Assembly: GCA_023248635.1 (NCBI GenBank) | Contig: JAHFED010000001.1 | Location: 62,001-126,000, forward strand | DNA from: Myxococcales bacterium | Lineage (GTDB): Bacteria; Myxococcota; UBA727; VGSZ01 | Direction of reading: 5' to 3' | DNA length: 64,000 nt | In this document: positions 1 to 64,000 of the stretch, in pieces | How positions within the stretch are numbered: position 1 is the first letter of the stretch | How the letters are laid out: every line of letters starts with the position of its first letter | The notes under the pieces: generated by a model | What the model saw: only the letters and a program-made list of their open reading frames with translations | Database searches by the model: none | Told to the model about the DNA's origin: nothing | Program-made: the position numbers and the translations under genes

Positions 1-1
1 C

Positions 2-433
2 TTCGGCTTCTTGCTGCTTTCGACCATCAGCTACGTGCCGATTGGCGGGACCGCGGAAGCTGCCTTCGCAGCGGGGCTGGGCATCATCGCCAAAGCCATG
101 GCCATCACGGCGTCGTCGGGGCTCGGGATGTTGATCTACGTGTGGTTCAACAAGAGCGAGCTCAGCATCGTGAAGGCCGGGCTCTCGATCCTCGGCATGC
201 CGATGATCGTGCTGATGGTGTTGAGCTTCGTCTTCCCCGTCGGCGGCGTCTTTGGGCTCATCATCTGTGGCGTCTTCGTCGTGGCGTCGGGCGCTGCCCT
301 TCTTTATCGCCTGAATTCCGTCGTTCATGAGTACAGCGAAGATCAACATATCGAGGCTGCCTACGAGATCTCGATGGCTTTGCTCGTGCTGCTCTGGAAC
401 GTCATCTCGCTGCTCAACCGCCTGCGCCGATAG
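2..433 (+). CDS. Partial integral membrane protein (5' end outside window)
   Basis: The frame is open from the left edge; the first possible start, a TTG at 11, is probably internal, so the N-terminus is likely missing. About 140 residues are visible. They contain a Gly/Ala-rich hydrophobic stretch near residues 20-45, then two closely spaced very hydrophobic segments around residues 58-75 and 80-98, followed by a polar, partly acidic stretch and a last hydrophobic helix ending in RLRR. This is the pattern of a small polytopic inner-membrane protein. I do not recognise a family. It converges on the gene at 524-1291 on the other strand. Confidence 0.6.
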   Translation, partial: FGFLLLSTISYVPIGGTAEAAFAAGLGIIAKAMAITASSGLGMLIYVWFNKSELSIVKAGLSILGMPMIVLMVLSFVFPVGGVFGLIICGVFVVASGAALLYRLNSVVHEYSEDQHIEAAYEISMALLVLLWNVISLLNRLRR

Positions 434-523
434 GCAGCGGCTCGAGGACGCTGATCCGAGCGGGGTCCAGGTACACCTGGGCCCTTTTTTTTTCGGACGC
501 GCTGAAGAAACGCACCACGTGCG

Positions 524-1291
524 TTATTTTGGGATCGCTTTGAGCATGGCTTTTCCATCTTTCAGCACCACTTTGAAATCCACCGCTTCGCAGTTGTGCT
601 TCTGGCGGATGCTGGGCACTTGCTTGGCGATTTGGGCTCTCAAGGCATCGAGGGAGAGGGTCGAGGCCTCGCCGGTGCGCTTCTTGGCGTCCATGTAGAC
701 CTTGTAGAGCTTCTGCAGCTGCTGCTCCGAGGGACCGCCGCCGCTGCCGCCGACGTCGACGGGTCGTGGCGCAGGTGGGGGTGGACGGGGCGCGGGGGGC
801 TTGGGGGCCACAGGGGCGGGCTTCGATGGGCCGGTGCCCGAAAGAGAGTCTTCGTCGAAGGAACCCATGTCGACGTCGAAGGAGTCGGTAGCCTCCCCCA
901 TGCCAGATACGGGCCGAGGAAGATCGACGCGGTCGGCGACCTGGCTGCCGGCGAGGCGCGCGGCTTCTTGCTCGCGCGCCTTGCGCAGTCCGAGCTTCAG
1001 CTTGTCGCGCTTGTAGGTCCCGTCTTCGATCTGCTTCAGCGTGCGCGCCCAGATGCGCTCCATCGACACGAAGCGAGCGTGAATCTGGTTGAAACGAAAG
1101 CGGTCCTGGGTGTTCCAGTCGCCCAGCTCTTCCTCTTTGATCTTGCGCATGGTGCCGGCGAACTGGGCCTGCGTCATCGTGGGAGCGCGGCGCTGCAGAC
1201 CCATGAAGAACTGTTCGAACTCGCGACGGATCCCTTCCGCGCTCTTCTCGAGATCGTCGAGTCGCTTTTTCTGCGCCGAATTCGCCGCCAT
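524..1291 (-). CDS. MXAN_5187-like protein, function unknown
   Basis: A 255-residue cytoplasmic protein with no signal peptide or membrane segment. The N-terminal 110 residues are charged and helical (coiled-coil-like, start MAANSAQKKR). A Pro/Ala-rich linker follows around residues 150-180. The compact C-terminal domain (about residues 185-255) begins near LQKLYKVYMDAKKRTGE and ends FKVVLKDGKAMLKAIPK. That C-terminus matches my recollection of the MXAN_5187 C-terminal domain of myxobacterial proteins, whose biochemical role is unknown. The gene lies 11 bp downstream of the rhomboid gene on the same strand and may be co-transcribed with it. The family name rests on memory. Confidence 0.65.
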   Translation of the reverse strand: MAANSAQKKRLDDLEKSAEGIRREFEQFFMGLQRRAPTMTQAQFAGTMRKIKEEELGDWNTQDRFRFNQIHARFVSMERIWARTLKQIEDGTYKRDKLKLGLRKAREQEAARLAGSQVADRVDLPRPVSGMGEATDSFDVDMGSFDEDSLSGTGPSKPAPVAPKPPAPRPPPPAPRPVDVGGSGGGPSEQQLQKLYKVYMDAKKRTGEASTLSLDALRAQIAKQVPSIRQKHNCEAVDFKVVLKDGKAMLKAIPK

Positions 1292-1302
1292 CGGACCGGA
1301 CT

Positions 1303-2922
1303 CTAACGGCTTTCGGCGGAAGGTCGCACATCGACCGCGCCGACGTCGTCAGGGCGGGCAACAGGGGCGTCGCGGCGCTGTTCGTCGGCGAGCTTTTGCA
1401 GGCGCCCTCGCTCCGCCGTCAAGAAAGCGCGGTCGAAGCCCTCGTCGTCGCCTTGGACTTGCAGGCGCTCCAGGATGGCCAGGCCTTCGGCGGCGGCGTT
1501 GTTCTGGCCGAGGGCCGTTGCGTAGGTGTGGGCGATGGCTGCCTCATGTTTGCCCGACTCGTCGAAGGCTTCTTTGGCGAGGGGCAGCGCGCGTTGGGGA
1601 TCTTGCACTGCGGGCTCACGCGCGCGCAGCAGCAGCCAGGCGCAGGTGTTCTTGAGCACCGGTGCTGGGCCCTTGAGCTCCTCGAGAGCAGCGCCGCACA
1701 AGGTGCGCACGCTAAAGCCGTCGGTGATGTCCATCTGGCCCGGGTCGTCGTCGTCGGGCTCCGAGAGCCCCAGCTCGCGCACCGCGTTGTCAAAGCCGGC
1801 TTGGCGGTCACCTCCGCGCTGAAAACCGACGAAGGCGGCGGCGGCGGCGGCGCCGGCTTCGTCGTCTTTGCCATCGTGCTCGAGCACGCGCGCGGCGAGG
1901 AGCAAGGTTGCAGGGTCGTCGGGGGCCAAGGCCGTCGCGCGAGCGCTGTGGATCCTGGCGCTCGAGAGGGGGTCGTCGTCGACGTTGTTGGGTTGAGCAG
2001 AGCGCGATGGCTGCTGCATCCCGGCGGCATGCAAGGCCCGCAACCCCATCATGGCGTGGAAGCGCGGCGACCAGCGCGGGTCGACGGCGTAGGCGCTGAC
2101 CAGGGCGAAGCCCACCACGCTCAAAGCCAACGCAAACACACCCAGGCGTCGCTCACGGGCAGACACCGTGACGGCGGCAATGGCTGCAGTGGTGGCAGCG
2201 TCGGCGCCGACGAAGGATCGGTCGCCCGCCGACAGTCCCCACGTCAGCAAAAAGCCCATCAAGAGCCCGCCAAAATGCGCCACGTTGTTGACCATCGGCA
2301 GCAACACGCCCAGAGCGAAGGTGGCGACGACGAAAGGCACGAACGAGGTCAGCAGGAAGCGCCCCAACGCACGCTGTCTGGTGAGGGTCGCGATGGCCAG
2401 CAGCGCCCCGGTGACGCCGAAGACAGCACCCGAGGCTCCGGCGGTCAGTCCGGGCATCAAGGCCACCGACAAAGCGAAGCCGAAGATCCCCGACGCGACG
2501 TAGATGAGCACCAGGCGCGGGGTTCCCACCAGCCGTTCGAGAGCGCGCCCCACCTGCCACAGCACCCACACGTTGAGACCGAGATGCCAGCAGCCGACGT
2601 GGACGAAGCACGCCACCAACAAACGCCACACCTCACCAGACCACAGCCGCGTGGGCTCGACGGCCCCGAAGGCAATGACGTCGGCGGGAGCGGCATAGAG
2701 CACAGATACGCCCGCCCAGGCCATCACCACGCCCACCGCGAGGTTCAACAGCACCAGGCCCACCGTGCCCCAGCGGCGGCTCGTCGGCCCCAGCAGCTCG
2801 GGCGGGGTGTCGTCGGCGCCGTCGTCTGGCACCCCGCTGGACTCGGCGTCGGGCTTGCTTTCGTGCGCCTGGGGTGCCGCGGGCCCTTCCTGGGGTGGCG
2901 GCTGCTGCTCGGGGTCGGTCAT
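1303..2922 (-). CDS. Rhomboid family intramembrane serine protease with C-terminal extension
   Basis: A 539-residue protein. Start chosen at the ATG giving MTDPEQQPPP; the longer open frame upstream is antisense to the TonB receptor. Residues 1-48 form a Pro/acidic cytoplasmic tail, and about six membrane helices follow. Rhomboid signatures are clear: WHLGLN (His113, Asn117), the nucleophile in GASGAVFG (Ser164) and the catalytic base in NNVAHFGG (His216). A further membrane segment near residue 265 leads into an Ala-rich, TPR-like helical region of about 230 residues. Rhomboids cleave transmembrane substrates within the bilayer; the substrate cannot be inferred. The gene is divergent from the receptor at 2959 with only 36 bp between them, so their promoters must overlap. 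Confidence 0.9.
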   Translation of the reverse strand: MTDPEQQPPPQEGPAAPQAHESKPDAESSGVPDDGADDTPPELLGPTSRRWGTVGLVLLNLAVGVVMAWAGVSVLYAAPADVIAFGAVEPTRLWSGEVWRLLVACFVHVGCWHLGLNVWVLWQVGRALERLVGTPRLVLIYVASGIFGFALSVALMPGLTAGASGAVFGVTGALLAIATLTRQRALGRFLLTSFVPFVVATFALGVLLPMVNNVAHFGGLLMGFLLTWGLSAGDRSFVGADAATTAAIAAVTVSARERRLGVFALALSVVGFALVSAYAVDPRWSPRFHAMMGLRALHAAGMQQPSRSAQPNNVDDDPLSSARIHSARATALAPDDPATLLLAARVLEHDGKDDEAGAAAAAAFVGFQRGGDRQAGFDNAVRELGLSEPDDDDPGQMDITDGFSVRTLCGAALEELKGPAPVLKNTCAWLLLRAREPAVQDPQRALPLAKEAFDESGKHEAAIAHTYATALGQNNAAAEGLAILERLQVQGDDEGFDRAFLTAERGRLQKLADEQRRDAPVARPDDVGAVDVRPSAESR

Positions 2923-2958
2923 CGTCACCGACCGTAGCGTCTCGCCGACAAGTTCGCG

Positions 2959-5151
2959 ATGCTCCCGAGCGTGAGCGCGTTGTGTGTCCTTTTTCTGGTC
3001 GCCGGCGCCGTCGGCCCGCCCGTCCCCGCCGATGTTGGTGAGGGCGATGTCGTCGACGTCGATGGCGTGCTCTACGAGCGCAAGGGCGATCTGCTCTACA
3101 CCCTCGACGACCCCGCCGTGCAGAGCCGGGTGCAGACCTTGACCGTCACGGGTTCGCGCCTCGACAGCAAGCGCAAGCAGAAGGTGATCCGCGCCGACGT
3201 CATCGATGGCGATGCGCTGCGCGAGAGCGGCGCCCGCACGCTGGCCGATGTGCTCGACGAGCAGGGCGGTGTGCAGGTCAACAGCTCCCTCGGGCTCGGT
3301 GCCGAGGTCTTCGTCGACGGCCTCGATGGACGCCACGTGCTCATCTTGATCGATGGACGACCCGTCAACGGCAAGGTCAACAACCGCGTCGACGTCTCGC
3401 GCTTGCCGATCTCGCCGGGCAGCATCGAGCGGATCGAGATCGTGCGCGGCCCCATGAGCGCGCTCTATGGCAGCGATGCCCTCGGCGGCGTCGTCAACAT
3501 CATCACCAAGAGCCCCGGTCGCGACGTCGGCGGCGAAGTAGAGCTCGGGGGCCAACTGCTCCCATCGGCATCGCCCTGGTCTTCGCTGGGCTTGCACGGG
3601 CACGGCGGCCTCGGTCCCCTGGCCTTGCGCATCGACGTCACGGGATCCCTCTTGCCCGGCTTCGATCGCGGCGGGGCCCTCACGGGCAAGGACATCCCCG
3701 ATGGCAAAGCCGATCTGCCCGATCGTCGCCAAGGCAGTGTCGGCGTCGACGTCGGCGCCGCTCTGCCCGGTCCCTGGTCCCTGCGCTCGACGCTTCTGGG
3801 ATCGATGGCCCAGACCTCCGCCGTCGTCTCGACTGCGGCACCCTTTCGCGATGCCGCAGACAACGCCGAGCTCGCGCTGTCGACGTCGCTCAACGGGGTC
3901 CTCGAGCTCGGGCTCGTGCAAGCCGTCGACGTCGTCGCCGACCTGCGCATCGATCGCTTCACCCACATCTTCAAGAAGCTCCCGACCGGTGGGCTGGCCG
4001 AGGCGCCGGCCTTCTGCGGAGGCGTGTTCGACCTTGTTTGTCCGCGCGAGCCCAACATCCGCACCAACGCCGAAAAAGACGAAGCCCGGCTCGAGCTGCG
4101 CGCCGACGCCGTCTTCGTCGACGACCCCGAGCTGGCGAGCCCCTGGGGACGCGAGCTCTCGTTGAGCCTCGGCACGGTCTTGCTGCAAGAGCAGGCCACC
4201 CGCAAAAACGACGTCGACGAAGACACCCTGGTGGGGGGCGGACAGCGGGTCACGGCCTCACTTTACGGTGAGCTCTTGTGGCGGCCGTGGCGCTGGCTCT
4301 CGCTGCTGCCCGGCGCGCGCTTCGACGCCTTCCTCGTCGACGGCCAGAACGATCTCGATGGAGCAGCCTTTGGCCCCAAGCTGGCCGCGCGCCTGGAGGG
4401 TCCGTGGGGAACGGGGCTGCGGGCCTCGATCGGTCAGGGCTTTCGCCTGCCGAGCTTCGAAGAACGCTTCTTGCGCTTCGACCACAGCGAGCTGGGCTAC
4501 ATCGTCGACGGCAACCCCGATCTTCTGCCCGAGCATTCCACCGGGATCCGCGCCGAGGCCGTGTGGCAGACGCGCGAGCTCGTGGTGCCCATCGATGCCG
4601 GCGTCGAGCTGGGCGCAAATCTGTTGCAGGATCTCATCACCGAAGACGCAGCCAGCACCGACGACGACGGCACCCCGATTTTTACCTACAAGAATGCCGC
4701 GCGTGCGTGGACTGCGGCGGTCACCACCCGGGCAAAGATAGGCCCCCAGCCCGTCGGCGTCGGCGACGTCCGCCTCGATCTCACCTGGCAGTATCTGCTC
4801 AACGCCGTCGACGTCAGCGCGTGTCCGGCCGAAAACCCCTGGCTGTGCGGCGCCGAAGAAGGCGCGACGTCGCTGCCCCTGCGCCCCACCCACAGCGTCG
4901 ACGTCACCGGCCGCTTCACGCTGCACGCCACCGACACGGTGCTCTTTGCGCGAGCCGATGCCCTGAGCGAGCGTCCCCTCGTCACCGACACTGCGCCGGC
5001 CTCGCTGGTCTTGTCCGCTGGAGTACGCCAGCCCCTCTTTGACCACGCCGAAGTCGTCGTCGGGCTCGAGAATCTGCTCGATCAGACCGATGCCGTTTTT
5101 GGCCCCAAGCCCGGCCGGCACATCTCGATCAACCTGCGCATCTGGGACTGA
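2959..5151 (+). CDS. TonB-dependent outer membrane receptor
   Basis: A 730-residue protein with a hydrophobic signal peptide (residues 1-20). The segment LTVTGSR around residue 60 resembles a TonB box followed by the plug. The plug domain is recognisable from DVLDEQGGVQV, the IDGRPVNG strand and the IERIEIVRGPMSALYGSDALGGVVNIITK region (about residues 75-180). The rest is a beta-barrel with alternating aromatic strands, including the receptor motif GFRLPSFEERF and the NPDLLPE turn, ending in ISINLRIWD with the aromatic terminus typical of outer membrane barrels. It imports a substrate using TonB-ExbBD energy. The substrate (siderophore, cobalamin, sugar) cannot be told from sequence, and no transporter genes are adjacent. 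Confidence 0.93.
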   Translation: MLPSVSALCVLFLVAGAVGPPVPADVGEGDVVDVDGVLYERKGDLLYTLDDPAVQSRVQTLTVTGSRLDSKRKQKVIRADVIDGDALRESGARTLADVLDEQGGVQVNSSLGLGAEVFVDGLDGRHVLILIDGRPVNGKVNNRVDVSRLPISPGSIERIEIVRGPMSALYGSDALGGVVNIITKSPGRDVGGEVELGGQLLPSASPWSSLGLHGHGGLGPLALRIDVTGSLLPGFDRGGALTGKDIPDGKADLPDRRQGSVGVDVGAALPGPWSLRSTLLGSMAQTSAVVSTAAPFRDAADNAELALSTSLNGVLELGLVQAVDVVADLRIDRFTHIFKKLPTGGLAEAPAFCGGVFDLVCPREPNIRTNAEKDEARLELRADAVFVDDPELASPWGRELSLSLGTVLLQEQATRKNDVDEDTLVGGGQRVTASLYGELLWRPWRWLSLLPGARFDAFLVDGQNDLDGAAFGPKLAARLEGPWGTGLRASIGQGFRLPSFEERFLRFDHSELGYIVDGNPDLLPEHSTGIRAEAVWQTRELVVPIDAGVELGANLLQDLITEDAASTDDDGTPIFTYKNAARAWTAAVTTRAKIGPQPVGVGDVRLDLTWQYLLNAVDVSACPAENPWLCGAEEGATSLPLRPTHSVDVTGRFTLHATDTVLFARADALSERPLVTDTAPASLVLSAGVRQPLFDHAEVVVGLENLLDQTDAVFGPKPGRHISINLRIWD

Positions 5152-5198
5152 GTCCCCTGGCGCTTGACGATGACGACGCCGACGGGGGATGAGGACCG

Positions 5199-6416
5199 AT
5201 GCCAACGTCGACGCAACAGCGCGTGCTCGTCTCTGTCAGTGGCCCCGATACCAAGGGCATCACGGCCACCTTGACCGGCATCGTCGCCGACGGCGGCGGC
5301 ATCCTCGTCGACATCGAACAGGTCGTGCTCTCGGCGCAGCTGACCTTGTGTCTCGTCATCAGCGTGCCCCGAGCGAAGAGCGGACCGGGCACGGGAGTGT
5401 TGAAGGAGCTGCTCTTTGCCACCAAGGAGCTCGGCCTCGAATGCGACTTCAAGGTGCTCGATGAGCCGACGTCGCCGGCGACCCTCTCACCGCGGCGGAG
5501 CTTCGCCGTCACGGTGATCGGCGACATCGTCGACGCCTCGTGTGTGCACGCGCTGACGTCCTGCCTGGCCACTCACAATGCCAACATCGACGAAATCCGC
5601 CGCCTGAGCGAGGGCGAGCTCTCGAGCTTGGAGATCGTCATCTCCACCGACTCCGGCGACGACGGTGAGCGCCTCTTGCAAGGGGCGCTGGTCCAAATCG
5701 CTCGAGAGCGCGACGTCGACCTCGCGTTCCAGGTCGAAGACCTTGCGCGCTACACCAAGCGCCTCGTCGTCTTCGACATGGATAGCACCTTGATCCGGAT
5801 CGAGGTCATCGACGAGCTCGCGCGCGCTCACGGCGTCTACGACGAGGTCGCAGCCGTCACGAGCACCGCCATGGCGGGGGGCATGCCCTACGAGGAGTCA
5901 CTGAAGCTGCGGGTGCACAAGTTGGCCGGCCTTCCCGTCGCCGTCGTGCAAAAGCTGGTGGTCGATCTCCCCCTCACCGACGGCGCTGAAGACCTCCTGC
6001 GCGTGCTCAAAGCCCTCGGCTTCAAGACCGCCGTCATCTCGGGCGGGTTTTCGCTGGCGGCGGATTCACTGCGCGCGCGGCTCGGCCTCGACTACGCCTA
6101 CTCCAACGTTCTCGAGGTCAAAGACGGCAAGCTCACTGGTCGGGTCATCGAGCCCATCGTTGGCCCGCAGCGCAAGGCCGATCTCCTCGACGCTCTGGCC
6201 CAACGCGAGGGGATCCCGCTCGAGCAGACCATCGCCATCGGCGACGGCGCCAACGACCTCTTGATGCTGGAAAAAGCCGGCCTGGGCATTGCTTTTCACG
6301 CCAAGGCCAAGCTGCGCGACGCCGCCGACACCAGCGTCTCGCGGGGTGGCATCGACCGCGTGCTCTATCTGCTCGGCCTGCACGCCGGCGACGTCCGGGC
6401 CTTTCTGGGCCGCTAG
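5199..6416 (+). CDS. serB: Phosphoserine phosphatase with two N-terminal ACT domains
   Basis: A 405-residue enzyme for the last step of serine synthesis, hydrolysing O-phosphoserine to serine. Two ACT domains (about residues 8-88 and 102-178) precede a HAD phosphatase domain whose nucleophile motif is FDMDST (Asp193, acid/base Asp195). The later motifs SGGFS and GDGANDLLML supply the remaining HAD signatures. The two-ACT architecture is the longer SerB type and suggests serine feedback control. The gene starts at an ATG after the receptor gene (47-bp gap) and ends 40 bp before tRNA-Leu, so it marks the last chromosomal gene left of the integrated element. Confidence 0.95.
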   Translation: MPTSTQQRVLVSVSGPDTKGITATLTGIVADGGGILVDIEQVVLSAQLTLCLVISVPRAKSGPGTGVLKELLFATKELGLECDFKVLDEPTSPATLSPRRSFAVTVIGDIVDASCVHALTSCLATHNANIDEIRRLSEGELSSLEIVISTDSGDDGERLLQGALVQIARERDVDLAFQVEDLARYTKRLVVFDMDSTLIRIEVIDELARAHGVYDEVAAVTSTAMAGGMPYEESLKLRVHKLAGLPVAVVQKLVVDLPLTDGAEDLLRVLKALGFKTAVISGGFSLAADSLRARLGLDYAYSNVLEVKDGKLTGRVIEPIVGPQRKADLLDALAQREGIPLEQTIAIGDGANDLLMLEKAGLGIAFHAKAKLRDAADTSVSRGGIDRVLYLLGLHAGDVRAFLGR

Positions 6417-6456
6417 GCTTGGGCTACGAGACTGCCCTTGCCTTGAGAAAGGCGTT

Positions 6457-6541
6457 GCCGACGTGGCGGAATGGTAGACGCAGGGGACTTAAAATCCCTG
6501 GACGCGCAAGCGTCGTGCGGGTTCGAGTCCCGCCTTCGGCA
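6457..6541 (+). tRNA. tRNA-Leu (anticodon UAA)
   Basis: An 85-nt cloverleaf with acceptor strands GCCGACG and CTTCGGC (one mismatch), anticodon stem GGGGA/TCCCT around loop CTTAAAA with anticodon TAA at 6490-6492, a long class II variable arm, and T-arm GCGGG-TTCGAGT-CCCGC. The CCA end is not encoded. The 3' 55 bases (6487-6541) are duplicated at 18553-18607, so the functional gene is now a hybrid whose 3' part came from the integrated element. Confidence 0.97.
6487..6541 (+). repeat. attL: 55-bp direct repeat, 3' part of tRNA-Leu
   Basis: Runs from ACTTAAAATCC in the anticodon loop to the discriminator base A. Identity with 18553-18607 is complete over 55 bp and stops at both edges (G versus A before it, G versus C after it). 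The length and position are typical of tyrosine-integrase attachment cores that use the anticodon or T-arm symmetry. Confidence 0.93.
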
Positions 6542-6592
6542 GCTTTGCAACGCCACGACGTCGTCAGCGGCCCCTCCACGGCGCGACTGCAT

Positions 6593-6615
6593 GCCAGCAG
6601 TTTTGCCAGCAGTTG
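6593..6615 (+). promoter_or_regulatory. Left copy of 23-bp arm-type repeat
   Basis: The 23 bp contains GCCAGCAGTT twice, one base-pair turn apart, and is identical to 18415-18437 in the same orientation. It lies 52 bp inside the left att core. A repeat found only near the two att sites is what an integrase arm-binding site looks like; the assignment is inferred. Confidence 0.6.
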
Positions 6616-6704
6616 GGTCCGGCAGGCTGCTTCTGGTCGGGCTCCCGGACTCTGATCGGCTCGCAACCTGCCCGGACAAACAAACGCCAACTCTACGGAT
6701 AGGG

Positions 6705-7331
6705 GTGCGGCCATCGTCACCTCGTCACCGAGCGTCGCAAACGCCTTCGTACTGCGCTCAAACCGGTGACGATGTCCCTGTCGAGGTCGTCACCGATCGT
6801 CACGCCCCGTCACTCGAGCGTCGTCCGTTCGGCATCGAGTCCGCCGAGCTGGCCCGCCTGGTCCGCCGAATGGTCGAGCGCGTTGCCGGCCGCGTCCGCC
6901 ACGACCTCGACGACGCCACACAAGAGACCCTGGTGCGCATGCTCGCCGTCGACGCCGACCGCTTCGACCCGGGCTTCGGCATTGAGGGGTTCGCGGCCCG
7001 CCGTGTGATGTGGACGGTGCGGGACATGCGCCGACGAGAAGCGGCGCGCGGCAGGACCGAAGCGCGCTCGGCCAACGGCGCCAACGACGACGCCCCGTCC
7101 CCTGAAGTCCTGCACCTGGCGCGCCTCGAAGCTGCCGCCGCCGCCGCCGCCGCCCGCAAACTCAAGATCGCGCTGGGAGAGCTGCCCGCTGACGTCCGCG
7201 GCGTCATCCAGCGGCACGACCTGCAGGGTCGCCCGTTGCGCGAGCTGGCACGCCAGTCGGGAGAGAACGTGTCGTCGTTGTCGCGGCGTCGGGAGCGAGG
7301 GCTGCGGTCGCTGTCGGAGCGGATGAGCTGA
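6705..7331 (+). CDS. Sigma-70-like (ECF-type) protein of the integrative element
   Basis: About 208 residues if the GTG at 6705 is used; the ATG at 6870 is an alternative and would free the repeated CGTCAC motifs at 6715-6813 to serve as upstream sites. The core has a region 2-like helix set (LDDATQETLVRML, then FAARRVMWTVRDMRRREAAR), an Ala-rich linker, and a region 4-like HTH (ALGELPADVRGVIQRH ... LARQSGENVSSLSRRRERGL). This is the layout of a small sigma factor with two DNA/polymerase-binding domains. It is the first gene inside attL. It could direct transcription of the element, but a non-sigma HTH role is not excluded. Confidence 0.65.
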   Translation: MRPSSPRHRASQTPSYCAQTGDDVPVEVVTDRHAPSLERRPFGIESAELARLVRRMVERVAGRVRHDLDDATQETLVRMLAVDADRFDPGFGIEGFAARRVMWTVRDMRRREAARGRTEARSANGANDDAPSPEVLHLARLEAAAAAAAARKLKIALGELPADVRGVIQRHDLQGRPLRELARQSGENVSSLSRRRERGLRSLSERMS

Positions 7332-7424
7332 ACAGCAAGAGGCTGAGGCGGCGCAGGAGAGAGGGGGTGTGGCCGGATGTGGACCGGATGTGGGCTGGTC
7401 CTGGACCGGTCCTGGACCGGAGGT

Positions 7425-7496
7425 GGACTACTCCTGGGACTACTCCCAGGACTACTCCCAGGACTACTCCTGGGACTAGTCCTGGGACTAGTCAGG
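7425..7496 (+). repeat. Six 12-bp tandem iterons, putative element origin
   Basis: Six consecutive 12-bp units of the form GGACTACTCCTG/GGACTACTCCCA/GGACTAGTCCTG occupy 7425-7496. Upstream, GGTCCTGGACC occurs twice in tandem (about 7396-7418), and a 9-bp unit GTCCATCGT is repeated three times at 7742-7768. A near-consensus DnaA box (CTATCCACA, one mismatch) sits at 7597-7605. The whole 7332-8096 interval has no convincing gene and precedes the excisionase and primase-helicase genes, so it probably holds the replication origin of the excised element. Confidence 0.6.
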
Positions 7497-8096
7497 GTAC
7501 CCCGTGGACACCCCTGACCACCCCCACCCCTGGGTACACCACTGGGTCTACCCGGCACGCACCAAACATACTGTAGACATCCGCTTCTCTAGTCAGCTAT
7601 CCACACCAAGGCCGCAAGCCGGGTCCGCACACGGGTACGGTCCGCGCGGACCCAAACCCAGCAAGTCCAACGAAACCCAATTGCGGTCCCAGAATTGCAC
7701 GCACCGGAGAGGTTTGATTTTGTGACGACGTCAATTTCTCGGTCCATCGTGTCCATCGCGTCCATCGTGTCCTCTAAGTACCGCAAAAGTTCCTCCTGCC
7801 CTCTCTGCCACTTTGCCTGGGGCGGGTTCGTCTGCGCGATTGCGGTCTTTGCTCGCCTGCTCGTCTTTGCATGCATCAAATCGCTGTGATTCTCGTCTTC
7901 ACCATTGACGGGCGCCATGGCCTGGTGCCACCGTGTGCAAGAACGAAGAAGCCCCACGACTCCCTTACGCCGGCAAAGCATGAGGAGTCGTGAGGCGGAC
8001 CGTTCAGGGCCTTTGAGGGACCACCTTGCGGTGTCTTCATCCTTCCATGCGCTCTTGTGTGCTGTCCACCTTGAAGACGCCGCATGCGAGTCCGGA

Positions 8097-8351
8097 ATGA
8101 CGACGACAACGACGCCTCCTGAACCAGAAGCCCTCGCCCCCGAGCGCAAGCACAAGCGCAGTGCCCCGATCCGCGCCGACGGCCCCCGCTTGGGCTACCG
8201 GCCGGCCGAAGTCGCCAGGTTGATCGGGATCGGCACGACGCGCACGCGCGAGCTGATCCGCACGGGCAAGATCAAGAGCGTGCGGATCGGCCGCAGCATC
8301 GTGGTCACTGAAGAATCGATCCGCGCCTTCCTCGCCAGTCAGGAAGCGTGA
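8097..8351 (+). CDS. Excisionase-family helix-turn-helix protein
   Basis: An 84-residue basic protein starting at an internal ATG (MTTTTTPPEP); the longer frame upstream has no coding character. After a charged N-terminal tail (APERKHKRSAPIR), residues 30-82 form a MerR-like winged HTH: LGYRPAEVARLIGIG, then TRTRELIRTGKIKSVRIGRSIVVTEESIRAFL. This is the compact excisionase/HTH_17 fold used by recombination directionality factors and by plasmid or phage regulators. Sitting between the iterons and the primase-helicase, it may aid excision or control replication. Confidence 0.8.
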   Translation: MTTTTTPPEPEALAPERKHKRSAPIRADGPRLGYRPAEVARLIGIGTTRTRELIRTGKIKSVRIGRSIVVTEESIRAFLASQEA

Positions 8352-8452
8352 CCGATGAAGCCAACCAACCAGAGGAGCCCACGGCGCACCCGTGGTGCCT
8401 CTTGGAATTCATGCACTGACGGGCAGTGGACGACGTCGACCGTGGGGGCAGC

Positions 8453-11110
8453 ATGATGCCCTCCATCGTCGACGATGACCCTGCCGAGGACATCTTCGGT
8501 CCGCGCGCGGTGCTGCTGCCTTCGATCGCCCCAGGGATCTCGCCCGCAGTCGACGTCAACACTGGCCTGCCCGTCACGCTGTCAGGGCGCGCCCTCACCA
8601 TTGCGACCTTCAGGCGTGCCAACGACGTCGTGCCCATCGCCTCGACGCCGACACCGGAGGTCTTCGCGGATCGGTGCCGGGCGATGGCACGGGAGCCGCT
8701 GGTGGCCTGCCCTGACCACGCGGTGCTCGATGCCGATGCTGCCAGGGCCGAGAAGGGGAAAGGCCCTGGCTTCTCCCCCGCCCGCTACCGACCTGGCACG
8801 ACGCGACTCGACGTCAACGTGGAGGCCGTCTCGTGCTACGTGATCGACCTCGACGGCGCCACCGTCGACGCAGTGAACGCTGCCTGGGCAAGGCTTGAGG
8901 CGCTCGGCATTCAGGCGTCAGGGTTCACCACATGGAGCCACGCCAGCGACCACAAAGGCGGCCAGTGTTGGCGCATCGTGATCCCGTTCGCCTTCGACGT
9001 CGACGTCGCGGACTGGCGCGCTCTCTGGGTGCTCTTGAACGACCACTTGGCCCAAGGCCGGAACGACCCGACGACGAAGAACCCCAGCCGCCTCCACTTC
9101 TTGCCTCGCGCGCCGATGCGGGTCCTGCAGAACGGCGTCATCGTTGACAACGTCGCGCCACTCTTCCGGCATCTCACCGGCACGTTGTTCGATCCCAGAC
9201 CGTTGGTGGAGAAGGCCCGGGCTGCCGCCGCAGCTGCAGCAAAGCAGGCGGAGTGCAGGGTTGACGACGCGGGCGAGAAGGCGACGAAGGAGCCCCGCAA
9301 CTCCGGAGAGCGGCGGTCGTCGAGCGCATCTGCGAACCGTCCCGACCGCGTCACCCGCGCGAAGGCCTGGCTTGCCAGGGCGGATGTCTCGTTGTCCGGC
9401 AACGGCGGTCACCACGCCGCCATGCGCGTCGTCGGCGACGTGGTCCGCGGCTTCGACCTGAAGGACGACGAAGCGATCACCGCTTTGGCCTCCTGGAACA
9501 AACGGTGCGCCCCTCCGTGGTCCCCGTCGGAGCTGCGGCACAAGGTGAGCGAGGCGCGCAAGACTCCCGATCCCAAAAACCGCGAACGCGGTTGGCTGCT
9601 GAACGCAGACCGCTTCGCCCCTGCAGACATTCGCGACGATGATGACGGCGGCGAGGATGACGGCGGCGCAGAAACGTCCCGCACCCGAGGGAAAAAAACG
9701 CATGCTGATCTGGCCGTCGAGCTGTGCGCCAGCGTGCGACTGGTGCGCTCTCCTGAGGGCGACCCCTTCGCTGTTATCGATCCTCCCTGGGCCATCTCCT
9801 TGCGGGCCAAGGCGTTCGCCGACTGGCTGACGTGCAGCTTCCATGAGCGGCACAGTCGTGTGCCGTCGTCGTCGTCAATCAAGGCTGCGGTCAGTGTCCT
9901 CGAGGGACGCGCGTTGAAGGCGACGGAGACGCCCGTGTTCGTCCGCGTGGGGGAGCTCGACGGCGCCCGGTTCCTTGACCGCGGCAAAGACGTCGTCCGC
10001 ATCGACGCCGCCGGATGGTGCGACGACCCGAACCCGCCGGTGATCTTTTGCCGTCCTGCGTCTTCTGCGCCGCTGCCGACGCCTGTGCACGGGGGGCACG
10101 TCAACGAGTTGCGGCAGCTGGTGCGCGTCGACGATGACGGCTGGGCGCTGTTGCTCATGTGGCTGTTGGCGGCGCTGTCGCCGATGACGTCGGGGACTTA
10201 CCCGATTCTGTTGCTGCACGGCACACAGGGAACAGCGAAGTCGACGACGGCGCGCATCGTGCGCCAGCTGGTCGACCCGTCGTCGTCCCCGACCCGCCGC
10301 CCGCCGAAGGAGACTCGGGGCCTTCTGGCTGCGGCCAAGAACAGCCACGTCATCAACCTCGACAACATGTCGTCGTTGCCCGGCGACCTCAGCGACGACC
10401 TCTGCACTCTCGTGGCTGGTGGAGGGTTCGAGCAACGCAGCCTCCACACCACGGACGATTTGGCCATCTACAGGGTGAAGCGGCCTGTCATCGTCAATGG
10501 CATTGGCGACTTCGCCGCTCGCTCCGACTTCCTGTCTCGGGCTCTACTCGTGGAGCTGCAGCCGTTCACGGACGGCGAGCGGCGATCCGAAGCCGACATC
10601 GACGCAGCCTTCAACGCTGCCTGGCCGCGCGTCCTCGGTGCGTTGCTCGACGCCGTCGTTGCCACGCTTGGCGCACCGACGCCGACAACACCTGCGGTTG
10701 GTCGCTGTGTCGACGCGGAGCGGATGGCGACGGCCGCGGAGTCGGTGCTGGGCTTGCCGGCAGGTGCGGTTCGGCGGGCGCTTGCCAAGCTCGACGGCGA
10801 ACGCGTCGCGGTCGCCCTTGACGGCTGGTCTGTCTATCCACCCCTGTGCACGATGCTGAAGCGAAACCAAGGGTGCTGGCACGGGCCCGTCTCTGCCCTT
10901 CTCGTCGAGCTCAATAAAACGACGCCGTCGGCCGCGCACACCGCTGCGGGCTGGCCGAAGGTTGCCAATGTGCTGACCGGCCAGCTGGAGCGCCACAAGG
11001 GCGACCTGGCTGCGCGCGGGATCGTGTTCGACCGCGGTCGTACCAACAGCGAGCGCGTGATCACTCTCCACATGAGCAACACCGACGACCCCAGCGCGGA
11101 CGTCCTGTGA
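8453..11110 (+). CDS. Primase-helicase replication protein (AEP-like plus AAA/SF3-like ATPase)
   Basis: 885 residues from the ATG at 8453 (a GTG at 8426 is also possible). Residues about 125-240 look like an archaeo-eukaryotic primase: an acidic strand YVIDLDG, then the WSHAS segment and CWRIVIPF strand. Residues about 315-370 resemble a PriCT linker domain (NGGHHAAM to LRHKVSEARK). The C-terminal half is an ATPase with Walker A GTQGTAKST near residue 590-598, a Walker B-like strand HVINLDN, and an arginine-finger-like segment ARSDFLSRALLVEL. Proteins of this build start replication of phage satellites and plasmids. With the adjacent iterons it argues that the excised element replicates itself. 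Confidence 0.85.
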   Translation: MMPSIVDDDPAEDIFGPRAVLLPSIAPGISPAVDVNTGLPVTLSGRALTIATFRRANDVVPIASTPTPEVFADRCRAMAREPLVACPDHAVLDADAARAEKGKGPGFSPARYRPGTTRLDVNVEAVSCYVIDLDGATVDAVNAAWARLEALGIQASGFTTWSHASDHKGGQCWRIVIPFAFDVDVADWRALWVLLNDHLAQGRNDPTTKNPSRLHFLPRAPMRVLQNGVIVDNVAPLFRHLTGTLFDPRPLVEKARAAAAAAAKQAECRVDDAGEKATKEPRNSGERRSSSASANRPDRVTRAKAWLARADVSLSGNGGHHAAMRVVGDVVRGFDLKDDEAITALASWNKRCAPPWSPSELRHKVSEARKTPDPKNRERGWLLNADRFAPADIRDDDDGGEDDGGAETSRTRGKKTHADLAVELCASVRLVRSPEGDPFAVIDPPWAISLRAKAFADWLTCSFHERHSRVPSSSSIKAAVSVLEGRALKATETPVFVRVGELDGARFLDRGKDVVRIDAAGWCDDPNPPVIFCRPASSAPLPTPVHGGHVNELRQLVRVDDDGWALLLMWLLAALSPMTSGTYPILLLHGTQGTAKSTTARIVRQLVDPSSSPTRRPPKETRGLLAAAKNSHVINLDNMSSLPGDLSDDLCTLVAGGGFEQRSLHTTDDLAIYRVKRPVIVNGIGDFAARSDFLSRALLVELQPFTDGERRSEADIDAAFNAAWPRVLGALLDAVVATLGAPTPTTPAVGRCVDAERMATAAESVLGLPAGAVRRALAKLDGERVAVALDGWSVYPPLCTMLKRNQGCWHGPVSALLVELNKTTPSAAHTAAGWPKVANVLTGQLERHKGDLAARGIVFDRGRTNSERVITLHMSNTDDPSADVL

Positions 11111-11141
11111 GGTGGCCTGCCGCCACTCGAAAGGACTGCCC

Positions 11142-11267
11142 ATGATCAGGCTCGCCACGTTTGAAGCCCCCATCGCCGACCGCTCCGACGCCGCCATCAT
11201 CGACGCCGTCGCCGTTGTCGTCGAAGTCGGCAAGATCACCGACACCGTACGGGCGGTGTCGGTGTGA
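11142..11267 (+). CDS. Small ORF (41 aa) coupled to the integrase gene
   Basis: The ORF encodes 41 residues (MIRLATFEAPIADRS to VRAVSV). It has a good ribosome-binding site (AAAGGA, 6 bases before ATG), and its TGA stop overlaps the integrase GTG start as GTGA. That arrangement suggests translational coupling. No family is recognisable. The product is Val/Ala/Asp-rich and has no clear membrane segment. It could be a genuine small protein or a leader that sets integrase expression. Confidence 0.5.
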   Translation: MIRLATFEAPIADRSDAAIIDAVAVVVEVGKITDTVRAVSV

Positions 11268-12487
11268 GGCGGGCCAACAAGCGCAACGCCAATGGGCTCG
11301 GCTCAGTCTTTCAGCGCAAGAATGGGCGATGGGTTGCCGTGCTGCCGGCCGACCCGCGAACCGGGAAGCGCCGCGAGTTCACGGCGAAGACCCAAGGCGA
11401 GGCGATCTCGAAGCGCGACGAAGCGCGACGGCACATCGAGCGGTTCGGCGCCCTGGCCGCCAGCGATCCCACGATCGAGGCGTACCTCCGGCAGTGGCTC
11501 AACAGCACCTGTGCCCCGCGCGTGACGACGCGGACGCTGGACAGCTACCGAAGCAAGGTCGAGATGTTGATCATCCCGGCCATCGGCAAGCTGCGGCTGT
11601 CAAAGGTCAAGCCCGACGACGTTCGCAGAATGATGGTCGACATTGTCGCCGGAAAATGGGGCGCGGTGAAAGGCAAGCGCAGCCCGCGGACCGCCAACTA
11701 CGCGCGCATCGTCCTGCGCAAGGCCCTCGACGACGCCCGCCGCGACGAGGTCATCACCGGGAACAACGCCGCTGCCCTCGCCGACAAGCTGCCGGAAAAG
11801 CGCAAGGTCATGGACACCCTCTCGCGGCTTGAGCTCGACCAGCTCTGCGCCTCCCTCGAGGCAACCGGCAACGATCTGCGGGTGTTGATCGTCTTCGCCG
11901 CATTGACCGCTGTTCGTCTGGGAGAAGCGTTGGGCGTGCGCTGGTCAGACCTCGTGCTCGACGGCGACACGCCGTCGGTGACGATCCGACTGCAGTTGCA
12001 AGACATCAAGGGCCCCATCGACCCGGCGACGGGCACGGCCACGAGCACGCGCGGGCTCGTCCCCTTGAAGACGGACCAGTCGCGGCGGACCTTGCACCTG
12101 ACGGCGAACCTCGTGTCTCTCCTGCGGGCGCACAAAGCGCGGCAGGCGACGCGACAGCTCGAGCTCGGGGCCCTGTGGCAAAACCGGCTCGGGCTGGTCT
12201 TCGTCGACGACGCTGGCCGACCGCTGGCGGGACACCGGGTAACGAGAGCGTTTCAAGCTTCATTGGCGACGGCGGGGATCAAGCGCGTGCGCTTCCACGA
12301 CCTTCGGCATGGGGCGCTGTCGCTCATGTTGGAGGCGACCGGCGATCTCAAAGGGACGTCGAGCACCGCAGGCCACAGCACGATCGCCATGATGGACACC
12401 TACGCCCACGTTCGCCACAAGACCATCGCCCGCGTGATGGGCTCCCTTGCCGACATCGGCGGCCCCGTCGTCGTCAATACACGTTAA
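11264..12487 (+). CDS. int: Tyrosine recombinase / integrase
   Basis: 407 residues. The N-terminal arm-binding part (1-65) contains GSVFQRKNGRWVAVLPADPRTGKRR, followed by the SAM-like core-binding domain (about 68-170, with SYRSKVEMLIIPAIG). The catalytic domain carries Arg218 (TAVRLGEALG), Lys269, His345 and Arg348 (FHDLRHG), His371 (AGHSTIAMMDTY) and the nucleophile Tyr380, so the active site is complete. It would catalyse recombination between the 55-bp cores in tRNA-Leu. The GTG start overlaps the stop of the 41-aa ORF. Its central position in the element is unusual. Confidence 0.95.
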   Translation: MRRANKRNANGLGSVFQRKNGRWVAVLPADPRTGKRREFTAKTQGEAISKRDEARRHIERFGALAASDPTIEAYLRQWLNSTCAPRVTTRTLDSYRSKVEMLIIPAIGKLRLSKVKPDDVRRMMVDIVAGKWGAVKGKRSPRTANYARIVLRKALDDARRDEVITGNNAAALADKLPEKRKVMDTLSRLELDQLCASLEATGNDLRVLIVFAALTAVRLGEALGVRWSDLVLDGDTPSVTIRLQLQDIKGPIDPATGTATSTRGLVPLKTDQSRRTLHLTANLVSLLRAHKARQATRQLELGALWQNRLGLVFVDDAGRPLAGHRVTRAFQASLATAGIKRVRFHDLRHGALSLMLEATGDLKGTSSTAGHSTIAMMDTYAHVRHKTIARVMGSLADIGGPVVVNTR

Positions 12488-12606
12488 GTGAACAGCGTTG
12501 GGTCCAGACCCAGCCGACCGCTCCCAAGGTCGTGCCCGCCGCTCGTTCACCGCGCCGCAACGTCGAGGGCAGCAAGGGAACCCACCACACAAGTGGCTTT
12601 CGGCGA

Positions 12607-13452
12607 TCACCCAACGCGATGAAGGAAGGAGAGCGGAGGGGCCGAGACGAACCGAACATGGAAGCCGTCGTCGGCATACGACGCCTTCTCATGCGGGCGG
12701 CCGGCCATGATTCCCAACCAAAAATCCAGTTCGCGCTGCGACAATTTCACCTGCGAGTAGATTGCCTCAGTCGAGTTGAATGCTTGGGCGTGATTCAGGG
12801 AGGCGACGTCACCAGGTTCCACCCGTCCGCGCGCCACAAACTTGGTCTTGTCAAGCAGAAGGACCCAGTTCCTCGGGGTCAGCGGAGCCCCCAAGAAGCA
12901 CGCCCCGTCTTCGGTCTTGAACCACAGCGCCGGATTATCGGAAGTAATGAAGGCAGTACCGTCCGGAGATTCCAAGGCTGCAATAAACCAGCGGGTCAGT
13001 AGGGCTTGTGTAACGGCAGCGGGGTCGTAGGTCGGCAGGTCGAGGCCTCCGATGACGCCCACTAGTTCCGCGCGCAGCAGGTCAGGGACGGCACCAAGCC
13101 GTTCACCTCCTCGGTCGTTGCGCACGGCGAGATTGCGGGCGTGCAGCACGACCAAGGCAAACACGAGATCCCGCTGCTGCTCTTCTGAAAGCGGTGTGCC
13201 GATGATCAGCAAGCGCGTGAGCTCGGGGAGCGTGGAGTCCACCCTCTCGAAGCTCGTCCTTTCGAAGGCGAACCTCGTTGCCGTGTTGGCAAAGTCCTCG
13301 GCGCACTGGCTCTCGCAGGTGACCTCGGCATGCCGCCCGTTTGCCCGCGTCATCCAAATTGGCGCCTGCCGCTGTCGTTCTGGTGACAAAGAAAAGGACC
13401 GCAGATAGCCAACCGGAACGAAGTGCTGCCAAACATTGTTGCGGGTCGCCAT
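12607..13452 (-). CDS. DUF4238 family protein
   Basis: 281 residues, no signal peptide or membrane segment. The N-terminal WQHFVPVGYLRSFS and the central FITSDNPALWF match the two hallmark motifs of DUF4238 as I know them. The function of the family is not established, although members are often found on mobile elements. The gene is convergent with the integrase and is the first cargo gene. Host defence is conceivable from its location but nothing in the sequence shows it. Confidence 0.75.
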   Translation of the reverse strand: MATRNNVWQHFVPVGYLRSFSLSPERQRQAPIWMTRANGRHAEVTCESQCAEDFANTATRFAFERTSFERVDSTLPELTRLLIIGTPLSEEQQRDLVFALVVLHARNLAVRNDRGGERLGAVPDLLRAELVGVIGGLDLPTYDPAAVTQALLTRWFIAALESPDGTAFITSDNPALWFKTEDGACFLGAPLTPRNWVLLLDKTKFVARGRVEPGDVASLNHAQAFNSTEAIYSQVKLSQRELDFWLGIMAGRPHEKASYADDGFHVRFVSAPPLSFLHRVG

Positions 13453-13732
13453 GACTGCCAGCCTACAGATGGACGCCGCAGGGGGGTTGAATGCGACCCG
13501 GAGGCGAGGCCGCGAGCGCCGATGCTGTTGGTGGAGTCGGTAACGGCGCCCAGGGTCGAAGGTTACGCGTCACCATAGGCGGCTCGGCATCTGGCAGATG
13601 TTCGCCGAGGCGGCGGCGCGCGGCGTGCTGGACGTGCTTGGCCGAGGCAGTGTCGACCGCGTCGACGCTCTCTTCAAAACCAGATCCGAGGTTGGCAACC
13701 ACCAACCCATGACCACGGCGATGACGATGGCG

Positions 13733-15133
13733 CTACTGGACGCAGTCGCCGGCGTTGACGATGAGAGCGCCGACACAGCTCGTCAGGGCGGGGTCGTCCT
13801 GAATGCTGACATTGGCGGCGCTCTCAAGCACCGGCAGCGACAATGACGCCAATGCTTGGTTCCGTTCGATGCCGAGGTTGTCACCCACGGTCTCCAGCAC
13901 CGGTAGCGACACGGCCGCCAGGGATTCGTTGCTGGCGATAAAGAGGGCGCTACCAATGCTCACCAGCGCAGGCAGGTCCACGGGCGTCAGGGCGACGTTG
14001 TTGTCGATTTGGAGGCTGCCGGTCACGCTCTGGAGCAACGGCAGGAACATCGTCGTCAAGGTTTCGTGTCGCTGAATGATCAGCCGCCCACCTACGTTCC
14101 CCAGCACGGGGAAAGACACCGACGTCAGGGCCGGGTTGGTATCGATGGCGACACCGCCACCAACGCTCACCAGGGCCGGCAGGGACAGCGAGGTCAACGC
14201 TGTGCTGTTGTTGAGGGTGAGGGCACCCGCACTCTCCAACGCGGGCAGAGACACCGACTCCAAGTTGGCGACTATGAAGACCTCCCCACCAACGCTCGCC
14301 AACGCCGACAGCGACAGCGTCGTCAGCGCAGGGTCGTTGCTGATGAAGAGCCCGCCATCACCAATACTCACCAACTCTGGGAGCGATATGGCCGTCAGGG
14401 TGTTGTTGCCCGTAACGAGGAGCGCACCAGCGCTCGCGAGTCGCTGAAGCGAGATCGATGCCAGGGCGGTGCTGATATCGACGTCGCCACCTGCGCTCTC
14501 CAACGCTGGCATCGAGACGGACGTCAGGGTGCCGTTGCCGAGATCGAGGTCGCCACCAACGCGCACCAACACCGGCAGCGATAGTGAGGCCAACCCCTCT
14601 GCGGCAACCAGGTTGCCTGTCACGACGCAGACGTTCGCCATTGCTGCGACGTCAATTGAGTTCTCGATGGTGATGGACCCCTCGAGAGTGCCGCAAGGCT
14701 CGCCTTCGCCTTCTCCTTCGCCTTCTCGTTCGCCTTCTCCTTCGCCTTCTCCTTCGCCTTCTCCTTCGCCTTCTCCTTCGCCTTCTCCTTCTCCTTCTCC
14801 TTCGCCTTCGCCTTCACCTTCGCCTTCGCCCTCGCCTTCACCTTCGCCTTCGCCTTCGCCTTCGCCCTCTCCCTCACCTTCGCCTTCGCCTTCACCCTCT
14901 CCTTCGTCCTCTCCGTCACCTTCGCCCTCTCCCTCACCCTCTCCCTCTCCCTCACCTTCGCCCTCTCCCTCGCCTTCGCCTGCTTCTCCGGACGCGGGCG
15001 CGGTCTCGCAACGATCGGCAACGCACACCTGCCCCAGCAGGCAGAATTCGTCGCCAGCGCACTTCGCTTGTGGTCGAAGGCAGCCGCCGAGGGCACCGAG
15101 CAGTAGTGGCAGCAGGAATCCACTTGCCCGCAT
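13733..15133 (-). CDS. Surface lipoprotein with Gly-Glu linker and leucine-rich repeats
   Basis: 466 residues from the ATG giving [18 protein letters not shown], whose LGGC lipobox predicts a lipid-anchored Cys. A short Cys-rich head (about residues 19-45) is followed by roughly 100 residues of almost pure Gly-Glu dipeptides. The C-terminal 300 residues hold about a dozen 22-24-residue repeats of the form [21 protein letters not shown], which should form a beta-solenoid like receptor L-domains, closed by a Cys pair at the end. The start overlaps the stop of the upstream gene as TAATG, so the two are coupled. The same repeat occurs in the chromosomal protein at 38382. Confidence 0.8.
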
Positions 15134-15912
15134 TACGGACCTCCGACGAAGCTGATGCCGGCGACGATGGCGCCGGTGACGATGGCCACGGTGCTCCCAA
15201 TGACGGTGTAGCTGCCGAGATCCCAACTCCCGACGGCTGCACCTTTGGCGTCGCGCGCAGAGGTGGGGTTTTCGAGAACACCCTGCGCGCCGTTCATCAT
15301 CAGCCCGCCTACAATGACGCCCGCGACCCCAACAATCCCAATGACCGCACCAGTGGTCAGCACCGGAACTGACGGGCCGTCTGCCTCGTTGATGACGAGG
15401 TACGGCGTGAGCGGCTTCTTTTCCCACGCCTCCAGCATCCGCACTGTGGCGACGTCGATCTTTTGGGCGAGGTTCTCAAGCCGCTTGGCTTCCACCTTTT
15501 CCCTGGCAAGGGCGACGTTCTGCCTCGGGTCGAAAAGGCTGACGTTGACGACGGTGAGCGCACCCAGGCGGCCGACAGACCCATGCACGATCAGGTCAGC
15601 ACCGAGAGCGGTGGCGAGTTCAGCGATGCAGGATTCCTGTCCCGCGCAACTGCCCGTGAGCTGGCGCGCCGCCTCCAGGTCGCTGGCTGCCATGAGGTCC
15701 GCGAAGCTGACGACGTCAAACTTGGTTGTACGCGACAGCCCTGCGGACAGGCTGTCCGAGATGACCGTGACGATTTCCGCTCCGACGCCTTGCGCCGCGA
15801 GATTGAGGATGACCAGCCGGGGCTTCGTTTCTCCGCGCGTCGAGACCACCGGCGGAGACGGCAAACCAGCGGCCGAGGCCAGAAACAGCGCGAATGGCAG
15901 CAGCACCAACAC
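15133..15912 (-). CDS. TolB-like N-terminal domain membrane protein
   Basis: 259 residues with a GTG start. A signal peptide ([12 protein letters not shown]) leads into a domain of about 130 residues that resembles the TolB N-terminal or FlgT-like fold common in myxobacterial proteins. Its strand [13 protein letters not shown] is followed by a Cys-containing loop ([29 protein letters not shown]). Near residue 180 come two hydrophobic helices and a third at the C-terminus. The product is likely periplasmic with membrane anchors. It is translated just ahead of the leucine-rich lipoprotein with overlapping codons, so the two probably act together at the envelope. Confidence 0.65.
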
Positions 15913-16141
15913 CTCGACGGCCCATCATGGGGCCGATCCGACTGCGCCGATACCTTCGGACCCGACAGGGACGGATCGACGACGCAGCTGCAAGCGTGAC
16001 GGATGCGGTGCGGAGAGGCGGGTCAGCGCCTCGGCGATGAAGGGCTCTAAGCCCTGGACGACCCGAGGCTGGATGGCCCACGCCCGTCGCGGCGACCGGA
16101 GGTCATCGAGGCGCCGAACGACGTTTTGGTGGCCATCTGAT

Positions 16142-16345
16142 TCAGGGGACGGCGAACAAGGCAGAGACGTCCGGGGCAGGTTCACTGGCCTCGATGCGGT
16201 CAGCGATGGCGCGCAGGGCCAGGGCTTCGACGTGGCGCACGGCATCGTCGCGCGTGGCACCGTAGGCGAGGCAGCCGGGCAACTCGCCCACCTCGGCCAG
16301 CCAACGACCGTCCTGTTCTTGTTCAGTTTCGACGGCCGAACGCAT
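16142..16345 (-). CDS. HicB-like antitoxin (orphan)
   Basis: 67 residues from the ATG giving MRSAVETEQEQDGRW. The pattern DGRWLAEVGELPGCLAYGATRDDAV is the HicB partial RNase H-like fold, with helix AVRHVEALALRAIADRI. HicB proteins neutralise HicA RNA-cleaving toxins. I find no HicA reading frame on either side; the next 230 bases downstream hold only weak open frames. It may be an orphan antitoxin or a remnant, since the C-terminal DNA-binding domain of full-length HicB is also absent. Confidence 0.7.
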   Translation of the reverse strand: MRSAVETEQEQDGRWLAEVGELPGCLAYGATRDDAVRHVEALALRAIADRIEASEPAPDVSALFAVP

Positions 16346-16671
16346 GACTGCATCGTTACAGCCGACGATGGCAGCGGCAATTGGCACGTGATGGCCGGAC
16401 TCTTGCCGTGCTCGACGACCTCGCCGGCTGAGCTGGGGCCGGATTGCGTGGGCGCCCCGGCAACCATCGCAGGGAACAGCACCGCCGTGGCTTGGCGTCT
16501 CGGCCCGCCGGTAAGCACGACGCAAACACCAGGCGGGACAGGGACAGGAGGGATCGTCGACGAGACAAATCGAGCCGCAATTGCTTTTCCCTCGACTTGA
16601 ACCGGCGCACTGGTTGAGCGTCGCTCGACGTCCGTGAGCTGTCGCTCTGCTCTTTTTGAATTGGGGTGCTG

Positions 16672-17112
16672 ATGTTTCGTACCGCAGCCGTTTTCTTAGG
16701 TGCCGCTGTCTTTCTCGCCCCGGTCGAGGCGAATGCCGAGGAGAAAGTTCAGTTGCCAGCTGGTTTGGCGACGACCCTTTGCATTACCAAAAACCTTCGA
16801 ACCGCTTTCGCTCTCTACAACACAGACCTCAACGGTATGGATATCCAGGTTGATTACGTATCAAAGGACGGTCGAGTTGTGGCCTATGTCGTCGGCGTCC
16901 GCGACCGTGCTGACGATGCAAAAGGGGCGCTTGAATTCACGCTCGGGTATCTGAGGCTCTCGGTCCCCGGTTGCGAGGGCCTCGCAGGAAAAAAGACGCC
17001 CGAGGAATTGCTCAACTCGATGGACATTATTTACGTCACCAAAAATCGGACACCAAATAAACGAGGGAAAGACCTTTTGAAATGGACAAATGGGAAATTC
17101 GAGTTGCTGTAG
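16672..17112 (+). CDS. Small secreted protein, unknown function
   Basis: 146 residues from ATG 16672 (a GTG two codons upstream is in frame). A classical signal peptide MFRTAAVFLGAAVFLAPVEA ends at ANA. The mature part is about 120 residues with two Cys (TLCITK and VPGCEG) that could form a disulfide. No family is recognised. The base composition is visibly lower in GC than its neighbours (runs such as AAAAATCGGACACCAAATAA), which suggests a separate, more recent origin within the element. Confidence 0.65.
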   Translation: MFRTAAVFLGAAVFLAPVEANAEEKVQLPAGLATTLCITKNLRTAFALYNTDLNGMDIQVDYVSKDGRVVAYVVGVRDRADDAKGALEFTLGYLRLSVPGCEGLAGKKTPEELLNSMDIIYVTKNRTPNKRGKDLLKWTNGKFELL

Positions 17113-17349
17113 GTTCAGCCACCACGCGCGCCGATCATGCCAAGAGTGAACTCTTGGGTCCTTGAAAAGGCACGCCAAGCGGAGCGGCCTGCTCCTCTGA
17201 GAGCGGTTGATCGCCGATGGCACGGCGTCGAAGCGTCGTAGGCCTGGGCACCTGAGAGCCGGCGCCGCCGACCTGAAAGCACGAGGGCTGACGCTGAGCT
17301 GCGCCGCTGCTTGTCGTCGACCGCCGTATGTGCTACGTATATACAAGCC

Positions 17350-17715
17350 GTGCCAGACGACGACGACCTCGAGGCCCTGCTCGCCGCCTACCTCTCCCCG
17401 GGGCCGCGCGACCAAAACCCCGAGTACGCCGACGTCGAAGTCATCATCCCACCCGCCATCTTGGAGAAACTCGAGAGCAAGCACCGAATCACCGCCGCCG
17501 ACGTCGAAGACGCCATCAAGGGGCAGCCGCCTGCCGTCGTCGAGGCCACGCACGACGACCCCGAGCGCCGCCAGTTCTTCGGACACACGCGTTACGGCCA
17601 CGGCCTGTTTGTTGTCGGCGTGTGGGAGCCAGGTGCCGCGAACCCGCGCCGTCTCCGCGTCATCACGGCTTTCCTTCCTGACGACGACGATGGCTACTGG
17701 AAGCGACAGAGGTGA
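17350..17715 (+). CDS. BrnT/DUF4258-like toxin of a type II TA pair
   Basis: 121 residues from GTG 17350 (MPDDDDLEALLAAY); upstream in-frame TTG 17311 is less likely. The core (KHRITAADVEDAIKG, then RRQFFGHTRYGHGLFVVGVW and RLRVITAF) follows the BrnT-like small ribonuclease pattern of a helix around KHxIxxxDVE and a strand pair ending in a VITA motif. A CopG/BrnA-like gene starts 4 bp downstream, the usual toxin-then-antitoxin order of brnTA. A TATATA element at 17338-17343 lies so close to the GTG that the transcript may be leaderless. Confidence 0.6.
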   Translation: MPDDDDLEALLAAYLSPGPRDQNPEYADVEVIIPPAILEKLESKHRITAADVEDAIKGQPPAVVEATHDDPERRQFFGHTRYGHGLFVVGVWEPGAANPRRLRVITAFLPDDDDGYWKRQR

Positions 17716-17719
17716 ACCC

Positions 17720-18118
17720 ATGACCAAGCGAACGAAGAAGACCTCCGAGCTGAGCGACGCCGAACTGACAGCCATCGCCGACGACGTCGAAGCGCATGCC
17801 CGCGACCGCAGCCGCTGGCAGGAGACGCCAGCGTCGAAGGCCCAGGCCGCCGAGCGTGAGCGCTGGGTCGACGCGAAGACGACCAGCATTAGCATCCGCG
17901 TTCCCAACGAGATGCTGGAGGTGCTGCGCGCGCTCGCCGCTGCCCAGGGCATGGGCTACCAAACACTGATCAAGCGCTGGCTGCACGACCGCATCCTCGT
18001 TGAGGCGCGCGAGCGGCAAACGACGAAGCAGCACCTGGCCAACAAGGCTCGCCAAGAGCAGGCCCAGCACGCCCAAAACGTCGAAGCGCTGGCGAGCCTG
18101 GTGACAGCGCGGCGGTAG
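17720..18118 (+). CDS. CopG/BrnA-like antitoxin
   Basis: 132 residues from the ATG 4 bp after the toxin stop. The helical N-terminus (SELSDAELTAIADDVEAHARD) probably binds the toxin. The ribbon-helix-helix at residues about 57-95 reads TTSISIRVPNEMLEVLRALAAAQGMGYQTLIKRWLHDRI and matches CopG/BrnA antitoxins, which repress their own operon. A charged C-terminal tail rich in Gln and Ala follows. The placement next to attR suits a module stabilising the element. Confidence 0.75.
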   Translation: MTKRTKKTSELSDAELTAIADDVEAHARDRSRWQETPASKAQAAERERWVDAKTTSISIRVPNEMLEVLRALAAAQGMGYQTLIKRWLHDRILVEARERQTTKQHLANKARQEQAQHAQNVEALASLVTARR

Positions 18119-18223
18119 ACACGCCTCGCGACTTCGAGCCGCAACGCCAAGTTCCCGCCGCGTTCCAACGACGGATGGGAGGCCGTTCGCGCAGCCAAGC
18201 CGGTGATGGCGTGGTCCCAGGTG

Positions 18224-18359
18224 GTGACGGTCTCGTGGGTTTTTCGGGTGACGGGCTCAGTGACGGTGTGACGGTCGGTGACGGTCTCGCTTTCGGAGAC
18301 CGGCACCGATAATAAGGCATCCGGATGCGCGTTTCATGACTTTGTGACGGAGGTGACGG
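18224..18359 (+). repeat. Cluster of seven GTGACGG repeats near attR
   Basis: GTGACGG occurs at 18224, 18248, 18260, 18268, 18278, 18344 and 18353. Near attL the six-base core is found in mostly inverted orientation (CGTCAC at 6715, 6723, 6788, 6798, 6808; GTGACG at 6766), three of these at exact 10-bp spacing. The interval 18119-18552 has no gene. These clusters may bind a directionality or replication factor. Confidence 0.45.
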
Positions 18360-18414
18360 TCTTTTTCTCTTAATAGAAAAAGAAGAGAAGAGATGGAGGG
18401 ACCGGGCTCGCATC

Positions 18415-18437
18415 GCCAGCAGTTTTGCCAGCAGTTG
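18415..18437 (+). promoter_or_regulatory. Right copy of 23-bp arm-type repeat
   Basis: Identical to 6593-6615 and in the same orientation, lying 115 bp inside the right att core. It contains GCCAGCAGTT twice. It is interpreted as an integrase arm-binding site. Confidence 0.6.
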
Positions 18438-18552
18438 CGCCAGCAAACGCCATGACGCCGGGCGTGCCTCGATGGCGTTTGGTGTGTCCAACCGCTTGAA
18501 ATAGCGGCACTCCATGGTACTCTGTGACGCATGGCGAAGCGTCCAAAGTCGA

Positions 18553-18607
18553 ACTTAAAATCCCTGGACGCGCAAGCGTCGTGCGGGTTCGAGTCCCGCC
18601 TTCGGCA
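18553..18607 (+). repeat. attR: 55-bp direct repeat, displaced tRNA-Leu 3' end
   Basis: A perfect copy of 6487-6541. Upstream bases do not form the 5' half of a tRNA, so this is not a functional tRNA gene. It marks the right edge of the element. Confidence 0.93.
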
Positions 18608-18685
18608 CACTGGCGATACCCCAAACGCAACCTTCCAGGCCCGCGTCGGCAGGTGCCGGCAGCCGAAGGGCGGAGGGTGGTCGTC

Positions 18686-19540
18686 TCAGGTCTCGACGGA
18701 TTCGAACATGATGCCGGCCAGCTTGCCGTCCTTGCTCTTGCCGACGACGAGGTATTGGTAGGCGCCCTGGTCTGTCGCCAACTCGTTCGGCTTCTTGTCA
18801 TCACGGGGGCCGACGCGGATGACGGTGACGTCGGTGAGGTTTTCGTCGATCACCTTTTGCAGACGAGCGAAGCCCTTGGCGTTCTTATGATAATAAGAGT
18901 CGAGCGTCGGATCGCTATATTCTTTTGCGGTATCGGCAATGAAGGTCTTACTTTCGACTTCAAAGGTGAAGGCCGACAGGTTTCCATCGTGCACATCAAA
19001 GCTGGCGGCGAGGGCGTCCTTGAACGTGGCGTAGACGCTGGCGCCGTCGATCTGGGCCGGTAGCTTGCCTTCGACGAAGGTCGGCTGGGAGTCGCCCTCT
19101 GAGACGAAATAGGTGTTTCTTGCGGCGGCGGCGACGGCCTGGGCCAATGCACCGCTCTTGGGTGCCGGCAGGGGCGCATCAACTCCCTTGGTTTCGGCGG
19201 CGAGCTTGACCGCGAGCTGTCCCGTCACCGACATCTTTGCGACCTCGGACGCGGAGAGACCGTTGCGGTTGAGGTCGTAGGCCGTGATCAGTTTTTCTTT
19301 GGCGAAGTCGACGGCGCGGGTGACGTCGGCGGCGGTGATGCGCGCTCCGGGCTTTTGGTCTCGGTGATCGATGAAGCGGAAGAAGCGATCGGTGAGCACC
19401 TTCTCGGTGCCCGTCAAGCTCTTGAGCTTGCTCTCGAGGTCCTTGCGGGACGTCACCCCATCGGGTGCGGCGGCGTCGGTGATGTTCTTCGCAACACGAT
19501 CGAGAACGGCATGAACGTCGGCCTTGGCGATGCGGGTCAT
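18686..19540 (-). CDS. EF-hand-like protein, unknown function
   Basis: 284 residues from the ATG giving MTRIAKADVH. The N-terminal 110 residues are helical with an EF-hand-like calcium loop (YDLNRNGLSASEVAKM) and a second degenerate unit (FRFIDHRDQKPGARITAADV). The C-terminal half (about residues 140-284) starts with YFVSEGDSQP and ends GIMFESVET, weakly reminiscent of nuclease A inhibitor-like proteins; I treat that only as a hint. There is no signal peptide. A palindrome shared with the encapsulin promoter region lies 27-48 bp upstream, which suggests common regulation. Confidence 0.7.
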   Translation of the reverse strand: MTRIAKADVHAVLDRVAKNITDAAAPDGVTSRKDLESKLKSLTGTEKVLTDRFFRFIDHRDQKPGARITAADVTRAVDFAKEKLITAYDLNRNGLSASEVAKMSVTGQLAVKLAAETKGVDAPLPAPKSGALAQAVAAAARNTYFVSEGDSQPTFVEGKLPAQIDGASVYATFKDALAASFDVHDGNLSAFTFEVESKTFIADTAKEYSDPTLDSYYHKNAKGFARLQKVIDENLTDVTVIRVGPRDDKKPNELATDQGAYQYLVVGKSKDGKLAGIMFESVET

Positions 19541-19566
19541 GGTCGGCTCCGGTGAAGTGCCGATGT

Positions 19567-19588
19567 TGGAGCAGTTGGCACGGCTCAA
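19567..19588. promoter_or_regulatory. Palindromic operator-like site upstream of the EF-hand gene
   Basis: Reads TGGAGC-N10-GCTCAA with the same core GTTGGCACGGCTC as the two sites before the encapsulin gene (29128-29186). It differs from the perfect palindrome at few positions. It sits 27 bp upstream of the start at 19540. Confidence 0.45.
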
Positions 19589-19629
19589 CACTGGCGGGTG
19601 AATGAACAACGATCTGGGTGCGCTGGATA

Positions 19630-20001
19630 TCAGAGAGCAGCGGCGCCGAAGCGAACCGACACCCCGCTGGCTTTGGCCGGCCGCAGGAAGAGGCCGAGGC
19701 GGTCGAGCACGCCGGCGTCGCCTTCGACCCTCACGGCCTGCTTGCCCTTCACTTCTTCGCCGCACAGGAAGCGCTCGAAGGCATCGCCAAAGAACCACAA
19801 TTTGACCTCGGCGCCGCGATCGAAGCCGGCGACGACGGGGGCGTCGAGGTCGCCGAGCGCCACCGTGAACTTCTCTCCGGCGCAGGAGAACGCCAGGCGG
19901 CCGTGCAAGAGAGCGAAGCGCTCGGGCTCGGCGACGATGGCGGCCGGCAGGGACCGCCGAAAAAAGTCACTCGTCTGGCTCATGCCTACATTATCGCCCA
20001 T
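19630..20001 (-). CDS. SCP-2-like sterol-transfer domain protein
   Basis: 123 residues, or 117 if the second Met (MSQTSDFF) is used. The fold pattern fits a short SCP-2/sterol carrier domain: FFRRSLPAAI, a strand pair FSCAGEKFTVALGD and VVAGFDRGAEVKLWFFGDAFERFLCGE, and a helix GDAGVLDRLGLFL. Such domains bind hydrophobic ligands or serve as accessory modules. No signal peptide is seen. The gene is divergent from the membrane protein at 20085. The family call is from pattern memory. Confidence 0.6.
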   Translation of the reverse strand: MGDNVGMSQTSDFFRRSLPAAIVAEPERFALLHGRLAFSCAGEKFTVALGDLDAPVVAGFDRGAEVKLWFFGDAFERFLCGEEVKGKQAVRVEGDAGVLDRLGLFLRPAKASGVSVRFGAAAL

Positions 20002-20084
20002 GTAGGTGGAGGGTTGCGGGCGCGCTCGGGATCGGGCCGGGGAATCTGCCCGGCCCCGCGGGAGGGCGTGCTACAGCGCCGCGG

Positions 20085-20813
20085 ATGCTGTCTGTGCTCG
20101 TGTTGGGGCTCACCATTGCCGCCGCTGCTGAAGCGCCCCTGCCCCCGCCGCCCCCCCTGCTGGGAACCGCCCCGCCGGTTGTCGCCCCGCCGGCTGTGCC
20201 TGCTCCCGCACCGCCGGCAGCGCCCGCTCCCCACGCTGCCGGTCCCGAGAAGAAGTTTGACGGCCTGGCGTCACCGGCCGTCGTCGGCCTTGGCACCCTC
20301 GCGGGCTGCGTGGCACAGGGCGCTTGCGTCGGCATCGGCCAGTTGGTGACGGTGGTGACCTTCGGCCTTTGCCCCCTGAGCCTGTTCGCTGGGTGCGTGG
20401 CGCCCTTGTTGAGCGGCTACGCCGCCGCCTACGTGGGCGATGCATTCGGCACCACCAGAGGCAGCGTGCTCGGGCCCGTGATCGTCGGCTACGTCGGGCA
20501 AGTCGTCGCCGTCGGCGCGGCGGTCGGCACTTTCTTCGTCTTTGGTGGCACCAGCCTCCTGGTGGGGCAGGAGAGCAACCTTGGCTCGACCGCCTTGCTG
20601 GGGACCTTCATCGCACCCGCCATCGTCTATGCGACGCTCTCGCTCGCGACCCTCGTCGCCCAGCCGCTGACCTACGAGCTGCTGTCGGAGGAAAAGCGGC
20701 CCGGCGACGACGGCTCAGGTCTTCCCGGCCTGGTCGAACCCAACCACCTGGCGCCGAAGGTGCCGAAGGCGCCGGCGAAGCAGGCGGCGCCGTCGACGGG
20801 CCAGGCGTTCTGA
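20085..20813 (+). CDS. Secreted/membrane protein with Pro-rich region
   Basis: 242 residues. A signal peptide (MLSVLVLGLTIAAAAEA) is followed by a Pro/Ala-rich stretch (about residues 18-52). Four hydrophobic segments follow between residues 65 and 195, the first two rich in Cys and Gly (AGCVAQGACVGIG, FGLCPLSLFAGCVA). The C-terminal tail is polar and basic. It looks like a polytopic membrane protein of a myxobacterial type, but no family is recognised. It converges on the YebC gene, with stop codons 2 bp apart. Confidence 0.65.
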   Translation: MLSVLVLGLTIAAAAEAPLPPPPPLLGTAPPVVAPPAVPAPAPPAAPAPHAAGPEKKFDGLASPAVVGLGTLAGCVAQGACVGIGQLVTVVTFGLCPLSLFAGCVAPLLSGYAAAYVGDAFGTTRGSVLGPVIVGYVGQVVAVGAAVGTFFVFGGTSLLVGQESNLGSTALLGTFIAPAIVYATLSLATLVAQPLTYELLSEEKRPGDDGSGLPGLVEPNHLAPKVPKAPAKQAAPSTGQAF

Positions 20814-20815
20814 GC

Positions 20816-21544
20816 TCAGCCCAGATTGTGGAAGACCTGTTGCACGTCTTCGTCTTGCTCGAGCTTGTCGACCAGCGTGAGGACTTCGAGGCCCTGTTCC
20901 TCGCTCAGCGTGGTGATCGGGGTCTGGGCCACGAACTCCGACTCTGCTGACAGGGGCGTGAGACCACGGGCCTCGATGGCGCTCTGCATCTTGCCGAAGC
21001 TGTTCATCGCGCAGCGGATGACCCACTGCTTGTCGCCCTTTTCTCCCGTGCTCTCCCCCATCTCTTCCAGGCCGTGATCGATGAGCTCCAACTCCAGTGC
21101 CTCTTGCTCCTTGACGTCGTCGAAGCGGAGCCGAAACACACCCATGCGCGTGAAGCCGAAGCCGACGGAGCCGGAGGTGCCGAGGTTGCCGCCGTTTTTT
21201 CCGAAGGCAGTTCGCACATTGGTGAAGGTGCGGGTGGGGTTGTCGGTGGCGGTGACGACGAGGACGGCGACGCCGTGGGGTGCATAGCCCTCGTAGATGA
21301 GCTCTTCGTAGCTGGCGGTGTCTTTGCCCTGGGCGCGCTTGATGGCGTCGTCGATCTTGTTCTTGGGCATGTTCAGGGCGCGAGCATTCTGGATTTGACG
21401 ACGCAAGGCCGGGTTCGAGCCTGGGTCCGGCCCGCCGGACTTCACCGCCATCACGATGTCCTTGCTGATGCGCGTGAACGCCTTCGACATCTTGTTCCAG
21501 CGGGCGAACATCGTGTGCTTCCGGGTCTCGAAGATGCGTCCCAT
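20816..21544 (-). CDS. YebC/PmpR family regulator
   Basis: 242 residues from the ATG giving [30 protein letters not shown]. YebC hallmarks are present: [30 protein letters not shown], the [13 protein letters not shown] strand, [19 protein letters not shown] with SGSVGF, and C-terminal domain 3. The opening residues are the variant seen in YeeN-like and Bacteroidota proteins rather than the AGHSKW start of classical YebC. Members act as transcription regulators, and some relieve ribosome stalling at prolines. A strong hairpin and a related half-repeat lie upstream (21575-21733). Confidence 0.92.
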
Positions 21545-21687
21545 GGCCTGCCTTAGAAAGGGGTTCTGGTCTTTAATCCCAGAGATCAGTTGAGTCTGCA
21601 TCTTCGGGAGCGGAGCGACCACGGATGGGGAGGGCCCCGTCGGCGACTTGCTCGACGACGGGAGGGGGCGCAGCCCCCTTGAAACAG

Positions 21688-21733
21688 AATCCCTGGGCTC
21701 AGTTGAGTGCAAACTCAACTGAACCCAGGGATT
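21688..21733. promoter_or_regulatory. Strong 21-bp inverted repeat upstream of the yebC-like gene
   Basis: Arms AATCCCTGGGCTCAGTTGAGT and its complement (one mismatch) flank the 4-base loop GCAA. A third, direct copy of the arm (18 of 21 matches) lies at 21575-21595 near the yebC-like start. The region 21545-21803 has no gene and also holds a GGGGGCGCAGCCCCC hairpin. It may be a terminator for the oxidase operon, a regulator site, or a relic of a small repeat element. Confidence 0.5.
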
Positions 21734-21803
21734 AGTACCGCCAACGAGGGCTGCGCGGGAGCACCGCCTGTGGGCAGGCGAGAGAGAGGCACTCGGGCCT
21801 CCA

Positions 21804-22976
21804 TCACCTGCTCGCTGCTGGCCCGAATCGATGGGGATCGAAGAGGCCGAGATCGAAAGGGCTGCCGCCGTCGACGACGAGATCGGCGGCGATCTCGCCG
21901 AGCACGCTGGCCATCTTGTAGCCATGGCCCGAACAGCCACCGACGACGATCACGCGCGACGACGACGGCGACGGCCCCACCAGGAAATTCTCGTCGGGCG
22001 TGTTGGTGTAGAGGCAGACCTTGCTTCGCAACGGCTCTCCATCCGCCACCGGCAGATGAGCACGCAAGAAGGTGCGAACGTCGTCGACGTCGGCGGCTGA
22101 GACCCTGCGATCGACATTGGCTGGCGTGGTCAGCGTGCCCCCGTGGTGCCGGCAGGCCTTGAGGGCGCCGTCGTCCTCACGACCGGGGATGGCATAGAAG
22201 GTCCCGCGCGCACCAAAGTGGATGAAGCAGGGGAGCGCGGGCACGGCGCAAGACGCGCGGACGGCGGGCTCAAACCACAGTTGCACCTGCCGCTCGACGA
22301 CGAGTGGCGTGGCCCCGGCGAAGGCCCGCAACACGGGATCGGCAGCCAACCACGGACCCGCGGCGAGCACCACGGAGCGGGCGCGCAGCGTGGTGCCCTC
22401 GTCGACGTCGACGTCTACGTGCTCTGGGCCTGGCCGCAGGGCGGTGACGCGCGCTGGGCACAAAATGACAGCACCGCGGCGGCGGGCGCCGTCGACGTGG
22501 GCCGTGGTGCAGCGCTCGACGTGCAGAAAGCCAGCTTCGGCCTCGAAGACGCCGACGTCGCCGGGGTTTGGCTTCAGCGCAGGGAACCGCTTGGCGATGG
22601 CGTGCTCATCGAGCACCTCGTGCGCCAGCGCGTGCTCACGGGCGGCAGCTTGGACGCCCACCACGGCGGTGTGACCCGGGGGCCCAAAGGTCAGGCAGCC
22701 CGCGCGCTGAAAGAGCGGCCCACAAAGCGAGGCGTCGACGACGTCGGCCAACTCAGCCCAGAGTGCGTAGGCGCGTTGCAACAGTGGCACGTAGCGAGCA
22801 TCTTCGAAGTAGGCCTTGCGGATGACACGGGTCTCGCCGGTCGAGCTGCCCTGGTCATGAGGGATGCCGTGGGCTTCGACGCCGACGATGCTGAGCCCGC
22901 GCGCTGCCAGATGGAAGAGAGCCGCCGCACCAAAACCACCAAGGCCGACGACGACGACGTCGCAATCTCGGATCAT
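21804..22976 (-). CDS. solA: N-methyl-amino acid oxidase (MTOX/MSOX-like flavoprotein)
   Basis: 390 residues. The N-terminal dinucleotide fold [21 protein letters not shown] binds FAD, and the early [17 protein letters not shown] segment is diagnostic of monomeric sarcosine oxidase and N-methyltryptophan oxidase. Cys321 in [16 protein letters not shown] is the expected covalent flavin attachment site, and [13 protein letters not shown] closes the FAD site. It would oxidise a secondary amine to an aldehyde with H2O2 release; which substrate it uses cannot be told. It is the last gene of a three-gene operon, its start overlapping the preceding stop (TGATG). Confidence 0.88.
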
Positions 22977-23695
22977 CAGTTCTGCGCGACGGCCGGCTGT
23001 GCGAACGCGGCGAGGTTGACGATGTCGGCGACGGAGGGCGGTTTTTTCAGCTCCTTGAGATCGGCGCGGTCGGCGACGAGCGCCGCAGCTCCCACCAGGT
23101 TCGAAAACACCGGGATGATGCTCACGGCCAGCAGCGTTCCGTATTTGGCAGCCATGCCCCCGAGCGACTTCGCGAGCGCCGCATCGCCCACGCCGGCAGC
23201 GATGAGGGCGGCGAGGCCCGACGCCAGCGCAGTGCCGGCCAGGACGAAGGAGCCGACGATCGGCGTCAGCGAGAGGGCCGTCGCACCGATGGCCACCGCC
23301 TGCAGGGCCTTCGACAAAGCGCGGGAGACGATGACGACGGGGATCTCGATCTTGCGTCCATCTTTGAGCTCGATCTCGACGCGGCCTTCGCGCGACACCC
23401 GTTCGGGATCTTTGTTGATGATGGCGACCAGTCGCTTGCCCAGCGTCGTCGTTTCGAGCTTGGCCTCAACAGACTGAACACGGGTCTCGAGGCGGTCGAG
23501 GACGCGCGTGACGATGCCCGGCGGAGTCTTGGGGGCCGTCTCGCTCGCCACAGCCAAAGCCTCCAAGGCCGCGTCGACGTCGACGGATGTCCCATCGAGG
23601 CTCACCTTGGCGATGTCTGCGTGGGGAACGCCTTTTTGCTCGGCGCCCTTGATGGCGGCTCCGACGGCGACGAGGGCGTCAGTGCGGATCTTCAT
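22976..23695 (-). CDS. Membrane-associated protein with glycine-rich hydrophobic region
   Basis: 239 residues from the ATG (an in-frame TTG two codons earlier overlaps the upstream stop). The N-terminal 125 residues are soluble and helical. Residues about 130-215 carry three long Ala/Gly-rich hydrophobic helices (AVAIGATALSLTPIVGSFVLAG, LASGLAALIAAGVGDAALA, TLLAVSIIPVFSNLVGAAALVA). No family is recognised. The upstream gene encodes a DUF1795 protein, a family that includes chaperones for the membrane helices of type VI effectors, so a client-chaperone pair is possible but unproven. Confidence 0.65.
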   Translation of the reverse strand: MKIRTDALVAVGAAIKGAEQKGVPHADIAKVSLDGTSVDVDAALEALAVASETAPKTPPGIVTRVLDRLETRVQSVEAKLETTTLGKRLVAIINKDPERVSREGRVEIELKDGRKIEIPVVIVSRALSKALQAVAIGATALSLTPIVGSFVLAGTALASGLAALIAAGVGDAALAKSLGGMAAKYGTLLAVSIIPVFSNLVGAAALVADRADLKELKKPPSVADIVNLAAFAQPAVAQN

Positions 23696-23697
23696 GC

Positions 23698-24159
23698 TCA
23701 AACCTTCGCGGGAGGGGTGGAAAAGCTGATCGACTGCAAGAGAGCCAGCAGCGCGGGCTCACGGCGGGCAAAGACGCCTTCGACGCAAGAGACGGTGGCG
23801 CGCACGACCACAGGGCCGACGACGACGGCAGCGGTGAGTTGGCGGAGCGCGATATCGGCCAGGCTCAGGCGCACCACGGCGAGCGCCCCGGCCCCGAGCC
23901 CACAAGAGAAGGGCCGGACCTCGACCAGCACCAACCCAGGGTCTGCGGCCCGCAGCTTGTCGACCTCGTCGCGAACGACGGCGTCGGCGTCGGCGTCTTT
24001 GGCCAGCGCGAAGGTCAGGGCCAGGCTCTCCGTCGAGCGCGCCGGACGGTGGGCCGTCGGCAGCGGCGCATCATCGACGGGGGCGGTGAACAACAAGGTG
24101 GATTGATCGGACCAACCCTCGGGGAGATCGAGAGCAAGACCGCCGTGAACAAGACGCAT
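23698..24159 (-). CDS. DUF1795/DcrB-like protein
   Basis: 153 residues from the ATG giving MRLVHGGLALDLPEGWSDQST. The opening strand with LPEGWSDQSTLLFTAP, the central SLALTFALAKDADADAVVRDE helix and the last strand ending LLALLQSISFS fit the DUF1795 (DcrB-related) fold. In Gram-negative bacteria related proteins are found with Rhs/VgrG type VI effectors as EagR-type chaperones; no such genes are nearby. It is the first gene of the operon with the membrane protein and the amine oxidase, spaced by 2 bp. Confidence 0.65.
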   Translation of the reverse strand: MRLVHGGLALDLPEGWSDQSTLLFTAPVDDAPLPTAHRPARSTESLALTFALAKDADADAVVRDEVDKLRAADPGLVLVEVRPFSCGLGAGALAVVRLSLADIALRQLTAAVVVGPVVVRATVSCVEGVFARREPALLALLQSISFSTPPAKV

Positions 24160-24270
24160 GGCCGGGAGTATGCCCCGAACCCGAGCAGGAGCCTCAGCCT
24201 TTGGGTGAGCGACCGGTCTGGTGCAACCAGGCCAACACCCGGCCGGAGGCACGCTCCTGCACGCTCCGTC

Positions 24271-25095
24271 TCACCGAGCTGAGGCGCGCCTCTCGCGCAA
24301 CGCAGCGGCGACGAAGCGCAACCACGCCGCCGCCACCACCCGCTCGCCGGTCGCGTTCAGGTGGCCGCCGTCGTTGGTGTAGCTGGCATCGAGGCAGGGG
24401 TAGGAGTGAGCGTTCCAGACGAAGCTGCTGACGCCGTCGGGTCCCGTCGACTCGATGTGCGCGAGATCGAAGATCGGAGCGTCGGCGAATTCGGCTTTGA
24501 GGCGCTCGTTGAAGGCGCTGCGCTTCACGTTGGCGGCGTCCTGCCAGACCGGCAGGCCCAAGAACCGGCGCAGCGCGGACTTCAGGCCCCTCCCCGACGT
24601 CGTCAGCGGCACCGTGACGTGGGCGAAGCGGATCTCGGGGTAGCGCACGGCGAGTCCCCGCAGGGTGTGGCGGTAGTGGGCAAAGAGCGCATCGACGTCG
24701 GTGGCGGGGTCGACGTCGACGTAGCAGAGCTTCAGAAAGGCAAGCTCGGGGGCCAGACCCGGTGCCTCGGCGATGGCTCGGGCAAAGAAGTCGATCTTCG
24801 ACGTCGGCGCCGCATTGTCGCCGCCGGACCCATGCACCACCGCCGGCCCCGCAACCGTCGACGCCGCCGGCAACGTCACCATCCTGAGCTTGGGCCCGGC
24901 GACTTCGACGTCGAGGCGCTCAACACCCTCCAGGACGTTTGCCCCAACCGACTGGTGTAGGAAGAAGATTCGGGCGCCGCGCACCAAGGACACGTCGGCT
25001 GCGAGCTGGGGGCTCATGGCGTCTCCAGTGGGCGCGAGAGAGGGCACGATGCAGGCTCCCGTGAGGGCGATGAGCACGGGCACGAGCGGGTCCAC
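24271..25095 (-). CDS. SGNH/GDSL-like hydrolase-type lipoprotein
   Basis: 274 residues. I chose GTG 25095 because of its strong GGGGGAG site and because it gives a short lipoprotein signal MDPLVPVLIALTGAC; an ATG 20 codons upstream is also in frame. The body has the layout of an SGNH-type fold: FFLHQSVGANVLEGVERL near the start, LAFLKLCYVDVDP in the middle, and a terminal DGGHLNATGERVVAAAWLRFV that could supply the Asp-x-x-His pair (here DGGH). The N-terminal block has Ser in HQSVG rather than a clear GDS. The product is probably anchored in the periplasm or outer membrane; its substrate is unknown. Confidence 0.6.
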   Translation of the reverse strand: MDPLVPVLIALTGACIVPSLAPTGDAMSPQLAADVSLVRGARIFFLHQSVGANVLEGVERLDVEVAGPKLRMVTLPAASTVAGPAVVHGSGGDNAAPTSKIDFFARAIAEAPGLAPELAFLKLCYVDVDPATDVDALFAHYRHTLRGLAVRYPEIRFAHVTVPLTTSGRGLKSALRRFLGLPVWQDAANVKRSAFNERLKAEFADAPIFDLAHIESTGPDGVSSFVWNAHSYPCLDASYTNDGGHLNATGERVVAAAWLRFVAAALRERRASAR

Positions 25096-25379
25096 CAGAG
25101 CTCCCCCCGTGGGCCACCCAGCGATCCTGAACGACCAACCCCGCAAACGTCCCATGCGCCACCTCAACGGCGACCGCTCAAGCAAGGCGCGCACCGGTCT
25201 TCGCTGGTCGCTCGGGTTCACAGAGAAGCGACGGGACCGTGGCCCAGACGGTGGGGTGGGGAGCGCTGCCACAGCTGGGGCGCGGCGGAGCGCTCGGGCT
25301 GCAGGCCTCGGCGAGGTGTGGCCGCGCTGTCCGTCGACGGCTGGTGGGAGCACTGCAAGTGCCCCGCGACGGGCATCGA

Positions 25380-26345
25380 TCAGCCGACGGGCACGGCGTA
25401 GGTCATCACCAGGTTCATCCAACAGTCGGTGCCGTCGGGGTTGGCGTAGCTGTGCGCAACATCGGCGGTGAAGAGGATGGCGTCGCCGGTGTCGAGGAGG
25501 ATCTTCTCGTCGCCGAGCGTCAGCTCGAGGCGTCCTGCGGTGACGATGATGTTTTCGCGCGTGCCGGGTTGGTGGGCGTCGGCGTCTTCGCGGCCGTGAG
25601 GGGCGAGCCAAAGCTCGTAGAATTCTGTGGTGCGTTGACCGCCGAAAGGAAAGAGCGCCCGCGACGAAAAACGCCCATCGGCACTCAGCAAACGTCGCGC
25701 GCGCCCTTTGCGCAGCACCTCGGTACCCACCCGCTCCTGCGTCGACAGCAGCACCGAAAAGGGGACGCCAAGAGACTGCGCGATCTTCCACACCACGCCG
25801 ATGCTGGGGACGCTGCGGCCGAGCTCGATCTGACCAAGCAGCGCGCGGCTCACACCAGCTTGGCGCGCCAGGGCATCGAGGGAAAAGCCCAAACGCATGC
25901 GTTGCTCGCGCAAGTTGACGCCGACGATGGCGTCGAGCCCGGGTTCGGCAACTTCAGGAGTGGGAGCGACGTCGACGTTGCGCTGCGCGCGTTTCTTCGG
26001 AGTCTCGGCCACGGGGACAGGCACCGGCACGACGACGGGCAAGCCTGCTTTGATCCAGGCCTGCGTCCCGCCTTCGAGACTGAAGACGTCAGTGAAGCCG
26101 AGGCCGTCGGCGATCTTCGCTGCAGTCGCACTTCGGCTCCCTTTGGCGCAGACGAAGACGACGTTGTTGCGGCGCACCGCGTCCTTCGGATCGGCCCGCA
26201 GTCGGTCGAGGGGAAAAAGGCGAGCGCGCGGCACATGGCCCGTGTTCCATTCGCTCAGCTCGCGCACGTCGACGATGTCGAAGCGGCCATTTTCGTCGTC
26301 GGCCGTCAGCTCGTGCAACTGCGCGGGACTCAGGCTGCGGCTCAT
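25380..26345 (-). CDS. Rhodanese-HTH-cupin fusion regulator
   Basis: 321 residues. Residues 1-105 are a rhodanese domain (FDIVDVRELSEWNTGHVPRA, active-site loop CAKGSRS with Cys66, then LEGGTQAWIKAGLPV). A Pro/Val linker leads to an XRE-type HTH at about 143-197 (LREQRMRLGFSLDALARQAGVSRALLGQIELGRSVPSI). A cupin domain follows at about 235-318 (ending DAILFTADVAHSYANPDG). The XRE-cupin part is a known transcription factor type; the rhodanese handles persulfide sulfur. The ATG overlaps the cysteine desulfurase stop as ATGA, so it is translated as part of the encapsulin operon. I infer a sulfur-sensing regulator, perhaps autoregulatory. Confidence 0.88.
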   Translation of the reverse strand: MSRSLSPAQLHELTADDENGRFDIVDVRELSEWNTGHVPRARLFPLDRLRADPKDAVRRNNVVFVCAKGSRSATAAKIADGLGFTDVFSLEGGTQAWIKAGLPVVVPVPVPVAETPKKRAQRNVDVAPTPEVAEPGLDAIVGVNLREQRMRLGFSLDALARQAGVSRALLGQIELGRSVPSIGVVWKIAQSLGVPFSVLLSTQERVGTEVLRKGRARRLLSADGRFSSRALFPFGGQRTTEFYELWLAPHGREDADAHQPGTRENIIVTAGRLELTLGDEKILLDTGDAILFTADVAHSYANPDGTDCWMNLVMTYAVPVG

Positions 26346-28198
26346 CGCGACCAGGCTCCGCCACCCTGCAGCTTCAGCAAGGCGGTGGTAAGGGCGTCGA
26401 CGTCTTCGCAGAGGTTGTAGGGCGCAAAGGAGGCGCGCACGGTGCTCTCGAGCCCGAAGCGACGCAGGATGGGCTGCGCGCAATGGTGCCCGCCGCGCAC
26501 CGCGATGCCCTCGCGATCGAGGTAAGCAGCGACGTCGGCGGTGCTGTGACCCGCGAGCACGAAGGAGACGACGCCAGCCTTCTCCGCCGCGGTGCCGATG
26601 ATCTGCAGACCCGGCACCGTCGAGAGCTGCTGCGTCGCATAGACCAGCAACTCGTGCTCATGGCGCTCGACGTTCTCGAGCCCCACGCGCGTGAGCCAAT
26701 CCAATGCAGCCCCAAGCCCCGCAGCGTCGGCGATGTTGCCAGTGCCCGCCTCAAAGCGCGCCGGCGGCGGCTGATAGACCGTGCGCTCGAAGGTCACGTC
26801 TTGGATCATGTTCCCGCCCCCCTGCCACGGCGGCATGGCGTCGAGCACGGCACTCTTGCCAAAGACGGCGCCGATGCCGGTGGGCGCAAACACCTTGTGG
26901 CCGGAGAAGACGAAGAAGTCGCAGTCCAGCTGCTGCACATCGACCCGCATGTGCGAGACGCTTTGGGCGCCGTCGAGGAGCACGCGGGCTCCGTGGCGGT
27001 GCGCCATCTCGATCATCTCTTTGGCGGGCGTGACGGTGCCCAGCGCGTTCGACACTTGAGGCAAGGCCACCAAGCGCGTCTTGGGACCGAGCAATTTCTC
27101 GTATTCCTCGAGGATGATCTGGCCGCGGTCGTCGACGGGCGCGGCCCGCAAGCGCGCACCTTTTTCGGCGCACAGCATCTGCCAAGGCACGATGTTGGCG
27201 TGGTGCTCGAGCCAAGTGACGACGACCTCGTCGCCGGCGTTGACGTTGCGGCGTCCCCAGCTCTGGGCGATCAGGTTGATGCCCTCGGTGGCACCGCGGA
27301 CAAAGATGATCTCCTTCGCCGAAGGCGCATTGAGGAAACGTCGCGTGGTCTCGCGGGCGGACTCGTAGGCCTCGGTCGCGCGCGCAGCCAAGGTGTGGGC
27401 CGCGCGGTGGATGTTCGAGTTCTCGCGCTCGTAGAAGGTCGAGATGCGATCGATGACCGCGCGCGGCTTCTGCGTGGTCGCCGCGTTGTCGAGCCACACC
27501 AAGCGCTTGCCGTGCACCCGCTCCTGCAAAATCGGAAACTCACGGCGGATGGCCTGCGCATCGAAGCTGCCGCGACCGGGCTCGAGGAAGGGCTCGCGCT
27601 GGTGGGCGTCGACGTCGACCTTGGGCGCTGCGGTGGGCGCACTCTGCATGAAATAGGGCGTGGCGGCGACGTCGCGGTCGGGAGCGTCGACCTCGACCAC
27701 ATCGACGAAGGGAAAACGCAGCAGCTCGGCATCGACGCCGAAGCCCTGCACGGCATCGCTGCCAAAGAGTGAATCCAGGCGCAGGGGAGCAGCAAAGGGA
27801 TTCGTCGTCGGCGGCGGCGCTGTGGTCGTCATCGGCGACGCCGGCGACGTCGACGGGCCCGTCGGAGGTGTCGCTACCGGTGCGCTGGAGGGTGTCGGGG
27901 GCGAAGCGCTCAAGGGTGGTGTCGACGTCGGTGCGGCTGGTGAAGCGGCGGATCCTTGCGGGGCCGTGGGCGCGCCGAAAAACTCGGTGGCGACCTGAAA
28001 AACCGCGCGCGTCAGGGCCGAGGGATCCCATTCGGGCAAGGTCGGACCGCCAGGCACACGTCCCGCCGCCAGCGCGAGGCCGGGTGACGGGGCGCGTGCG
28101 CTCGCAAGCCCAGGCTGCTCGCCCAAGCCTGCCGGCGACGTCGACGTCGACTGCATCAGCTGCAGCTCGGCGGGCAGCGGTGGATCACGCGTACTCAT
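26342..28198 (-). CDS. Family 2A encapsulin cargo: cysteine desulfurase
   Basis: 618 residues, about 200 longer than ordinary SufS-type enzymes. Residues 1-210 are a Pro/Ala/Ser/Thr-rich, probably disordered extension with a few conserved-looking patches (NPFAAPLRLDSLFG, ELLRFPFVDVVEV), the kind that loads this enzyme into family 2A shells. The catalytic part (212-618) is a type II desulfurase. It has PLP-binding Lys435 in SGHKVFAPTGIG, the LEHHANIVPW and DGAQSVSHM motifs, and catalytic Cys573 in GGHHCAQP. It converts cysteine to alanine and an enzyme persulfide. Its start lies 14 bp inside the encapsulin gene, which ensures co-translation. Confidence 0.95.
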   Translation of the reverse strand: MSTRDPPLPAELQLMQSTSTSPAGLGEQPGLASARAPSPGLALAAGRVPGGPTLPEWDPSALTRAVFQVATEFFGAPTAPQGSAASPAAPTSTPPLSASPPTPSSAPVATPPTGPSTSPASPMTTTAPPPTTNPFAAPLRLDSLFGSDAVQGFGVDAELLRFPFVDVVEVDAPDRDVAATPYFMQSAPTAAPKVDVDAHQREPFLEPGRGSFDAQAIRREFPILQERVHGKRLVWLDNAATTQKPRAVIDRISTFYERENSNIHRAAHTLAARATEAYESARETTRRFLNAPSAKEIIFVRGATEGINLIAQSWGRRNVNAGDEVVVTWLEHHANIVPWQMLCAEKGARLRAAPVDDRGQIILEEYEKLLGPKTRLVALPQVSNALGTVTPAKEMIEMAHRHGARVLLDGAQSVSHMRVDVQQLDCDFFVFSGHKVFAPTGIGAVFGKSAVLDAMPPWQGGGNMIQDVTFERTVYQPPPARFEAGTGNIADAAGLGAALDWLTRVGLENVERHEHELLVYATQQLSTVPGLQIIGTAAEKAGVVSFVLAGHSTADVAAYLDREGIAVRGGHHCAQPILRRFGLESTVRASFAPYNLCEDVDALTTALLKLQGGGAWSR

Positions 28199-29090
28199 GG
28201 AAGTGATCGACCGTGACGTCCTCGAGCACGCCCAGCGCGTCGTGGGTCAACACGGCTGCCGAGCAATAGAGCGCAAGCAGGTAGGTCGCCGCACCCTGCG
28301 GGTTGATGCCCATCATGCGGATCGAGAGGCTGGGGCTCACTTCGCCAGGCAAGCCGGGCTGAAAGAGGCCGATGACGCCGCGCTTCCGCTCGCCCGTGCG
28401 CACGAGGAGGATGTTGGTCTTGTTGCCCGTTACCTTGAGCTTGTCGCACGGCACCAGGGGCACGCCGCGCCAGGTGAGGAAGGGAGCACCAAAGAGCGTC
28501 GTCGTCGGCGGCGGCACGCCACGTCGAGTGCACTCGCGTCCGAAGGCGGCGATCGCCCGCGGGTGGGCGATGAAGAAGGCGGGCTCCTTCCACACGGTGG
28601 CGAGCAACTCGTCGAGATCGTCCGGCGTCGGCGGACCTTTGCGCGGCTTGATGCGCATGTCGGGGTCGACGCTGTTCAGCAGGCCGTAGGCGGCGTTGTT
28701 GATCAGCTCTTCTTCTTGCTTCTCTTTCAGCTTCTCGACCGTCAGCGCGAGCTGCTCTTTCACCTGGTCCATGGGACTGCGGAAGAGATCGGAGATGCGG
28801 GTGTGCACAGCGATCGTCGTCGTCACCGAGGTGAGCACGTACTCGCGCGGTTGGGCCTCGTAGTCGCTGACGGCCAGGGGCAGATCGTCGTTGGGATTGG
28901 GCGTGCAGCGCACGGCGAAGTCGTCGTCGAGAGCCTGGTTGACGCGGTACACACCGGCTTCGACGGGCACCCAAGGCAGCATCTGCACCAGCCAGCGTGG
29001 CGTCGTGCCCCGCCACTGCGGCGGCGTCTTGGTGGTGTTGGAAAGCTGGCGCGCGGCGCGCTCACCGATGAAACGCTGTTGGTCGGACAT
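28185..29090 (-). CDS. Family 2A encapsulin shell protein
   Basis: 301 residues, no signal peptide. Features match SrpI-like family 2A shells as I know them: the N-terminal LSNTTKTPPQWRGTTPRWLVQMLPWVPVEAG arm, then YRVN, the ISDLFRSPMDQVKEQL helix, KEPAFFIAHPRAIAAFGRECTRRG, and the terminal MGINPQGAATYLLALYCSAAVLT. It should assemble by an HK97-type fold into an icosahedral protein compartment holding the cysteine desulfurase encoded next. An excellent GAGGAG ribosome site precedes the ATG. Twin palindromes (29128-29186) lie upstream. No cyclic nucleotide-binding insertion is present, which separates it from family 2B. Confidence 0.95.
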   Translation of the reverse strand: MSDQQRFIGERAARQLSNTTKTPPQWRGTTPRWLVQMLPWVPVEAGVYRVNQALDDDFAVRCTPNPNDDLPLAVSDYEAQPREYVLTSVTTTIAVHTRISDLFRSPMDQVKEQLALTVEKLKEKQEEELINNAAYGLLNSVDPDMRIKPRKGPPTPDDLDELLATVWKEPAFFIAHPRAIAAFGRECTRRGVPPPTTTLFGAPFLTWRGVPLVPCDKLKVTGNKTNILLVRTGERKRGVIGLFQPGLPGEVSPSLSIRMMGINPQGAATYLLALYCSAAVLTHDALGVLEDVTVDHFHEYA

Positions 29091-29127
29091 GTTCTCCTCG
29101 TCGCAGATGCGCTCACTGTGCCGATGG

Positions 29128-29186
29128 TTTGAGCCGTTGGCACGGCTTCAAGTGCTTCCTGCTTTGAGCCGTTGGCACGGCTCAAA
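29128..29186. promoter_or_regulatory. Twin 24-bp palindromes upstream of the encapsulin operon
   Basis: 29163-29186 is a perfect palindrome with 10-bp arms, TTTGAGCCGT-TGGC-ACGGCTCAAA. 29128-29151 is a second copy with one inserted T in the right arm. The starts are 35 bp apart, beginning 38 bp before the encapsulin ATG and within the 242-bp divergent region shared with the diheme lipoprotein gene. They look like operators for a dimeric regulator, possibly the operon's own rhodanese-HTH-cupin protein. Confidence 0.65.
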
Positions 29187-29332
29187 ACTCGCGGGACCCT
29201 ATTTCGGGGGCCGCGGGGGACGCAACGCCTCATCTCGACCTCCCGCCGTCGACGTCGACCGGGGCTGCGCCGTCCTCTGCGCCTTGGTCTTGCCGCTTTT
29301 GCGGGTGGGGGTCGGCCCCAGTACCCTTGCTC

Positions 29333-30703
29333 ATGGCTTCGGCGCGTTGGGCCTTGCTCGTCGTCGTGTTGGCAGCGCTCGGCTGTGAAAGCCCCGTGGA
29401 CACCGATCCCCTGTCCCATCTTCCGCGCGGTGCAGCGCAGCTCGAGGCCCTTTGTGCCCGAGCAGGCGACAACGCCATCACCAGCGCCTTGTGCGCCGGC
29501 GAGACCCCAAGCGTGACGTCGCTCGTCGAGCTGCAGAGCCTGCTTGGTCTGGCCTTTGACGAAAACGGCCGGCCCGATTTTGCCCTGACCGCCAATTCGT
29601 CGTCGCTGGTGGCGCGCCAGGTCTCGGCGATCAATCCGCGCGCGGTGTTGATGAACGTCCCCGAAGACCGCGAGGATCAGAGCTTCATCGCCCTCGCCTA
29701 CACCCGCGGCGATCAACTCGTCGAAATCGCCGTGACCCCGCCGACGGGCGAAACCGCGTTCTATCTGTTGCGCTACGAGCGCGGCTGCGACGACGACGGC
29801 ACCCCGTGCTCGTTGCAGCAGCGCTTGTTGCCCGAGACCGAGAGCGGGTGGACGGATTGGTCCATCTACGACGACAGCGACCTGGGCAACTCCGTCTTCG
29901 ACTGCTTGCAGTGCCACCAGCCAGGCGGACCGGGCACCCCACGCATCTACCGCATGCAAGAGCTGCAGAACCCCTGGACCCATTGGATGGGTTCGTTGTC
30001 ACGCGGCGGGCGCACCCTGCTCCTCGACTACCGCGCGGCCCACGGCGTCGACGAGACCTATGCCGGCATTCCCGGGGGGCTCATGCAAAACGCCAATCCC
30101 ATCGTGCTCGAGAATTTCGTCAAGCGCACCAACGGTGACAGTGAGAGCGAAGAGCCCAACGCCTTTCCCTCCCAGGCCATCGAAGACGAAGTGCGCGCCA
30201 ACAACCCGGCCCAGCCCGAGGACAACGCCACACCCGGTCGCAGCGCCACCTGGAACGACCTCTACCAGCGTGCCGTCGTCGGCGAGGCACTGCCGCCGCC
30301 CTACCACGACATCAAGATCACCGACCCGCAGAAGCTCGAGACCATGACCCGCGCCTACGTCGACGCCGTCGCCGGCACCTTGAGCGGAAATTTCCCCGAC
30401 ATCCGCAAGGTCTTTCGCGACGACGCCCTCGCCGACCTCTCGCTGCGCCCCCGCGCGGGTCTCGATGGTCGCGGGATCCTCGTGCACATGTGCGCCCAGT
30501 GTCACAACCCGCGCCTCGATCAGAGTCTGACCCGCGCCCGTTTCGACGCCACCGACCTCGACCGCCAGAGCCGCGAGGAGAAAGACGCAGCCATCGCGCG
30601 GCTGCGGCTGACCGACGACGATCGCTTCCGTATGCCCCCGCATTTCTTCCGCGACCTCAGCGACGACGAGATCGAGGCCAGCGTGCAGGAGCTGCAGCGC
30701 TAG
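29333..30703 (+). CDS. Diheme c-type cytochrome lipoprotein
   Basis: 456 residues from ATG 29333 (a TTG two codons upstream is in frame). The signal MASARWALLVVVLAALGC is a lipobox, so the protein should be lipid-anchored in the periplasm or outer membrane. Two heme-binding motifs are separated by about 200 residues: CLQCH (in VFDCLQCHQPGG) and CAQCH (in VHMCAQCHNPR). No distal ligand can be assigned with certainty. It may be a peripheral electron carrier or sensor. Divergent from the encapsulin operon. The stop TAG forms the first three bases of a mobile repeat (30701-30850). Confidence 0.85.
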   Translation: MASARWALLVVVLAALGCESPVDTDPLSHLPRGAAQLEALCARAGDNAITSALCAGETPSVTSLVELQSLLGLAFDENGRPDFALTANSSSLVARQVSAINPRAVLMNVPEDREDQSFIALAYTRGDQLVEIAVTPPTGETAFYLLRYERGCDDDGTPCSLQQRLLPETESGWTDWSIYDDSDLGNSVFDCLQCHQPGGPGTPRIYRMQELQNPWTHWMGSLSRGGRTLLLDYRAAHGVDETYAGIPGGLMQNANPIVLENFVKRTNGDSESEEPNAFPSQAIEDEVRANNPAQPEDNATPGRSATWNDLYQRAVVGEALPPPYHDIKITDPQKLETMTRAYVDAVAGTLSGNFPDIRKVFRDDALADLSLRPRAGLDGRGILVHMCAQCHNPRLDQSLTRARFDATDLDRQSREEKDAAIARLRLTDDDRFRMPPHFFRDLSDDEIEASVQELQR

Positions 30704-30850
30704 CAGGGTGCGGAAAAACTCCGTTTTTCGCACCCTGCTGTACTTCCGGAGGGTCTGTCCCAGACCCTCCCTCGTCGAGGCGAAGCCTCGACGAGCCTCC
30801 CTCCCAAGCACGCGTCTGCCTCAAGACTTCGTTTTTCGGCAGCCTGCTAG
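30701..30850 (+). repeat. MITE-like multi-hairpin repeat, copy 1
   Basis: 150 bp with imperfect inverted ends TAGCAGGGTGC and TAGCAGGCTGC. Inside are three further hairpins: a GCAGGGTGCG arm with A-rich/T-rich core, GGAGGGTCT-gtcc-AGACCCTCC, and CTCGTCGAGGC-gaa-GCCTCGACGAG. Both edges double as stop codons: TAG of the diheme lipoprotein gene (30701-30703) and, on the other strand, TAG of the gene at 30847. Removing the insert and one TA restores CGCTAGCG, in which two convergent genes would share CTAG. Confidence 0.85.
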
Positions 30851-31395
30851 CGCTCGTTGAGAACTCGGCCCCCCAGCCCCGCAAAATTGGAGTTGGGGGG
30901 CCAAGTCTCTCGATCTGAACGACGAACACGCCACAGTTCGTGGACGCCAAAGACGGTGCGTGCGAGCGCTTCGACGACGAGAGCGACCAGGGCGACGGCG
31001 CCAGCGATGCCGGCGAAATGGTGAGAGACCACTTCGGACGCGCGCGGGAGCTCGACGGCGAGCAGGAGAAAGAAAGATCCAGCAGCGACGAGGCCGAGCT
31101 GCAGCAGCACCAGCAGCAGGCGTCGGCCCGGCCCCTTCACACGCACCGCCAGGATGCCGACCAAGGTGGCGACGAAGAGGGCGATGGGTGCGAGGGCAAA
31201 GAGCGGGTCGTCGTTGACGCTGTCGGCGAAGAGCTCGAAGCCCGTGAAGGTGACGGGCGGTTTGTCTCCTTCGCAGCCCGTCGCTGTGAGCCAGGGCAAC
31301 GCAAGCAGCACCATCAGCGTTGCCAGCATCGACACCCGCTGCCAGGGATGACGAACGGACAAAGGAGGGGCGTCGACAACGAGCACGTCGGCCAT
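30847..31395 (-). CDS. Small polytopic membrane protein, unknown function
   Basis: 182 residues from the ATG giving MADVLVVDAPPL. Four hydrophobic segments are visible: about residues 24-42 (MLATLMVLLALPWLTATGC), 66-84, 92-112 and 125-145. A polar loop with acidic residues lies between the first two. No family is recognised. The gene is divergent from amtB (112-bp gap) and its TAG stop is formed by the edge of the repeat at 30701-30850. Confidence 0.65.
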   Translation of the reverse strand: MADVLVVDAPPLSVRHPWQRVSMLATLMVLLALPWLTATGCEGDKPPVTFTGFELFADSVNDDPLFALAPIALFVATLVGILAVRVKGPGRRLLLVLLQLGLVAAGSFFLLLAVELPRASEVVSHHFAGIAGAVALVALVVEALARTVFGVHELWRVRRSDRETWPPNSNFAGLGGRVLNER

Positions 31396-31507
31396 GATGC
31401 CGCAACGATCTGCCGCCGTCTCGCATTTCCGACGACGACGCCGTCTTCGCCTGCTTCTTCGATTGCGCAGCGGCCAAGCCTTTGCCATGCCCGCGCACGG
31501 AGGCCCG

Positions 31508-32794
31508 ATGCTTGGTTCCACCATCTTGCAGCTCGGATCCGTGATCGGAGCAGCCAACGACGTCGACAGCGGCAGCACCGCTTGGATGCTCACCAGCTCT
31601 GCGCTGGTCTTGCTCATGGTGCCTGGCTTGGCCCTCTTTTATGGCGGCATGGTGCGCTCGCGCAGCGTGCTCACGACCATGATGCACAGCTTCGTGGCCA
31701 TGGCGATCATCGGCGTGCAGTGGGTTTTGGTCGGTTACTGCTTGGCCTTTGGTAAGACAGTGGGCGGCTTCTTCGGCTTCGATCCAGCCTACATTGGATT
31801 GGCCGGCATTGCGCACACGCAGATGTATGCCGACAAAGGAGTCCCCGAGCTGGTGTTCGTGATGTTCCAGGGCAAGTTCGCCATCATCACGCCCGCGCTC
31901 ATCTCGGGAGCCATCGCCGAGCGCATGCGCTTTCGCAGCTATGTGCTCTTCATCGTGCTGTGGGCCACTTTCATCTACTGCCCCCTCGCCCATTGGGTGT
32001 GGGCTTCCGATGGCTGGCTCTTCAAATGGGGCGTGCTCGACTTCGCCGGCGGCACCGTGGTGCACATTTCGGCCGGCGTCTCGGCGCTGGTGCTCGCCAT
32101 CTTGGTGGGCGCGCGCCGCGATTGGACCCGCGGCACTGCGATGCTTCCCAACAATTTGACGATGACCCTGACCGGCGTCGGCCTGCTGTGGTTCGGCTGG
32201 TTTGGTTTCAATGCCGGTTCCGCCGTCGCCGCCGAGAGTCCCGTCGCAGGACCGGTTGCCGGCTTGGCCTTCGCGACCACGCAGACGGCGGCGGCGTCGG
32301 CGGCCCTGGTGTGGATCGTCATCGAGCGTTTGCGTCACGGCAAAGCAACGACGCTGGGCATGGCGTCGGGCATCGTCGCCGGCCTCGTGGCCATCACCCC
32401 CGCCGCGGGCCACGTGCTGCCCATCAACGCTCTGTTCATTGGAGCTGCCGCCAGCGTCGCCTGCTTCTTCGCGGTACAGATGAAGAACAAGCTCGGCTAC
32501 GACGACAGCCTTGATGCCTTCGGGGTGCACGGCGTCGGCGGCATCGTGGGCGCGCTGCTCACGGGCGTCTTTGCTTTCACGCCGGTGGTTGGTGCGCTGG
32601 GAGGAAACTTCGGACAGCTCGGCAAACAAGCCGTCGCCGTCGTCGTCGCCATCGTCTTCGCCGGCGTCGGCACGCTGGTGATCGCTCTTTTCGTCAAGAA
32701 GCTGTTCGGCTTGCGCGTGCCCGACCAACACGAGCGCGACGGCCTCGATCTCGCCATCCACGGTGAGCGCGGCTACCACCACGACCTCGGCTGA
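31508..32794 (+). CDS. amtB: Ammonium transporter
   Basis: 428 residues from ATG 31508, chosen for its GGAGG site; more upstream Mets exist without coding character. Eleven membrane helices are expected. Family motifs: ALFYGGMVRSRSVLTTMMHSF, the helix with HWVWASDGWLFKWGVLDFAGGTVVHISAG containing the first pore His, and DAFGVHGVGGIVGALLTG with the second pore His. It moves ammonium across the inner membrane. The PII gene follows after 15 bp, so the pair should be co-expressed; the usual order is glnK before amtB, here reversed. Confidence 0.95.
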   Translation: MLGSTILQLGSVIGAANDVDSGSTAWMLTSSALVLLMVPGLALFYGGMVRSRSVLTTMMHSFVAMAIIGVQWVLVGYCLAFGKTVGGFFGFDPAYIGLAGIAHTQMYADKGVPELVFVMFQGKFAIITPALISGAIAERMRFRSYVLFIVLWATFIYCPLAHWVWASDGWLFKWGVLDFAGGTVVHISAGVSALVLAILVGARRDWTRGTAMLPNNLTMTLTGVGLLWFGWFGFNAGSAVAAESPVAGPVAGLAFATTQTAAASAALVWIVIERLRHGKATTLGMASGIVAGLVAITPAAGHVLPINALFIGAAASVACFFAVQMKNKLGYDDSLDAFGVHGVGGIVGALLTGVFAFTPVVGALGGNFGQLGKQAVAVVVAIVFAGVGTLVIALFVKKLFGLRVPDQHERDGLDLAIHGERGYHHDLG

Positions 32795-32809
32795 GATCAG
32801 GAAAACCAG

Positions 32810-33169
32810 ATGAAGCTCATCATCGCCATCATCCGTCCTGAACGCCTCGACGCTGTTCAAGAAGAGCTGCGCGCGGTTCTCGACGAGCAAGACAACTACC
32901 GCATCACCGTCGACCCGGTGCAGGGACACGGGCGCCAGCACGGCGACGTCGAATACGTGCGCGGGCAGCCGGTCCAACCGCGCCTGGTGCAGAAGGTGCG
33001 CGTGATGGTTGCCGTCAACGACCCCTACGTCGACCGCTCCATCGAGGCCATCATCGAGGGCGCGCGCACCGCTGGCGACGGCGCTGTGGGCGACGGCAAG
33101 ATCATGGTCATGCCCCTCGAAGAAGTGATTCGGATTCGCACGGGCGAGCGCGGATCCAAAGCAATCTGA
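32810..33169 (+). CDS. glnK: PII signal protein with atypical T-loop
   Basis: 119 residues, three or four more than E. coli GlnB. PII signatures are present: MKLIIAIIRPERLDAVQ, the T-loop base GRQHG, and the C-terminal GDGKIMVMPLEEVIRIRTGERG. In the T-loop the usual TELYRGAEY reads DVEYVRGQPV, so the position of the uridylylated Tyr51 is Val55. Control by GlnD uridylylation is therefore not expected. The protein should still bind ATP/ADP and 2-oxoglutarate and gate the adjacent AmtB. A clear AGGA site precedes the start. Confidence 0.93.
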   Translation: MKLIIAIIRPERLDAVQEELRAVLDEQDNYRITVDPVQGHGRQHGDVEYVRGQPVQPRLVQKVRVMVAVNDPYVDRSIEAIIEGARTAGDGAVGDGKIMVMPLEEVIRIRTGERGSKAI

Positions 33170-33187
33170 CGACGACGACGACGACGT

Positions 33188-34147
33188 CTACTCTGCATCC
33201 TGCAGTTGCAGTGACGGTGACACGGGGGTGCGAGCGCGCTTGCCGGGCACAGCGACGTCGACGACGCCTTGGTCGATGCGGTTGCGGGCGAGGGCTTCTG
33301 GGTGCGGCCGGCGCACGCCCCACACCAGACCGAGCTTTTCCATGGCTTTGATCACGTAGTAGGAGAGATCGATCTCCCACCAATAAAATCCTTGGTTCGC
33401 CGTCGAACAATAGTGGTGGTGATTGTTGTGCCAACCTTCACCCAGGGTCAGCAGCGCGATCAGCAGGTTGTTGCGGCTGGTGTCGGTGGTGGCGAAGCGG
33501 CGGCTGCCCCACACATGCGCGAGGGAGTTCACCAAGAAGGTCGCGTGCCACACCAGCACCGTCGACAAGAAGAAGCCGACGAAGAGCATCGACGAACCGC
33601 CGATCCCCAGCGTGGCCGCAGCCAGGGCCGTCGGCGGCAACCACCAATGGCGGTTCAAGAAGCGCAGCTCGGGGTAGCGCGCGAAATCGCGAATGCGCTC
33701 CGACGGCGTCGCGTCGTTTTTCTCGTCGAGGATCCAAGCGATGTGGCTCCACCAGAAACCGCGCTTGGGCGAGTGCACGTCGTCGGCGTCGTCGGAGTGC
33801 ACGTGGTGGTGGCGGTGGTGACCGGCCCACCACAGCACGCCCTTTTGCGCCGCCGACGTCCCCAAGAACGCGAGCAGGAACTGCATCACACGGCTGGTGC
33901 GAAAGGCACGGTGGGCGAAGTAGCGATGGTAGCCGGAGGTGATGCCGAACATGCGCACGAGGTAGAGGACGGCGCACACGGCCCAGTCCTGCCACCGCAC
34001 GTCGACGAAGAAGGCCGCCAGCGGTGCGAGGTGCACAAGAGCGAAAGGCAGGGAGCGCGCCAGATGAAAGCGCGAGCCGACTGCTGGGGTCTCGGGCAGG
34101 GACTGCGAGAGCGGCGAAGAAAGAGCGACGAGGGCGTTGGCTGGCAT
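33188..34147 (-). CDS. Acyl-CoA/fatty acid desaturase
   Basis: 319 residues from ATG 34147 (a GTG nine codons upstream is possible). Membrane enzyme with the three His boxes of stearoyl-CoA type desaturases: HRYFAH, HHRHHH and HNNHH, in the contexts GITSGYHRYFAHRAFRTS, WWAGHHRHHHVHSDDADDVHSP and GEGWHNNHHHYCSTANQGFYWWEID. The diiron centre would introduce a cis double bond, usually delta-9, using electrons from ferredoxin or cytochrome b5-type partners. Its job is probably membrane fluidity control. Convergent with the PII gene. Confidence 0.93.
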   Translation of the reverse strand: MPANALVALSSPLSQSLPETPAVGSRFHLARSLPFALVHLAPLAAFFVDVRWQDWAVCAVLYLVRMFGITSGYHRYFAHRAFRTSRVMQFLLAFLGTSAAQKGVLWWAGHHRHHHVHSDDADDVHSPKRGFWWSHIAWILDEKNDATPSERIRDFARYPELRFLNRHWWLPPTALAAATLGIGGSSMLFVGFFLSTVLVWHATFLVNSLAHVWGSRRFATTDTSRNNLLIALLTLGEGWHNNHHHYCSTANQGFYWWEIDLSYYVIKAMEKLGLVWGVRRPHPEALARNRIDQGVVDVAVPGKRARTPVSPSLQLQDAE

Positions 34148-34204
34148 GCTCGAGAGGTAATCAGCCCCGGTCACCTCAGCGTCATCGACGACGTCACTGT
34201 TCGG

Positions 34205-34735
34205 TCACGGTTGCTTTTTCTCGCGGGCAAAGCGCAGGCGCAGGGCAGAAACGACCCGGGCATCGGCGCGCAGCGAGAAGAGCTCGACAGGAGTGCGTCG
34301 GGTGCGCAGGGCCATGCTCAAACAACCGACGATGGTGCCAAGGCCAACGAGGGAGTTCTGCCAGGACGCGAGATCCCACTGCCAAGCGGGCAGCCATTCC
34401 CCGTCCCACCAGGGCCAGCCGTACAAGATCGGCCAGCCAGGACCCGAGCCGCACAGGTCCATCGCGATGTGACTGTGAAAGGCGAGACAAGCCAGCAGCG
34501 CCCCAAGCCCGCGCGGCCGCAGCAACAGCCCGCAGGCCACCGTGACGACGACGGCGGCGCCAAAGCCATGGGCCAGCCGGTGGTGCCAAGCCAAATAGAG
34601 ATCCTCAGACACCAGCAGCCCCAGGCCGTCGACGTCGGGGAGCACCGCCACCGCAGTCACCACCATGCGATCGCGCCGACGCTGCAGAGGTTGGGCGATG
34701 AGCCAGCCCACCGCCCCATGGATCAGCGGCGACAT
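34205..34735 (-). CDS. YdjM-like membrane-bound metal-dependent hydrolase (DUF457)
   Basis: 176 residues with about four hydrophobic helices. The His/Asp motifs of the family are visible: HGAVGWLIA near the N-terminus, AVLPDVDGLGLL, HHRLAHGFGAAVVV and HSHIAMDLCGSG. Family members are annotated as inner-membrane putative metal-dependent hydrolases; no reaction has been assigned with confidence. The ATG overlaps the upstream stop as TGATG, so it is coupled to the gene at 34735-35175. Confidence 0.75.
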   Translation of the reverse strand: MSPLIHGAVGWLIAQPLQRRRDRMVVTAVAVLPDVDGLGLLVSEDLYLAWHHRLAHGFGAAVVVTVACGLLLRPRGLGALLACLAFHSHIAMDLCGSGPGWPILYGWPWWDGEWLPAWQWDLASWQNSLVGLGTIVGCLSMALRTRRTPVELFSLRADARVVSALRLRFAREKKQP

Positions 34736-35175
34736 CAGGCCCCGGTCTCGTCCATCAAGCGCGCGACCGTGGCGTCGTCCAGGACGGGGGCGACGTCGTC
34801 GACCCTCGCTGCGGGAGCGGCGGCGTCGACGAGGCGCGGGGCCGCGGTCAACCAGCTCGCGCGCAAGATGCGTCCACGCGTGTCTTTGACGACGGACCAG
34901 GAGACGCGTTCGACGGGTCCTTCACGATCGCGGTGCAGATCGGCGGCCCAGGTCTCTTGGTCGCCGTCTTTGGCCAGGGGCTCGAGCGTGGCCTTCCAAA
35001 AGCAGCTGTAGTCCCAGCGCACAGGATCGCTCACACCCACCGCCTTGCCCTCGGGCAAGCCCAACCAGCGGGCCAAGGTGCGGTGGAAAAAGCCAGCGTC
35101 AACGTCGTCGGCAACGGGTTCGGCGCCGATCGCACGCAGGGCCGCTGCGAGGTCCAGGGGATCCTGCTCCGACAC
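34735..35175 (-). CDS. Hypothetical cytoplasmic protein
   Basis: 146 residues with a GTG start 4 bp after the stop of the Zn-ribbon gene. There is no signal peptide or membrane segment. The sequence is acidic with a central part containing DYSCFWKATLEPLAKDGDQETWAADLHRDREGPV. No family is recognised. It is the second gene of an apparent operon (Zn-ribbon protein, this gene, YdjM-like, possibly desaturase). Confidence 0.65.
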   Translation of the reverse strand: MSEQDPLDLAAALRAIGAEPVADDVDAGFFHRTLARWLGLPEGKAVGVSDPVRWDYSCFWKATLEPLAKDGDQETWAADLHRDREGPVERVSWSVVKDTRGRILRASWLTAAPRLVDAAAPAARVDDVAPVLDDATVARLMDETGA

Positions 35176-35179
35176 CGAG

Positions 35180-36169
35180 TTACTTCAGGGACTCGCACAC
35201 GGCGGTCCCGAGCAGGCGCACCTGGATCGAGTGCCGGGAACGGTCGGCAATGGAGCGCCACTGGGGCTCCGCGTAGTCGCAGCTGTGCTCTTTGCCGCTC
35301 TTGGCGTCGCGCAGCTGCAGCGAATACTTCTCGGCGCGCGTGCCTTCGCGTTCGGCACCGCGTCCAGTTCCAAAGCCCGCGAGGCGCACGGCGGGCCATT
35401 GGGGCGCATCCGTCAAACCACCCTTGGCCAACTCGTCGCGCTGGTGGTGCCACCGGTCGACGTCGAAATGGCATTTGTCGTCGTAGACGGGCTCGGTTTT
35501 GTATTTGGTCTTGCACTCGTTGACGACCTTGAAAGTGCCGTCGCCCTGGTCCTTCTGGCGGTCGTGACATTCCTGTCCGTCGGCGACCTGTTTGGTCGAG
35601 CGCTCCTCGCGGGTGTGGCTGACGTTGTAGGCGCCACCGGGCAAGGCATCGCACCACGCGCTCTCGTGCACGGCGTCGAAGCGCTCGATGGCGATGCTGC
35701 GCGTCCACGTGTGGGCCATGATGTCGACGGTGACGTCCTTCTTGATCAGCAACAGGAACGCGAGCACCACGCCGACGACGCCGACCGCGGCTGCGATCAG
35801 GATGGGCAGCTTCGAGCGCGCTTTCTTCGGCGCGGCTGCATCCTTCGGCTTGTTGTCGACGAGGGAGCCGTCTTTGACGATGCGATCGGTCTGCAACTTC
35901 GCCGATTTGTTGCCCTCTTTGGGGTTCCCGCAGTTTTGACAGAAGGCCGCCGCAGCACCATTGGGCGTCGTGCAGGCACCACAGGTCCAATCGGCGCCTT
36001 CGAAGCGGTGGCCCTCGACTGCCACCTCTTCGCCGGGCTTGGGGAAGTAGCGCTTGCTCTCGTCTTGGGGGGACCCGCAGTTGGGACAGCGACGTTGGCT
36101 TTTGCCCAACAGGCCGTTGGTTCCACACGCGGTGCAATTCCAGAGCATCTCGTAAACGCGATCGGCCAT
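35180..36169 (-). CDS. Zinc-ribbon membrane protein
   Basis: 329 residues. Two four-Cys zinc ribbons occupy the N-terminus: CTACGTNG ... CPNCGSP (about residues 12-33) and a RanBP2-like CGACTTPNG ... CQNCGNP (about 63-83). After a Lys/Ala linker a single membrane helix (LPILIAAAVGVVGVVLAFLLLI, about residues 122-143) precedes a 185-residue extracytoplasmic domain. That domain holds an acidic and charged region with several Cys (WCDALPGG, GQECHD, VNECKTK, DDKCHFDV, HSCDYAE, AVCESLK). The function is unknown. First gene of the operon; the repeat copy 2 lies just upstream. Confidence 0.75.
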   Translation of the reverse strand: MADRVYEMLWNCTACGTNGLLGKSQRRCPNCGSPQDESKRYFPKPGEEVAVEGHRFEGADWTCGACTTPNGAAAAFCQNCGNPKEGNKSAKLQTDRIVKDGSLVDNKPKDAAAPKKARSKLPILIAAAVGVVGVVLAFLLLIKKDVTVDIMAHTWTRSIAIERFDAVHESAWCDALPGGAYNVSHTREERSTKQVADGQECHDRQKDQGDGTFKVVNECKTKYKTEPVYDDKCHFDVDRWHHQRDELAKGGLTDAPQWPAVRLAGFGTGRGAEREGTRAEKYSLQLRDAKSGKEHSCDYAEPQWRSIADRSRHSIQVRLLGTAVCESLK

Positions 36170-36229
36170 GGCCCGAACCTAGCGCAAGTCGTGCGCGCGC
36201 CGCTGCGCGCGCGTGCCGGTGCCCGCGCT

Positions 36230-36378
36230 TAGCAGGCTGCTGAAAAACGAAGTTTTGAGGCAGACGCGTGCTTGGGAGGGAGGCTCGTCGAGGCTTCGCC
36301 TCGACGAGGGAGGGTCTGGGACAGACCCTCCGGAAGTACAGCAGGGTGCGAAAAACGGAGTTTTTCCGCACCCTGCTA
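36230..36378 (-). repeat. MITE-like multi-hairpin repeat, copy 2
   Basis: 149 bp, inverted relative to copy 1 and nearly identical. The right edge (36376-36378) is the TAG stop of the cyclic nucleotide-binding protein gene. Removing the insert with one TA would leave TTCTAA, an in-frame TAA stop for that gene. Confidence 0.85.
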
Positions 36379-36912
36379 GAAGCTCCAGTCGGAGAAGAGG
36401 CGCTTCTTGAACGCCTGGAACTCCTCGATCTGCTCGTGAGGATTGTGGTCGACCGTGCGTGAGGCCATGTCGCCGATGCGGATGTTGATGGCCTTGAGCC
36501 GGCCCGCGAGCACCCGGGCCAGGGCGTACATGAGCTTGTAGGCGACGGTGGGCTCACGCTTGAGCAGCTCCTCGAAGTCCTTCCAGGTCACCCTCAGCAC
36601 CGTGGCCGCGGGCGAAAGCACCACGGCGGAGGCCGAGCGTCGCTCGCGGGTCAGCAGGCTCATCTCGCCGACGACGGCGCCGGTGCCGTGAACGGCGAGC
36701 GAGTGGTTGGCGCCGTCGGGCAGACGCTTGAGAATCTCGATCTCGCCCTCGGCCAGCAGGAAGAGAGCATTGGGTTCGCCGCCTTCGTCGAAGAGCTTGT
36801 CGCCGCGGGTGAAGCGCTCCCGAGCCGAGATCATGAAGAGCTCGCGCGCTTCGGCGTCGGTGAGGTCGGCGCCGACGTTCGACTTCAACCAGGTCTGATG
36901 AGAAATTTCCAC
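36376..36912 (-). CDS. Cyclic nucleotide-binding domain protein
   Basis: 178 residues made almost entirely of one CRP/PKA-type cNMP-binding domain (about residues 25-145): RGDKLFDEGGEPNALFLLAEGEIEIL, then VVGEMSLLTRERRSASAVVLSPA as the phosphate-binding cassette, and a C-terminal helix. No HTH follows, so it is not a CRP-type transcription factor; it may be a regulatory subunit or a stand-alone sensor. The last codons are SDWSF before a TAG stop supplied by repeat copy 2. Confidence 0.88.
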   Translation of the reverse strand: MEISHQTWLKSNVGADLTDAEARELFMISARERFTRGDKLFDEGGEPNALFLLAEGEIEILKRLPDGANHSLAVHGTGAVVGEMSLLTRERRSASAVVLSPAATVLRVTWKDFEELLKREPTVAYKLMYALARVLAGRLKAINIRIGDMASRTVDHNPHEQIEEFQAFKKRLFSDWSF

Positions 36913-36986
36913 GGAGGTCCTCTAGTCTCAAACAATCTGGCTACGGCGTTACATCTATCAAAAGACCGTCTTGATTATGGCGTCGC

Positions 36987-38222
36987 TCAGGAGATGCCGC
37001 GCAACACGCGGGCCTTACCGACTCGACCGATGGCGACGATAAACGCCGCAGTACGCAGCGACACCTTCTTTTCGAGCGAAACCTTCCAAATGGTTTCAAA
37101 CCCGCGAATCATCTTGCGTTCAAGCTTGTCATTCACTTCTTCCTCAGTCCAAGTAAACTGCTGAAGATTCTGCACCCACTCGAAGTAGGACACGGTGACG
37201 CCGCCAGCGTTGGCGTAGATGTCGGGCACCTGCACGATCGAGCGGCCGTCGAGGATGGCGTCGGCTTCGGGCGTGGTGGGACCATTGGCGCCTTCGACGA
37301 TCAACTTCGCCCGGATGTCGCGCGCGTTGTCGCGGGTGATGACGCCGCCTAGGGCTGCCGGCACCAGGACGTCGACGGGCTCGAACAAGATTGCATTGGC
37401 ATCTTTCAGCGCCTCAGCACCGGGAAAGCCTCGGACCCCTCCCGTGCTGCGGGCGAAGGCGATGGCGGCGTCGACGTCGATGCCCTCGTTGTTGCGCACG
37501 GCTCCGCTGACGTCGGCGATGGCTGTGATCTTCGCCCCCATCTGCTGAAGGATGCGTGCTGAGAAGGTCCCGACATTGCCGAAGCCCTGCACAGCGACGG
37601 TGGCGCCGACGACGGACTTACCCTGGGCCTTGAGGACCTCACGGGTGGCGATGGCGACGCCACGGCCGGTGGCAGCTTCGCGTCCGAGCGATCCATAGAG
37701 CTCGACGGGCTTGCCGGTGACGACGCCGGGAGAGTGGCCGTGCAGCTTGCTGTACTGGTCGTAGATCCAGGCCATGTGCTGGGAGCCGGTGTTGACGTCG
37801 GGGGCTGGGATGTCTTGTTGCGGTCCGATGATGTCGTGGATCTTGTCGACGAAGCGCCGGGTCAGCCGCTCGAGCTCGGCCATCGACAGGGTGCGGGGAT
37901 CGACGGTGATGCCGCCCTTGGCGCCGCCGTAGGGAACGTCGATGACGGCGGTCTTCCAGGTCATCAACGACGCCAGCGCCTTGACTTCGTCGGGGTCGAC
38001 GTGGGGGTGGAAGCGCAGGCCGCCTTTGTAGGGTCCCCGAGAGTTGTCGTGCTGCACGCGATAGCCCTGGAAGGTGTGCACCTCGCCGTTGTCCATCTCG
38101 ATGCTGAGCCCGACCTTCACCTCGCGCTGGGGTGTTTCGAAGAGGGTCACGATGTGCGGCGAAAGCTGCATGATCGCCGCGGCCCGTCGGAAATAGAGGT
38201 TCGTGGCTTCGAACGCGTTCAT
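36987..38222 (-). CDS. gdhA: Glutamate dehydrogenase
   Basis: 411 residues from the ATG giving MNAFEATNLYFRRAA, preceded by a GAGG site; the longer frame upstream lacks coding character. Substrate-binding signatures are RGPYKGGLRFHP and PYGGAKGGITVDP, and the NAD(P)-binding fold reads VAVQGFGNVGTFSARI. The length and the N-terminal sequence fit the hexameric, about 410-420-residue class. It interconverts glutamate and 2-oxoglutarate plus ammonium, in keeping with the AmtB-PII pair 4 kb away, though not linked by operon. Confidence 0.95.
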   Translation of the reverse strand: MNAFEATNLYFRRAAAIMQLSPHIVTLFETPQREVKVGLSIEMDNGEVHTFQGYRVQHDNSRGPYKGGLRFHPHVDPDEVKALASLMTWKTAVIDVPYGGAKGGITVDPRTLSMAELERLTRRFVDKIHDIIGPQQDIPAPDVNTGSQHMAWIYDQYSKLHGHSPGVVTGKPVELYGSLGREAATGRGVAIATREVLKAQGKSVVGATVAVQGFGNVGTFSARILQQMGAKITAIADVSGAVRNNEGIDVDAAIAFARSTGGVRGFPGAEALKDANAILFEPVDVLVPAALGGVITRDNARDIRAKLIVEGANGPTTPEADAILDGRSIVQVPDIYANAGGVTVSYFEWVQNLQQFTWTEEEVNDKLERKMIRGFETIWKVSLEKKVSLRTAAFIVAIGRVGKARVLRGIS

Positions 38223-38381
38223 GGGGCCTCGAGGAGAGACGTCCTCTAACACCGCGTCGTCGTCGTCGTCGACAACGCAGCGCGCCAGACGCGTCGCGTC
38301 GTCTGCCACCAAACGACGCATGAAACCGGGCACGCGGGGTCGCTGGCGCGAGCCGACGACCAGGTGGTGCTAGGAATCAGC

Positions 38382-41300
38382 ATGCTCTCGTCGACGCCCC
38401 TTGCAGTCACTTGGCTCTTGCTCGGGCAGATCGTCGTCACCGCCGTCGACGACGACGGCAACAGCGGTGACTGCAGTCTGCGCGATGCCATCGCCGCTGC
38501 CACGAGCGATGTCGCTGTCGACCAGTGCGCCGCCGGCCTCGGGGGCCAAGACGTGGTGCGGCTGACCGCCGGCGCGCGCTACGAGTTGGGCAGTCCGCTA
38601 CCGGTGAACGGCCCCCCGGGCAACGTCGTCATCGTCGAAGGCCAGGGATCCACCATTGTAGCCCGCGCCGACGCCTCCCTGGCCAGCCACTTCGAGGTGA
38701 CCAGCGGCTTTCTTCAATTGCAGGATTTGCTGATCGACGGCGAAGGGAGGGGGGGCGGGATCTCCGTCACCGGCGCGAGTCTCCAGCTCGAGCGCATGAC
38801 CCTGTCTGGCATCGTCGAAGGCGACGGCAACGACGGCGACGGCGCTCTCGTTCTCGAGTCTGCCGTGCTGGTGATGAACCGCGTGCTCATCACCCAGAAC
38901 ATCTTGTCCGTCGTGGCCGGCGACCCGCCGGTGACCGCCCACAACACACCCTTTTTCATCACCGACAGCGCCGTCATCGACAACGAACCCGGTGGCATCG
39001 GCATCGACAACTCCCTCGGCATCACGACCAATGTGATTCGCACCTTGTTCCAGGGCAGCTCGGGGCTGCCTGCCTTGATCTTGCGCGGCGGCGGATCGGC
39101 GCTGATCGTGGACAGCACCTTCAGCGCCAACGCCACCGGCGCCGTCGATTGCCCGTCGACGCCCTGCAGCCTCTTCGGCGTCACCGCCACAGCAAACACC
39201 GAGGCTGCCGTGCGCCTCGGCGGCCAGGCCGTCGTGCGCGACAGCCTCCTCGCCGGCAACGGCAACGGCGGCGGAGGCGCCTGCCCGAATTTCGAGGCAC
39301 CCGAGGTGGAAGTGACATCGACGATCATCGGCGGCCCCTTCAACAACCCGGCCTGCGTCGGTGCCTTCTCGGGCGCCACTTTCAGCGATGAGCCCCAGGT
39401 GGCGTCGTTGGCGGACAACGGGGGACCGGTGGTCGGTGCCATCCTCACGACGCCGACGCTGACGCACGCGCCGCTGCGGAGCTCCCTCGCGTCGGGGGCC
39501 GGCAGCTGCTTCGCCCTGCAGCACTCCCCCGATCACCGGGGCATCGCGCGGCCGGGGGCCTGCGACATCGGCGCCTACCAGAGCATCTGCGGAGACCGCG
39601 ACATCGGCGCCGCTGAGGACGGCGACGACGGCAATGCCAGCGACGGCGATGGGCTCTCGAGCCTTTGCCAGATCGAGGCTGGGTGGACCTGCGACGGGCT
39701 TGAGCCCACCACCTGCACCAGCGTGTGCGCCGATGGCTTGGTGCGCCAGAGCGAGAGCTGCGACGACGGCAACTCCAGCTTCGGCGATGGCTGCACGCCA
39801 GGGTGTCGAGTGGAGGCCGGCTTCGCGTGCACGGGCGAGCCTTCGCAGTGCGCGCCCATCGCATCCTGCGGCAATGGCGTGATCAATGGCGCCGAGCGCT
39901 GCGACGACGGCGGCCGCGTCGACGGCGACGGCTGCACGGCGATTTGCACCGTGGAGCCGGGCTTCGCCTGTGCCAACGGCGGCGGCGCGTCGATCTGTCA
40001 CCCCACCGACTGCGGCAACGGCCTTATCAACGCCGCCGAGCGCTGCGATGACGGCAACTTCAACAGCGGCGATGGCTGCAACCGCACCTGCGGTGTCGAG
40101 CCCGGCTTCGCCTGCACGGGCTTGCCCTCGGTGTGCGCGATCGCGACCTGCGATGGCCGCAGCGACCTGAGCCTGGCGCTCGGCAACGTGACCCTGGCCG
40201 ACGACGACGAAGTCACGGCCTTCGACGCAGGCGGCTCCGGCTGCATCACCGGTGATCTCGTGATCGGCCCAGCGGTGGGCGCAGCGACCCTCAACCAGCT
40301 GGTGGTCGTGCTCGGCGTCGTGCGGGTCGAGGGCGGCGTCACCACCGCTTTGTCGCTCCCCCTGCTGGAACGCGCGGGGGCCCTGGTGCTGCGCGACGAC
40401 GCCGAGCTCGCCGGGGTGCTCGCGCCGCTGCTGGCCTCGATCGCGGGCGATCTGGTCTTGGTGGGCACCGACGCGCTCGAAACCCTCTCGCTCCCCAGCT
40501 TGGCAACGCTGGGAGGCGATGCCGTGGTCCAGGGCAACACGGGCCTTCTCACGCTGGCGCTGCCCGCCCTCGGCGACGTTGGCGACGACGTCGTCATCGT
40601 CGAAAACGGCGCTCTCACGACCGTCGATCTGGCCGCGCTCACAGACGTCGGCGGCGATGTCGTCGTGGCCAACAACGCCGCGCTGGCTGGCTTGACGCTG
40701 GCCCTGGTCGATGTCGGCGGCGACCTGGTCATCGAAGACAACGATGCCTTTGAGCTCCTGCTGGCGCCCGAGCTCCGAGACGTCGGCGGCGACCTCACGG
40801 TGCGCGACAACGACGCGGTCCCCAACCTGGATCTGTCGGGGCTGGCCTCTGTCGGCGGTGAGATCGACCTCGAAGCGAGCGACGTCGCCATCGAGGGCCT
40901 CGGCAACGTCGGCGGCGATCTCGTGGTGGTGGTGCAGGGAGATCTCGACCTGGGGGAGCTCGCGAGCGTGGGTGGGGATCTGCGCATCGACGCCGGCGGC
41001 GACGTCGACCTGGGCGCGCTCAGCGAAGTCGGCGACATCGACGTCGCAGCTGGAGGCGAGCTCTTGCTCCCCGTCACCGTCGACGACGTCGATGCTGATG
41101 GCGTGCCCAACGAAGTCGACGTCTGCCCGACCACCTTCGATCCGCCCCAGCAAGACAGCGACGACGACGGCGTCGGCGACGCCTGCGAGAATTCCGGCGA
41201 AGGAGAAGGAGAAGGAGAAGGAGAAGGAGAAGGAGAAGGAGAAGGAGAGGGGGAGGGAGAAGGAGAGGGCGAGGGAGGCGAAGGCGAAGGCGGCGCGCCG

Positions 41301-41414
41301 AACCCGGTCGGCTGCAGCTGTGCCGGGACATCCATCGTCGACCTAATGCCCGTCCTGCTCTTGGGCCTGCTGCCGCGTGTGCGCCGCCGGGGCGCTGGTG
41401 GCCTCTGGCGTTGA
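38382..41414 (+). CDS. Large surface protein: beta-helix, Cys-rich repeats, L-domain repeats, Myxo-type C-terminus
   Basis: 1010 residues from the ATG after AGGAA. A signal peptide (MLSSTPLAVTWLLLGQIVV) leads into a right-handed beta-helix domain opening with GNSGDCSLRDAI. Four Cys-rich DUF4215-type repeats of the form CGNGxIxxAERCDDG ... DGC follow (about residues 400-590). The L-domain-like repeats (LPALGDVGDDVVIVEN type) match those of the element-borne lipoprotein at 13733. A thrombospondin-3 calcium repeat (DADGVPNEVDVCPTTFDPPQQDSDDDGVGDACE) precedes a Gly-Glu linker. The C-terminus is GCSCAGT-hydrophobic-RVRRR, a MYXO-CTERM-like anchor, so it is expected to be surface-exposed. Confidence 0.9.
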   Translation: MLSSTPLAVTWLLLGQIVVTAVDDDGNSGDCSLRDAIAAATSDVAVDQCAAGLGGQDVVRLTAGARYELGSPLPVNGPPGNVVIVEGQGSTIVARADASLASHFEVTSGFLQLQDLLIDGEGRGGGISVTGASLQLERMTLSGIVEGDGNDGDGALVLESAVLVMNRVLITQNILSVVAGDPPVTAHNTPFFITDSAVIDNEPGGIGIDNSLGITTNVIRTLFQGSSGLPALILRGGGSALIVDSTFSANATGAVDCPSTPCSLFGVTATANTEAAVRLGGQAVVRDSLLAGNGNGGGGACPNFEAPEVEVTSTIIGGPFNNPACVGAFSGATFSDEPQVASLADNGGPVVGAILTTPTLTHAPLRSSLASGAGSCFALQHSPDHRGIARPGACDIGAYQSICGDRDIGAAEDGDDGNASDGDGLSSLCQIEAGWTCDGLEPTTCTSVCADGLVRQSESCDDGNSSFGDGCTPGCRVEAGFACTGEPSQCAPIASCGNGVINGAERCDDGGRVDGDGCTAICTVEPGFACANGGGASICHPTDCGNGLINAAERCDDGNFNSGDGCNRTCGVEPGFACTGLPSVCAIATCDGRSDLSLALGNVTLADDDEVTAFDAGGSGCITGDLVIGPAVGAATLNQLVVVLGVVRVEGGVTTALSLPLLERAGALVLRDDAELAGVLAPLLASIAGDLVLVGTDALETLSLPSLATLGGDAVVQGNTGLLTLALPALGDVGDDVVIVENGALTTVDLAALTDVGGDVVVANNAALAGLTLALVDVGGDLVIEDNDAFELLLAPELRDVGGDLTVRDNDAVPNLDLSGLASVGGEIDLEASDVAIEGLGNVGGDLVVVVQGDLDLGELASVGGDLRIDAGGDVDLGALSEVGDIDVAAGGELLLPVTVDDVDADGVPNEVDVCPTTFDPPQQDSDDDGVGDACENSGEGEGEGEGEGEGEGEGEGEGEGEGEGGEGEGGAPNPVGCSCAGTSIVDLMPVLLLGLLPRVRRRGAGGLWR

Positions 41415-41433
41415 CGTCGTCGTTGACGGCAGC

Positions 41434-42687
41434 TCAGCGCGCGGACTTGGCCAGGCGGACGATCTCTTTGGCCCTCAGCGAGGAAGGCTCGAGGACCAGC
41501 CAACGTTCGGCGGCGCGGGCGGCGAGGGCCCACTTCTTCTCGGCGGCGGCGATGTCGGCGACCAGGGTCCAGGCCGCCGCGAGCTTGTCGTCGAGGGTGG
41601 TGGCAAGGGTGGCGAACTTGAAGGCCTGTTGGGGGCGCTTCAGCGCGTGCATCACCTTGGCGACGTCGAGGAAGAGCGCGGCCTGCTGAATTTGTTCAGC
41701 GAGGGCGGCAGCCTGATCGGCGGCGCGGTGCAGCTCGGCCTCGAGCTCTTTGTCGCCGTATTGCAGGGCAGCTTGGATCTTTTTCAGCAGCCCCTGGGCG
41801 CGGGAGACGTCAGCCTCCACCAGCAAGGGCTCGATGCGAATCTTGAGCGTCTCGTCGTAGCTGCAGGCCAGGCGTGCGTGGTTGGCGGCCTCCTCGAGCC
41901 GGCCAGCCTTGCGCGATTCTTCGGCGAGCAAGAAAAGCTCGCGGGCTTTGGCGAGGCGTTGGGCCATGGGGTTGCGGCTCAGGCGCTGCTTCTTGCGCGC
42001 GTCCTCGATCCGCAGCAGCCGGGACTTGCGCTCGATCTCGCGCTTCTTCTCGTCGGCGATCTGCTCGAGCTCGTGCAATTCCTCGGGAGAGAGCTCGCCC
42101 ATGAGGGTGTCGTCGTAGGCGGCGCGCGTCTCGGACCTCGAGATGACGTCGTAGGCGGCCTTCATCGCCCGAAAAATGCGGTCGATGCGCTCAGCGTACT
42201 TGCCGAGGTCTTTGCGGAAGTAGGCGTCGGGGTGGAACTCTTTGCTCGACTTGAAATAGCCGCTCTTGATGTCGGTGCTGGGTGCGGAGCGCTTGATACC
42301 GAGCAAGCGATAGTGGTTCCAGTCGTCGAGGTTGCGCTCGAACAACAAGATGCGCTTCTTCTGATCGATCGAGAGGTCTTTGCCATCGGCGAGATCGCCC
42401 GGCGAGAAGATGATGCCGGCATAGGGATCGGAGTCCGTCGTCGACGCTGGCTTTTGGCTGATGATGGCTGCCAGGGCGCCCTTTTTCAGCAGGCTCTCGA
42501 CGTAGCCCTTGACCAGGGCGCCGTTGAGTCCGGTCTCGCGCGTGAGGTCAGAGACGCTGAGCCGACGGCCCGCGAGCCGCGACACGACGAAGCCCTCTTC
42601 GGTGGTGAGGGGCAAGCGCGTGATGTCGACGCCGGCGACCAGCTCGAAGCTGGCTTCTTTGTCGGCGGAGGTCGGGGGGGCTGCCAC
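41434..42687 (-). CDS. J-domain protein with TPR-like C-terminus
   Basis: About 417 residues from GTG 42687; TTG 42747 gives 20 more but would leave no room for the divergent mazG promoter. The N-terminal 100 residues look like a winged-helix or DUF4388-type regulatory part. The J-domain (around residues 120-195) reads WNHYRLLGI, then FKSSKEFHPDAYFRKDL and FRAMKAAYDVISRSETRAAYD; the HPD tripeptide needed to stimulate DnaK is intact. A charged coiled-coil region and Ala-rich helical repeats follow. It is probably a specialised Hsp70 co-chaperone, or a structural protein in a myxobacterial complex. Confidence 0.82.
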   Translation of the reverse strand: MAAPPTSADKEASFELVAGVDITRLPLTTEEGFVVSRLAGRRLSVSDLTRETGLNGALVKGYVESLLKKGALAAIISQKPASTTDSDPYAGIIFSPGDLADGKDLSIDQKKRILLFERNLDDWNHYRLLGIKRSAPSTDIKSGYFKSSKEFHPDAYFRKDLGKYAERIDRIFRAMKAAYDVISRSETRAAYDDTLMGELSPEELHELEQIADEKKREIERKSRLLRIEDARKKQRLSRNPMAQRLAKARELFLLAEESRKAGRLEEAANHARLACSYDETLKIRIEPLLVEADVSRAQGLLKKIQAALQYGDKELEAELHRAADQAAALAEQIQQAALFLDVAKVMHALKRPQQAFKFATLATTLDDKLAAAWTLVADIAAAEKKWALAARAAERWLVLEPSSLRAKEIVRLAKSAR

Positions 42688-42746
42688 GGGCGGGATTTGA
42701 TATCGGCTGGGGCGACAACTCAAGGGCCAGTCGAGCTGCGGGGACA

Positions 42747-43655
42747 ATGATGAACGACACCGACAACCCTCCCCTGCCCCCGTTGAGCCCTGCCAACGGC
42801 TCCATCGAGGTCGGCACTGTGCGACGGGACGCCGCAGACGATGTGCTGGCCCTCGCCGACACCATGACCCGACTGCGCCACGAGTGCCCGTGGGACGGCG
42901 CCCAGACCGTGAAGACGCTGCGCAGCTACCTGCTCGAAGAGGCCCACGAAGTGCTCGAGGTTCTCGACGGGCTCGACGACGACGGCGGCGGCAACGGCGT
43001 CTCCGAGCACCGCGATGAGCTCGGTGACCTCCTGCTGCAGATCGTGTTTCAAAGCGAGATCCAGCGTGAGGCCGGTCGCTTCGACGTCGGCGACGTCGCC
43101 CGGGCGATCACGCAGAAGCTCATCCGGCGTCATCCCCACATCTTCGGCGGCGCCGGCGTCGAGGGCACGAAGCCAGGCAGTCAAGAATTCTGGGAGGCGA
43201 TGAAGAGGCAGGAACGCGCGGAAAAAGGGAACGCGACGACGACGCGGAAGTCGGCCCTCGACGGCGTTCCCACGCACCTGCCCGCGCTGCTGCGTGCCTA
43301 CCGCACCGGCGAGAAAGCACGCGGCGCCGGCTTCGACTGGCCCACCCACGAGGGCGTGGTGGAGAAGATCCGCGAAGAGCTCGGCGAAATCGAAGAGGCC
43401 ATTGCTGGTGGGGACAAAGCCCAGATCAGCGCAGAGATTGGCGACCTGCTCTACGCCGTCACGAACCTGGCCCGCCATTTCGAAATCGACGCCGAAGGAG
43501 CGTTGCGCCAGACCATCTCCCGCTTCGAGGCCCGCTTTCGCGTCGTCGAAGACCTGCTCGCCGACGAAGGCAAGATCCCCGAGAAGACCCCGCTCGAGGA
43601 GCTCGAAGCCAAGTGGCAGCAAGCCAAGAAGCAGCTGTCGTCGTCGTCAGGATGA
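42747..43655 (+). CDS. mazG: Nucleoside triphosphate pyrophosphohydrolase MazG
   Basis: 302 residues, starting at ATG 42747 or 42750. Two MazG-type helical modules are present: DTMTRLRHECPWDGAQTVKTLRSYLLEEAHEVLEV with HRDELGDLLLQIVFQ, then VVEKIREELGEIEEAI with ISAEIGDLLYAVTNLARH. The metal-binding pattern EExxE...ExxD is complete. It hydrolyses NTPs to NMP and pyrophosphate, limiting aberrant nucleotides. The last 9 bases overlap the convergent murJ gene. Confidence 0.94.
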   Translation: MMNDTDNPPLPPLSPANGSIEVGTVRRDAADDVLALADTMTRLRHECPWDGAQTVKTLRSYLLEEAHEVLEVLDGLDDDGGGNGVSEHRDELGDLLLQIVFQSEIQREAGRFDVGDVARAITQKLIRRHPHIFGGAGVEGTKPGSQEFWEAMKRQERAEKGNATTTRKSALDGVPTHLPALLRAYRTGEKARGAGFDWPTHEGVVEKIREELGEIEEAIAGGDKAQISAEIGDLLYAVTNLARHFEIDAEGALRQTISRFEARFRVVEDLLADEGKIPEKTPLEELEAKWQQAKKQLSSSSG

Positions 43656-45281
43656 GCGTCTGAGCTTGCGAAGCACTTTCTTGGCAATGTCGTCGGCACC
43701 GGAGATCGACAAGGCCACCGCGCCGCCGCCGTAGAGCACCACCGCGACGCCGATGGCGCCGCTGAGCACGCTGGCGTTCCACAGCGTGAACCCGCGCGGC
43801 CAGTCGCCGCAGCGCGCCACCCCCCAGGCGGCCGCACAAGCGGCGAGGGCGAGGACGACCTTGACGAGGCCCTGTCGCAGCAAGGGCACCACGCCGAGGG
43901 GCCCGATCTTGCGCCGCACCAACACCATCAAGAGCACCGCTTGCACGGCGTTGCTGATGCTGAGCGTCGCCGACAACCCGTGCACCCCGATGCCCGCGTG
44001 CATCACCCCCAAGCCCACCAGCAGGTTGACGACGACGACGACGGCGCTGACCATGACCGGGGTCCGCCGGTCTTTGAGGGCCAAGAAGACCTGCACCGTG
44101 CCGCGCACGCTCGCGGAAAAGACGAGTCCGAACGACGCGCACATCAGGTTGAGGGCGGTTTGTTCGACGTCGGCCCAGTCGAAGCGCCCGTGCAGAAAAA
44201 GCACGGAGACGATGGGGGCCGCCAACGCGGCCAGACCCAGGGCTGCGGGGATCGCCACGAGGTTGGTGAGGTCGAAGCTGAAACGCCACAGTCTCTTGAG
44301 CCCCTCGAGGTCGTTGGCGCCGGCGCGGGTGTTCATCGCGGTGAAGGCGCCCTGGGCGATGGCGATCGCGAACACACCATTGGTGAGTTCCATGAGCCGA
44401 TCAGACGTGTAGTAATAACTCACGCTCCCTTCTGACATATAACTTGCAATCTGCCGCAGAACGATGATGTTCACCTGGTAAACGGCCAAGCCAAACAGCC
44501 CCGGCACCAGACCGCGCATCACCGCACGAACGCCCGGATCGGAGAAGGCAAGGCGCGGCATCAGCAGCAGTCCTCGACGTCGAAGGGCGGGCAATTGCAC
44601 CAAGACCTGGAGCGCGCCGCCCACCAAGACGCCGACGACGACGCCGAAGATGGGAGGATCGCACAAGTGCGCACCCAACACGGTTGACACAATCATAGAT
44701 ACGTTCAGCACGATGGGAGAAAGAGCTGGTGATGCATATTCGTCGTGGGCGTTCAACACAGCCATGAACAGGCCAATCAATCCCATGGTGACGACGACGG
44801 GAAAGAGCCAGCGCGTGAGCTCGACGGTGAGCTCGAACTTCGCCGGATCGGCAGCGAAACCAGAAGCGAAGGCGTAGACGATTGGCTCGGCGAAGAGGAT
44901 GCCCAGGAGCGAGAGAGCGACGACGCCGACCAACACGAAGCCGAAGACGCCGCGGTAGAGGGATCGCGCAGCACTCTCTCCCTGGGTGATGCGGGTGTGC
45001 TGGTATTCCGGCTGCACGACAGTGGTGAGGCTGCCCTCGGCGACGAGCCGGCGCAGCACGTTGGGGATGGTGAAGGCCATGTAAAAGACGTCGGTGGTGC
45101 CGCTGGCTCCGAAAAAGTGCGTGATCGCGAAGTCGCGGGCGAGCCCGGCCACGCGACTCACCATGGTCAGCACGCCGAGGACGGCGGCGTTGCGGGTGAC
45201 GGCGCGATCCTCCCGCGCGTTGGCGGCCGCAGCGTCGACGGACGTGACAGGCACGGGAACCGGGGCGTCGACGTCGCTCAA
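43647..45281 (-). CDS. murJ: Lipid II flippase MurJ
   Basis: 544 residues from TTG 45281, chosen because AAAGGAGG lies 4 bases upstream; a GTG at 45326 without such a site would add 15 residues. About 14 membrane helices. MurJ signatures: SRVAGLARDFAITHFFGASGTTDVFYMAFTIPNVLRRLVAEGSL, YASPALSPIVLNVSMI, and SDRLMELTNGVFAIAIAQ. It flips lipid-linked peptidoglycan precursor to the periplasmic side. Divergent from rpsT, with a palindrome in between. Confidence 0.94.
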   Translation of the reverse strand: MSDVDAPVPVPVTSVDAAAANAREDRAVTRNAAVLGVLTMVSRVAGLARDFAITHFFGASGTTDVFYMAFTIPNVLRRLVAEGSLTTVVQPEYQHTRITQGESAARSLYRGVFGFVLVGVVALSLLGILFAEPIVYAFASGFAADPAKFELTVELTRWLFPVVVTMGLIGLFMAVLNAHDEYASPALSPIVLNVSMIVSTVLGAHLCDPPIFGVVVGVLVGGALQVLVQLPALRRRGLLLMPRLAFSDPGVRAVMRGLVPGLFGLAVYQVNIIVLRQIASYMSEGSVSYYYTSDRLMELTNGVFAIAIAQGAFTAMNTRAGANDLEGLKRLWRFSFDLTNLVAIPAALGLAALAAPIVSVLFLHGRFDWADVEQTALNLMCASFGLVFSASVRGTVQVFLALKDRRTPVMVSAVVVVVNLLVGLGVMHAGIGVHGLSATLSISNAVQAVLLMVLVRRKIGPLGVVPLLRQGLVKVVLALAACAAAWGVARCGDWPRGFTLWNASVLSGAIGVAVVLYGGGAVALSISGADDIAKKVLRKLRRSS

Positions 45282-45292
45282 CGAGCCTCCTT

Positions 45293-45314
45293 TTGAGCCG
45301 CGCCAGCCGCTCAA
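45293..45314. promoter_or_regulatory. TTGAGC-N10-GCTCAA palindrome between murJ and rpsT
   Basis: Same half-sites and 10-bp spacing as the encapsulin palindromes (29163-29186), but a different core (CGCGCCAGCC). It lies 12 bp before the murJ start and 81 bp before rpsT. This could be chance or a weaker site of the same regulator. Confidence 0.35.
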
Positions 45315-45394
45315 GGCAAGGAGCACTTTACAAGCCGGGGTGGCACCCCTAGCAACGCGAGTCCCATCGCATTTAGTCCAGAGGAGTACGAGAC

Positions 45395-45664
45395 ATGGCG
45401 TCGCACAAGTCCGCGTGGAAGCGTTACCTGCAGTCCGAGAAGCGCCGCACGCGCAACCGCACTGCGAGGGGCGCGCTCAAGACCCAGGTCAAGAAGGCCC
45501 GCGCCGAGATCGAGACCGGCAAGTCCTCACCCGTCGCTGGAGAAGTGCAAGCCGCTGTGTCGGCGATCCAGCACGCGGCCTCGAAGGGCGTCATGCACAA
45601 ACGCACGGCCGCGCGGCGCGTCTCGCGCCTGATGAAGGCGGCGGCGAAGAAGCCCGCGACCTGA
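45395..45664 (+). CDS. rpsT: 30S ribosomal protein S20
   Basis: 89 residues, very basic and helical, start MASHKSAWKRYLQSEKRRTRNRTARG, with the conserved helix AVSAIQHAASKGVMHKRTAARRVSRL. It binds 16S rRNA in the body of the small subunit. The ribosome site is GAGGAG. It is divergent from murJ; the classical rpsT-murJ neighbourhood is common in Proteobacteria. Confidence 0.96.
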   Translation: MASHKSAWKRYLQSEKRRTRNRTARGALKTQVKKARAEIETGKSSPVAGEVQAAVSAIQHAASKGVMHKRTAARRVSRLMKAAAKKPAT

Positions 45665-45709
45665 GGCTTCCGGACAGGCAAAGCAACGGGCGCGTGGTAC
45701 ATCTGCACC

Positions 45710-46729
45710 ATGCGCCCGTTCTTTCTTGCTCTCGTCGTCGTCGTTGTCCTGCCCTTGGGTTGCGGAGCTCCGACCACGGTCTCTGATCGATCCGACTTCG
45801 GCTCAGACACAGAGAGCGTGCGGACCTACTGCACGGGCGCCATCGTCGAGATGCGCCTGCATTCGTCCTCGATCTTCATCGATGAGCAGAAGGTCGAGGG
45901 CACCTCCTCCGACGAAGAAGTGTTCACCGTCGAGAGCAGCACCGACGGCCTCATCACTTTGCGCACCCTCAAAGCGGGCAGTGCCGAGCTGGTGCTCAAA
46001 CAGGATGGCGACGTCGTCGACAGCCGCCCCATCGAGGTCAAGGACCCCGCACGCATCAGCCTCTCCCTCGATCTCAAGGCCTTCGAAGACGACGACATCG
46101 TGCCGGAGTCCGTCGTGGTCGAGCCGCCGCTGCGGGTGTTGGTCGGCCGCAACGCGCGCGTGGCGGTGCACGTGTTCGCCAACGACGAAAAAGAGCTCTT
46201 TGGGCAAAGCGTCGCCGGCGTCGATGCCGTCGACGGCCTGTGGAGCGAAGGGATTCTCGCCGACGGCCCGCAGTCCTTCCTGGAGCTCTCGCCTGCGGCC
46301 AACGCCATCGACACCTTGGTGCACGTCAACATCGGTGGGCTCCTCGACGTCGAGATCGAGGCGAAGGTGGCCCCTGAGACCGAGCTCGAGCGCATCGTCC
46401 TCACCGAGGTCAATCCCGGCTTCCGCGCGCCAGGGCGACGCTCGGTGGTGATGGCCCGGGGCGAAGACGCCCAGGGTCGCATCCTCCTCGGGGCACCAGG
46501 CTGGGCCCTCGAAGGCATCGACGGCGGCGTCGGCGAAGCGGTGGCCTACGAGGTGAAGTGGTTCGAGAGCCATGAGCTGGTCGCCCGCATCGGCGACGTC
46601 GAAACCCGCCGGCAGGTCGACGCCGACCCCGAGACCCTCGGCGTCGTTCGCGTCGGCGACAGCTGTGCTGCGGCGGGGTTGGGCCTGCCCCTCGCCCTGC
46701 TTGCGCTCCTGCGACGTCGGCGCCGCTGA
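45710..46729 (+). CDS. Lipoprotein with Myxo-type C-terminal anchor
   Basis: 339 residues. MRPFFLALVVVVVLPLGC ends in a lipobox. The body consists of two or three beta-rich, Ig-like or Big-type domains (TSSDEEVFTVESSTDGLITLRTLKAG). The C-terminus GDSCAAAGLGLPLALLALLRRRRR has a Cys, a hydrophobic stretch and a basic end, as in MYXO-CTERM sorting signals. Having both an N-terminal lipobox and a C-terminal sorting signal is notable. The function is unknown. Confidence 0.75.
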   Translation: MRPFFLALVVVVVLPLGCGAPTTVSDRSDFGSDTESVRTYCTGAIVEMRLHSSSIFIDEQKVEGTSSDEEVFTVESSTDGLITLRTLKAGSAELVLKQDGDVVDSRPIEVKDPARISLSLDLKAFEDDDIVPESVVVEPPLRVLVGRNARVAVHVFANDEKELFGQSVAGVDAVDGLWSEGILADGPQSFLELSPAANAIDTLVHVNIGGLLDVEIEAKVAPETELERIVLTEVNPGFRAPGRRSVVMARGEDAQGRILLGAPGWALEGIDGGVGEAVAYEVKWFESHELVARIGDVETRRQVDADPETLGVVRVGDSCAAAGLGLPLALLALLRRRRR

Positions 46730-46813
46730 ACCACGCCTCCACCAAAATCGTTTGACCGATGTGCCGCAGCCTCGGCACAGTGCGCCGTCGACAGCGACGT
46801 CATCGGAGAACTC

Positions 46814-48649
46814 ATGTCCTCACCTTCGCTTCTTGAGCGCCAACGCACGCACACCTGCAACGATCTCTTGCCCAAAGACGTCGGCAGCGAGGTCGTGCTC
46901 ATGGGATGGGTGCAGTACATGCGTGATTTCCACGGGCGCATCTTCATCGACCTGCGCGATCGCCATGGGCTCACCCAGCTGGTGTTCAAGCCCGAGACGT
47001 CGTCGGCGCTGCGCGATCAGGCCGAGAAGCTGGGCCGTGAGTTCTGCATCGGCATCAAGGGCGTCGTCGAAGACCGCTTGAAGAACGGCGGTGCCGCCAA
47101 CCCGCGCCTGAAGACCGGGGACATCGAAGTCTCGGTGCTCGAGCTCGAGGTCTTCAACACCTCGGCGACGCCGCCCTTTCTCATCGAAGACGACCTCGAC
47201 ACCAATGAAGAAAAGCGGCTCGAATTTCGTACACTCGACCTGCGTCGTCCGAAGATTCAAAAGAACCTCGCGATCCGTCATCGCATGATGCAGGCCACGC
47301 GACGGCACTTCGACGACCACGGCTTTCTCGAGATGGAGACGCCGCTGCTGGTAAAGTACACCCCGGGAGGCGCTCGCAACTTCCTGGTGCCGTCGCGTCT
47401 CAATCCCGGTAAATTTTACGCTCTTGCTGAGAGTCCTCAACTCTACAAGCAGATGTTCATGATGTCGGGCCTCGACCGCTACTTCCAGATCGTGAAGTGC
47501 TTCCGCGACGAAGACCTGCGGCAGGATCGCCAACCCGAGTTCACCCAGATCGACGTCGAGATGAGCTGGGCGACAGAGACCGTGGTGCAGACCCTGATCG
47601 AGGGCCTGGTGTGCCGCATCTTCCAAGACGCCATCGGCCAGCAGCTGCCGCAGCCCTTCCAGCGTATGACCTACGACGAAGCCATGTCCCGCTTCGGCGT
47701 CGACAAACCCGATCTGCGCTTTGGCCTCGAGCACACCGACATCACAGCCCTGGTGCGCGAGCACGACGGCGGCGGCGTCAAGCTGCTCCAAGATGTCATC
47801 GCCAAGCCCGGCACCCTGGTGAAGGTGATGGTGGTGCCCAAGAAGCACGAGATCTCGAACACTGAGGTCGACAGGCTCAAAGACGTGGCCAAGGGCCTCG
47901 GCGGCGAAGTCGGCTGGTCACGGGTCGAAGAAGGCGGCACCTGGGCCAAAGGCTTCGGCAAGGCGATGTCGGCGGGGCTGCGCGAGGCCATCAACCAGGC
48001 CACCGGCGCCCAAGCCGGCGACGTCGTCATGTTCCAGTTTGGCAAGCCCTCCATCGTGCACACGGTGTTGGGCGGGCTGCGCGTTCACTTGCGCGACAAG
48101 CTCAAGCTCGTCGAGCTCGATGCCAACGGCGTCAGCAAGGAGTGGCGCGTGCTTTGGGTCACCGATTTCCCTCTCTTCGAGCACGACGACGACAAGAAGA
48201 GCTGGGCCGCAGCCCACCATCCCTTCACCGCGCCGCAGCAGGGCCACGAAGACAAGCTGCTCAGCGATCCCGGCAGTTGCCGAGCACGCGCTTACGATCT
48301 GGTGCTCAACGGCAACGAAGTCGGCGGCGGCTCCATCCGCATCCACGACAGCGCGGTGCAGGCCAAGGTCTTTGAGGCCCTGGGCATCTCTGACGAGGAC
48401 AAACAGAAGAAATTCGGCTTCCTCCTCGAGGCGCTGAAATATGGCTGCCCACCCCACGGCGGCATCGCCCTCGGCCTCGACCGCTTCTGCATGTTGCTGT
48501 GCGGTGGAAGCTCACTGCGCGACGTCATCGCCTACCCCAAGACGCAGAAGGGGACCGACCTGCTGACCGATGCGCCCACGGCAGTGAGCGACAAGCAGCT
48601 GCTCGAGCTCTTTATCCAGACGACAGCCAAGGCTGACGACGTCGCTTAG
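46814..48649 (+). CDS. aspS: Aspartyl-tRNA synthetase
   Basis: 611 residues, the usual bacterial length. An OB-fold anticodon domain (GWVQYMRDFHGRIFIDLRDRHGLTQLVF) is followed by the class II core. Motif 2 is FQIVKCFRDEDLRQDRQPEFTQIDVEMS, the GAD insertion lies between, and motif 3 is GGIALGLDRFCMLLCG. FLEMETPLL and YALAESPQLYKQ are also present. It charges tRNA-Asp with aspartate. The stop codon TAG is the first three bases of repeat copy 3; without the insertion the gene would end in TAA. Confidence 0.97.
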   Translation: MSSPSLLERQRTHTCNDLLPKDVGSEVVLMGWVQYMRDFHGRIFIDLRDRHGLTQLVFKPETSSALRDQAEKLGREFCIGIKGVVEDRLKNGGAANPRLKTGDIEVSVLELEVFNTSATPPFLIEDDLDTNEEKRLEFRTLDLRRPKIQKNLAIRHRMMQATRRHFDDHGFLEMETPLLVKYTPGGARNFLVPSRLNPGKFYALAESPQLYKQMFMMSGLDRYFQIVKCFRDEDLRQDRQPEFTQIDVEMSWATETVVQTLIEGLVCRIFQDAIGQQLPQPFQRMTYDEAMSRFGVDKPDLRFGLEHTDITALVREHDGGGVKLLQDVIAKPGTLVKVMVVPKKHEISNTEVDRLKDVAKGLGGEVGWSRVEEGGTWAKGFGKAMSAGLREAINQATGAQAGDVVMFQFGKPSIVHTVLGGLRVHLRDKLKLVELDANGVSKEWRVLWVTDFPLFEHDDDKKSWAAAHHPFTAPQQGHEDKLLSDPGSCRARAYDLVLNGNEVGGGSIRIHDSAVQAKVFEALGISDEDKQKKFGFLLEALKYGCPPHGGIALGLDRFCMLLCGGSSLRDVIAYPKTQKGTDLLTDAPTAVSDKQLLELFIQTTAKADDVA

Positions 48650-48796
48650 GCAGGCTGCTGAAAAACGAAGTTTTGAGGCAGACGCGTCCTTGGGAGGGAG
48701 GCTCGTCGAGGCTTCGCCTCGACGAGGGAGGGTCTGGGACAGACCCTCCGGAAGTACAGCAGGGTGCGAAAAACGGAGTTTTTCCGCACCCTGTTA
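48647..48796 (-). repeat. MITE-like multi-hairpin repeat, copy 3
   Basis: 150 bp in the same orientation as copy 2. The left edge is the TAG stop of aspS, with one extra G (TAGGCAGG). The right edge reads CTGTTA. Excising the insert with one TA leaves GCTTAAGG, so aspS would still end in frame at TAA. Confidence 0.85.
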
Positions 48797-48805
48797 AGGC
48801 CGACC

Positions 48806-50251
48806 TCAGAATTTGACGGCAGTGACGGCGTCGCCCGACTCGCTGCCGGTGTCGACGATGACCACTTTTCCGCTGACGGCGACGACGGATCCTTCTCCTC
48901 TTGCGCCGCCGCGCAGAAGCAGGGTCACGGTCTGTCCCTTGGTCACCTTGGTGCCTTTTGGAACCGTGATGCGCACCCGAGATGAGAAGTCACCACTGGC
49001 GAGGCGGCCGAACAGCTCGTTGTGGCGCACCGCGGCGCCCACCAAGACCTTGAAGCCCGTGAGCCTGCCGTTGCTGGGAGCAGACACAGGCATCACGGGC
49101 CCGTGAGCGGCTTGGAACGTGAGCAACACCTGCCCCTCGACCACAGTGTCGCCATCGGCGGCGTCCACGCTCTCTACGCGCCCGTCATAGTTGGGGTACC
49201 TGAGCGCCTCGAGCTTGGCGCCGTCGACGGTGGCGGGGAAGGTCGCCTCGGAGGCGTCGACGGGGGCTGCGCTTGGGGTGGGCGGCGCCGCCGCCGGTCG
49301 CACGCGTTTCGGACGTCGCCCTCCCTTGGCGGCGACGGCGGGCTCGGGCTCATCTGCTGCGGCCTCGGGCTCGGCGACGGCAACCGGCGTCGGAGGGATC
49401 ACCGGCACCGCGGCGACAGGGATCGGCGGAGGAGCAGCGACGACGCCGGCATCGGAGGGCCCAGCAACGACGCCAGCGTCGGGCAGGACGGTTGTGGGAG
49501 AGGCCGCGGCAGCCGCGGGGTCGCCAGCGGGGGTTCCCGCGTCGAGCGAGGGCACAAGAGCGGGTGGTGCGACGACGGGTTCCGGCGAGACCGGAGGGGC
49601 GACGGCTGCTTCGGCAACCACGGCGGTCGCAGCAACGGGCGCTGGCGTTGGGGCTGTCGCCACCAGTGCGGCCGAGGCTGCGCCGCCCAGCAGCAAGGAG
49701 CCAAGGAGGCCGCCGAAATACCAACCCCCGAGGACTTTGCCGAAGCTGGGCGCCGGCGGCGGCGGCGGCTCGAGGGCTGGCTCCGGCAGCGGGAGCTCCA
49801 AGCGTGGCGCGGGGAGGGGCGGCGGGGGGGCGACGACGACGACGGGGGTGCCCGGCAACGAGGGGGCAGCGGGGTCGGGACGCGCGCGGTGGCGGTTGGG
49901 GCCCCCCTTCTGCGTGAAGCGCAGGGTGCAGCCGCAGATCTTGATTTCGTCGCCGTCGTAGAGATCTGCGCGCTGCACGGGCACGCCATTGACCAGGGTG
50001 CCGTTGCGGCTTTCGCAATCGACGATGAGGTAGCGGTCCCCCTGCCCGACGATCTTGGCGTGGACCTTCGAGACCCCGGGCTCTTGCGAGAGCGCGAGGT
50101 CGTTGTCGTCGACGCGGCCGATGGCAAAGGTGCCGGCGGAGAGGTCCCAAGAACGTCCGGCGACGCTGCCGGCGACGCAGGCGAGCTGGCCCGACAGTGC
50201 GTTCGGCAGCGCGAACATCATCGTCTTTTCGGACTTCTCGGCCTGACCCAT
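48806..50251 (-). CDS. FHA domain membrane protein with a barrel-sandwich C-terminus
   Basis: 481 residues from ATG 50251 with a GGAGAG site. An FHA domain (about residues 30-115) has FAIGRVDDNDLAL, SKVHAKIV and CESRNGTLVNG, which bind phosphothreonine. A Pro-rich linker precedes one membrane helix (WYFGGLLGSLLLGGAASAALVATAP, around residue 175). About 110 residues of Pro/Ala/Val low complexity follow. The C-terminal 130 residues have two lipoyl-like hybrid motifs (YPNYDGRVESVDAADGDTVVEGQVLLTF and SAPSNGRLTGFKVLVGAAVRHNELFGRL) without a biotin/lipoyl-type Lys. The FHA part is cytoplasmic and the barrel periplasmic, which suggests a signal link across the membrane. Confidence 0.78.
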   Translation of the reverse strand: MGQAEKSEKTMMFALPNALSGQLACVAGSVAGRSWDLSAGTFAIGRVDDNDLALSQEPGVSKVHAKIVGQGDRYLIVDCESRNGTLVNGVPVQRADLYDGDEIKICGCTLRFTQKGGPNRHRARPDPAAPSLPGTPVVVVAPPPPLPAPRLELPLPEPALEPPPPPAPSFGKVLGGWYFGGLLGSLLLGGAASAALVATAPTPAPVAATAVVAEAAVAPPVSPEPVVAPPALVPSLDAGTPAGDPAAAAASPTTVLPDAGVVAGPSDAGVVAAPPPIPVAAVPVIPPTPVAVAEPEAAADEPEPAVAAKGGRRPKRVRPAAAPPTPSAAPVDASEATFPATVDGAKLEALRYPNYDGRVESVDAADGDTVVEGQVLLTFQAAHGPVMPVSAPSNGRLTGFKVLVGAAVRHNELFGRLASGDFSSRVRITVPKGTKVTKGQTVTLLLRGGARGEGSVVAVSGKVVIVDTGSESGDAVTAVKF

Positions 50252-50333
50252 CTCTCTCCGCGTCGCAAACACCGGGCGACGTCGACGACGTTAGCAACGC
50301 CTCAGGAAGATGCGCGATCTCTGGCCAAAGGCG

Positions 50334-51350
50334 TCACAAGAGCAGTTGCCGCAGCGCAGCAGGCGCCAAGGCCTGCGGAGCATCGCTGAGCGCAGCCTCG
50401 GGCCGGTCGTGGGTTTCGACGACGACGCCGCAGACTCCGGCCGCCAAGCCGGCGCGCCCCAGGGGTACCACGACGTCGCGGCGGCCTGCGGCGTGGGAGG
50501 GATCGACCAGCACCGGCAAAGTGTGCACATGGGCCAACACGGCGACGGCGCCGACGTCGAGGGTGTTGCGGGTGCCGCCGTCTGGCCCCCTCACCCCGCG
50601 TTCACAAAAGAGCACCCCGCTGGCCCCGGCCATCAAGAGAGCTTCGCCGGCGAGCAGCCACTCCTCGAGGGTCGCGGCGAAGGCCCGCTTCAAGAGCACC
50701 GGTTTGCCGGCGGCGCCCACAGCCCGCAGCAGGGCTCCGCTGTGCATGGTGCGGGCGCCAATCTGCAGAGCGTCGACGACGGCGGCAGCGGCTTCGACGT
50801 CGGCTTCGGCCACCACCTCGGTGATGACGGGAAGCCCGTGCTTCTTGCCAGCGCTGGCCAACCAGGCGAGGGCACTTTCGCCGACGCCTTGAAAGCCACG
50901 AGGGGAGGTGCGGGGTTTCCACACACCACCCCGGAGCACGTGGGCGCCGGCCTCTTTCACGGCGGCGGCCAAGCGATCGATCTGCTCGGGGCTCTCCACC
51001 GAGCAAGGGCCGGCGATGAGCACCGGGGGCAAACCAAACCCAAAGGAGACGCCGCCGACGTCGACGACGCGCTGCATCTGGTCGACGAGGGGATGGGGAC
51101 TCTCGGCCTCGTGGATGGCAACGACGCCGGGCACACCTTCGATGAGGTGACGAGCGACGTGGGTCGACGAGGGAGAGATGTGGAAGGAAACGCGCTCGCC
51201 TTCTCTTGGCGCTCCGGCCTCCGGCCCCAAGGCTGCATCCTCCGGCGCCAAATGCCGCGGGCTCGGGGCGTAGCAGCGCGTCCACAGTCCGAGCCCGCGC
51301 AAGGCACGTTCGACGGCCGCAGACCGGGAGCGTTCAGCGACGACGATCAC
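50334..51350 (-). CDS. aroF: DAHP synthase (3-deoxy-7-phosphoheptulonate synthase)
   Basis: 338 residues from GTG 51350 (MIVVAERSRSAAVERAL). The first 70 residues form the ferredoxin-like regulatory domain of the type I-beta class. The barrel follows: LIAGPCSVESPEQI, RGGVWKPRTSPRGFQGVG, PVITEVVAEADVEA, IGARTMHS, KPVLLKRAFAATLEEWL, CERGVRGP, PVLVDPSHAAGRRDVVVPLGRAGLAAGV. It condenses PEP and erythrose 4-phosphate, the first step of aromatic synthesis. The start overlaps the stop of the upstream lipoprotein gene (GTGA), an odd coupling partner. Confidence 0.94.
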   Translation of the reverse strand: MIVVAERSRSAAVERALRGLGLWTRCYAPSPRHLAPEDAALGPEAGAPREGERVSFHISPSSTHVARHLIEGVPGVVAIHEAESPHPLVDQMQRVVDVGGVSFGFGLPPVLIAGPCSVESPEQIDRLAAAVKEAGAHVLRGGVWKPRTSPRGFQGVGESALAWLASAGKKHGLPVITEVVAEADVEAAAAVVDALQIGARTMHSGALLRAVGAAGKPVLLKRAFAATLEEWLLAGEALLMAGASGVLFCERGVRGPDGGTRNTLDVGAVAVLAHVHTLPVLVDPSHAAGRRDVVVPLGRAGLAAGVCGVVVETHDRPEAALSDAPQALAPAALRQLLL

Positions 51351-52441
51351 TGTCCCTCGCCTTCGCCTTCGCCTTCGCCTTCGCCTTCGCCTTCGCCTTC
51401 GCCGCTGCTGGGGCACTGATCGGCCGCGACGTAATCCAGAAAGCCGGAGCAGTCCCAGACCTTGGCGTTGCATTGGGCCCCACAGGCGATGGGGGCGTCG
51501 TCGGGGTCGCAGCTTTTCAAACAAGGAACGCGGTCGACGCCGTTGCACGCCGTGATCCCGGGGCAAGCGGGTTCGCCTTCGCCTTCCCCCTCGCCTTCGC
51601 CCTCTCCTTCGCCTTCGGCGCACTGATCGGCAGGTGTGGAGCCGACGTTGCTGCACTCCCACTCGTCGGACGTGAGGTTGCAGATCGAGAGGCCGTCGTC
51701 GCTGAGGGGATCGCAGCCCACGAGGCAGGTCGGGGGAAACGCAGGCTCACAGTTGCAATCGCTGGCCGGAATGCCGCCGTCGTCGCAGACGAAGACGAGA
51801 TTCTCGTCACAGCGGGCGGTGCCGGCGACGTCGTTGGGGTCGCAGCCGTTCAAGCAGAGCGGTTCGTTGCCCCCACAGGCGGGACACTCGCTGCCCTCGA
51901 AGATGAAGTCGTTGGGATCGGAGCAGCGGGCGACGCCGCCGGCGGCCGGGGACGCCTCGACGCACTCCGTGCTCCGGGGCGCCGGGTCCGCACAGCTCGA
52001 CACACAGCTGAGCTCGTCGCAGCCGCCAACGCGGCATTGTCCATCGAGGGTTTCGTTGAAGCAGAGAACGACGCCGTCTTCGCAGAACCAACCCGAGGGG
52101 ATGTCGGCGGGACAGGGGCCGCAAGAGCCGAGGGTCAGGCCGTTCTCACAGACTTCGACATCGTCGGCGCACACCGCCGGACTCACCAGCTGACCGGTTT
52201 CGCAGTCGAAGCAGCCCGAGGCAGTGTCGGGGCATCCACCGGGAGTGATGCCGTCGCACACGGTGGGCCGAGGCGGGTCGGAGGGCTGGGCGCAGGTCCC
52301 ACATTCGCAGGCGAGGCCGACGTCGCACTGCACCGATGAGGCGCAGCTTTGGCCTTCGGTGACGCCGGGCGGCACGGGCGGTCCGCCGCAGAGGCAGGAC
52401 GCAAAGGAGACCGCGACTGCGGCGACGACGAGGGCGCGCAT
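51347..52441 (-). CDS. Cys-rich secreted lipoprotein ending in a Gly-Glu tract
   Basis: 364 residues. The N-terminus MRALVVAAVAVSFASC is a lipobox. The body has more than 40 Cys in EGF-like or disulfide-knot spacing (QCDVGLACECGTCAQ, VCENGLTLGSCGPCPADI, CLNGCDPNDV). Two Gly-Glu tracts occur; the protein ends on the second one ([10 protein letters not shown]) with no anchor helix after it. Usually such a linker is followed by a MYXO-CTERM-type helix, so the C-terminus may have been lost when aroF was joined. The stop overlaps the aroF start by four bases. Confidence 0.75.
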   Translation of the reverse strand: MRALVVAAVAVSFASCLCGGPPVPPGVTEGQSCASSVQCDVGLACECGTCAQPSDPPRPTVCDGITPGGCPDTASGCFDCETGQLVSPAVCADDVEVCENGLTLGSCGPCPADIPSGWFCEDGVVLCFNETLDGQCRVGGCDELSCVSSCADPAPRSTECVEASPAAGGVARCSDPNDFIFEGSECPACGGNEPLCLNGCDPNDVAGTARCDENLVFVCDDGGIPASDCNCEPAFPPTCLVGCDPLSDDGLSICNLTSDEWECSNVGSTPADQCAEGEGEGEGEGEGEGEPACPGITACNGVDRVPCLKSCDPDDAPIACGAQCNAKVWDCSGFLDYVAADQCPSSGEGEGEGEGEGEGEGEGQ

Positions 52442-52530
52442 CGAGGGGGTGTACCACTGTTTTCCCAGATCGCCGTCGACGCTGACGACGGCCGCTGGCA
52501 GAGGGGCATTCCCTGCCGTACACCCGGGGC

Positions 52531-54054
52531 GTGCTTTGCGTCGTCGTCGTCGCCCTCCTTGCTGGCCTGCCCGCCGTCCACCCGCCCTGTGGGACCCTGG
52601 CCTTGCGCGATCGCTCGTCGAGCCTGTTCAGCATCGGGTTCGCCGACCGACCCGCTGACGTCGACGTCGCCGACTCCGGGCTTCACCCGCTGAGGGTGCA
52701 CCGGGGAGCGGCGGCGAGCGGCGAGCAGGCGGCGCTGGTGCTCGCGGCCCTCGACGCAGCCTGGGCGTTGCAAATCGACGGCGCCGGCAACCTCGAGCCC
52801 CTGCCCGACACCGCCAACGCCGACGGCTTCGACGACGACGGCGGCGACGCTCGCTTGGACGTCTACCTTTCGCCCCTCCCCCCGGGGGTCGGCGCCCTGA
52901 CCGTCAGCGGCGGCAGCGGAGTCACGCGTCCGACCTTCATCGTGCTCGATCCCCAAACGCCCGACGACGTGCTCGCCGTGAGCGTGCACCACGAGTTCCA
53001 GCACGCCCTGCAGTTCGCCGTCGACGCCAACGAGAGCGCGATGTGGTTCGAATCCACCGCGGTGGCCTGGGAGGTCCGCGCCCATCCCGAGACGACGTCG
53101 TGGCTCGATCTGGTGCCAGCCTTTCAAGAGCAGCCGATGGCCCCTGTGTTCACCGACAGCGTGCACTTTGGGGTCGCCGCCGTCGACCCCACGTACGAGT
53201 ACGGCGCCGCCCTCTTCGCGCTGTACCTCGACGACGTCCACGGCGCCGGCGACGGGAGCTTGTGGCGCCGGCTGTGGCTGGGCTCGGCGCAACCCGCAGC
53301 CGGCGACCCCGACGACAACGAACCGGATTGGCTCGATGCGCTGGGCAGCGAGCCCGACGTCGACGTCCCGGCCCTGCTCCTCGACTTTGCGGGGTGGCGG
53401 GCCTTGGCTGGATCCTTGAGCGTCGACGGTGACGGCCCGGCGCTGGCTCTCGATGCCCGCGCCGATCTCGCGGGGCGTGCGATCCTGTTGGAAGGTCTGC
53501 GCGGGCAGGAGCGGGAGACCACCATCGCTGAAGGTCCCTTCGTGATGGGCTGCAGCGTGCACATCGGCACGGCCCCGCTGGGGCTCGACATCCCGGTGCG
53601 CATCGAAGCCAGCAGCGTCGACGACCACGAGCTCGGCATCAGCGTCGTCGTCGTCGACCGCGTCGCCCGGGTGGCCACGCGGACCACTTCGAGCATCGCC
53701 AGCGCCGTGGCCATCGACGTCGACGTCCCGCGCGGGCTGACGCTGGTGGCGAGCATCTGTGACCTCTCCGCCGCTGACGCCGACGACGACCCGGTCTTTG
53801 CGCCCGTGCTCTTGAGGCTCGCCCGGCGCGACCTGCCGCCCGGCGAGGGTGAGGGCGAAGGAGAGGGAGAAGGGGAGGGAGAAGGCGACGACGTCGTCGT
53901 CCCTGATTGTTCGTGTCAGGCGTCGTCGGGAGACCCCATGGTGCAGCGGCGCTCGATCGGCGTGCTGGGGCTGCTGGTCGGCGGCTTCGGCTTTGGCGTG
54001 CGCGGGTGGCGGGCCTGGAAAAGACGACGGCTCTACCGAGATCGCAAGCGCTGA
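52531..54054 (+). CDS. MXAN_6640-like putative secreted metalloprotease
   Basis: 507 residues with a GTG start and a short signal peptide (MLCVVVVALLAGLPAVHPPC). The zinc-binding motif HEFQH sits in VSVHHEFQHALQFAVDANESAMWFESTAVAWE, with a downstream Glu fitting a gluzincin-like site. This matches my memory of the MXAN_6640 family putative metalloproteases. After beta-rich domains comes a Gly-Glu tract. The terminus is PDCSCQASSG, then a hydrophobic stretch and a basic tail, a MYXO-CTERM-like anchor. It is probably cell-surface attached. It converges on ylxR where infB would normally follow. Confidence 0.8.
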   Translation: MLCVVVVALLAGLPAVHPPCGTLALRDRSSSLFSIGFADRPADVDVADSGLHPLRVHRGAAASGEQAALVLAALDAAWALQIDGAGNLEPLPDTANADGFDDDGGDARLDVYLSPLPPGVGALTVSGGSGVTRPTFIVLDPQTPDDVLAVSVHHEFQHALQFAVDANESAMWFESTAVAWEVRAHPETTSWLDLVPAFQEQPMAPVFTDSVHFGVAAVDPTYEYGAALFALYLDDVHGAGDGSLWRRLWLGSAQPAAGDPDDNEPDWLDALGSEPDVDVPALLLDFAGWRALAGSLSVDGDGPALALDARADLAGRAILLEGLRGQERETTIAEGPFVMGCSVHIGTAPLGLDIPVRIEASSVDDHELGISVVVVDRVARVATRTTSSIASAVAIDVDVPRGLTLVASICDLSAADADDDPVFAPVLLRLARRDLPPGEGEGEGEGEGEGEGDDVVVPDCSCQASSGDPMVQRRSIGVLGLLVGGFGFGVRGWRAWKRRRLYRDRKR

Positions 54055-54103
54055 TCCCTTCTTGGTGACGCGCAAGCGGGCAAGCGACCCTCAGCGACGG
54101 GGC

Positions 54104-54781
54104 TCAAACGGTGGGCACGGACCAGACGCCAGCGACGTCGATGCAGCGCGCGATGGCCGTTTTCAGGCCGGCGACGCCGTGTCCCTTGAGCACGCCTACG
54201 ACGCCGACAGGACGAACGCCGAGGGCCGCGCCGATGACGTCCATGGAGGGCAAGGGCAGGGTTTCGACGCCGGGCAGGGACTCTTTGACCTCGTGCAGGG
54301 AGTTCTCCGAGAGATCGACCGACAGACCGACGAAGGCCAGGTTTAGCTGGCGTCGGGCAGCGTCGTCGCGTCCCAGGATCAGGTCGCCCTGGCGGCGCAG
54401 GAGACCCAGGCGCGCGAGGACCTCGGCGTTGAGCAAGGCGCGCACTTGAACTCGCAACGCAGGCCCATCGAAGACGACGGCGGCGTCGAAGGCCCGGGCG
54501 AAGCCTCCGTGCTTGGGATCGGTGGATTTCTCGAGACAGGCTTTGGAGGTGCAGACCCAGGCACCGCGACCCGGGAGACGGGCGGCTACGTCGAAGCCGA
54601 GACCGCCGTCGACGGAGCGGGCGAAGCGCAAGAGCTCGGTGGGCACCTTGGAGGCGCGGCAGACAATGCACATGCGGAAGGGTTCGTCGTGGTCGAGGGC
54701 GGCGCGACGGCGTCCTTTCTTCGTGCCTCTCTTCTTCTTGCCGGGGGCGGCGGGTGGATCTGGCGGTTTTATTGCGCCCAT
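54104..54781 (-). CDS. ylxR: YlxR family RNA-binding protein with L7Ae-like C-terminus
   Basis: 225 residues from the ATG with a GGGGAGG site (MGAIKPPDPP); an ATG 11 codons upstream is in frame. A Lys/Pro-rich leader is followed by the DUF448/YlxR domain (residues about 36-105): FRMCIVCRASKVPTELLRFARS, LPGRGAWVCTSKACLEKS. The C-terminal half (LLNAEVLARLGLLRRQGDLILGRDD) resembles an L7Ae-type module. YlxR normally sits in a nusA-ylxR-infB operon; here a 337-bp spacer separates it from nusA and no infB follows. Confidence 0.88.
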   Translation of the reverse strand: MGAIKPPDPPAAPGKKKRGTKKGRRRAALDHDEPFRMCIVCRASKVPTELLRFARSVDGGLGFDVAARLPGRGAWVCTSKACLEKSTDPKHGGFARAFDAAVVFDGPALRVQVRALLNAEVLARLGLLRRQGDLILGRDDAARRQLNLAFVGLSVDLSENSLHEVKESLPGVETLPLPSMDVIGAALGVRPVGVVGVLKGHGVAGLKTAIARCIDVAGVWSVPTV

Positions 54782-54940
54782 CAGCAGACCTCCCCGCACA
54801 ATTGGATGACTCATTTCACATGCTGATATACAGCAATCAAAAGAACCGGTTTCACTGAATCGGCTGATGGTGAATGTTTGCAGCCACCGAAGTGGTTTGC
54901 CAGCCTGACGCCACCATCACGGCCCGGGAGAAGACGAGAA

Positions 54941-54955
54941 TGAGAACCGTTCTCA
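54941..54955. promoter_or_regulatory. Fur-box-like 7-1-7 palindrome in the ylxR-nusA spacer
   Basis: TGAGAAC-C-GTTCTCA is a perfect 7-1-7 palindrome resembling iron-regulator (Fur) half-sites. It lies in a low-GC intergenic stretch (54782-55118). No iron gene or small ORF follows on either strand. Confidence 0.35.
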
Positions 54956-55057
54956 ATATTCCGCCCACCACCCGCCCCCCGCCCTTTAGGGAGGGGCCCA
55001 GCTAACTCTGCCTGAAAAATCTGTCAATGATTATCTTCTGCGGGAGATGTTTCTTAT

Positions 55058-55098
55058 CGCTGAGAGATCATTTCTGCGGCGGAAATGATCTCTCAGCG
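55058..55098 (-). terminator. Perfect 17-bp hairpin downstream of nusA
   Basis: CGCTGAGAGATCATTTC and its complement flank a 7-base loop. It starts 21 bp after the nusA stop but lacks a U-tract, so it may act as a rho-dependent or processing site, or be the end of a small insertion. The spacer is otherwise AT-richer than the surroundings. Confidence 0.45.
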
Positions 55099-55118
55099 AC
55101 GACATCGACGTCCTCCCC

Positions 55119-56876
<1,758 letters not shown>

Positions 56877-56898
56877 GGCGCACCTTGGGTTCGTGAGG

Positions 56899-57546
56899 TC
56901 AGGACTCTGAGGGGGTGCCAGACGGGGGCGGGGTCCGGCCGGGCTTCTTCTTCGACGACGACGGCGACAGCGACAGCGAGGATCGGGGCGTCGACTTGCC
57001 GGTGCGGTTGCCCTTGCCACCGGGCTTGCCGCGCTCTTGGAACTCGTAGACGACGTGCACGTGGTCGAGCTCGGCGAAAGAGGCGCGCACACCATCGACC
57101 ACGATGCCGTCGGCGTCGGCGGCGTCGAGGGTACCGAGCAGGCTCCTGCGCTCGAGCTTGAGGCGGGCCTTCACCTTGCTGCCGACGACGTCGACGAAGT
57201 GGCTCTTCTTGGTGAGGGGGCGGTCGACGCCGGGGGAACCGACCTCGAGCTCCCACCGATCTTTGAAGAGGGGGGAGCTGTTGTCTTCGACGTCGAGGAG
57301 ATCACCGAGCAGGTGATTGAGTTTCTGCAGCTCGGCCATGGTCACGCCCTTGCCTGGCGTGACGCCCGCGTGGGGACGATCGACCGACAGCCGCAGCAGA
57401 TCGTTGGTCTTGCCGCGCACAAGCTGCAGCACGACCAGATCGAGACCGGCACCCGCACACACCGGCTCGATGAGCGCGCGCAGCTGTTCTTCGACGCCCG
57501 TCAGGGGGTCGAGAAAGGGCTCAAAAGCAGCGTTCGACGACGTCAT
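56899..57546 (-). CDS. rimP: Ribosome maturation factor RimP
   Basis: 215 residues from the ATG giving MTSSNAAFEPFLDPLTGVEEQL. Family features: the alpha-beta N-terminal domain (LDLVVLQLVRGKTNDLLRLSVDRP), the LEVGSPGVDRPLTKKSHF loop, and the SH3-like C-terminal domain (GTLDAADADGIVVDG, FAELDHVHVVYEF). It helps assemble the small ribosomal subunit. A Lys/Ser/Pro-rich tail of about 35 residues extends beyond the usual length. First gene of the rimP-nusA pair. Confidence 0.93.
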   Translation of the reverse strand: MTSSNAAFEPFLDPLTGVEEQLRALIEPVCAGAGLDLVVLQLVRGKTNDLLRLSVDRPHAGVTPGKGVTMAELQKLNHLLGDLLDVEDNSSPLFKDRWELEVGSPGVDRPLTKKSHFVDVVGSKVKARLKLERRSLLGTLDAADADGIVVDGVRASFAELDHVHVVYEFQERGKPGGKGNRTGKSTPRSSLSLSPSSSKKKPGRTPPPSGTPSES

Positions 57547-57770
57547 CACCACACCCGAGAGACCGAAGCGAAGCAGAAAGCGCGACGCGCGCAGGGCCTG
57601 GTTCCAACTCTCCGCGGAGAAAAGGACCCAGAGCCCAGCTCCGGCGGCCACGATGTGGTTGCTGGTGCTGGCGACATCAACCTTCTGCGAGCGGCCCAAG
57701 GGACCCGAGGAGCGAAGACGTCGTCACGCTGCGCGTGAATGTCTACGTCCTAGCAAGAACGCCCGCGCCG

Positions 57771-58895
57771 TCAACGCCCCCGCTTCTGGGCCTCGCCTTG
57801 CACGAGTTGGCCACAAGCGCCCTGCACATCGCGCCCGCGGTTGTTTCTCGTCGTCAAAACGCCCCGGAACTCGCGCAGCACGAGCTCGTCGTACAAGCGC
57901 TTGGAGAAGCTGGCGATCCAGGCGTCGTCTGGGGCCTTGTGGCTGGTGCGGCCGTGCTCGTTCAGGGGGATCAAGTTCAGATTGGCAGGCAAGCCGGCGG
58001 CGAAATCGGCCAGGCGGCGGGCGTCGTCGTCGCCGTCGTTTTCGCCGTGCAAGAGCACGTAAGCCAACAGCACTTTTTCGCCACGGCGGTAGGGATAGTG
58101 CTCGAGGGTTTTTTTCAGCACCCCGAGATTCCAGGCCCGGTTCACCGGCATGATCCTCGATCGGGTGGCGTCGTCGGCGGCGTTGATGCTGACGGCCAGC
58201 AAAGGGCGCACGGCCAACTGCGCGAAGCGCTCGATCTGCGGCACCAGCCCCGACGTCGACACGGTGATCCGTTTTTCGCTGAGCCCGATCCCGCGTTCGT
58301 CGCAGAGGATCTCGACGGCGCGGGCGACGTGCTCAAGGTTGTGCAGCGGCTCGCCCATGCCCATGAACACCAGGTTCAACTCGTGCCCCGTCGACGGCCC
58401 CTTCGCGCGCATCAAGGCCAACACCTGCCCGACGATCTCGCCGGCGCTGAGGTTGCGCACGATGCCCATGGTCCCCGTCGCGCAGAAGGTGCAGCCCATC
58501 GCGCAGCCCACCTGCGACGAGATGCAGAAGGTCGTCCGCGGCGTCTTCACATGGGTGCGCGGCATGTGCACCCCCTCGATCTTGTGGCCGTCGGCGGTCA
58601 GCAGAACCATGCGGGTGGCGCCGTCGTCGGAGGGCACTTCTTCAACGACCCGGGGCAACGAGCGATCGGTGCGATCGAGCAGCAGCCGCGCCCGCTTGCC
58701 GACGTCGACGCCGTCGTCGTTCCATGCTGCGATCCTCTGGATCCGGGCAAATAGTTGCACTGCGGAACCGTTGAAGTCTGCCTCCTTTGCCATGGACTCA
58801 ATCTCGCCGGGATTGAGGGCCCACAATGACGGTAGCCCGGCCGGTTCGGGAGCCGGTTTGAGGCTGCGGACGTCGTCGACGATGGCCAGCGTCAC
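57771..58895 (-). CDS. rlmN: Dual-specificity RNA methyltransferase RlmN
   Basis: 374 residues. Radical-SAM enzyme with the cluster motif CAMGCTFC, the MGMGEPLHNLEHV segment, VSTSGLVPQI and LLAVSINAADDATRS signatures, and the C-terminal NRGRDVQGACGQL with the methyl-carrying Cys. It methylates A2503 of 23S rRNA and A37 of some tRNAs. The gene stands alone between rimP and tRNA-Ala. About 110 bp separate its start from the tRNA. Confidence 0.95.
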   Translation of the reverse strand: MTLAIVDDVRSLKPAPEPAGLPSLWALNPGEIESMAKEADFNGSAVQLFARIQRIAAWNDDGVDVGKRARLLLDRTDRSLPRVVEEVPSDDGATRMVLLTADGHKIEGVHMPRTHVKTPRTTFCISSQVGCAMGCTFCATGTMGIVRNLSAGEIVGQVLALMRAKGPSTGHELNLVFMGMGEPLHNLEHVARAVEILCDERGIGLSEKRITVSTSGLVPQIERFAQLAVRPLLAVSINAADDATRSRIMPVNRAWNLGVLKKTLEHYPYRRGEKVLLAYVLLHGENDGDDDARRLADFAAGLPANLNLIPLNEHGRTSHKAPDDAWIASFSKRLYDELVLREFRGVLTTRNNRGRDVQGACGQLVQGEAQKRGR

Positions 58896-59002
58896 GGCTC
58901 AAACCTCGTTGTGTCGCCAGAACGACCCGGGTTTACATACCGATGTTTGGGGCGTCGGCACCCGACAAACGACAACGGACGCCGAAGCGTCCGCTGATCC
59001 TT

Positions 59003-59078
59003 TGGTGGAGCTGACAGGGATCGAACCTGCGACCTCTACAATGCGAATGTAGCGCTCTCCCAACTGAGCTACAACCCC
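59003..59078 (-). tRNA. tRNA-Ala (anticodon CGC)
   Basis: 76 nt including an encoded CCA end. Acceptor GGGGTTG/CAGCTCC, D-arm AGCTCAGTTGGGAGAGC, anticodon stem CTACA/TGTAG around loop TTCGCAT (anticodon CGC, decoding GCG), and T-arm GCAGG-TTCGATC-CCTGT. Read on the reverse strand. Confidence 0.95.
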
Positions 59079-59174
59079 GAAGGAACGCACTATTTAGGCA
59101 TCGGTCCCGCGCCTGTCAACGGCTGAGAAGCGGAGCTCGCCGGCGTCGCCGCTGACGAGACGCGCTCGCCCCGA

Positions 59175-59648
59175 TCAGGCGTGCTCGTAGTGGAATTCGT
59201 CTTTCTTCGCGTTGAAGTTGCCGCGGAAGAGCTCGGTACCGGACTTGGCATCCAACACGGCGACGTGCTCGTGCTCTTTGCCGACGGCGTGAATCACCAG
59301 GGCGTTGACGTCGTGATGGCTGTTCTGGCCGGGCACCTTGATCAGGTGCACGTGCACATCTTTCGCGCCGACGAAGCCACCCTTGTAGCCAGCGATCACG
59401 TGGTTGACGGCGTCGTTGGTGGGGCCGTTTGCCGCGATGCCGTGCTTGGCCAGCTCGGCTTCGCGGGTAGCGACGTTGGTCGAGAGGCGCACTCCGCCGA
59501 CCTCGAAGCCGTCTTTGGTCTGGAAGCTGGTCTTCACATGCTCGAGCACGGCCTTGCGATCGGTGCTGAGGTGATTGTCCTTGCCGGCGGAGGTGACGTT
59601 GTGGTGCACGCCGTTGCTGGTGGTGTTGGGAACGCGCTTCATCTCCAT
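59175..59648 (-). CDS. His-rich hypothetical protein
   Basis: 157 residues starting MEMKRVPNTTSNGVHHNV, no signal peptide. The C-terminal half is unusually His-rich (DVHVHLIKVPGQNSHHDVNALVIHAVGKEHEHVAVLD, ending EFHYEHA), which could bind metal. No family is recognised. Isolated between tRNA-Ala and the large Kelch protein. Confidence 0.6.
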   Translation of the reverse strand: MEMKRVPNTTSNGVHHNVTSAGKDNHLSTDRKAVLEHVKTSFQTKDGFEVGGVRLSTNVATREAELAKHGIAANGPTNDAVNHVIAGYKGGFVGAKDVHVHLIKVPGQNSHHDVNALVIHAVGKEHEHVAVLDAKSGTELFRGNFNAKKDEFHYEHA

Positions 59649-59840
59649 GACGGGACTCCTTGTGTTCCGGCAAAAGGCCGGCGGGCAGTTTTGACATGCC
59701 TTCGCAAAAGAGGGGGCCGCCGGGCCAAGAGTTCACGACGTTGTTTCGAGATGGTCACCGACCGACCGGCCGTCATCGACGGCGCTTCCGTCTGGCCGCC
59801 GCTGGTCGCTTTTCGGGGGCGCGGGGAAACGAAGGGGCGC

Positions 59841-59890
59841 GACGGGTCAGGGTGTGTAGCTCGACGACGGGTCAGGGTGTGTAGCTCGAC
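59841..59890. repeat. 25-bp tandem duplication at the end of the Kelch gene
   Basis: GACGGGTCAGGGTGTGTAGCTCGAC occurs twice in tandem (59841-59865, 59866-59890). The inner copy covers the stop codon (59872-59874), so the duplication adds no residues. It is a slippage-type local duplication. Confidence 0.8.
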
Positions 59891-62800
59891 CCGTTGTTCA
59901 AGAAGGCGTTGTCGGCGAGGCCGCCCCACACGATCATTTTTCCGCCGATGACGACGGCGGAGTGCCCGGAGCGGGCCGGTGGTGCTCCCGCCGTGGCGAT
60001 GGGCGACCACAGGTCATTCGCCACTGCATAGCGCCCGCCGCCCCCGAGGAAGGTCGTGCCGTTGAAGCCCCCCTGAAAGATCGCCCGACCATTGATGGCG
60101 ACGCCGACGTGCCGGGTGCGTGCCCCCGGGGCCCCCGTCGTCGGCAACGTGCGCCAGGTGTTCGACGCCGCGGAGTACATGAACGCCTCGGCCTCGGGAC
60201 CCAAAGCGCCCTGACCGCCTTCGACTACGACGCGGGTCCCGATCACCGCCGACGGCGCGCTCGAGAAAACCGCCGGGGCCGCTGCAGCCGCGCTCCACAG
60301 GTTGGTGGTGAGGTTGAACAGGAAGGCGTCGGAGAGGAAGGCCGTCCCGTTGAACCCGCCGGCGACGAAGACACTGCCTTTGGCGCCGCCGACGGTGGGC
60401 AAGAAGCTCACCGCGGCATTGAAACGTGCGCTCGGAGCACCCCCCGCGGGGAGCGCCACCCACGTGTTGGCCACAGCAGGGTCGGGGTCGTCCGGAATGT
60501 AGAGCGCGCCGTCTCCGAGCGCGGTGCCATCGCTGGTGGCGCCGCCGAAGACGAAGACACGATCCGTCGTCGCCGTCACCGCCGCGAAGGCCCGGGCCGA
60601 TGGCGCCCCCGTGGCCGTCGTCGCCGTCCAGGTGCCAGTGTCGGTGTTGAGCACCGCGCCGTCGCCCAGCGCCGTCTGTGCGCTGTTCAAGCCGCCCCAG
60701 ACCACCATGCGGGGGCCCACCGCCGCCACATGATGGCTGCTGCGCGCGCTGGGGGGAGCGCCAGCCACGGGGAGCGTTGCCCAGGTGTTGGTGCCGGCAT
60801 TGAAGACGCCGCCGTCGGCGCGCGCGCCGTTGGCGTCGGCACCGCCGAAGATGAACATCTTGGAACCGACGGCCACCGCGCTGTGATCGGTGCGGCTCGC
60901 GGGTGCGCCAAAGGCGGGGAGAGTCGTCCAGAAGTTCGTCTCACCGACGATGGTGAGCAAACCGCCGTTGACGGCGACGCCACCAGAGACGACGGGCACC
61001 AGCGTCCGGGCGTCGACGGCGTCGAGGGCAGCCGCGTTGGCCGTGCGCCCCTGGAAGGTCTGACCCGGCAGGGCTGCGCCCGACAAGTCGTAGACGACAA
61101 GGTAGCTGACCTCGCTGGGACCGGTGATGCGCTCCCCGAGCCCGGTGAATTGCGCAGGTCCGTGCAAGGCACTGAAGGTCAGGGTGCCGCCCAGGGCCAC
61201 ATCGCCACCTGAGATTTCTCCATCGCCATCGACGTCCCGAATGAGATTGATCCCGGCAACCCCGGTGACGTCGTTGCCCGTGCCTGCGCCGGTGACCGAG
61301 AACGAGTTGACGACGACGTCTTCGCCGCCGGCGACGGACACCGTGACCTGGGCGACGACGACGCTGCCATCGGTGGGGTGCACGCTTTGGGGTGCTGGAT
61401 TCTGGGTGCCGACCTTCACCACCAGGGGATTCAGCCGCACCGTCAGGCTCGCGCTGGTGGCTGTACCAGACGTCGTCACCGGGCTGTTGCTGCTCACCCC
61501 GTGAGCACCCACCGCGAGACCGCCGAGGACGGCGTTCAGCGTCTCGTTGCCGGCCGCCGTGCCCGTGAGGTCGTACTCGACGATGTAGTTGACCGTGGCT
61601 GTGGCCGCGATGACGTCGTTGATCCCGCCGAAGGTCACCGTGCCGTTGTCGCTGCCGTAGACCTCGTCGCTGCCGAGCTGCACGTCTGGCGCCGAAACTG
61701 TGCCGTCGCCGTCGACGTCCTCGAAGATCCGCACTGCGTCAACGTCGCCAGCGTCGTCGGCTGTGCCGCCGGCCCGCAGGACGATGCCATCGAAGACCAC
61801 GTCTTCGACGGCGCTGGCGGTCAACTGGAACTGCAACACCGACGCGCCGAGGGTGCTGGCGCTGACGATGGCCGCGCCGGGCGTGTGCACGCCCGCCGCC
61901 AGCGTCAAGCTGCCCCGATTCTGAATGGTCTTGGCGGCGCCCGTGGCGCTGCCGCCCGCGACGATGGGGGCATTGCTCGACACCCCGCGGCCCGTGAAGG
62001 ACAGCGCCGCCAAAGCCGCGTTCAAGGTCTGGCCGGGTGCCCCGTCCCCCGACAACTGGTAGCGCACCAGGAAGCTCGTCTGGCTCGCCGCCGGGAGCAC
62101 GCCAAGATTGCGAAAGACCGCCACGCCGTTGTCTTCGGCGAAACCGGCCACGCTGCCCACCAGCACGTCGCCGACGCCCACATGCCCGTTGCGGTCTGCA
62201 TCGGTGAACAGCTCGACCGTGGTCACCGCGCTCGCATCGTCGACGCTGCCCCCGGCGCGAACGTCGACTTCGTCGCCCGCGATGGACTCGATGCCGTTGG
62301 TGGTGACCGTGAACTGGAAGAGCTCGAGGTTGGCGGCGTTGGCCGCGATCACGCTCGAGCCCGGGGTGTTGGCGCCGAGCACCACGGTCATCGCCCCGGC
62401 CCCTTGAATCTGCTTCACGCTGCCGTTGGCGGCGCCGCTGACGGCGACGATGCCGCCGCTGGCCACCCCGGCGGCGGTGACACCAGCGCCGACGACGGCG
62501 CTTTGGAAGGTTTGTCCCGGCTGGCCACCGCCAGCCAGATCCCAGGTCACCAGCAGCGAGCGCGTCTCACCACGCCCGATGCGCACCGCGAACCCGGTCA
62601 GCGTCGCGGTGCCGTTGTCGCTGTTGAAGCCGGTGGCCAGCGCGAGCGGGTCGGCATCGGGGTCGAGGTTGCCGTCGGCGTCGGCGTCGTCGAAGAGCGC
62701 GACTCCGTCGACGAGGGCGGCGTCGTCGGCGGTGCCAGCAGCCCGGATGACGAGCGCGGAGACGTCGATGTCTTCGACGGTGGATGCCGTGAGGTTGAGC

Positions 62801-64000
62801 TGCAGCATCGAGATCCCCGTCGCCGATGACGCCTCGGCCGTGGCCCCTGGCGTGTTGGCACCGACGGAAATCGCGAGGGTCCCGAGGCCCTGGACCGTCT
62901 TGACGCTCCCCGTCGCGCTGCCCGTCGCGGTGATGTCTGCGGCGCTGAGCAGGCCCCGGCCGCTGACGGCGCCGGCGTTGGCGATGAGCGCCTGGAAGGT
63001 CTGGCCGGGCAAGGCGCTGCCCGCGAGCTCGTAGACGACGACATAGGTCACTCGCGTCCCGGCACTGATCGTCTCGCTGTCGAAAGTGAAGGCGGCGGTG
63101 CCGTTGTCGGCGTCGAAGCGGGCCGTGCCCAGGTCGACGTCGCCGCCGGCGGCGCGGCCGTTGTCGTCGACATCGCGAAACAATCGGACCAAGGCCACAT
63201 CGACCAGATCGTCGGCGGTGCCGTTGGTGCGGACCACGAGCCCCTCGAGGGCGACATCCTCCACAGACCCCGCGGTGAGCGAGAGCTGTAACATCTCGAC
63301 GCGACCAGCAGCGCTCTCATTGCCGCCCCCCGGCGAGCTCGCCCCTGCGGCGACGGCCAGGGAGCCGCTGAACTGCACGGTTTTCAAAGCGCCAGCAACG
63401 ACGCCGCTGGGGGAGAGAGGGACCCCGCTGCCGCCGCCGTGGGCCACGATGGCGTCGGGGCTGGTGATGCTCGCCGAGAACGACTGGCCGGGCAGTCCGG
63501 CGGCGGAAAGGTCGTAGCTGACCAGCACCGAGCGGCGCTGGCCCGCCGGCACCCGCAAGTCGAGGCCGCCAAAGGTCACGGTGCCGTTGTCGACGTCGAA
63601 GGCCTGGTCGCCACCGATGACATCGTCGCCCGCGTCGATGGTGCCGTCTTCGTCGAGGTCGACGAAGAGCTGGGCGCGGGTCACCCCGGCGGCATCGTTG
63701 AGCGATCCCGCCGCCCGGACGGTGACGGCGTCGACGAGAACGTCTTCGTTGTCGCCGGCGCGAAACGAGACCTGCGTCATCAGCACCCGCGCCGCGGCGG
63801 CGGACTCGTTGGCGGCCCCCGGCGACTGCGCGCCCAGACTGGCGCTGAGCGAGCCAAAGCCCACCGACGTGAACGCCCCACCCTCCGCCGACCCGATCGA
63901 CAGCAGCGCACCACCCGATCGCACCCCGTCGCCGTGCACCCCGGCCACCGCGATGGAGGTCGTGAAGGTGCTGCCCGTGCCCAGGGGGCCAAAGTCGTAG
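59872..64000 (-). CDS. Very large repeat protein with C-terminal Kelch propeller (5' end outside window)
   Basis: The frame is open to the right edge, so about 1375 residues of a larger protein are seen. Six complete ~155-residue beta-sandwich repeats plus part of a seventh share the pattern VEDVxxxxLVxRAxGTxDD ... LFxDxDxDGxxxxxD ... DNGTxTF ... YxVxYDLxGxxxPGQTF. The DxDxDG loops are calcium-binding-like. The last 330 residues form about six Kelch repeats (FGGADANGARADGG, WGGLNSAQTALGDG, FGGATSDGTALGDG). No C-terminal anchor is visible. It is probably a secreted adhesin or matrix protein; the N-terminus lies to the right of the window. Confidence 0.85.
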   Translation of the reverse strand, partial: YDFGPLGTGSTFTTSIAVAGVHGDGVRSGGALLSIGSAEGGAFTSVGFGSLSASLGAQSPGAANESAAAARVLMTQVSFRAGDNEDVLVDAVTVRAAGSLNDAAGVTRAQLFVDLDEDGTIDAGDDVIGGDQAFDVDNGTVTFGGLDLRVPAGQRRSVLVSYDLSAAGLPGQSFSASITSPDAIVAHGGGSGVPLSPSGVVAGALKTVQFSGSLAVAAGASSPGGGNESAAGRVEMLQLSLTAGSVEDVALEGLVVRTNGTADDLVDVALVRLFRDVDDNGRAAGGDVDLGTARFDADNGTAAFTFDSETISAGTRVTYVVVYELAGSALPGQTFQALIANAGAVSGRGLLSAADITATGSATGSVKTVQGLGTLAISVGANTPGATAEASSATGISMLQLNLTASTVEDIDVSALVIRAAGTADDAALVDGVALFDDADADGNLDPDADPLALATGFNSDNGTATLTGFAVRIGRGETRSLLVTWDLAGGGQPGQTFQSAVVGAGVTAAGVASGGIVAVSGAANGSVKQIQGAGAMTVVLGANTPGSSVIAANAANLELFQFTVTTNGIESIAGDEVDVRAGGSVDDASAVTTVELFTDADRNGHVGVGDVLVGSVAGFAEDNGVAVFRNLGVLPAASQTSFLVRYQLSGDGAPGQTLNAALAALSFTGRGVSSNAPIVAGGSATGAAKTIQNRGSLTLAAGVHTPGAAIVSASTLGASVLQFQLTASAVEDVVFDGIVLRAGGTADDAGDVDAVRIFEDVDGDGTVSAPDVQLGSDEVYGSDNGTVTFGGINDVIAATATVNYIVEYDLTGTAAGNETLNAVLGGLAVGAHGVSSNSPVTTSGTATSASLTVRLNPLVVKVGTQNPAPQSVHPTDGSVVVAQVTVSVAGGEDVVVNSFSVTGAGTGNDVTGVAGINLIRDVDGDGEISGGDVALGGTLTFSALHGPAQFTGLGERITGPSEVSYLVVYDLSGAALPGQTFQGRTANAAALDAVDARTLVPVVSGGVAVNGGLLTIVGETNFWTTLPAFGAPASRTDHSAVAVGSKMFIFGGADANGARADGGVFNAGTNTWATLPVAGAPPSARSSHHVAAVGPRMVVWGGLNSAQTALGDGAVLNTDTGTWTATTATGAPSARAFAAVTATTDRVFVFGGATSDGTALGDGALYIPDDPDPAVANTWVALPAGGAPSARFNAAVSFLPTVGGAKGSVFVAGGFNGTAFLSDAFLFNLTTNLWSAAAAAPAVFSSAPSAVIGTRVVVEGGQGALGPEAEAFMYSAASNTWRTLPTTGAPGARTRHVGVAINGRAIFQGGFNGTTFLGGGGRYAVANDLWSPIATAGAPPARSGHSAVVIGGKMIVWGGLADNAFLNNGSSYTP

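Follow-up and report, generated by a model that had tools for sequence, protein, structure and literature searches.

The genome studied here (hereafter the home genome) is a 6.53-Mb draft of 135 contigs, whose ends often lie in repeats; the window, 64,000 nucleotides of its contig C9, contains three copies of a short repeat. Each measures 143 bp between CAGG and CCTG and the copies are 98.6 to 100% identical, which agrees with the near-identical copies of about 150 bp reported in a preliminary description of this DNA. Copy 2 (36233..36375, forward strand) is the reference; copy 1 (30704..30846, reverse strand) is inverted with respect to the reference orientation, CAGGCTGCTG...GCACCCTG, and is 98.7% identical to copy 2, and copy 3 (48651..48793, forward strand) is 98.6% identical to it.

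Copy 1 lies between two CTAG duplications that each end a gene. In the left one (30700..30703), TAG at 30701-30703 is the stop of the forward gene 29333-30703; in the right one (30847..30850), the reverse-strand TAG at 30847-30849 is the stop of the reverse gene 30847-31395. At copy 2, the left duplication TTAG (36229..36232) meets no gene end and lies upstream of the start of the reverse gene 35180-36169; the right one, CTAG (36376..36379), is one base off the left copy, and its TAG at 36376-36378 is the stop of the reverse gene 36376-36912. The left flank of copy 3, TTAG with an extra G (48646..48650), contains the stop of aspS (TAG 48647-48649; forward gene 46868-48649), and the right flank TTAA (48794..48797) carries no gene end, the next reverse gene stopping at 48806. 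Genes were called with a home-made codon-periodicity caller, trained on 464 kb of the home genome and applied identically to observed and null sites. By this caller, four of the six edges coincide exactly with a stop codon, and every copy has at least one such edge, as had been claimed.

Other repeats occur in the window. Within called genes, units of 6 and 12 bp (GAAGGA/GAGGGC and complement) are repeated in tracts at 14628-15029, 41178-41295, 51341-51631 and 53830-53905, which probably code for Gly/Glu-rich linkers. An exact 55-bp direct repeat is found at 6487-6541 and 18553-18607; the first copy makes up the 3' half of a tRNA gene (6457-6541), so the other resembles a duplicate of the tRNA 3' end and perhaps marks an integration boundary.

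Structure and family of the repeat

Imperfect inverted repeats, with 27-nt arms that are 81% complementary, bound the element. With its inverted ends, the element is also short, non-coding and multicopy, and its identification as a miniature inverted-repeat transposable element (MITE) stands. A strand folds into four hairpins, namely an imperfect one at one end, two perfect inner ones and a near-perfect one at the other end, and the fold is far stabler than that of shuffled sequence (z of -8.3 as RNA and -10.6 as DNA). On the forward strand of copy 2, the inner hairpins are CTCGTCGAGGC/GCCTCGACGAG (36284..36308) and GGAGGGTCTG/CAGACCCTCC (36309..36331), the latter present in near-identical form inside other home-genome repeats, and the strong end hairpin is AGCAGGGTGCGAAAAA/TTTTTCCGCACCCTGCT (36340..36377). 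It had been proposed that these hairpins could end transcription; a consensus scan for intrinsic terminators (a G+C-rich stem followed by a T run) gave no match within copies 1 and 2 and so lends this role no support. Rfam gave no match at the repeats.

The home genome holds about 40 copies, 96 to 100% identical. Of the 43 copies analysed, two are halves and one is diverged (L041, L045, L046), and nine are truncated where a contig ends, as is to be expected of repeats, which break assemblies. Two internally deleted versions of about 85 bp (L042:2000-2087 and L043:2000-2087) keep both ends and lack the two inner hairpins. A diverged sister family of about 150 bp, about 75% identical, is found on contigs C63, C98, C80, C93 and C102 (L048, L051-L054), with ends TAGCAGGCTGCGGAAAAA...CTCACCCTG and YTAR flanks in several copies. 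Four copies at the ends of contigs C46, C64, C44 and C102 (L009, L012, L019, L032) have a similar right flank, agagccga(a/t)ccgc, which suggests that the MITE lies there inside or beside another repeat.

A pattern scan of the named genome collection for the exact inner part of the MITE gave no match. Similar elements with the same end motif occur in relatives, both in the same genus and in other families of the phylum. The aspS orthologues of G001-G003 have no element downstream where this is readable, and they are too diverged for alignment of the exact site; a Deltaproteobacteria MAG was the one relative returned by an aspS scan of the collection. For gene 29333-30703, an orthologue appeared only as a partial match, in one relative.

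Target duplication and full-length relatives

The preliminary description had read the flanks as a TA duplication of the IS630/Tc1 type. Instead, the duplication is 4 bp long and has the form YTAR: left and right copies are identical in 23 of 27 pairs, against 10.1 expected, and none of 100,000 permutations matched as well. The pairs comprise 11 CTAG/CTAG, 9 TTAG/TTAG, 3 CTAA/CTAA and 4 unequal ones, and a few copies have odd edges. The first base is equal in 25 of the 27 pairs, and so is the fourth. Since the bases flanking TA are duplicated as well, the duplicated unit is 4 bp and not TA. Published IS5 duplications are Py-T-A-Pu, most often CTAG (PMC5493358; PMC10359306), and this corresponds to the CTAG/TTAG/CTAA usage of the MITE. 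An IS630/Tc1-mariner MITE could draw on the TA in every edge and on the many bacterial MITEs with TA ends (PMC2229807). We consider it highly improbable given the equality of the outer bases and the IS5-family transposases encoded by insertion sequences (ISs) with matching ends (described below), and a TA duplication was rejected on the 4-bp match of both edges.

The several strong hairpins, the 3'-proximal location and the copy number of about 40 also bring to mind repeats of the REP/BIME type, mobilized by a Y1 (RAYT) transposase. Single-strand transposition by Y1 enzymes is not known to make target duplications. This candidate was rejected because the MITE has clear 4-bp duplications and the home genome gave no PF01797 match, and we regard such an origin as extremely doubtful.

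When 195 genomes of the phylum were searched for YTARCAGGNTGCNGAAAAA, two inverted pairs 1.2 to 1.3 kb apart came to light, in G129 and G182. These pairs (L130 and L131) are complete ISs, bounded on both sides by CTAG, beginning with CAGG(C/T)TGCTGAAAAA and ending with TTTTTCAGCA(G/A)CCTG. Each has one transposase ORF of 360 to 367 codons, and the products score above the cut-off of the NCBIfam IS5 equivalog NF033581 (transpos_IS5_4; 273 and 243 bits vs 140) and also match Pfam DUF772 and DDE_Tnp_1. G129 and G098 also contain short MITEs (L135, L136), which measure about 120 bp and are flanked by CTAG at either end. Full-length elements with matching ends and a transposase were found in other genomes of the phylum and not in the home genome, whose 135-contig draft yielded no IS5-type transposase and no DUF772 match; the only DDE transposases found there are two IS4-type genes. 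From this result we infer an enzyme acting in trans. A short-end search in plasmids gave chance-level matches only.

We conclude, with a probability of roughly 0.85, that the 143-bp repeat is a non-autonomous MITE of the IS5 family, which a transposase would mobilize in trans and whose association with stop codons would be mostly passive.

Stop codons and the choice of null

Genome-wide, the stop of a called gene falls precisely within the duplication in 22 of the 43 copies, or at 23 of the 75 ends that are visible. The expectation that every copy has an edge on a stop codon therefore holds for the window and for only about half of the family, and the other copies divide about evenly between stops and elsewhere rather than lying mostly away from them. 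No copy lies inside a called gene anywhere in the genome. When the flanks were rejoined, 2 of 28 sites overlapped a gene call; one belongs to a copy with damaged ends, and the other is a 36-bp overlap at the gene's start side, which may come from how the start codon was chosen. The copies cluster near the 3' ends of genes.

The null for site counts was a 464-kb sample of the home genome, in which the 162 YTAR sites outside elements comprise 66 coding sites (41%), 77 intergenic sites and 19 stops. Relative to non-coding YTAR sites, stops are overrepresented among the insertions of the home genome (17:15 vs 19:77, p=0.0005), also when divergent gene pairs are left out (16:7 vs 19:43, p=0.002). 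Counted per end, the stop share was 6/20 vs 29/306 in G019, 5/22 vs 13/252 in a large-genome family of the phylum and 2/8 vs 1/18 in G002, the last not significant alone; over four genome groups the pooled OR was 4.3 (p=2e-9). Restricting the null to YTAR sites at most 60 bp 3' of a gene removed most of the excess, not all of it: the home genome gave 23:8 vs 19:11 (p=0.42), and the pooled OR was 1.9 (p=0.09, small counts). Furthermore, the MITE prefers YYTARR, and against YYTARR sites the ratio was 16:7 vs 8:9 (p=0.2, small numbers). The idea that the element inserts at stop codons is accordingly upheld as a frequency above chance among non-coding YTAR sites and unsupported as a targeting rule, with about half of the copies elsewhere and the excess over 3'-proximal sites not significant.

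We consider that target sequence and selection would account for most of the stop pattern. A 143-bp element would insert at YTAR when an IS5-type DDE transposase, supplied in trans, recognizes its CAGGSTGCNGAAAAA ends, and the 4 bp that are observed to be duplicated would come from this step. YTAR holds TAA or TAG on both strands, so that the duplication restores an in-frame YTAR stop for genes on either side of the insertion. Where the target is an in-frame YTAA or YTAG stop, the copy of the duplication beside the gene supplies the identical stop, and the gene stays unchanged from whichever direction it arrives, as can be read directly from the sequence. The claim that the element rebuilds the stop it interrupts thereby stands, with the 4-bp duplication preserving it. 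This genome is GC-rich and has few YTAR sites, and no copies are found within genes, so a large share of the surviving copies would be found at stops or just 3' of genes. The pattern would then be mostly passive, arising from the target sequence and purifying selection with no stop-recognizing mechanism, and a modest real preference for stops may possibly remain.

A stronger preference would mean that stops are favored beyond YTAR, either because DNA structure or transcription, for example, directs insertion to the 3' ends of genes, or because insertions at stops are retained where the adjacent hairpin protects or ends the mRNA. It would fit the pooled per-end enrichment, a second repeat family that has other ends and the same stop coupling, and the report that IS5 needs more than YTAR, for example destabilized DNA (PMC5493358). 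Gene ends also abut the strong-hairpin edge more often than the weak one (17/41 vs 6/34, p=0.04), a marginal bias that may stem from chance, from asymmetry of the target or from an effect at the mRNA 3' end. However, the excess is not significant against YTAR within 60 bp 3' of genes and disappears against YYTARR sites, albeit with small numbers; some half of the copies sit elsewhere than at stops, and the scan of copies 1 and 2 gave no terminator-like site. We therefore hold this explanation to be unlikely, though well worth keeping in mind, and favor the passive origin from target sequence and selection.

A second repeat with stop-containing targets

The home genome holds a second, more abundant repeat with ends TCCCCGATCTCG...GGGA (TCCCC...GGGA) and 203 matches to its end motif; examples from the genome-wide set (G000) are L049:1949-2116, L050:1950-2117, L085:655-817 and L079:10224-10558. 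Its target duplication is the 3-bp TNA, with both sides identical in 25 of 27 copies, and any TNA reads as a stop codon on one of the two strands. The IS1031 group of IS5 typically duplicates TNA. In 11 of 27 copies the duplication contains the stop of a flanking gene, placement on TGA or TAA stops being frequent, and at non-divergent sites the ratio of stops was 11:14 vs 264:913 in the null (p=0.016). Like the 143-bp MITE, it lands on stop codons, with a TNA of 3 bp in place of the YTAR of 4 bp, and it contains a near-identical GGAGGGTCTG-N3-CAGACCCTCC hairpin, yet its ends are different. The two IS4-type (NF033590) transposase genes on contigs C5 and C59 (L064:1261-2649 and L065:1375-2340) have its TGATCCCCGATCTCG end motif close by. 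Among candidate full-length elements, that is, end pairs 0.35 to 0.94 kb apart, no transposase was recognized by eye.

Taken further, stop-containing targets (YTAR and TNA) might form a built-in safe-harbor system, in which stops are the main non-disruptive sites of GC-rich genomes and the retained copies give genes a standard 3' hairpin module. The idea of such a module comes from the near-identical GGAGGGTCTG hairpin within repeats that differ in ends and duplications; we offer it as speculation that is more probably wrong than right by a wide measure.

The proposed mechanism would offer a simple and checkable reason for the presence of small transposons on stop codons, as the sequence that IS5-type elements target reads as a stop on either strand, and duplicating it restores that stop. 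For annotation, this means that a mini-transposon can supply the stop codon of a gene. Additionally, these repeats provide a natural test of the shares of targeting and selection in MITE placement, and they call for caution, as placement at stops alone is no evidence for a stop-recognizing enzyme.

Comparison with known systems

Correia elements and RUP (PMC2229807) are, like the MITE described here, short and non-coding, with inverted ends, many near-identical intergenic copies and a target duplication. They are A+T-rich and duplicate TA, in contrast to the G+C-rich MITE and its YTAR. The IS5 family offers another close likeness. The right end of the MITE, AGGGTGCGGAAAAACTCC, resembles the E. 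coli IS5 end, GAAGGTGCGAACAAGTCC; the flanks of E. coli IS5A at the fetched locus show no clean 4-bp duplication, and the statement on YTAR rests on the papers cited above. The first 15 to 18 end bases of the full-length ISs of G129 and G182 are identical to the MITE end motif. The MITE differs from the ISs of this family in its length of 143 bp, its lack of an ORF and of a transposase, and its four hairpins, and it is a well-preserved representative of the already known IS5-family MITEs.
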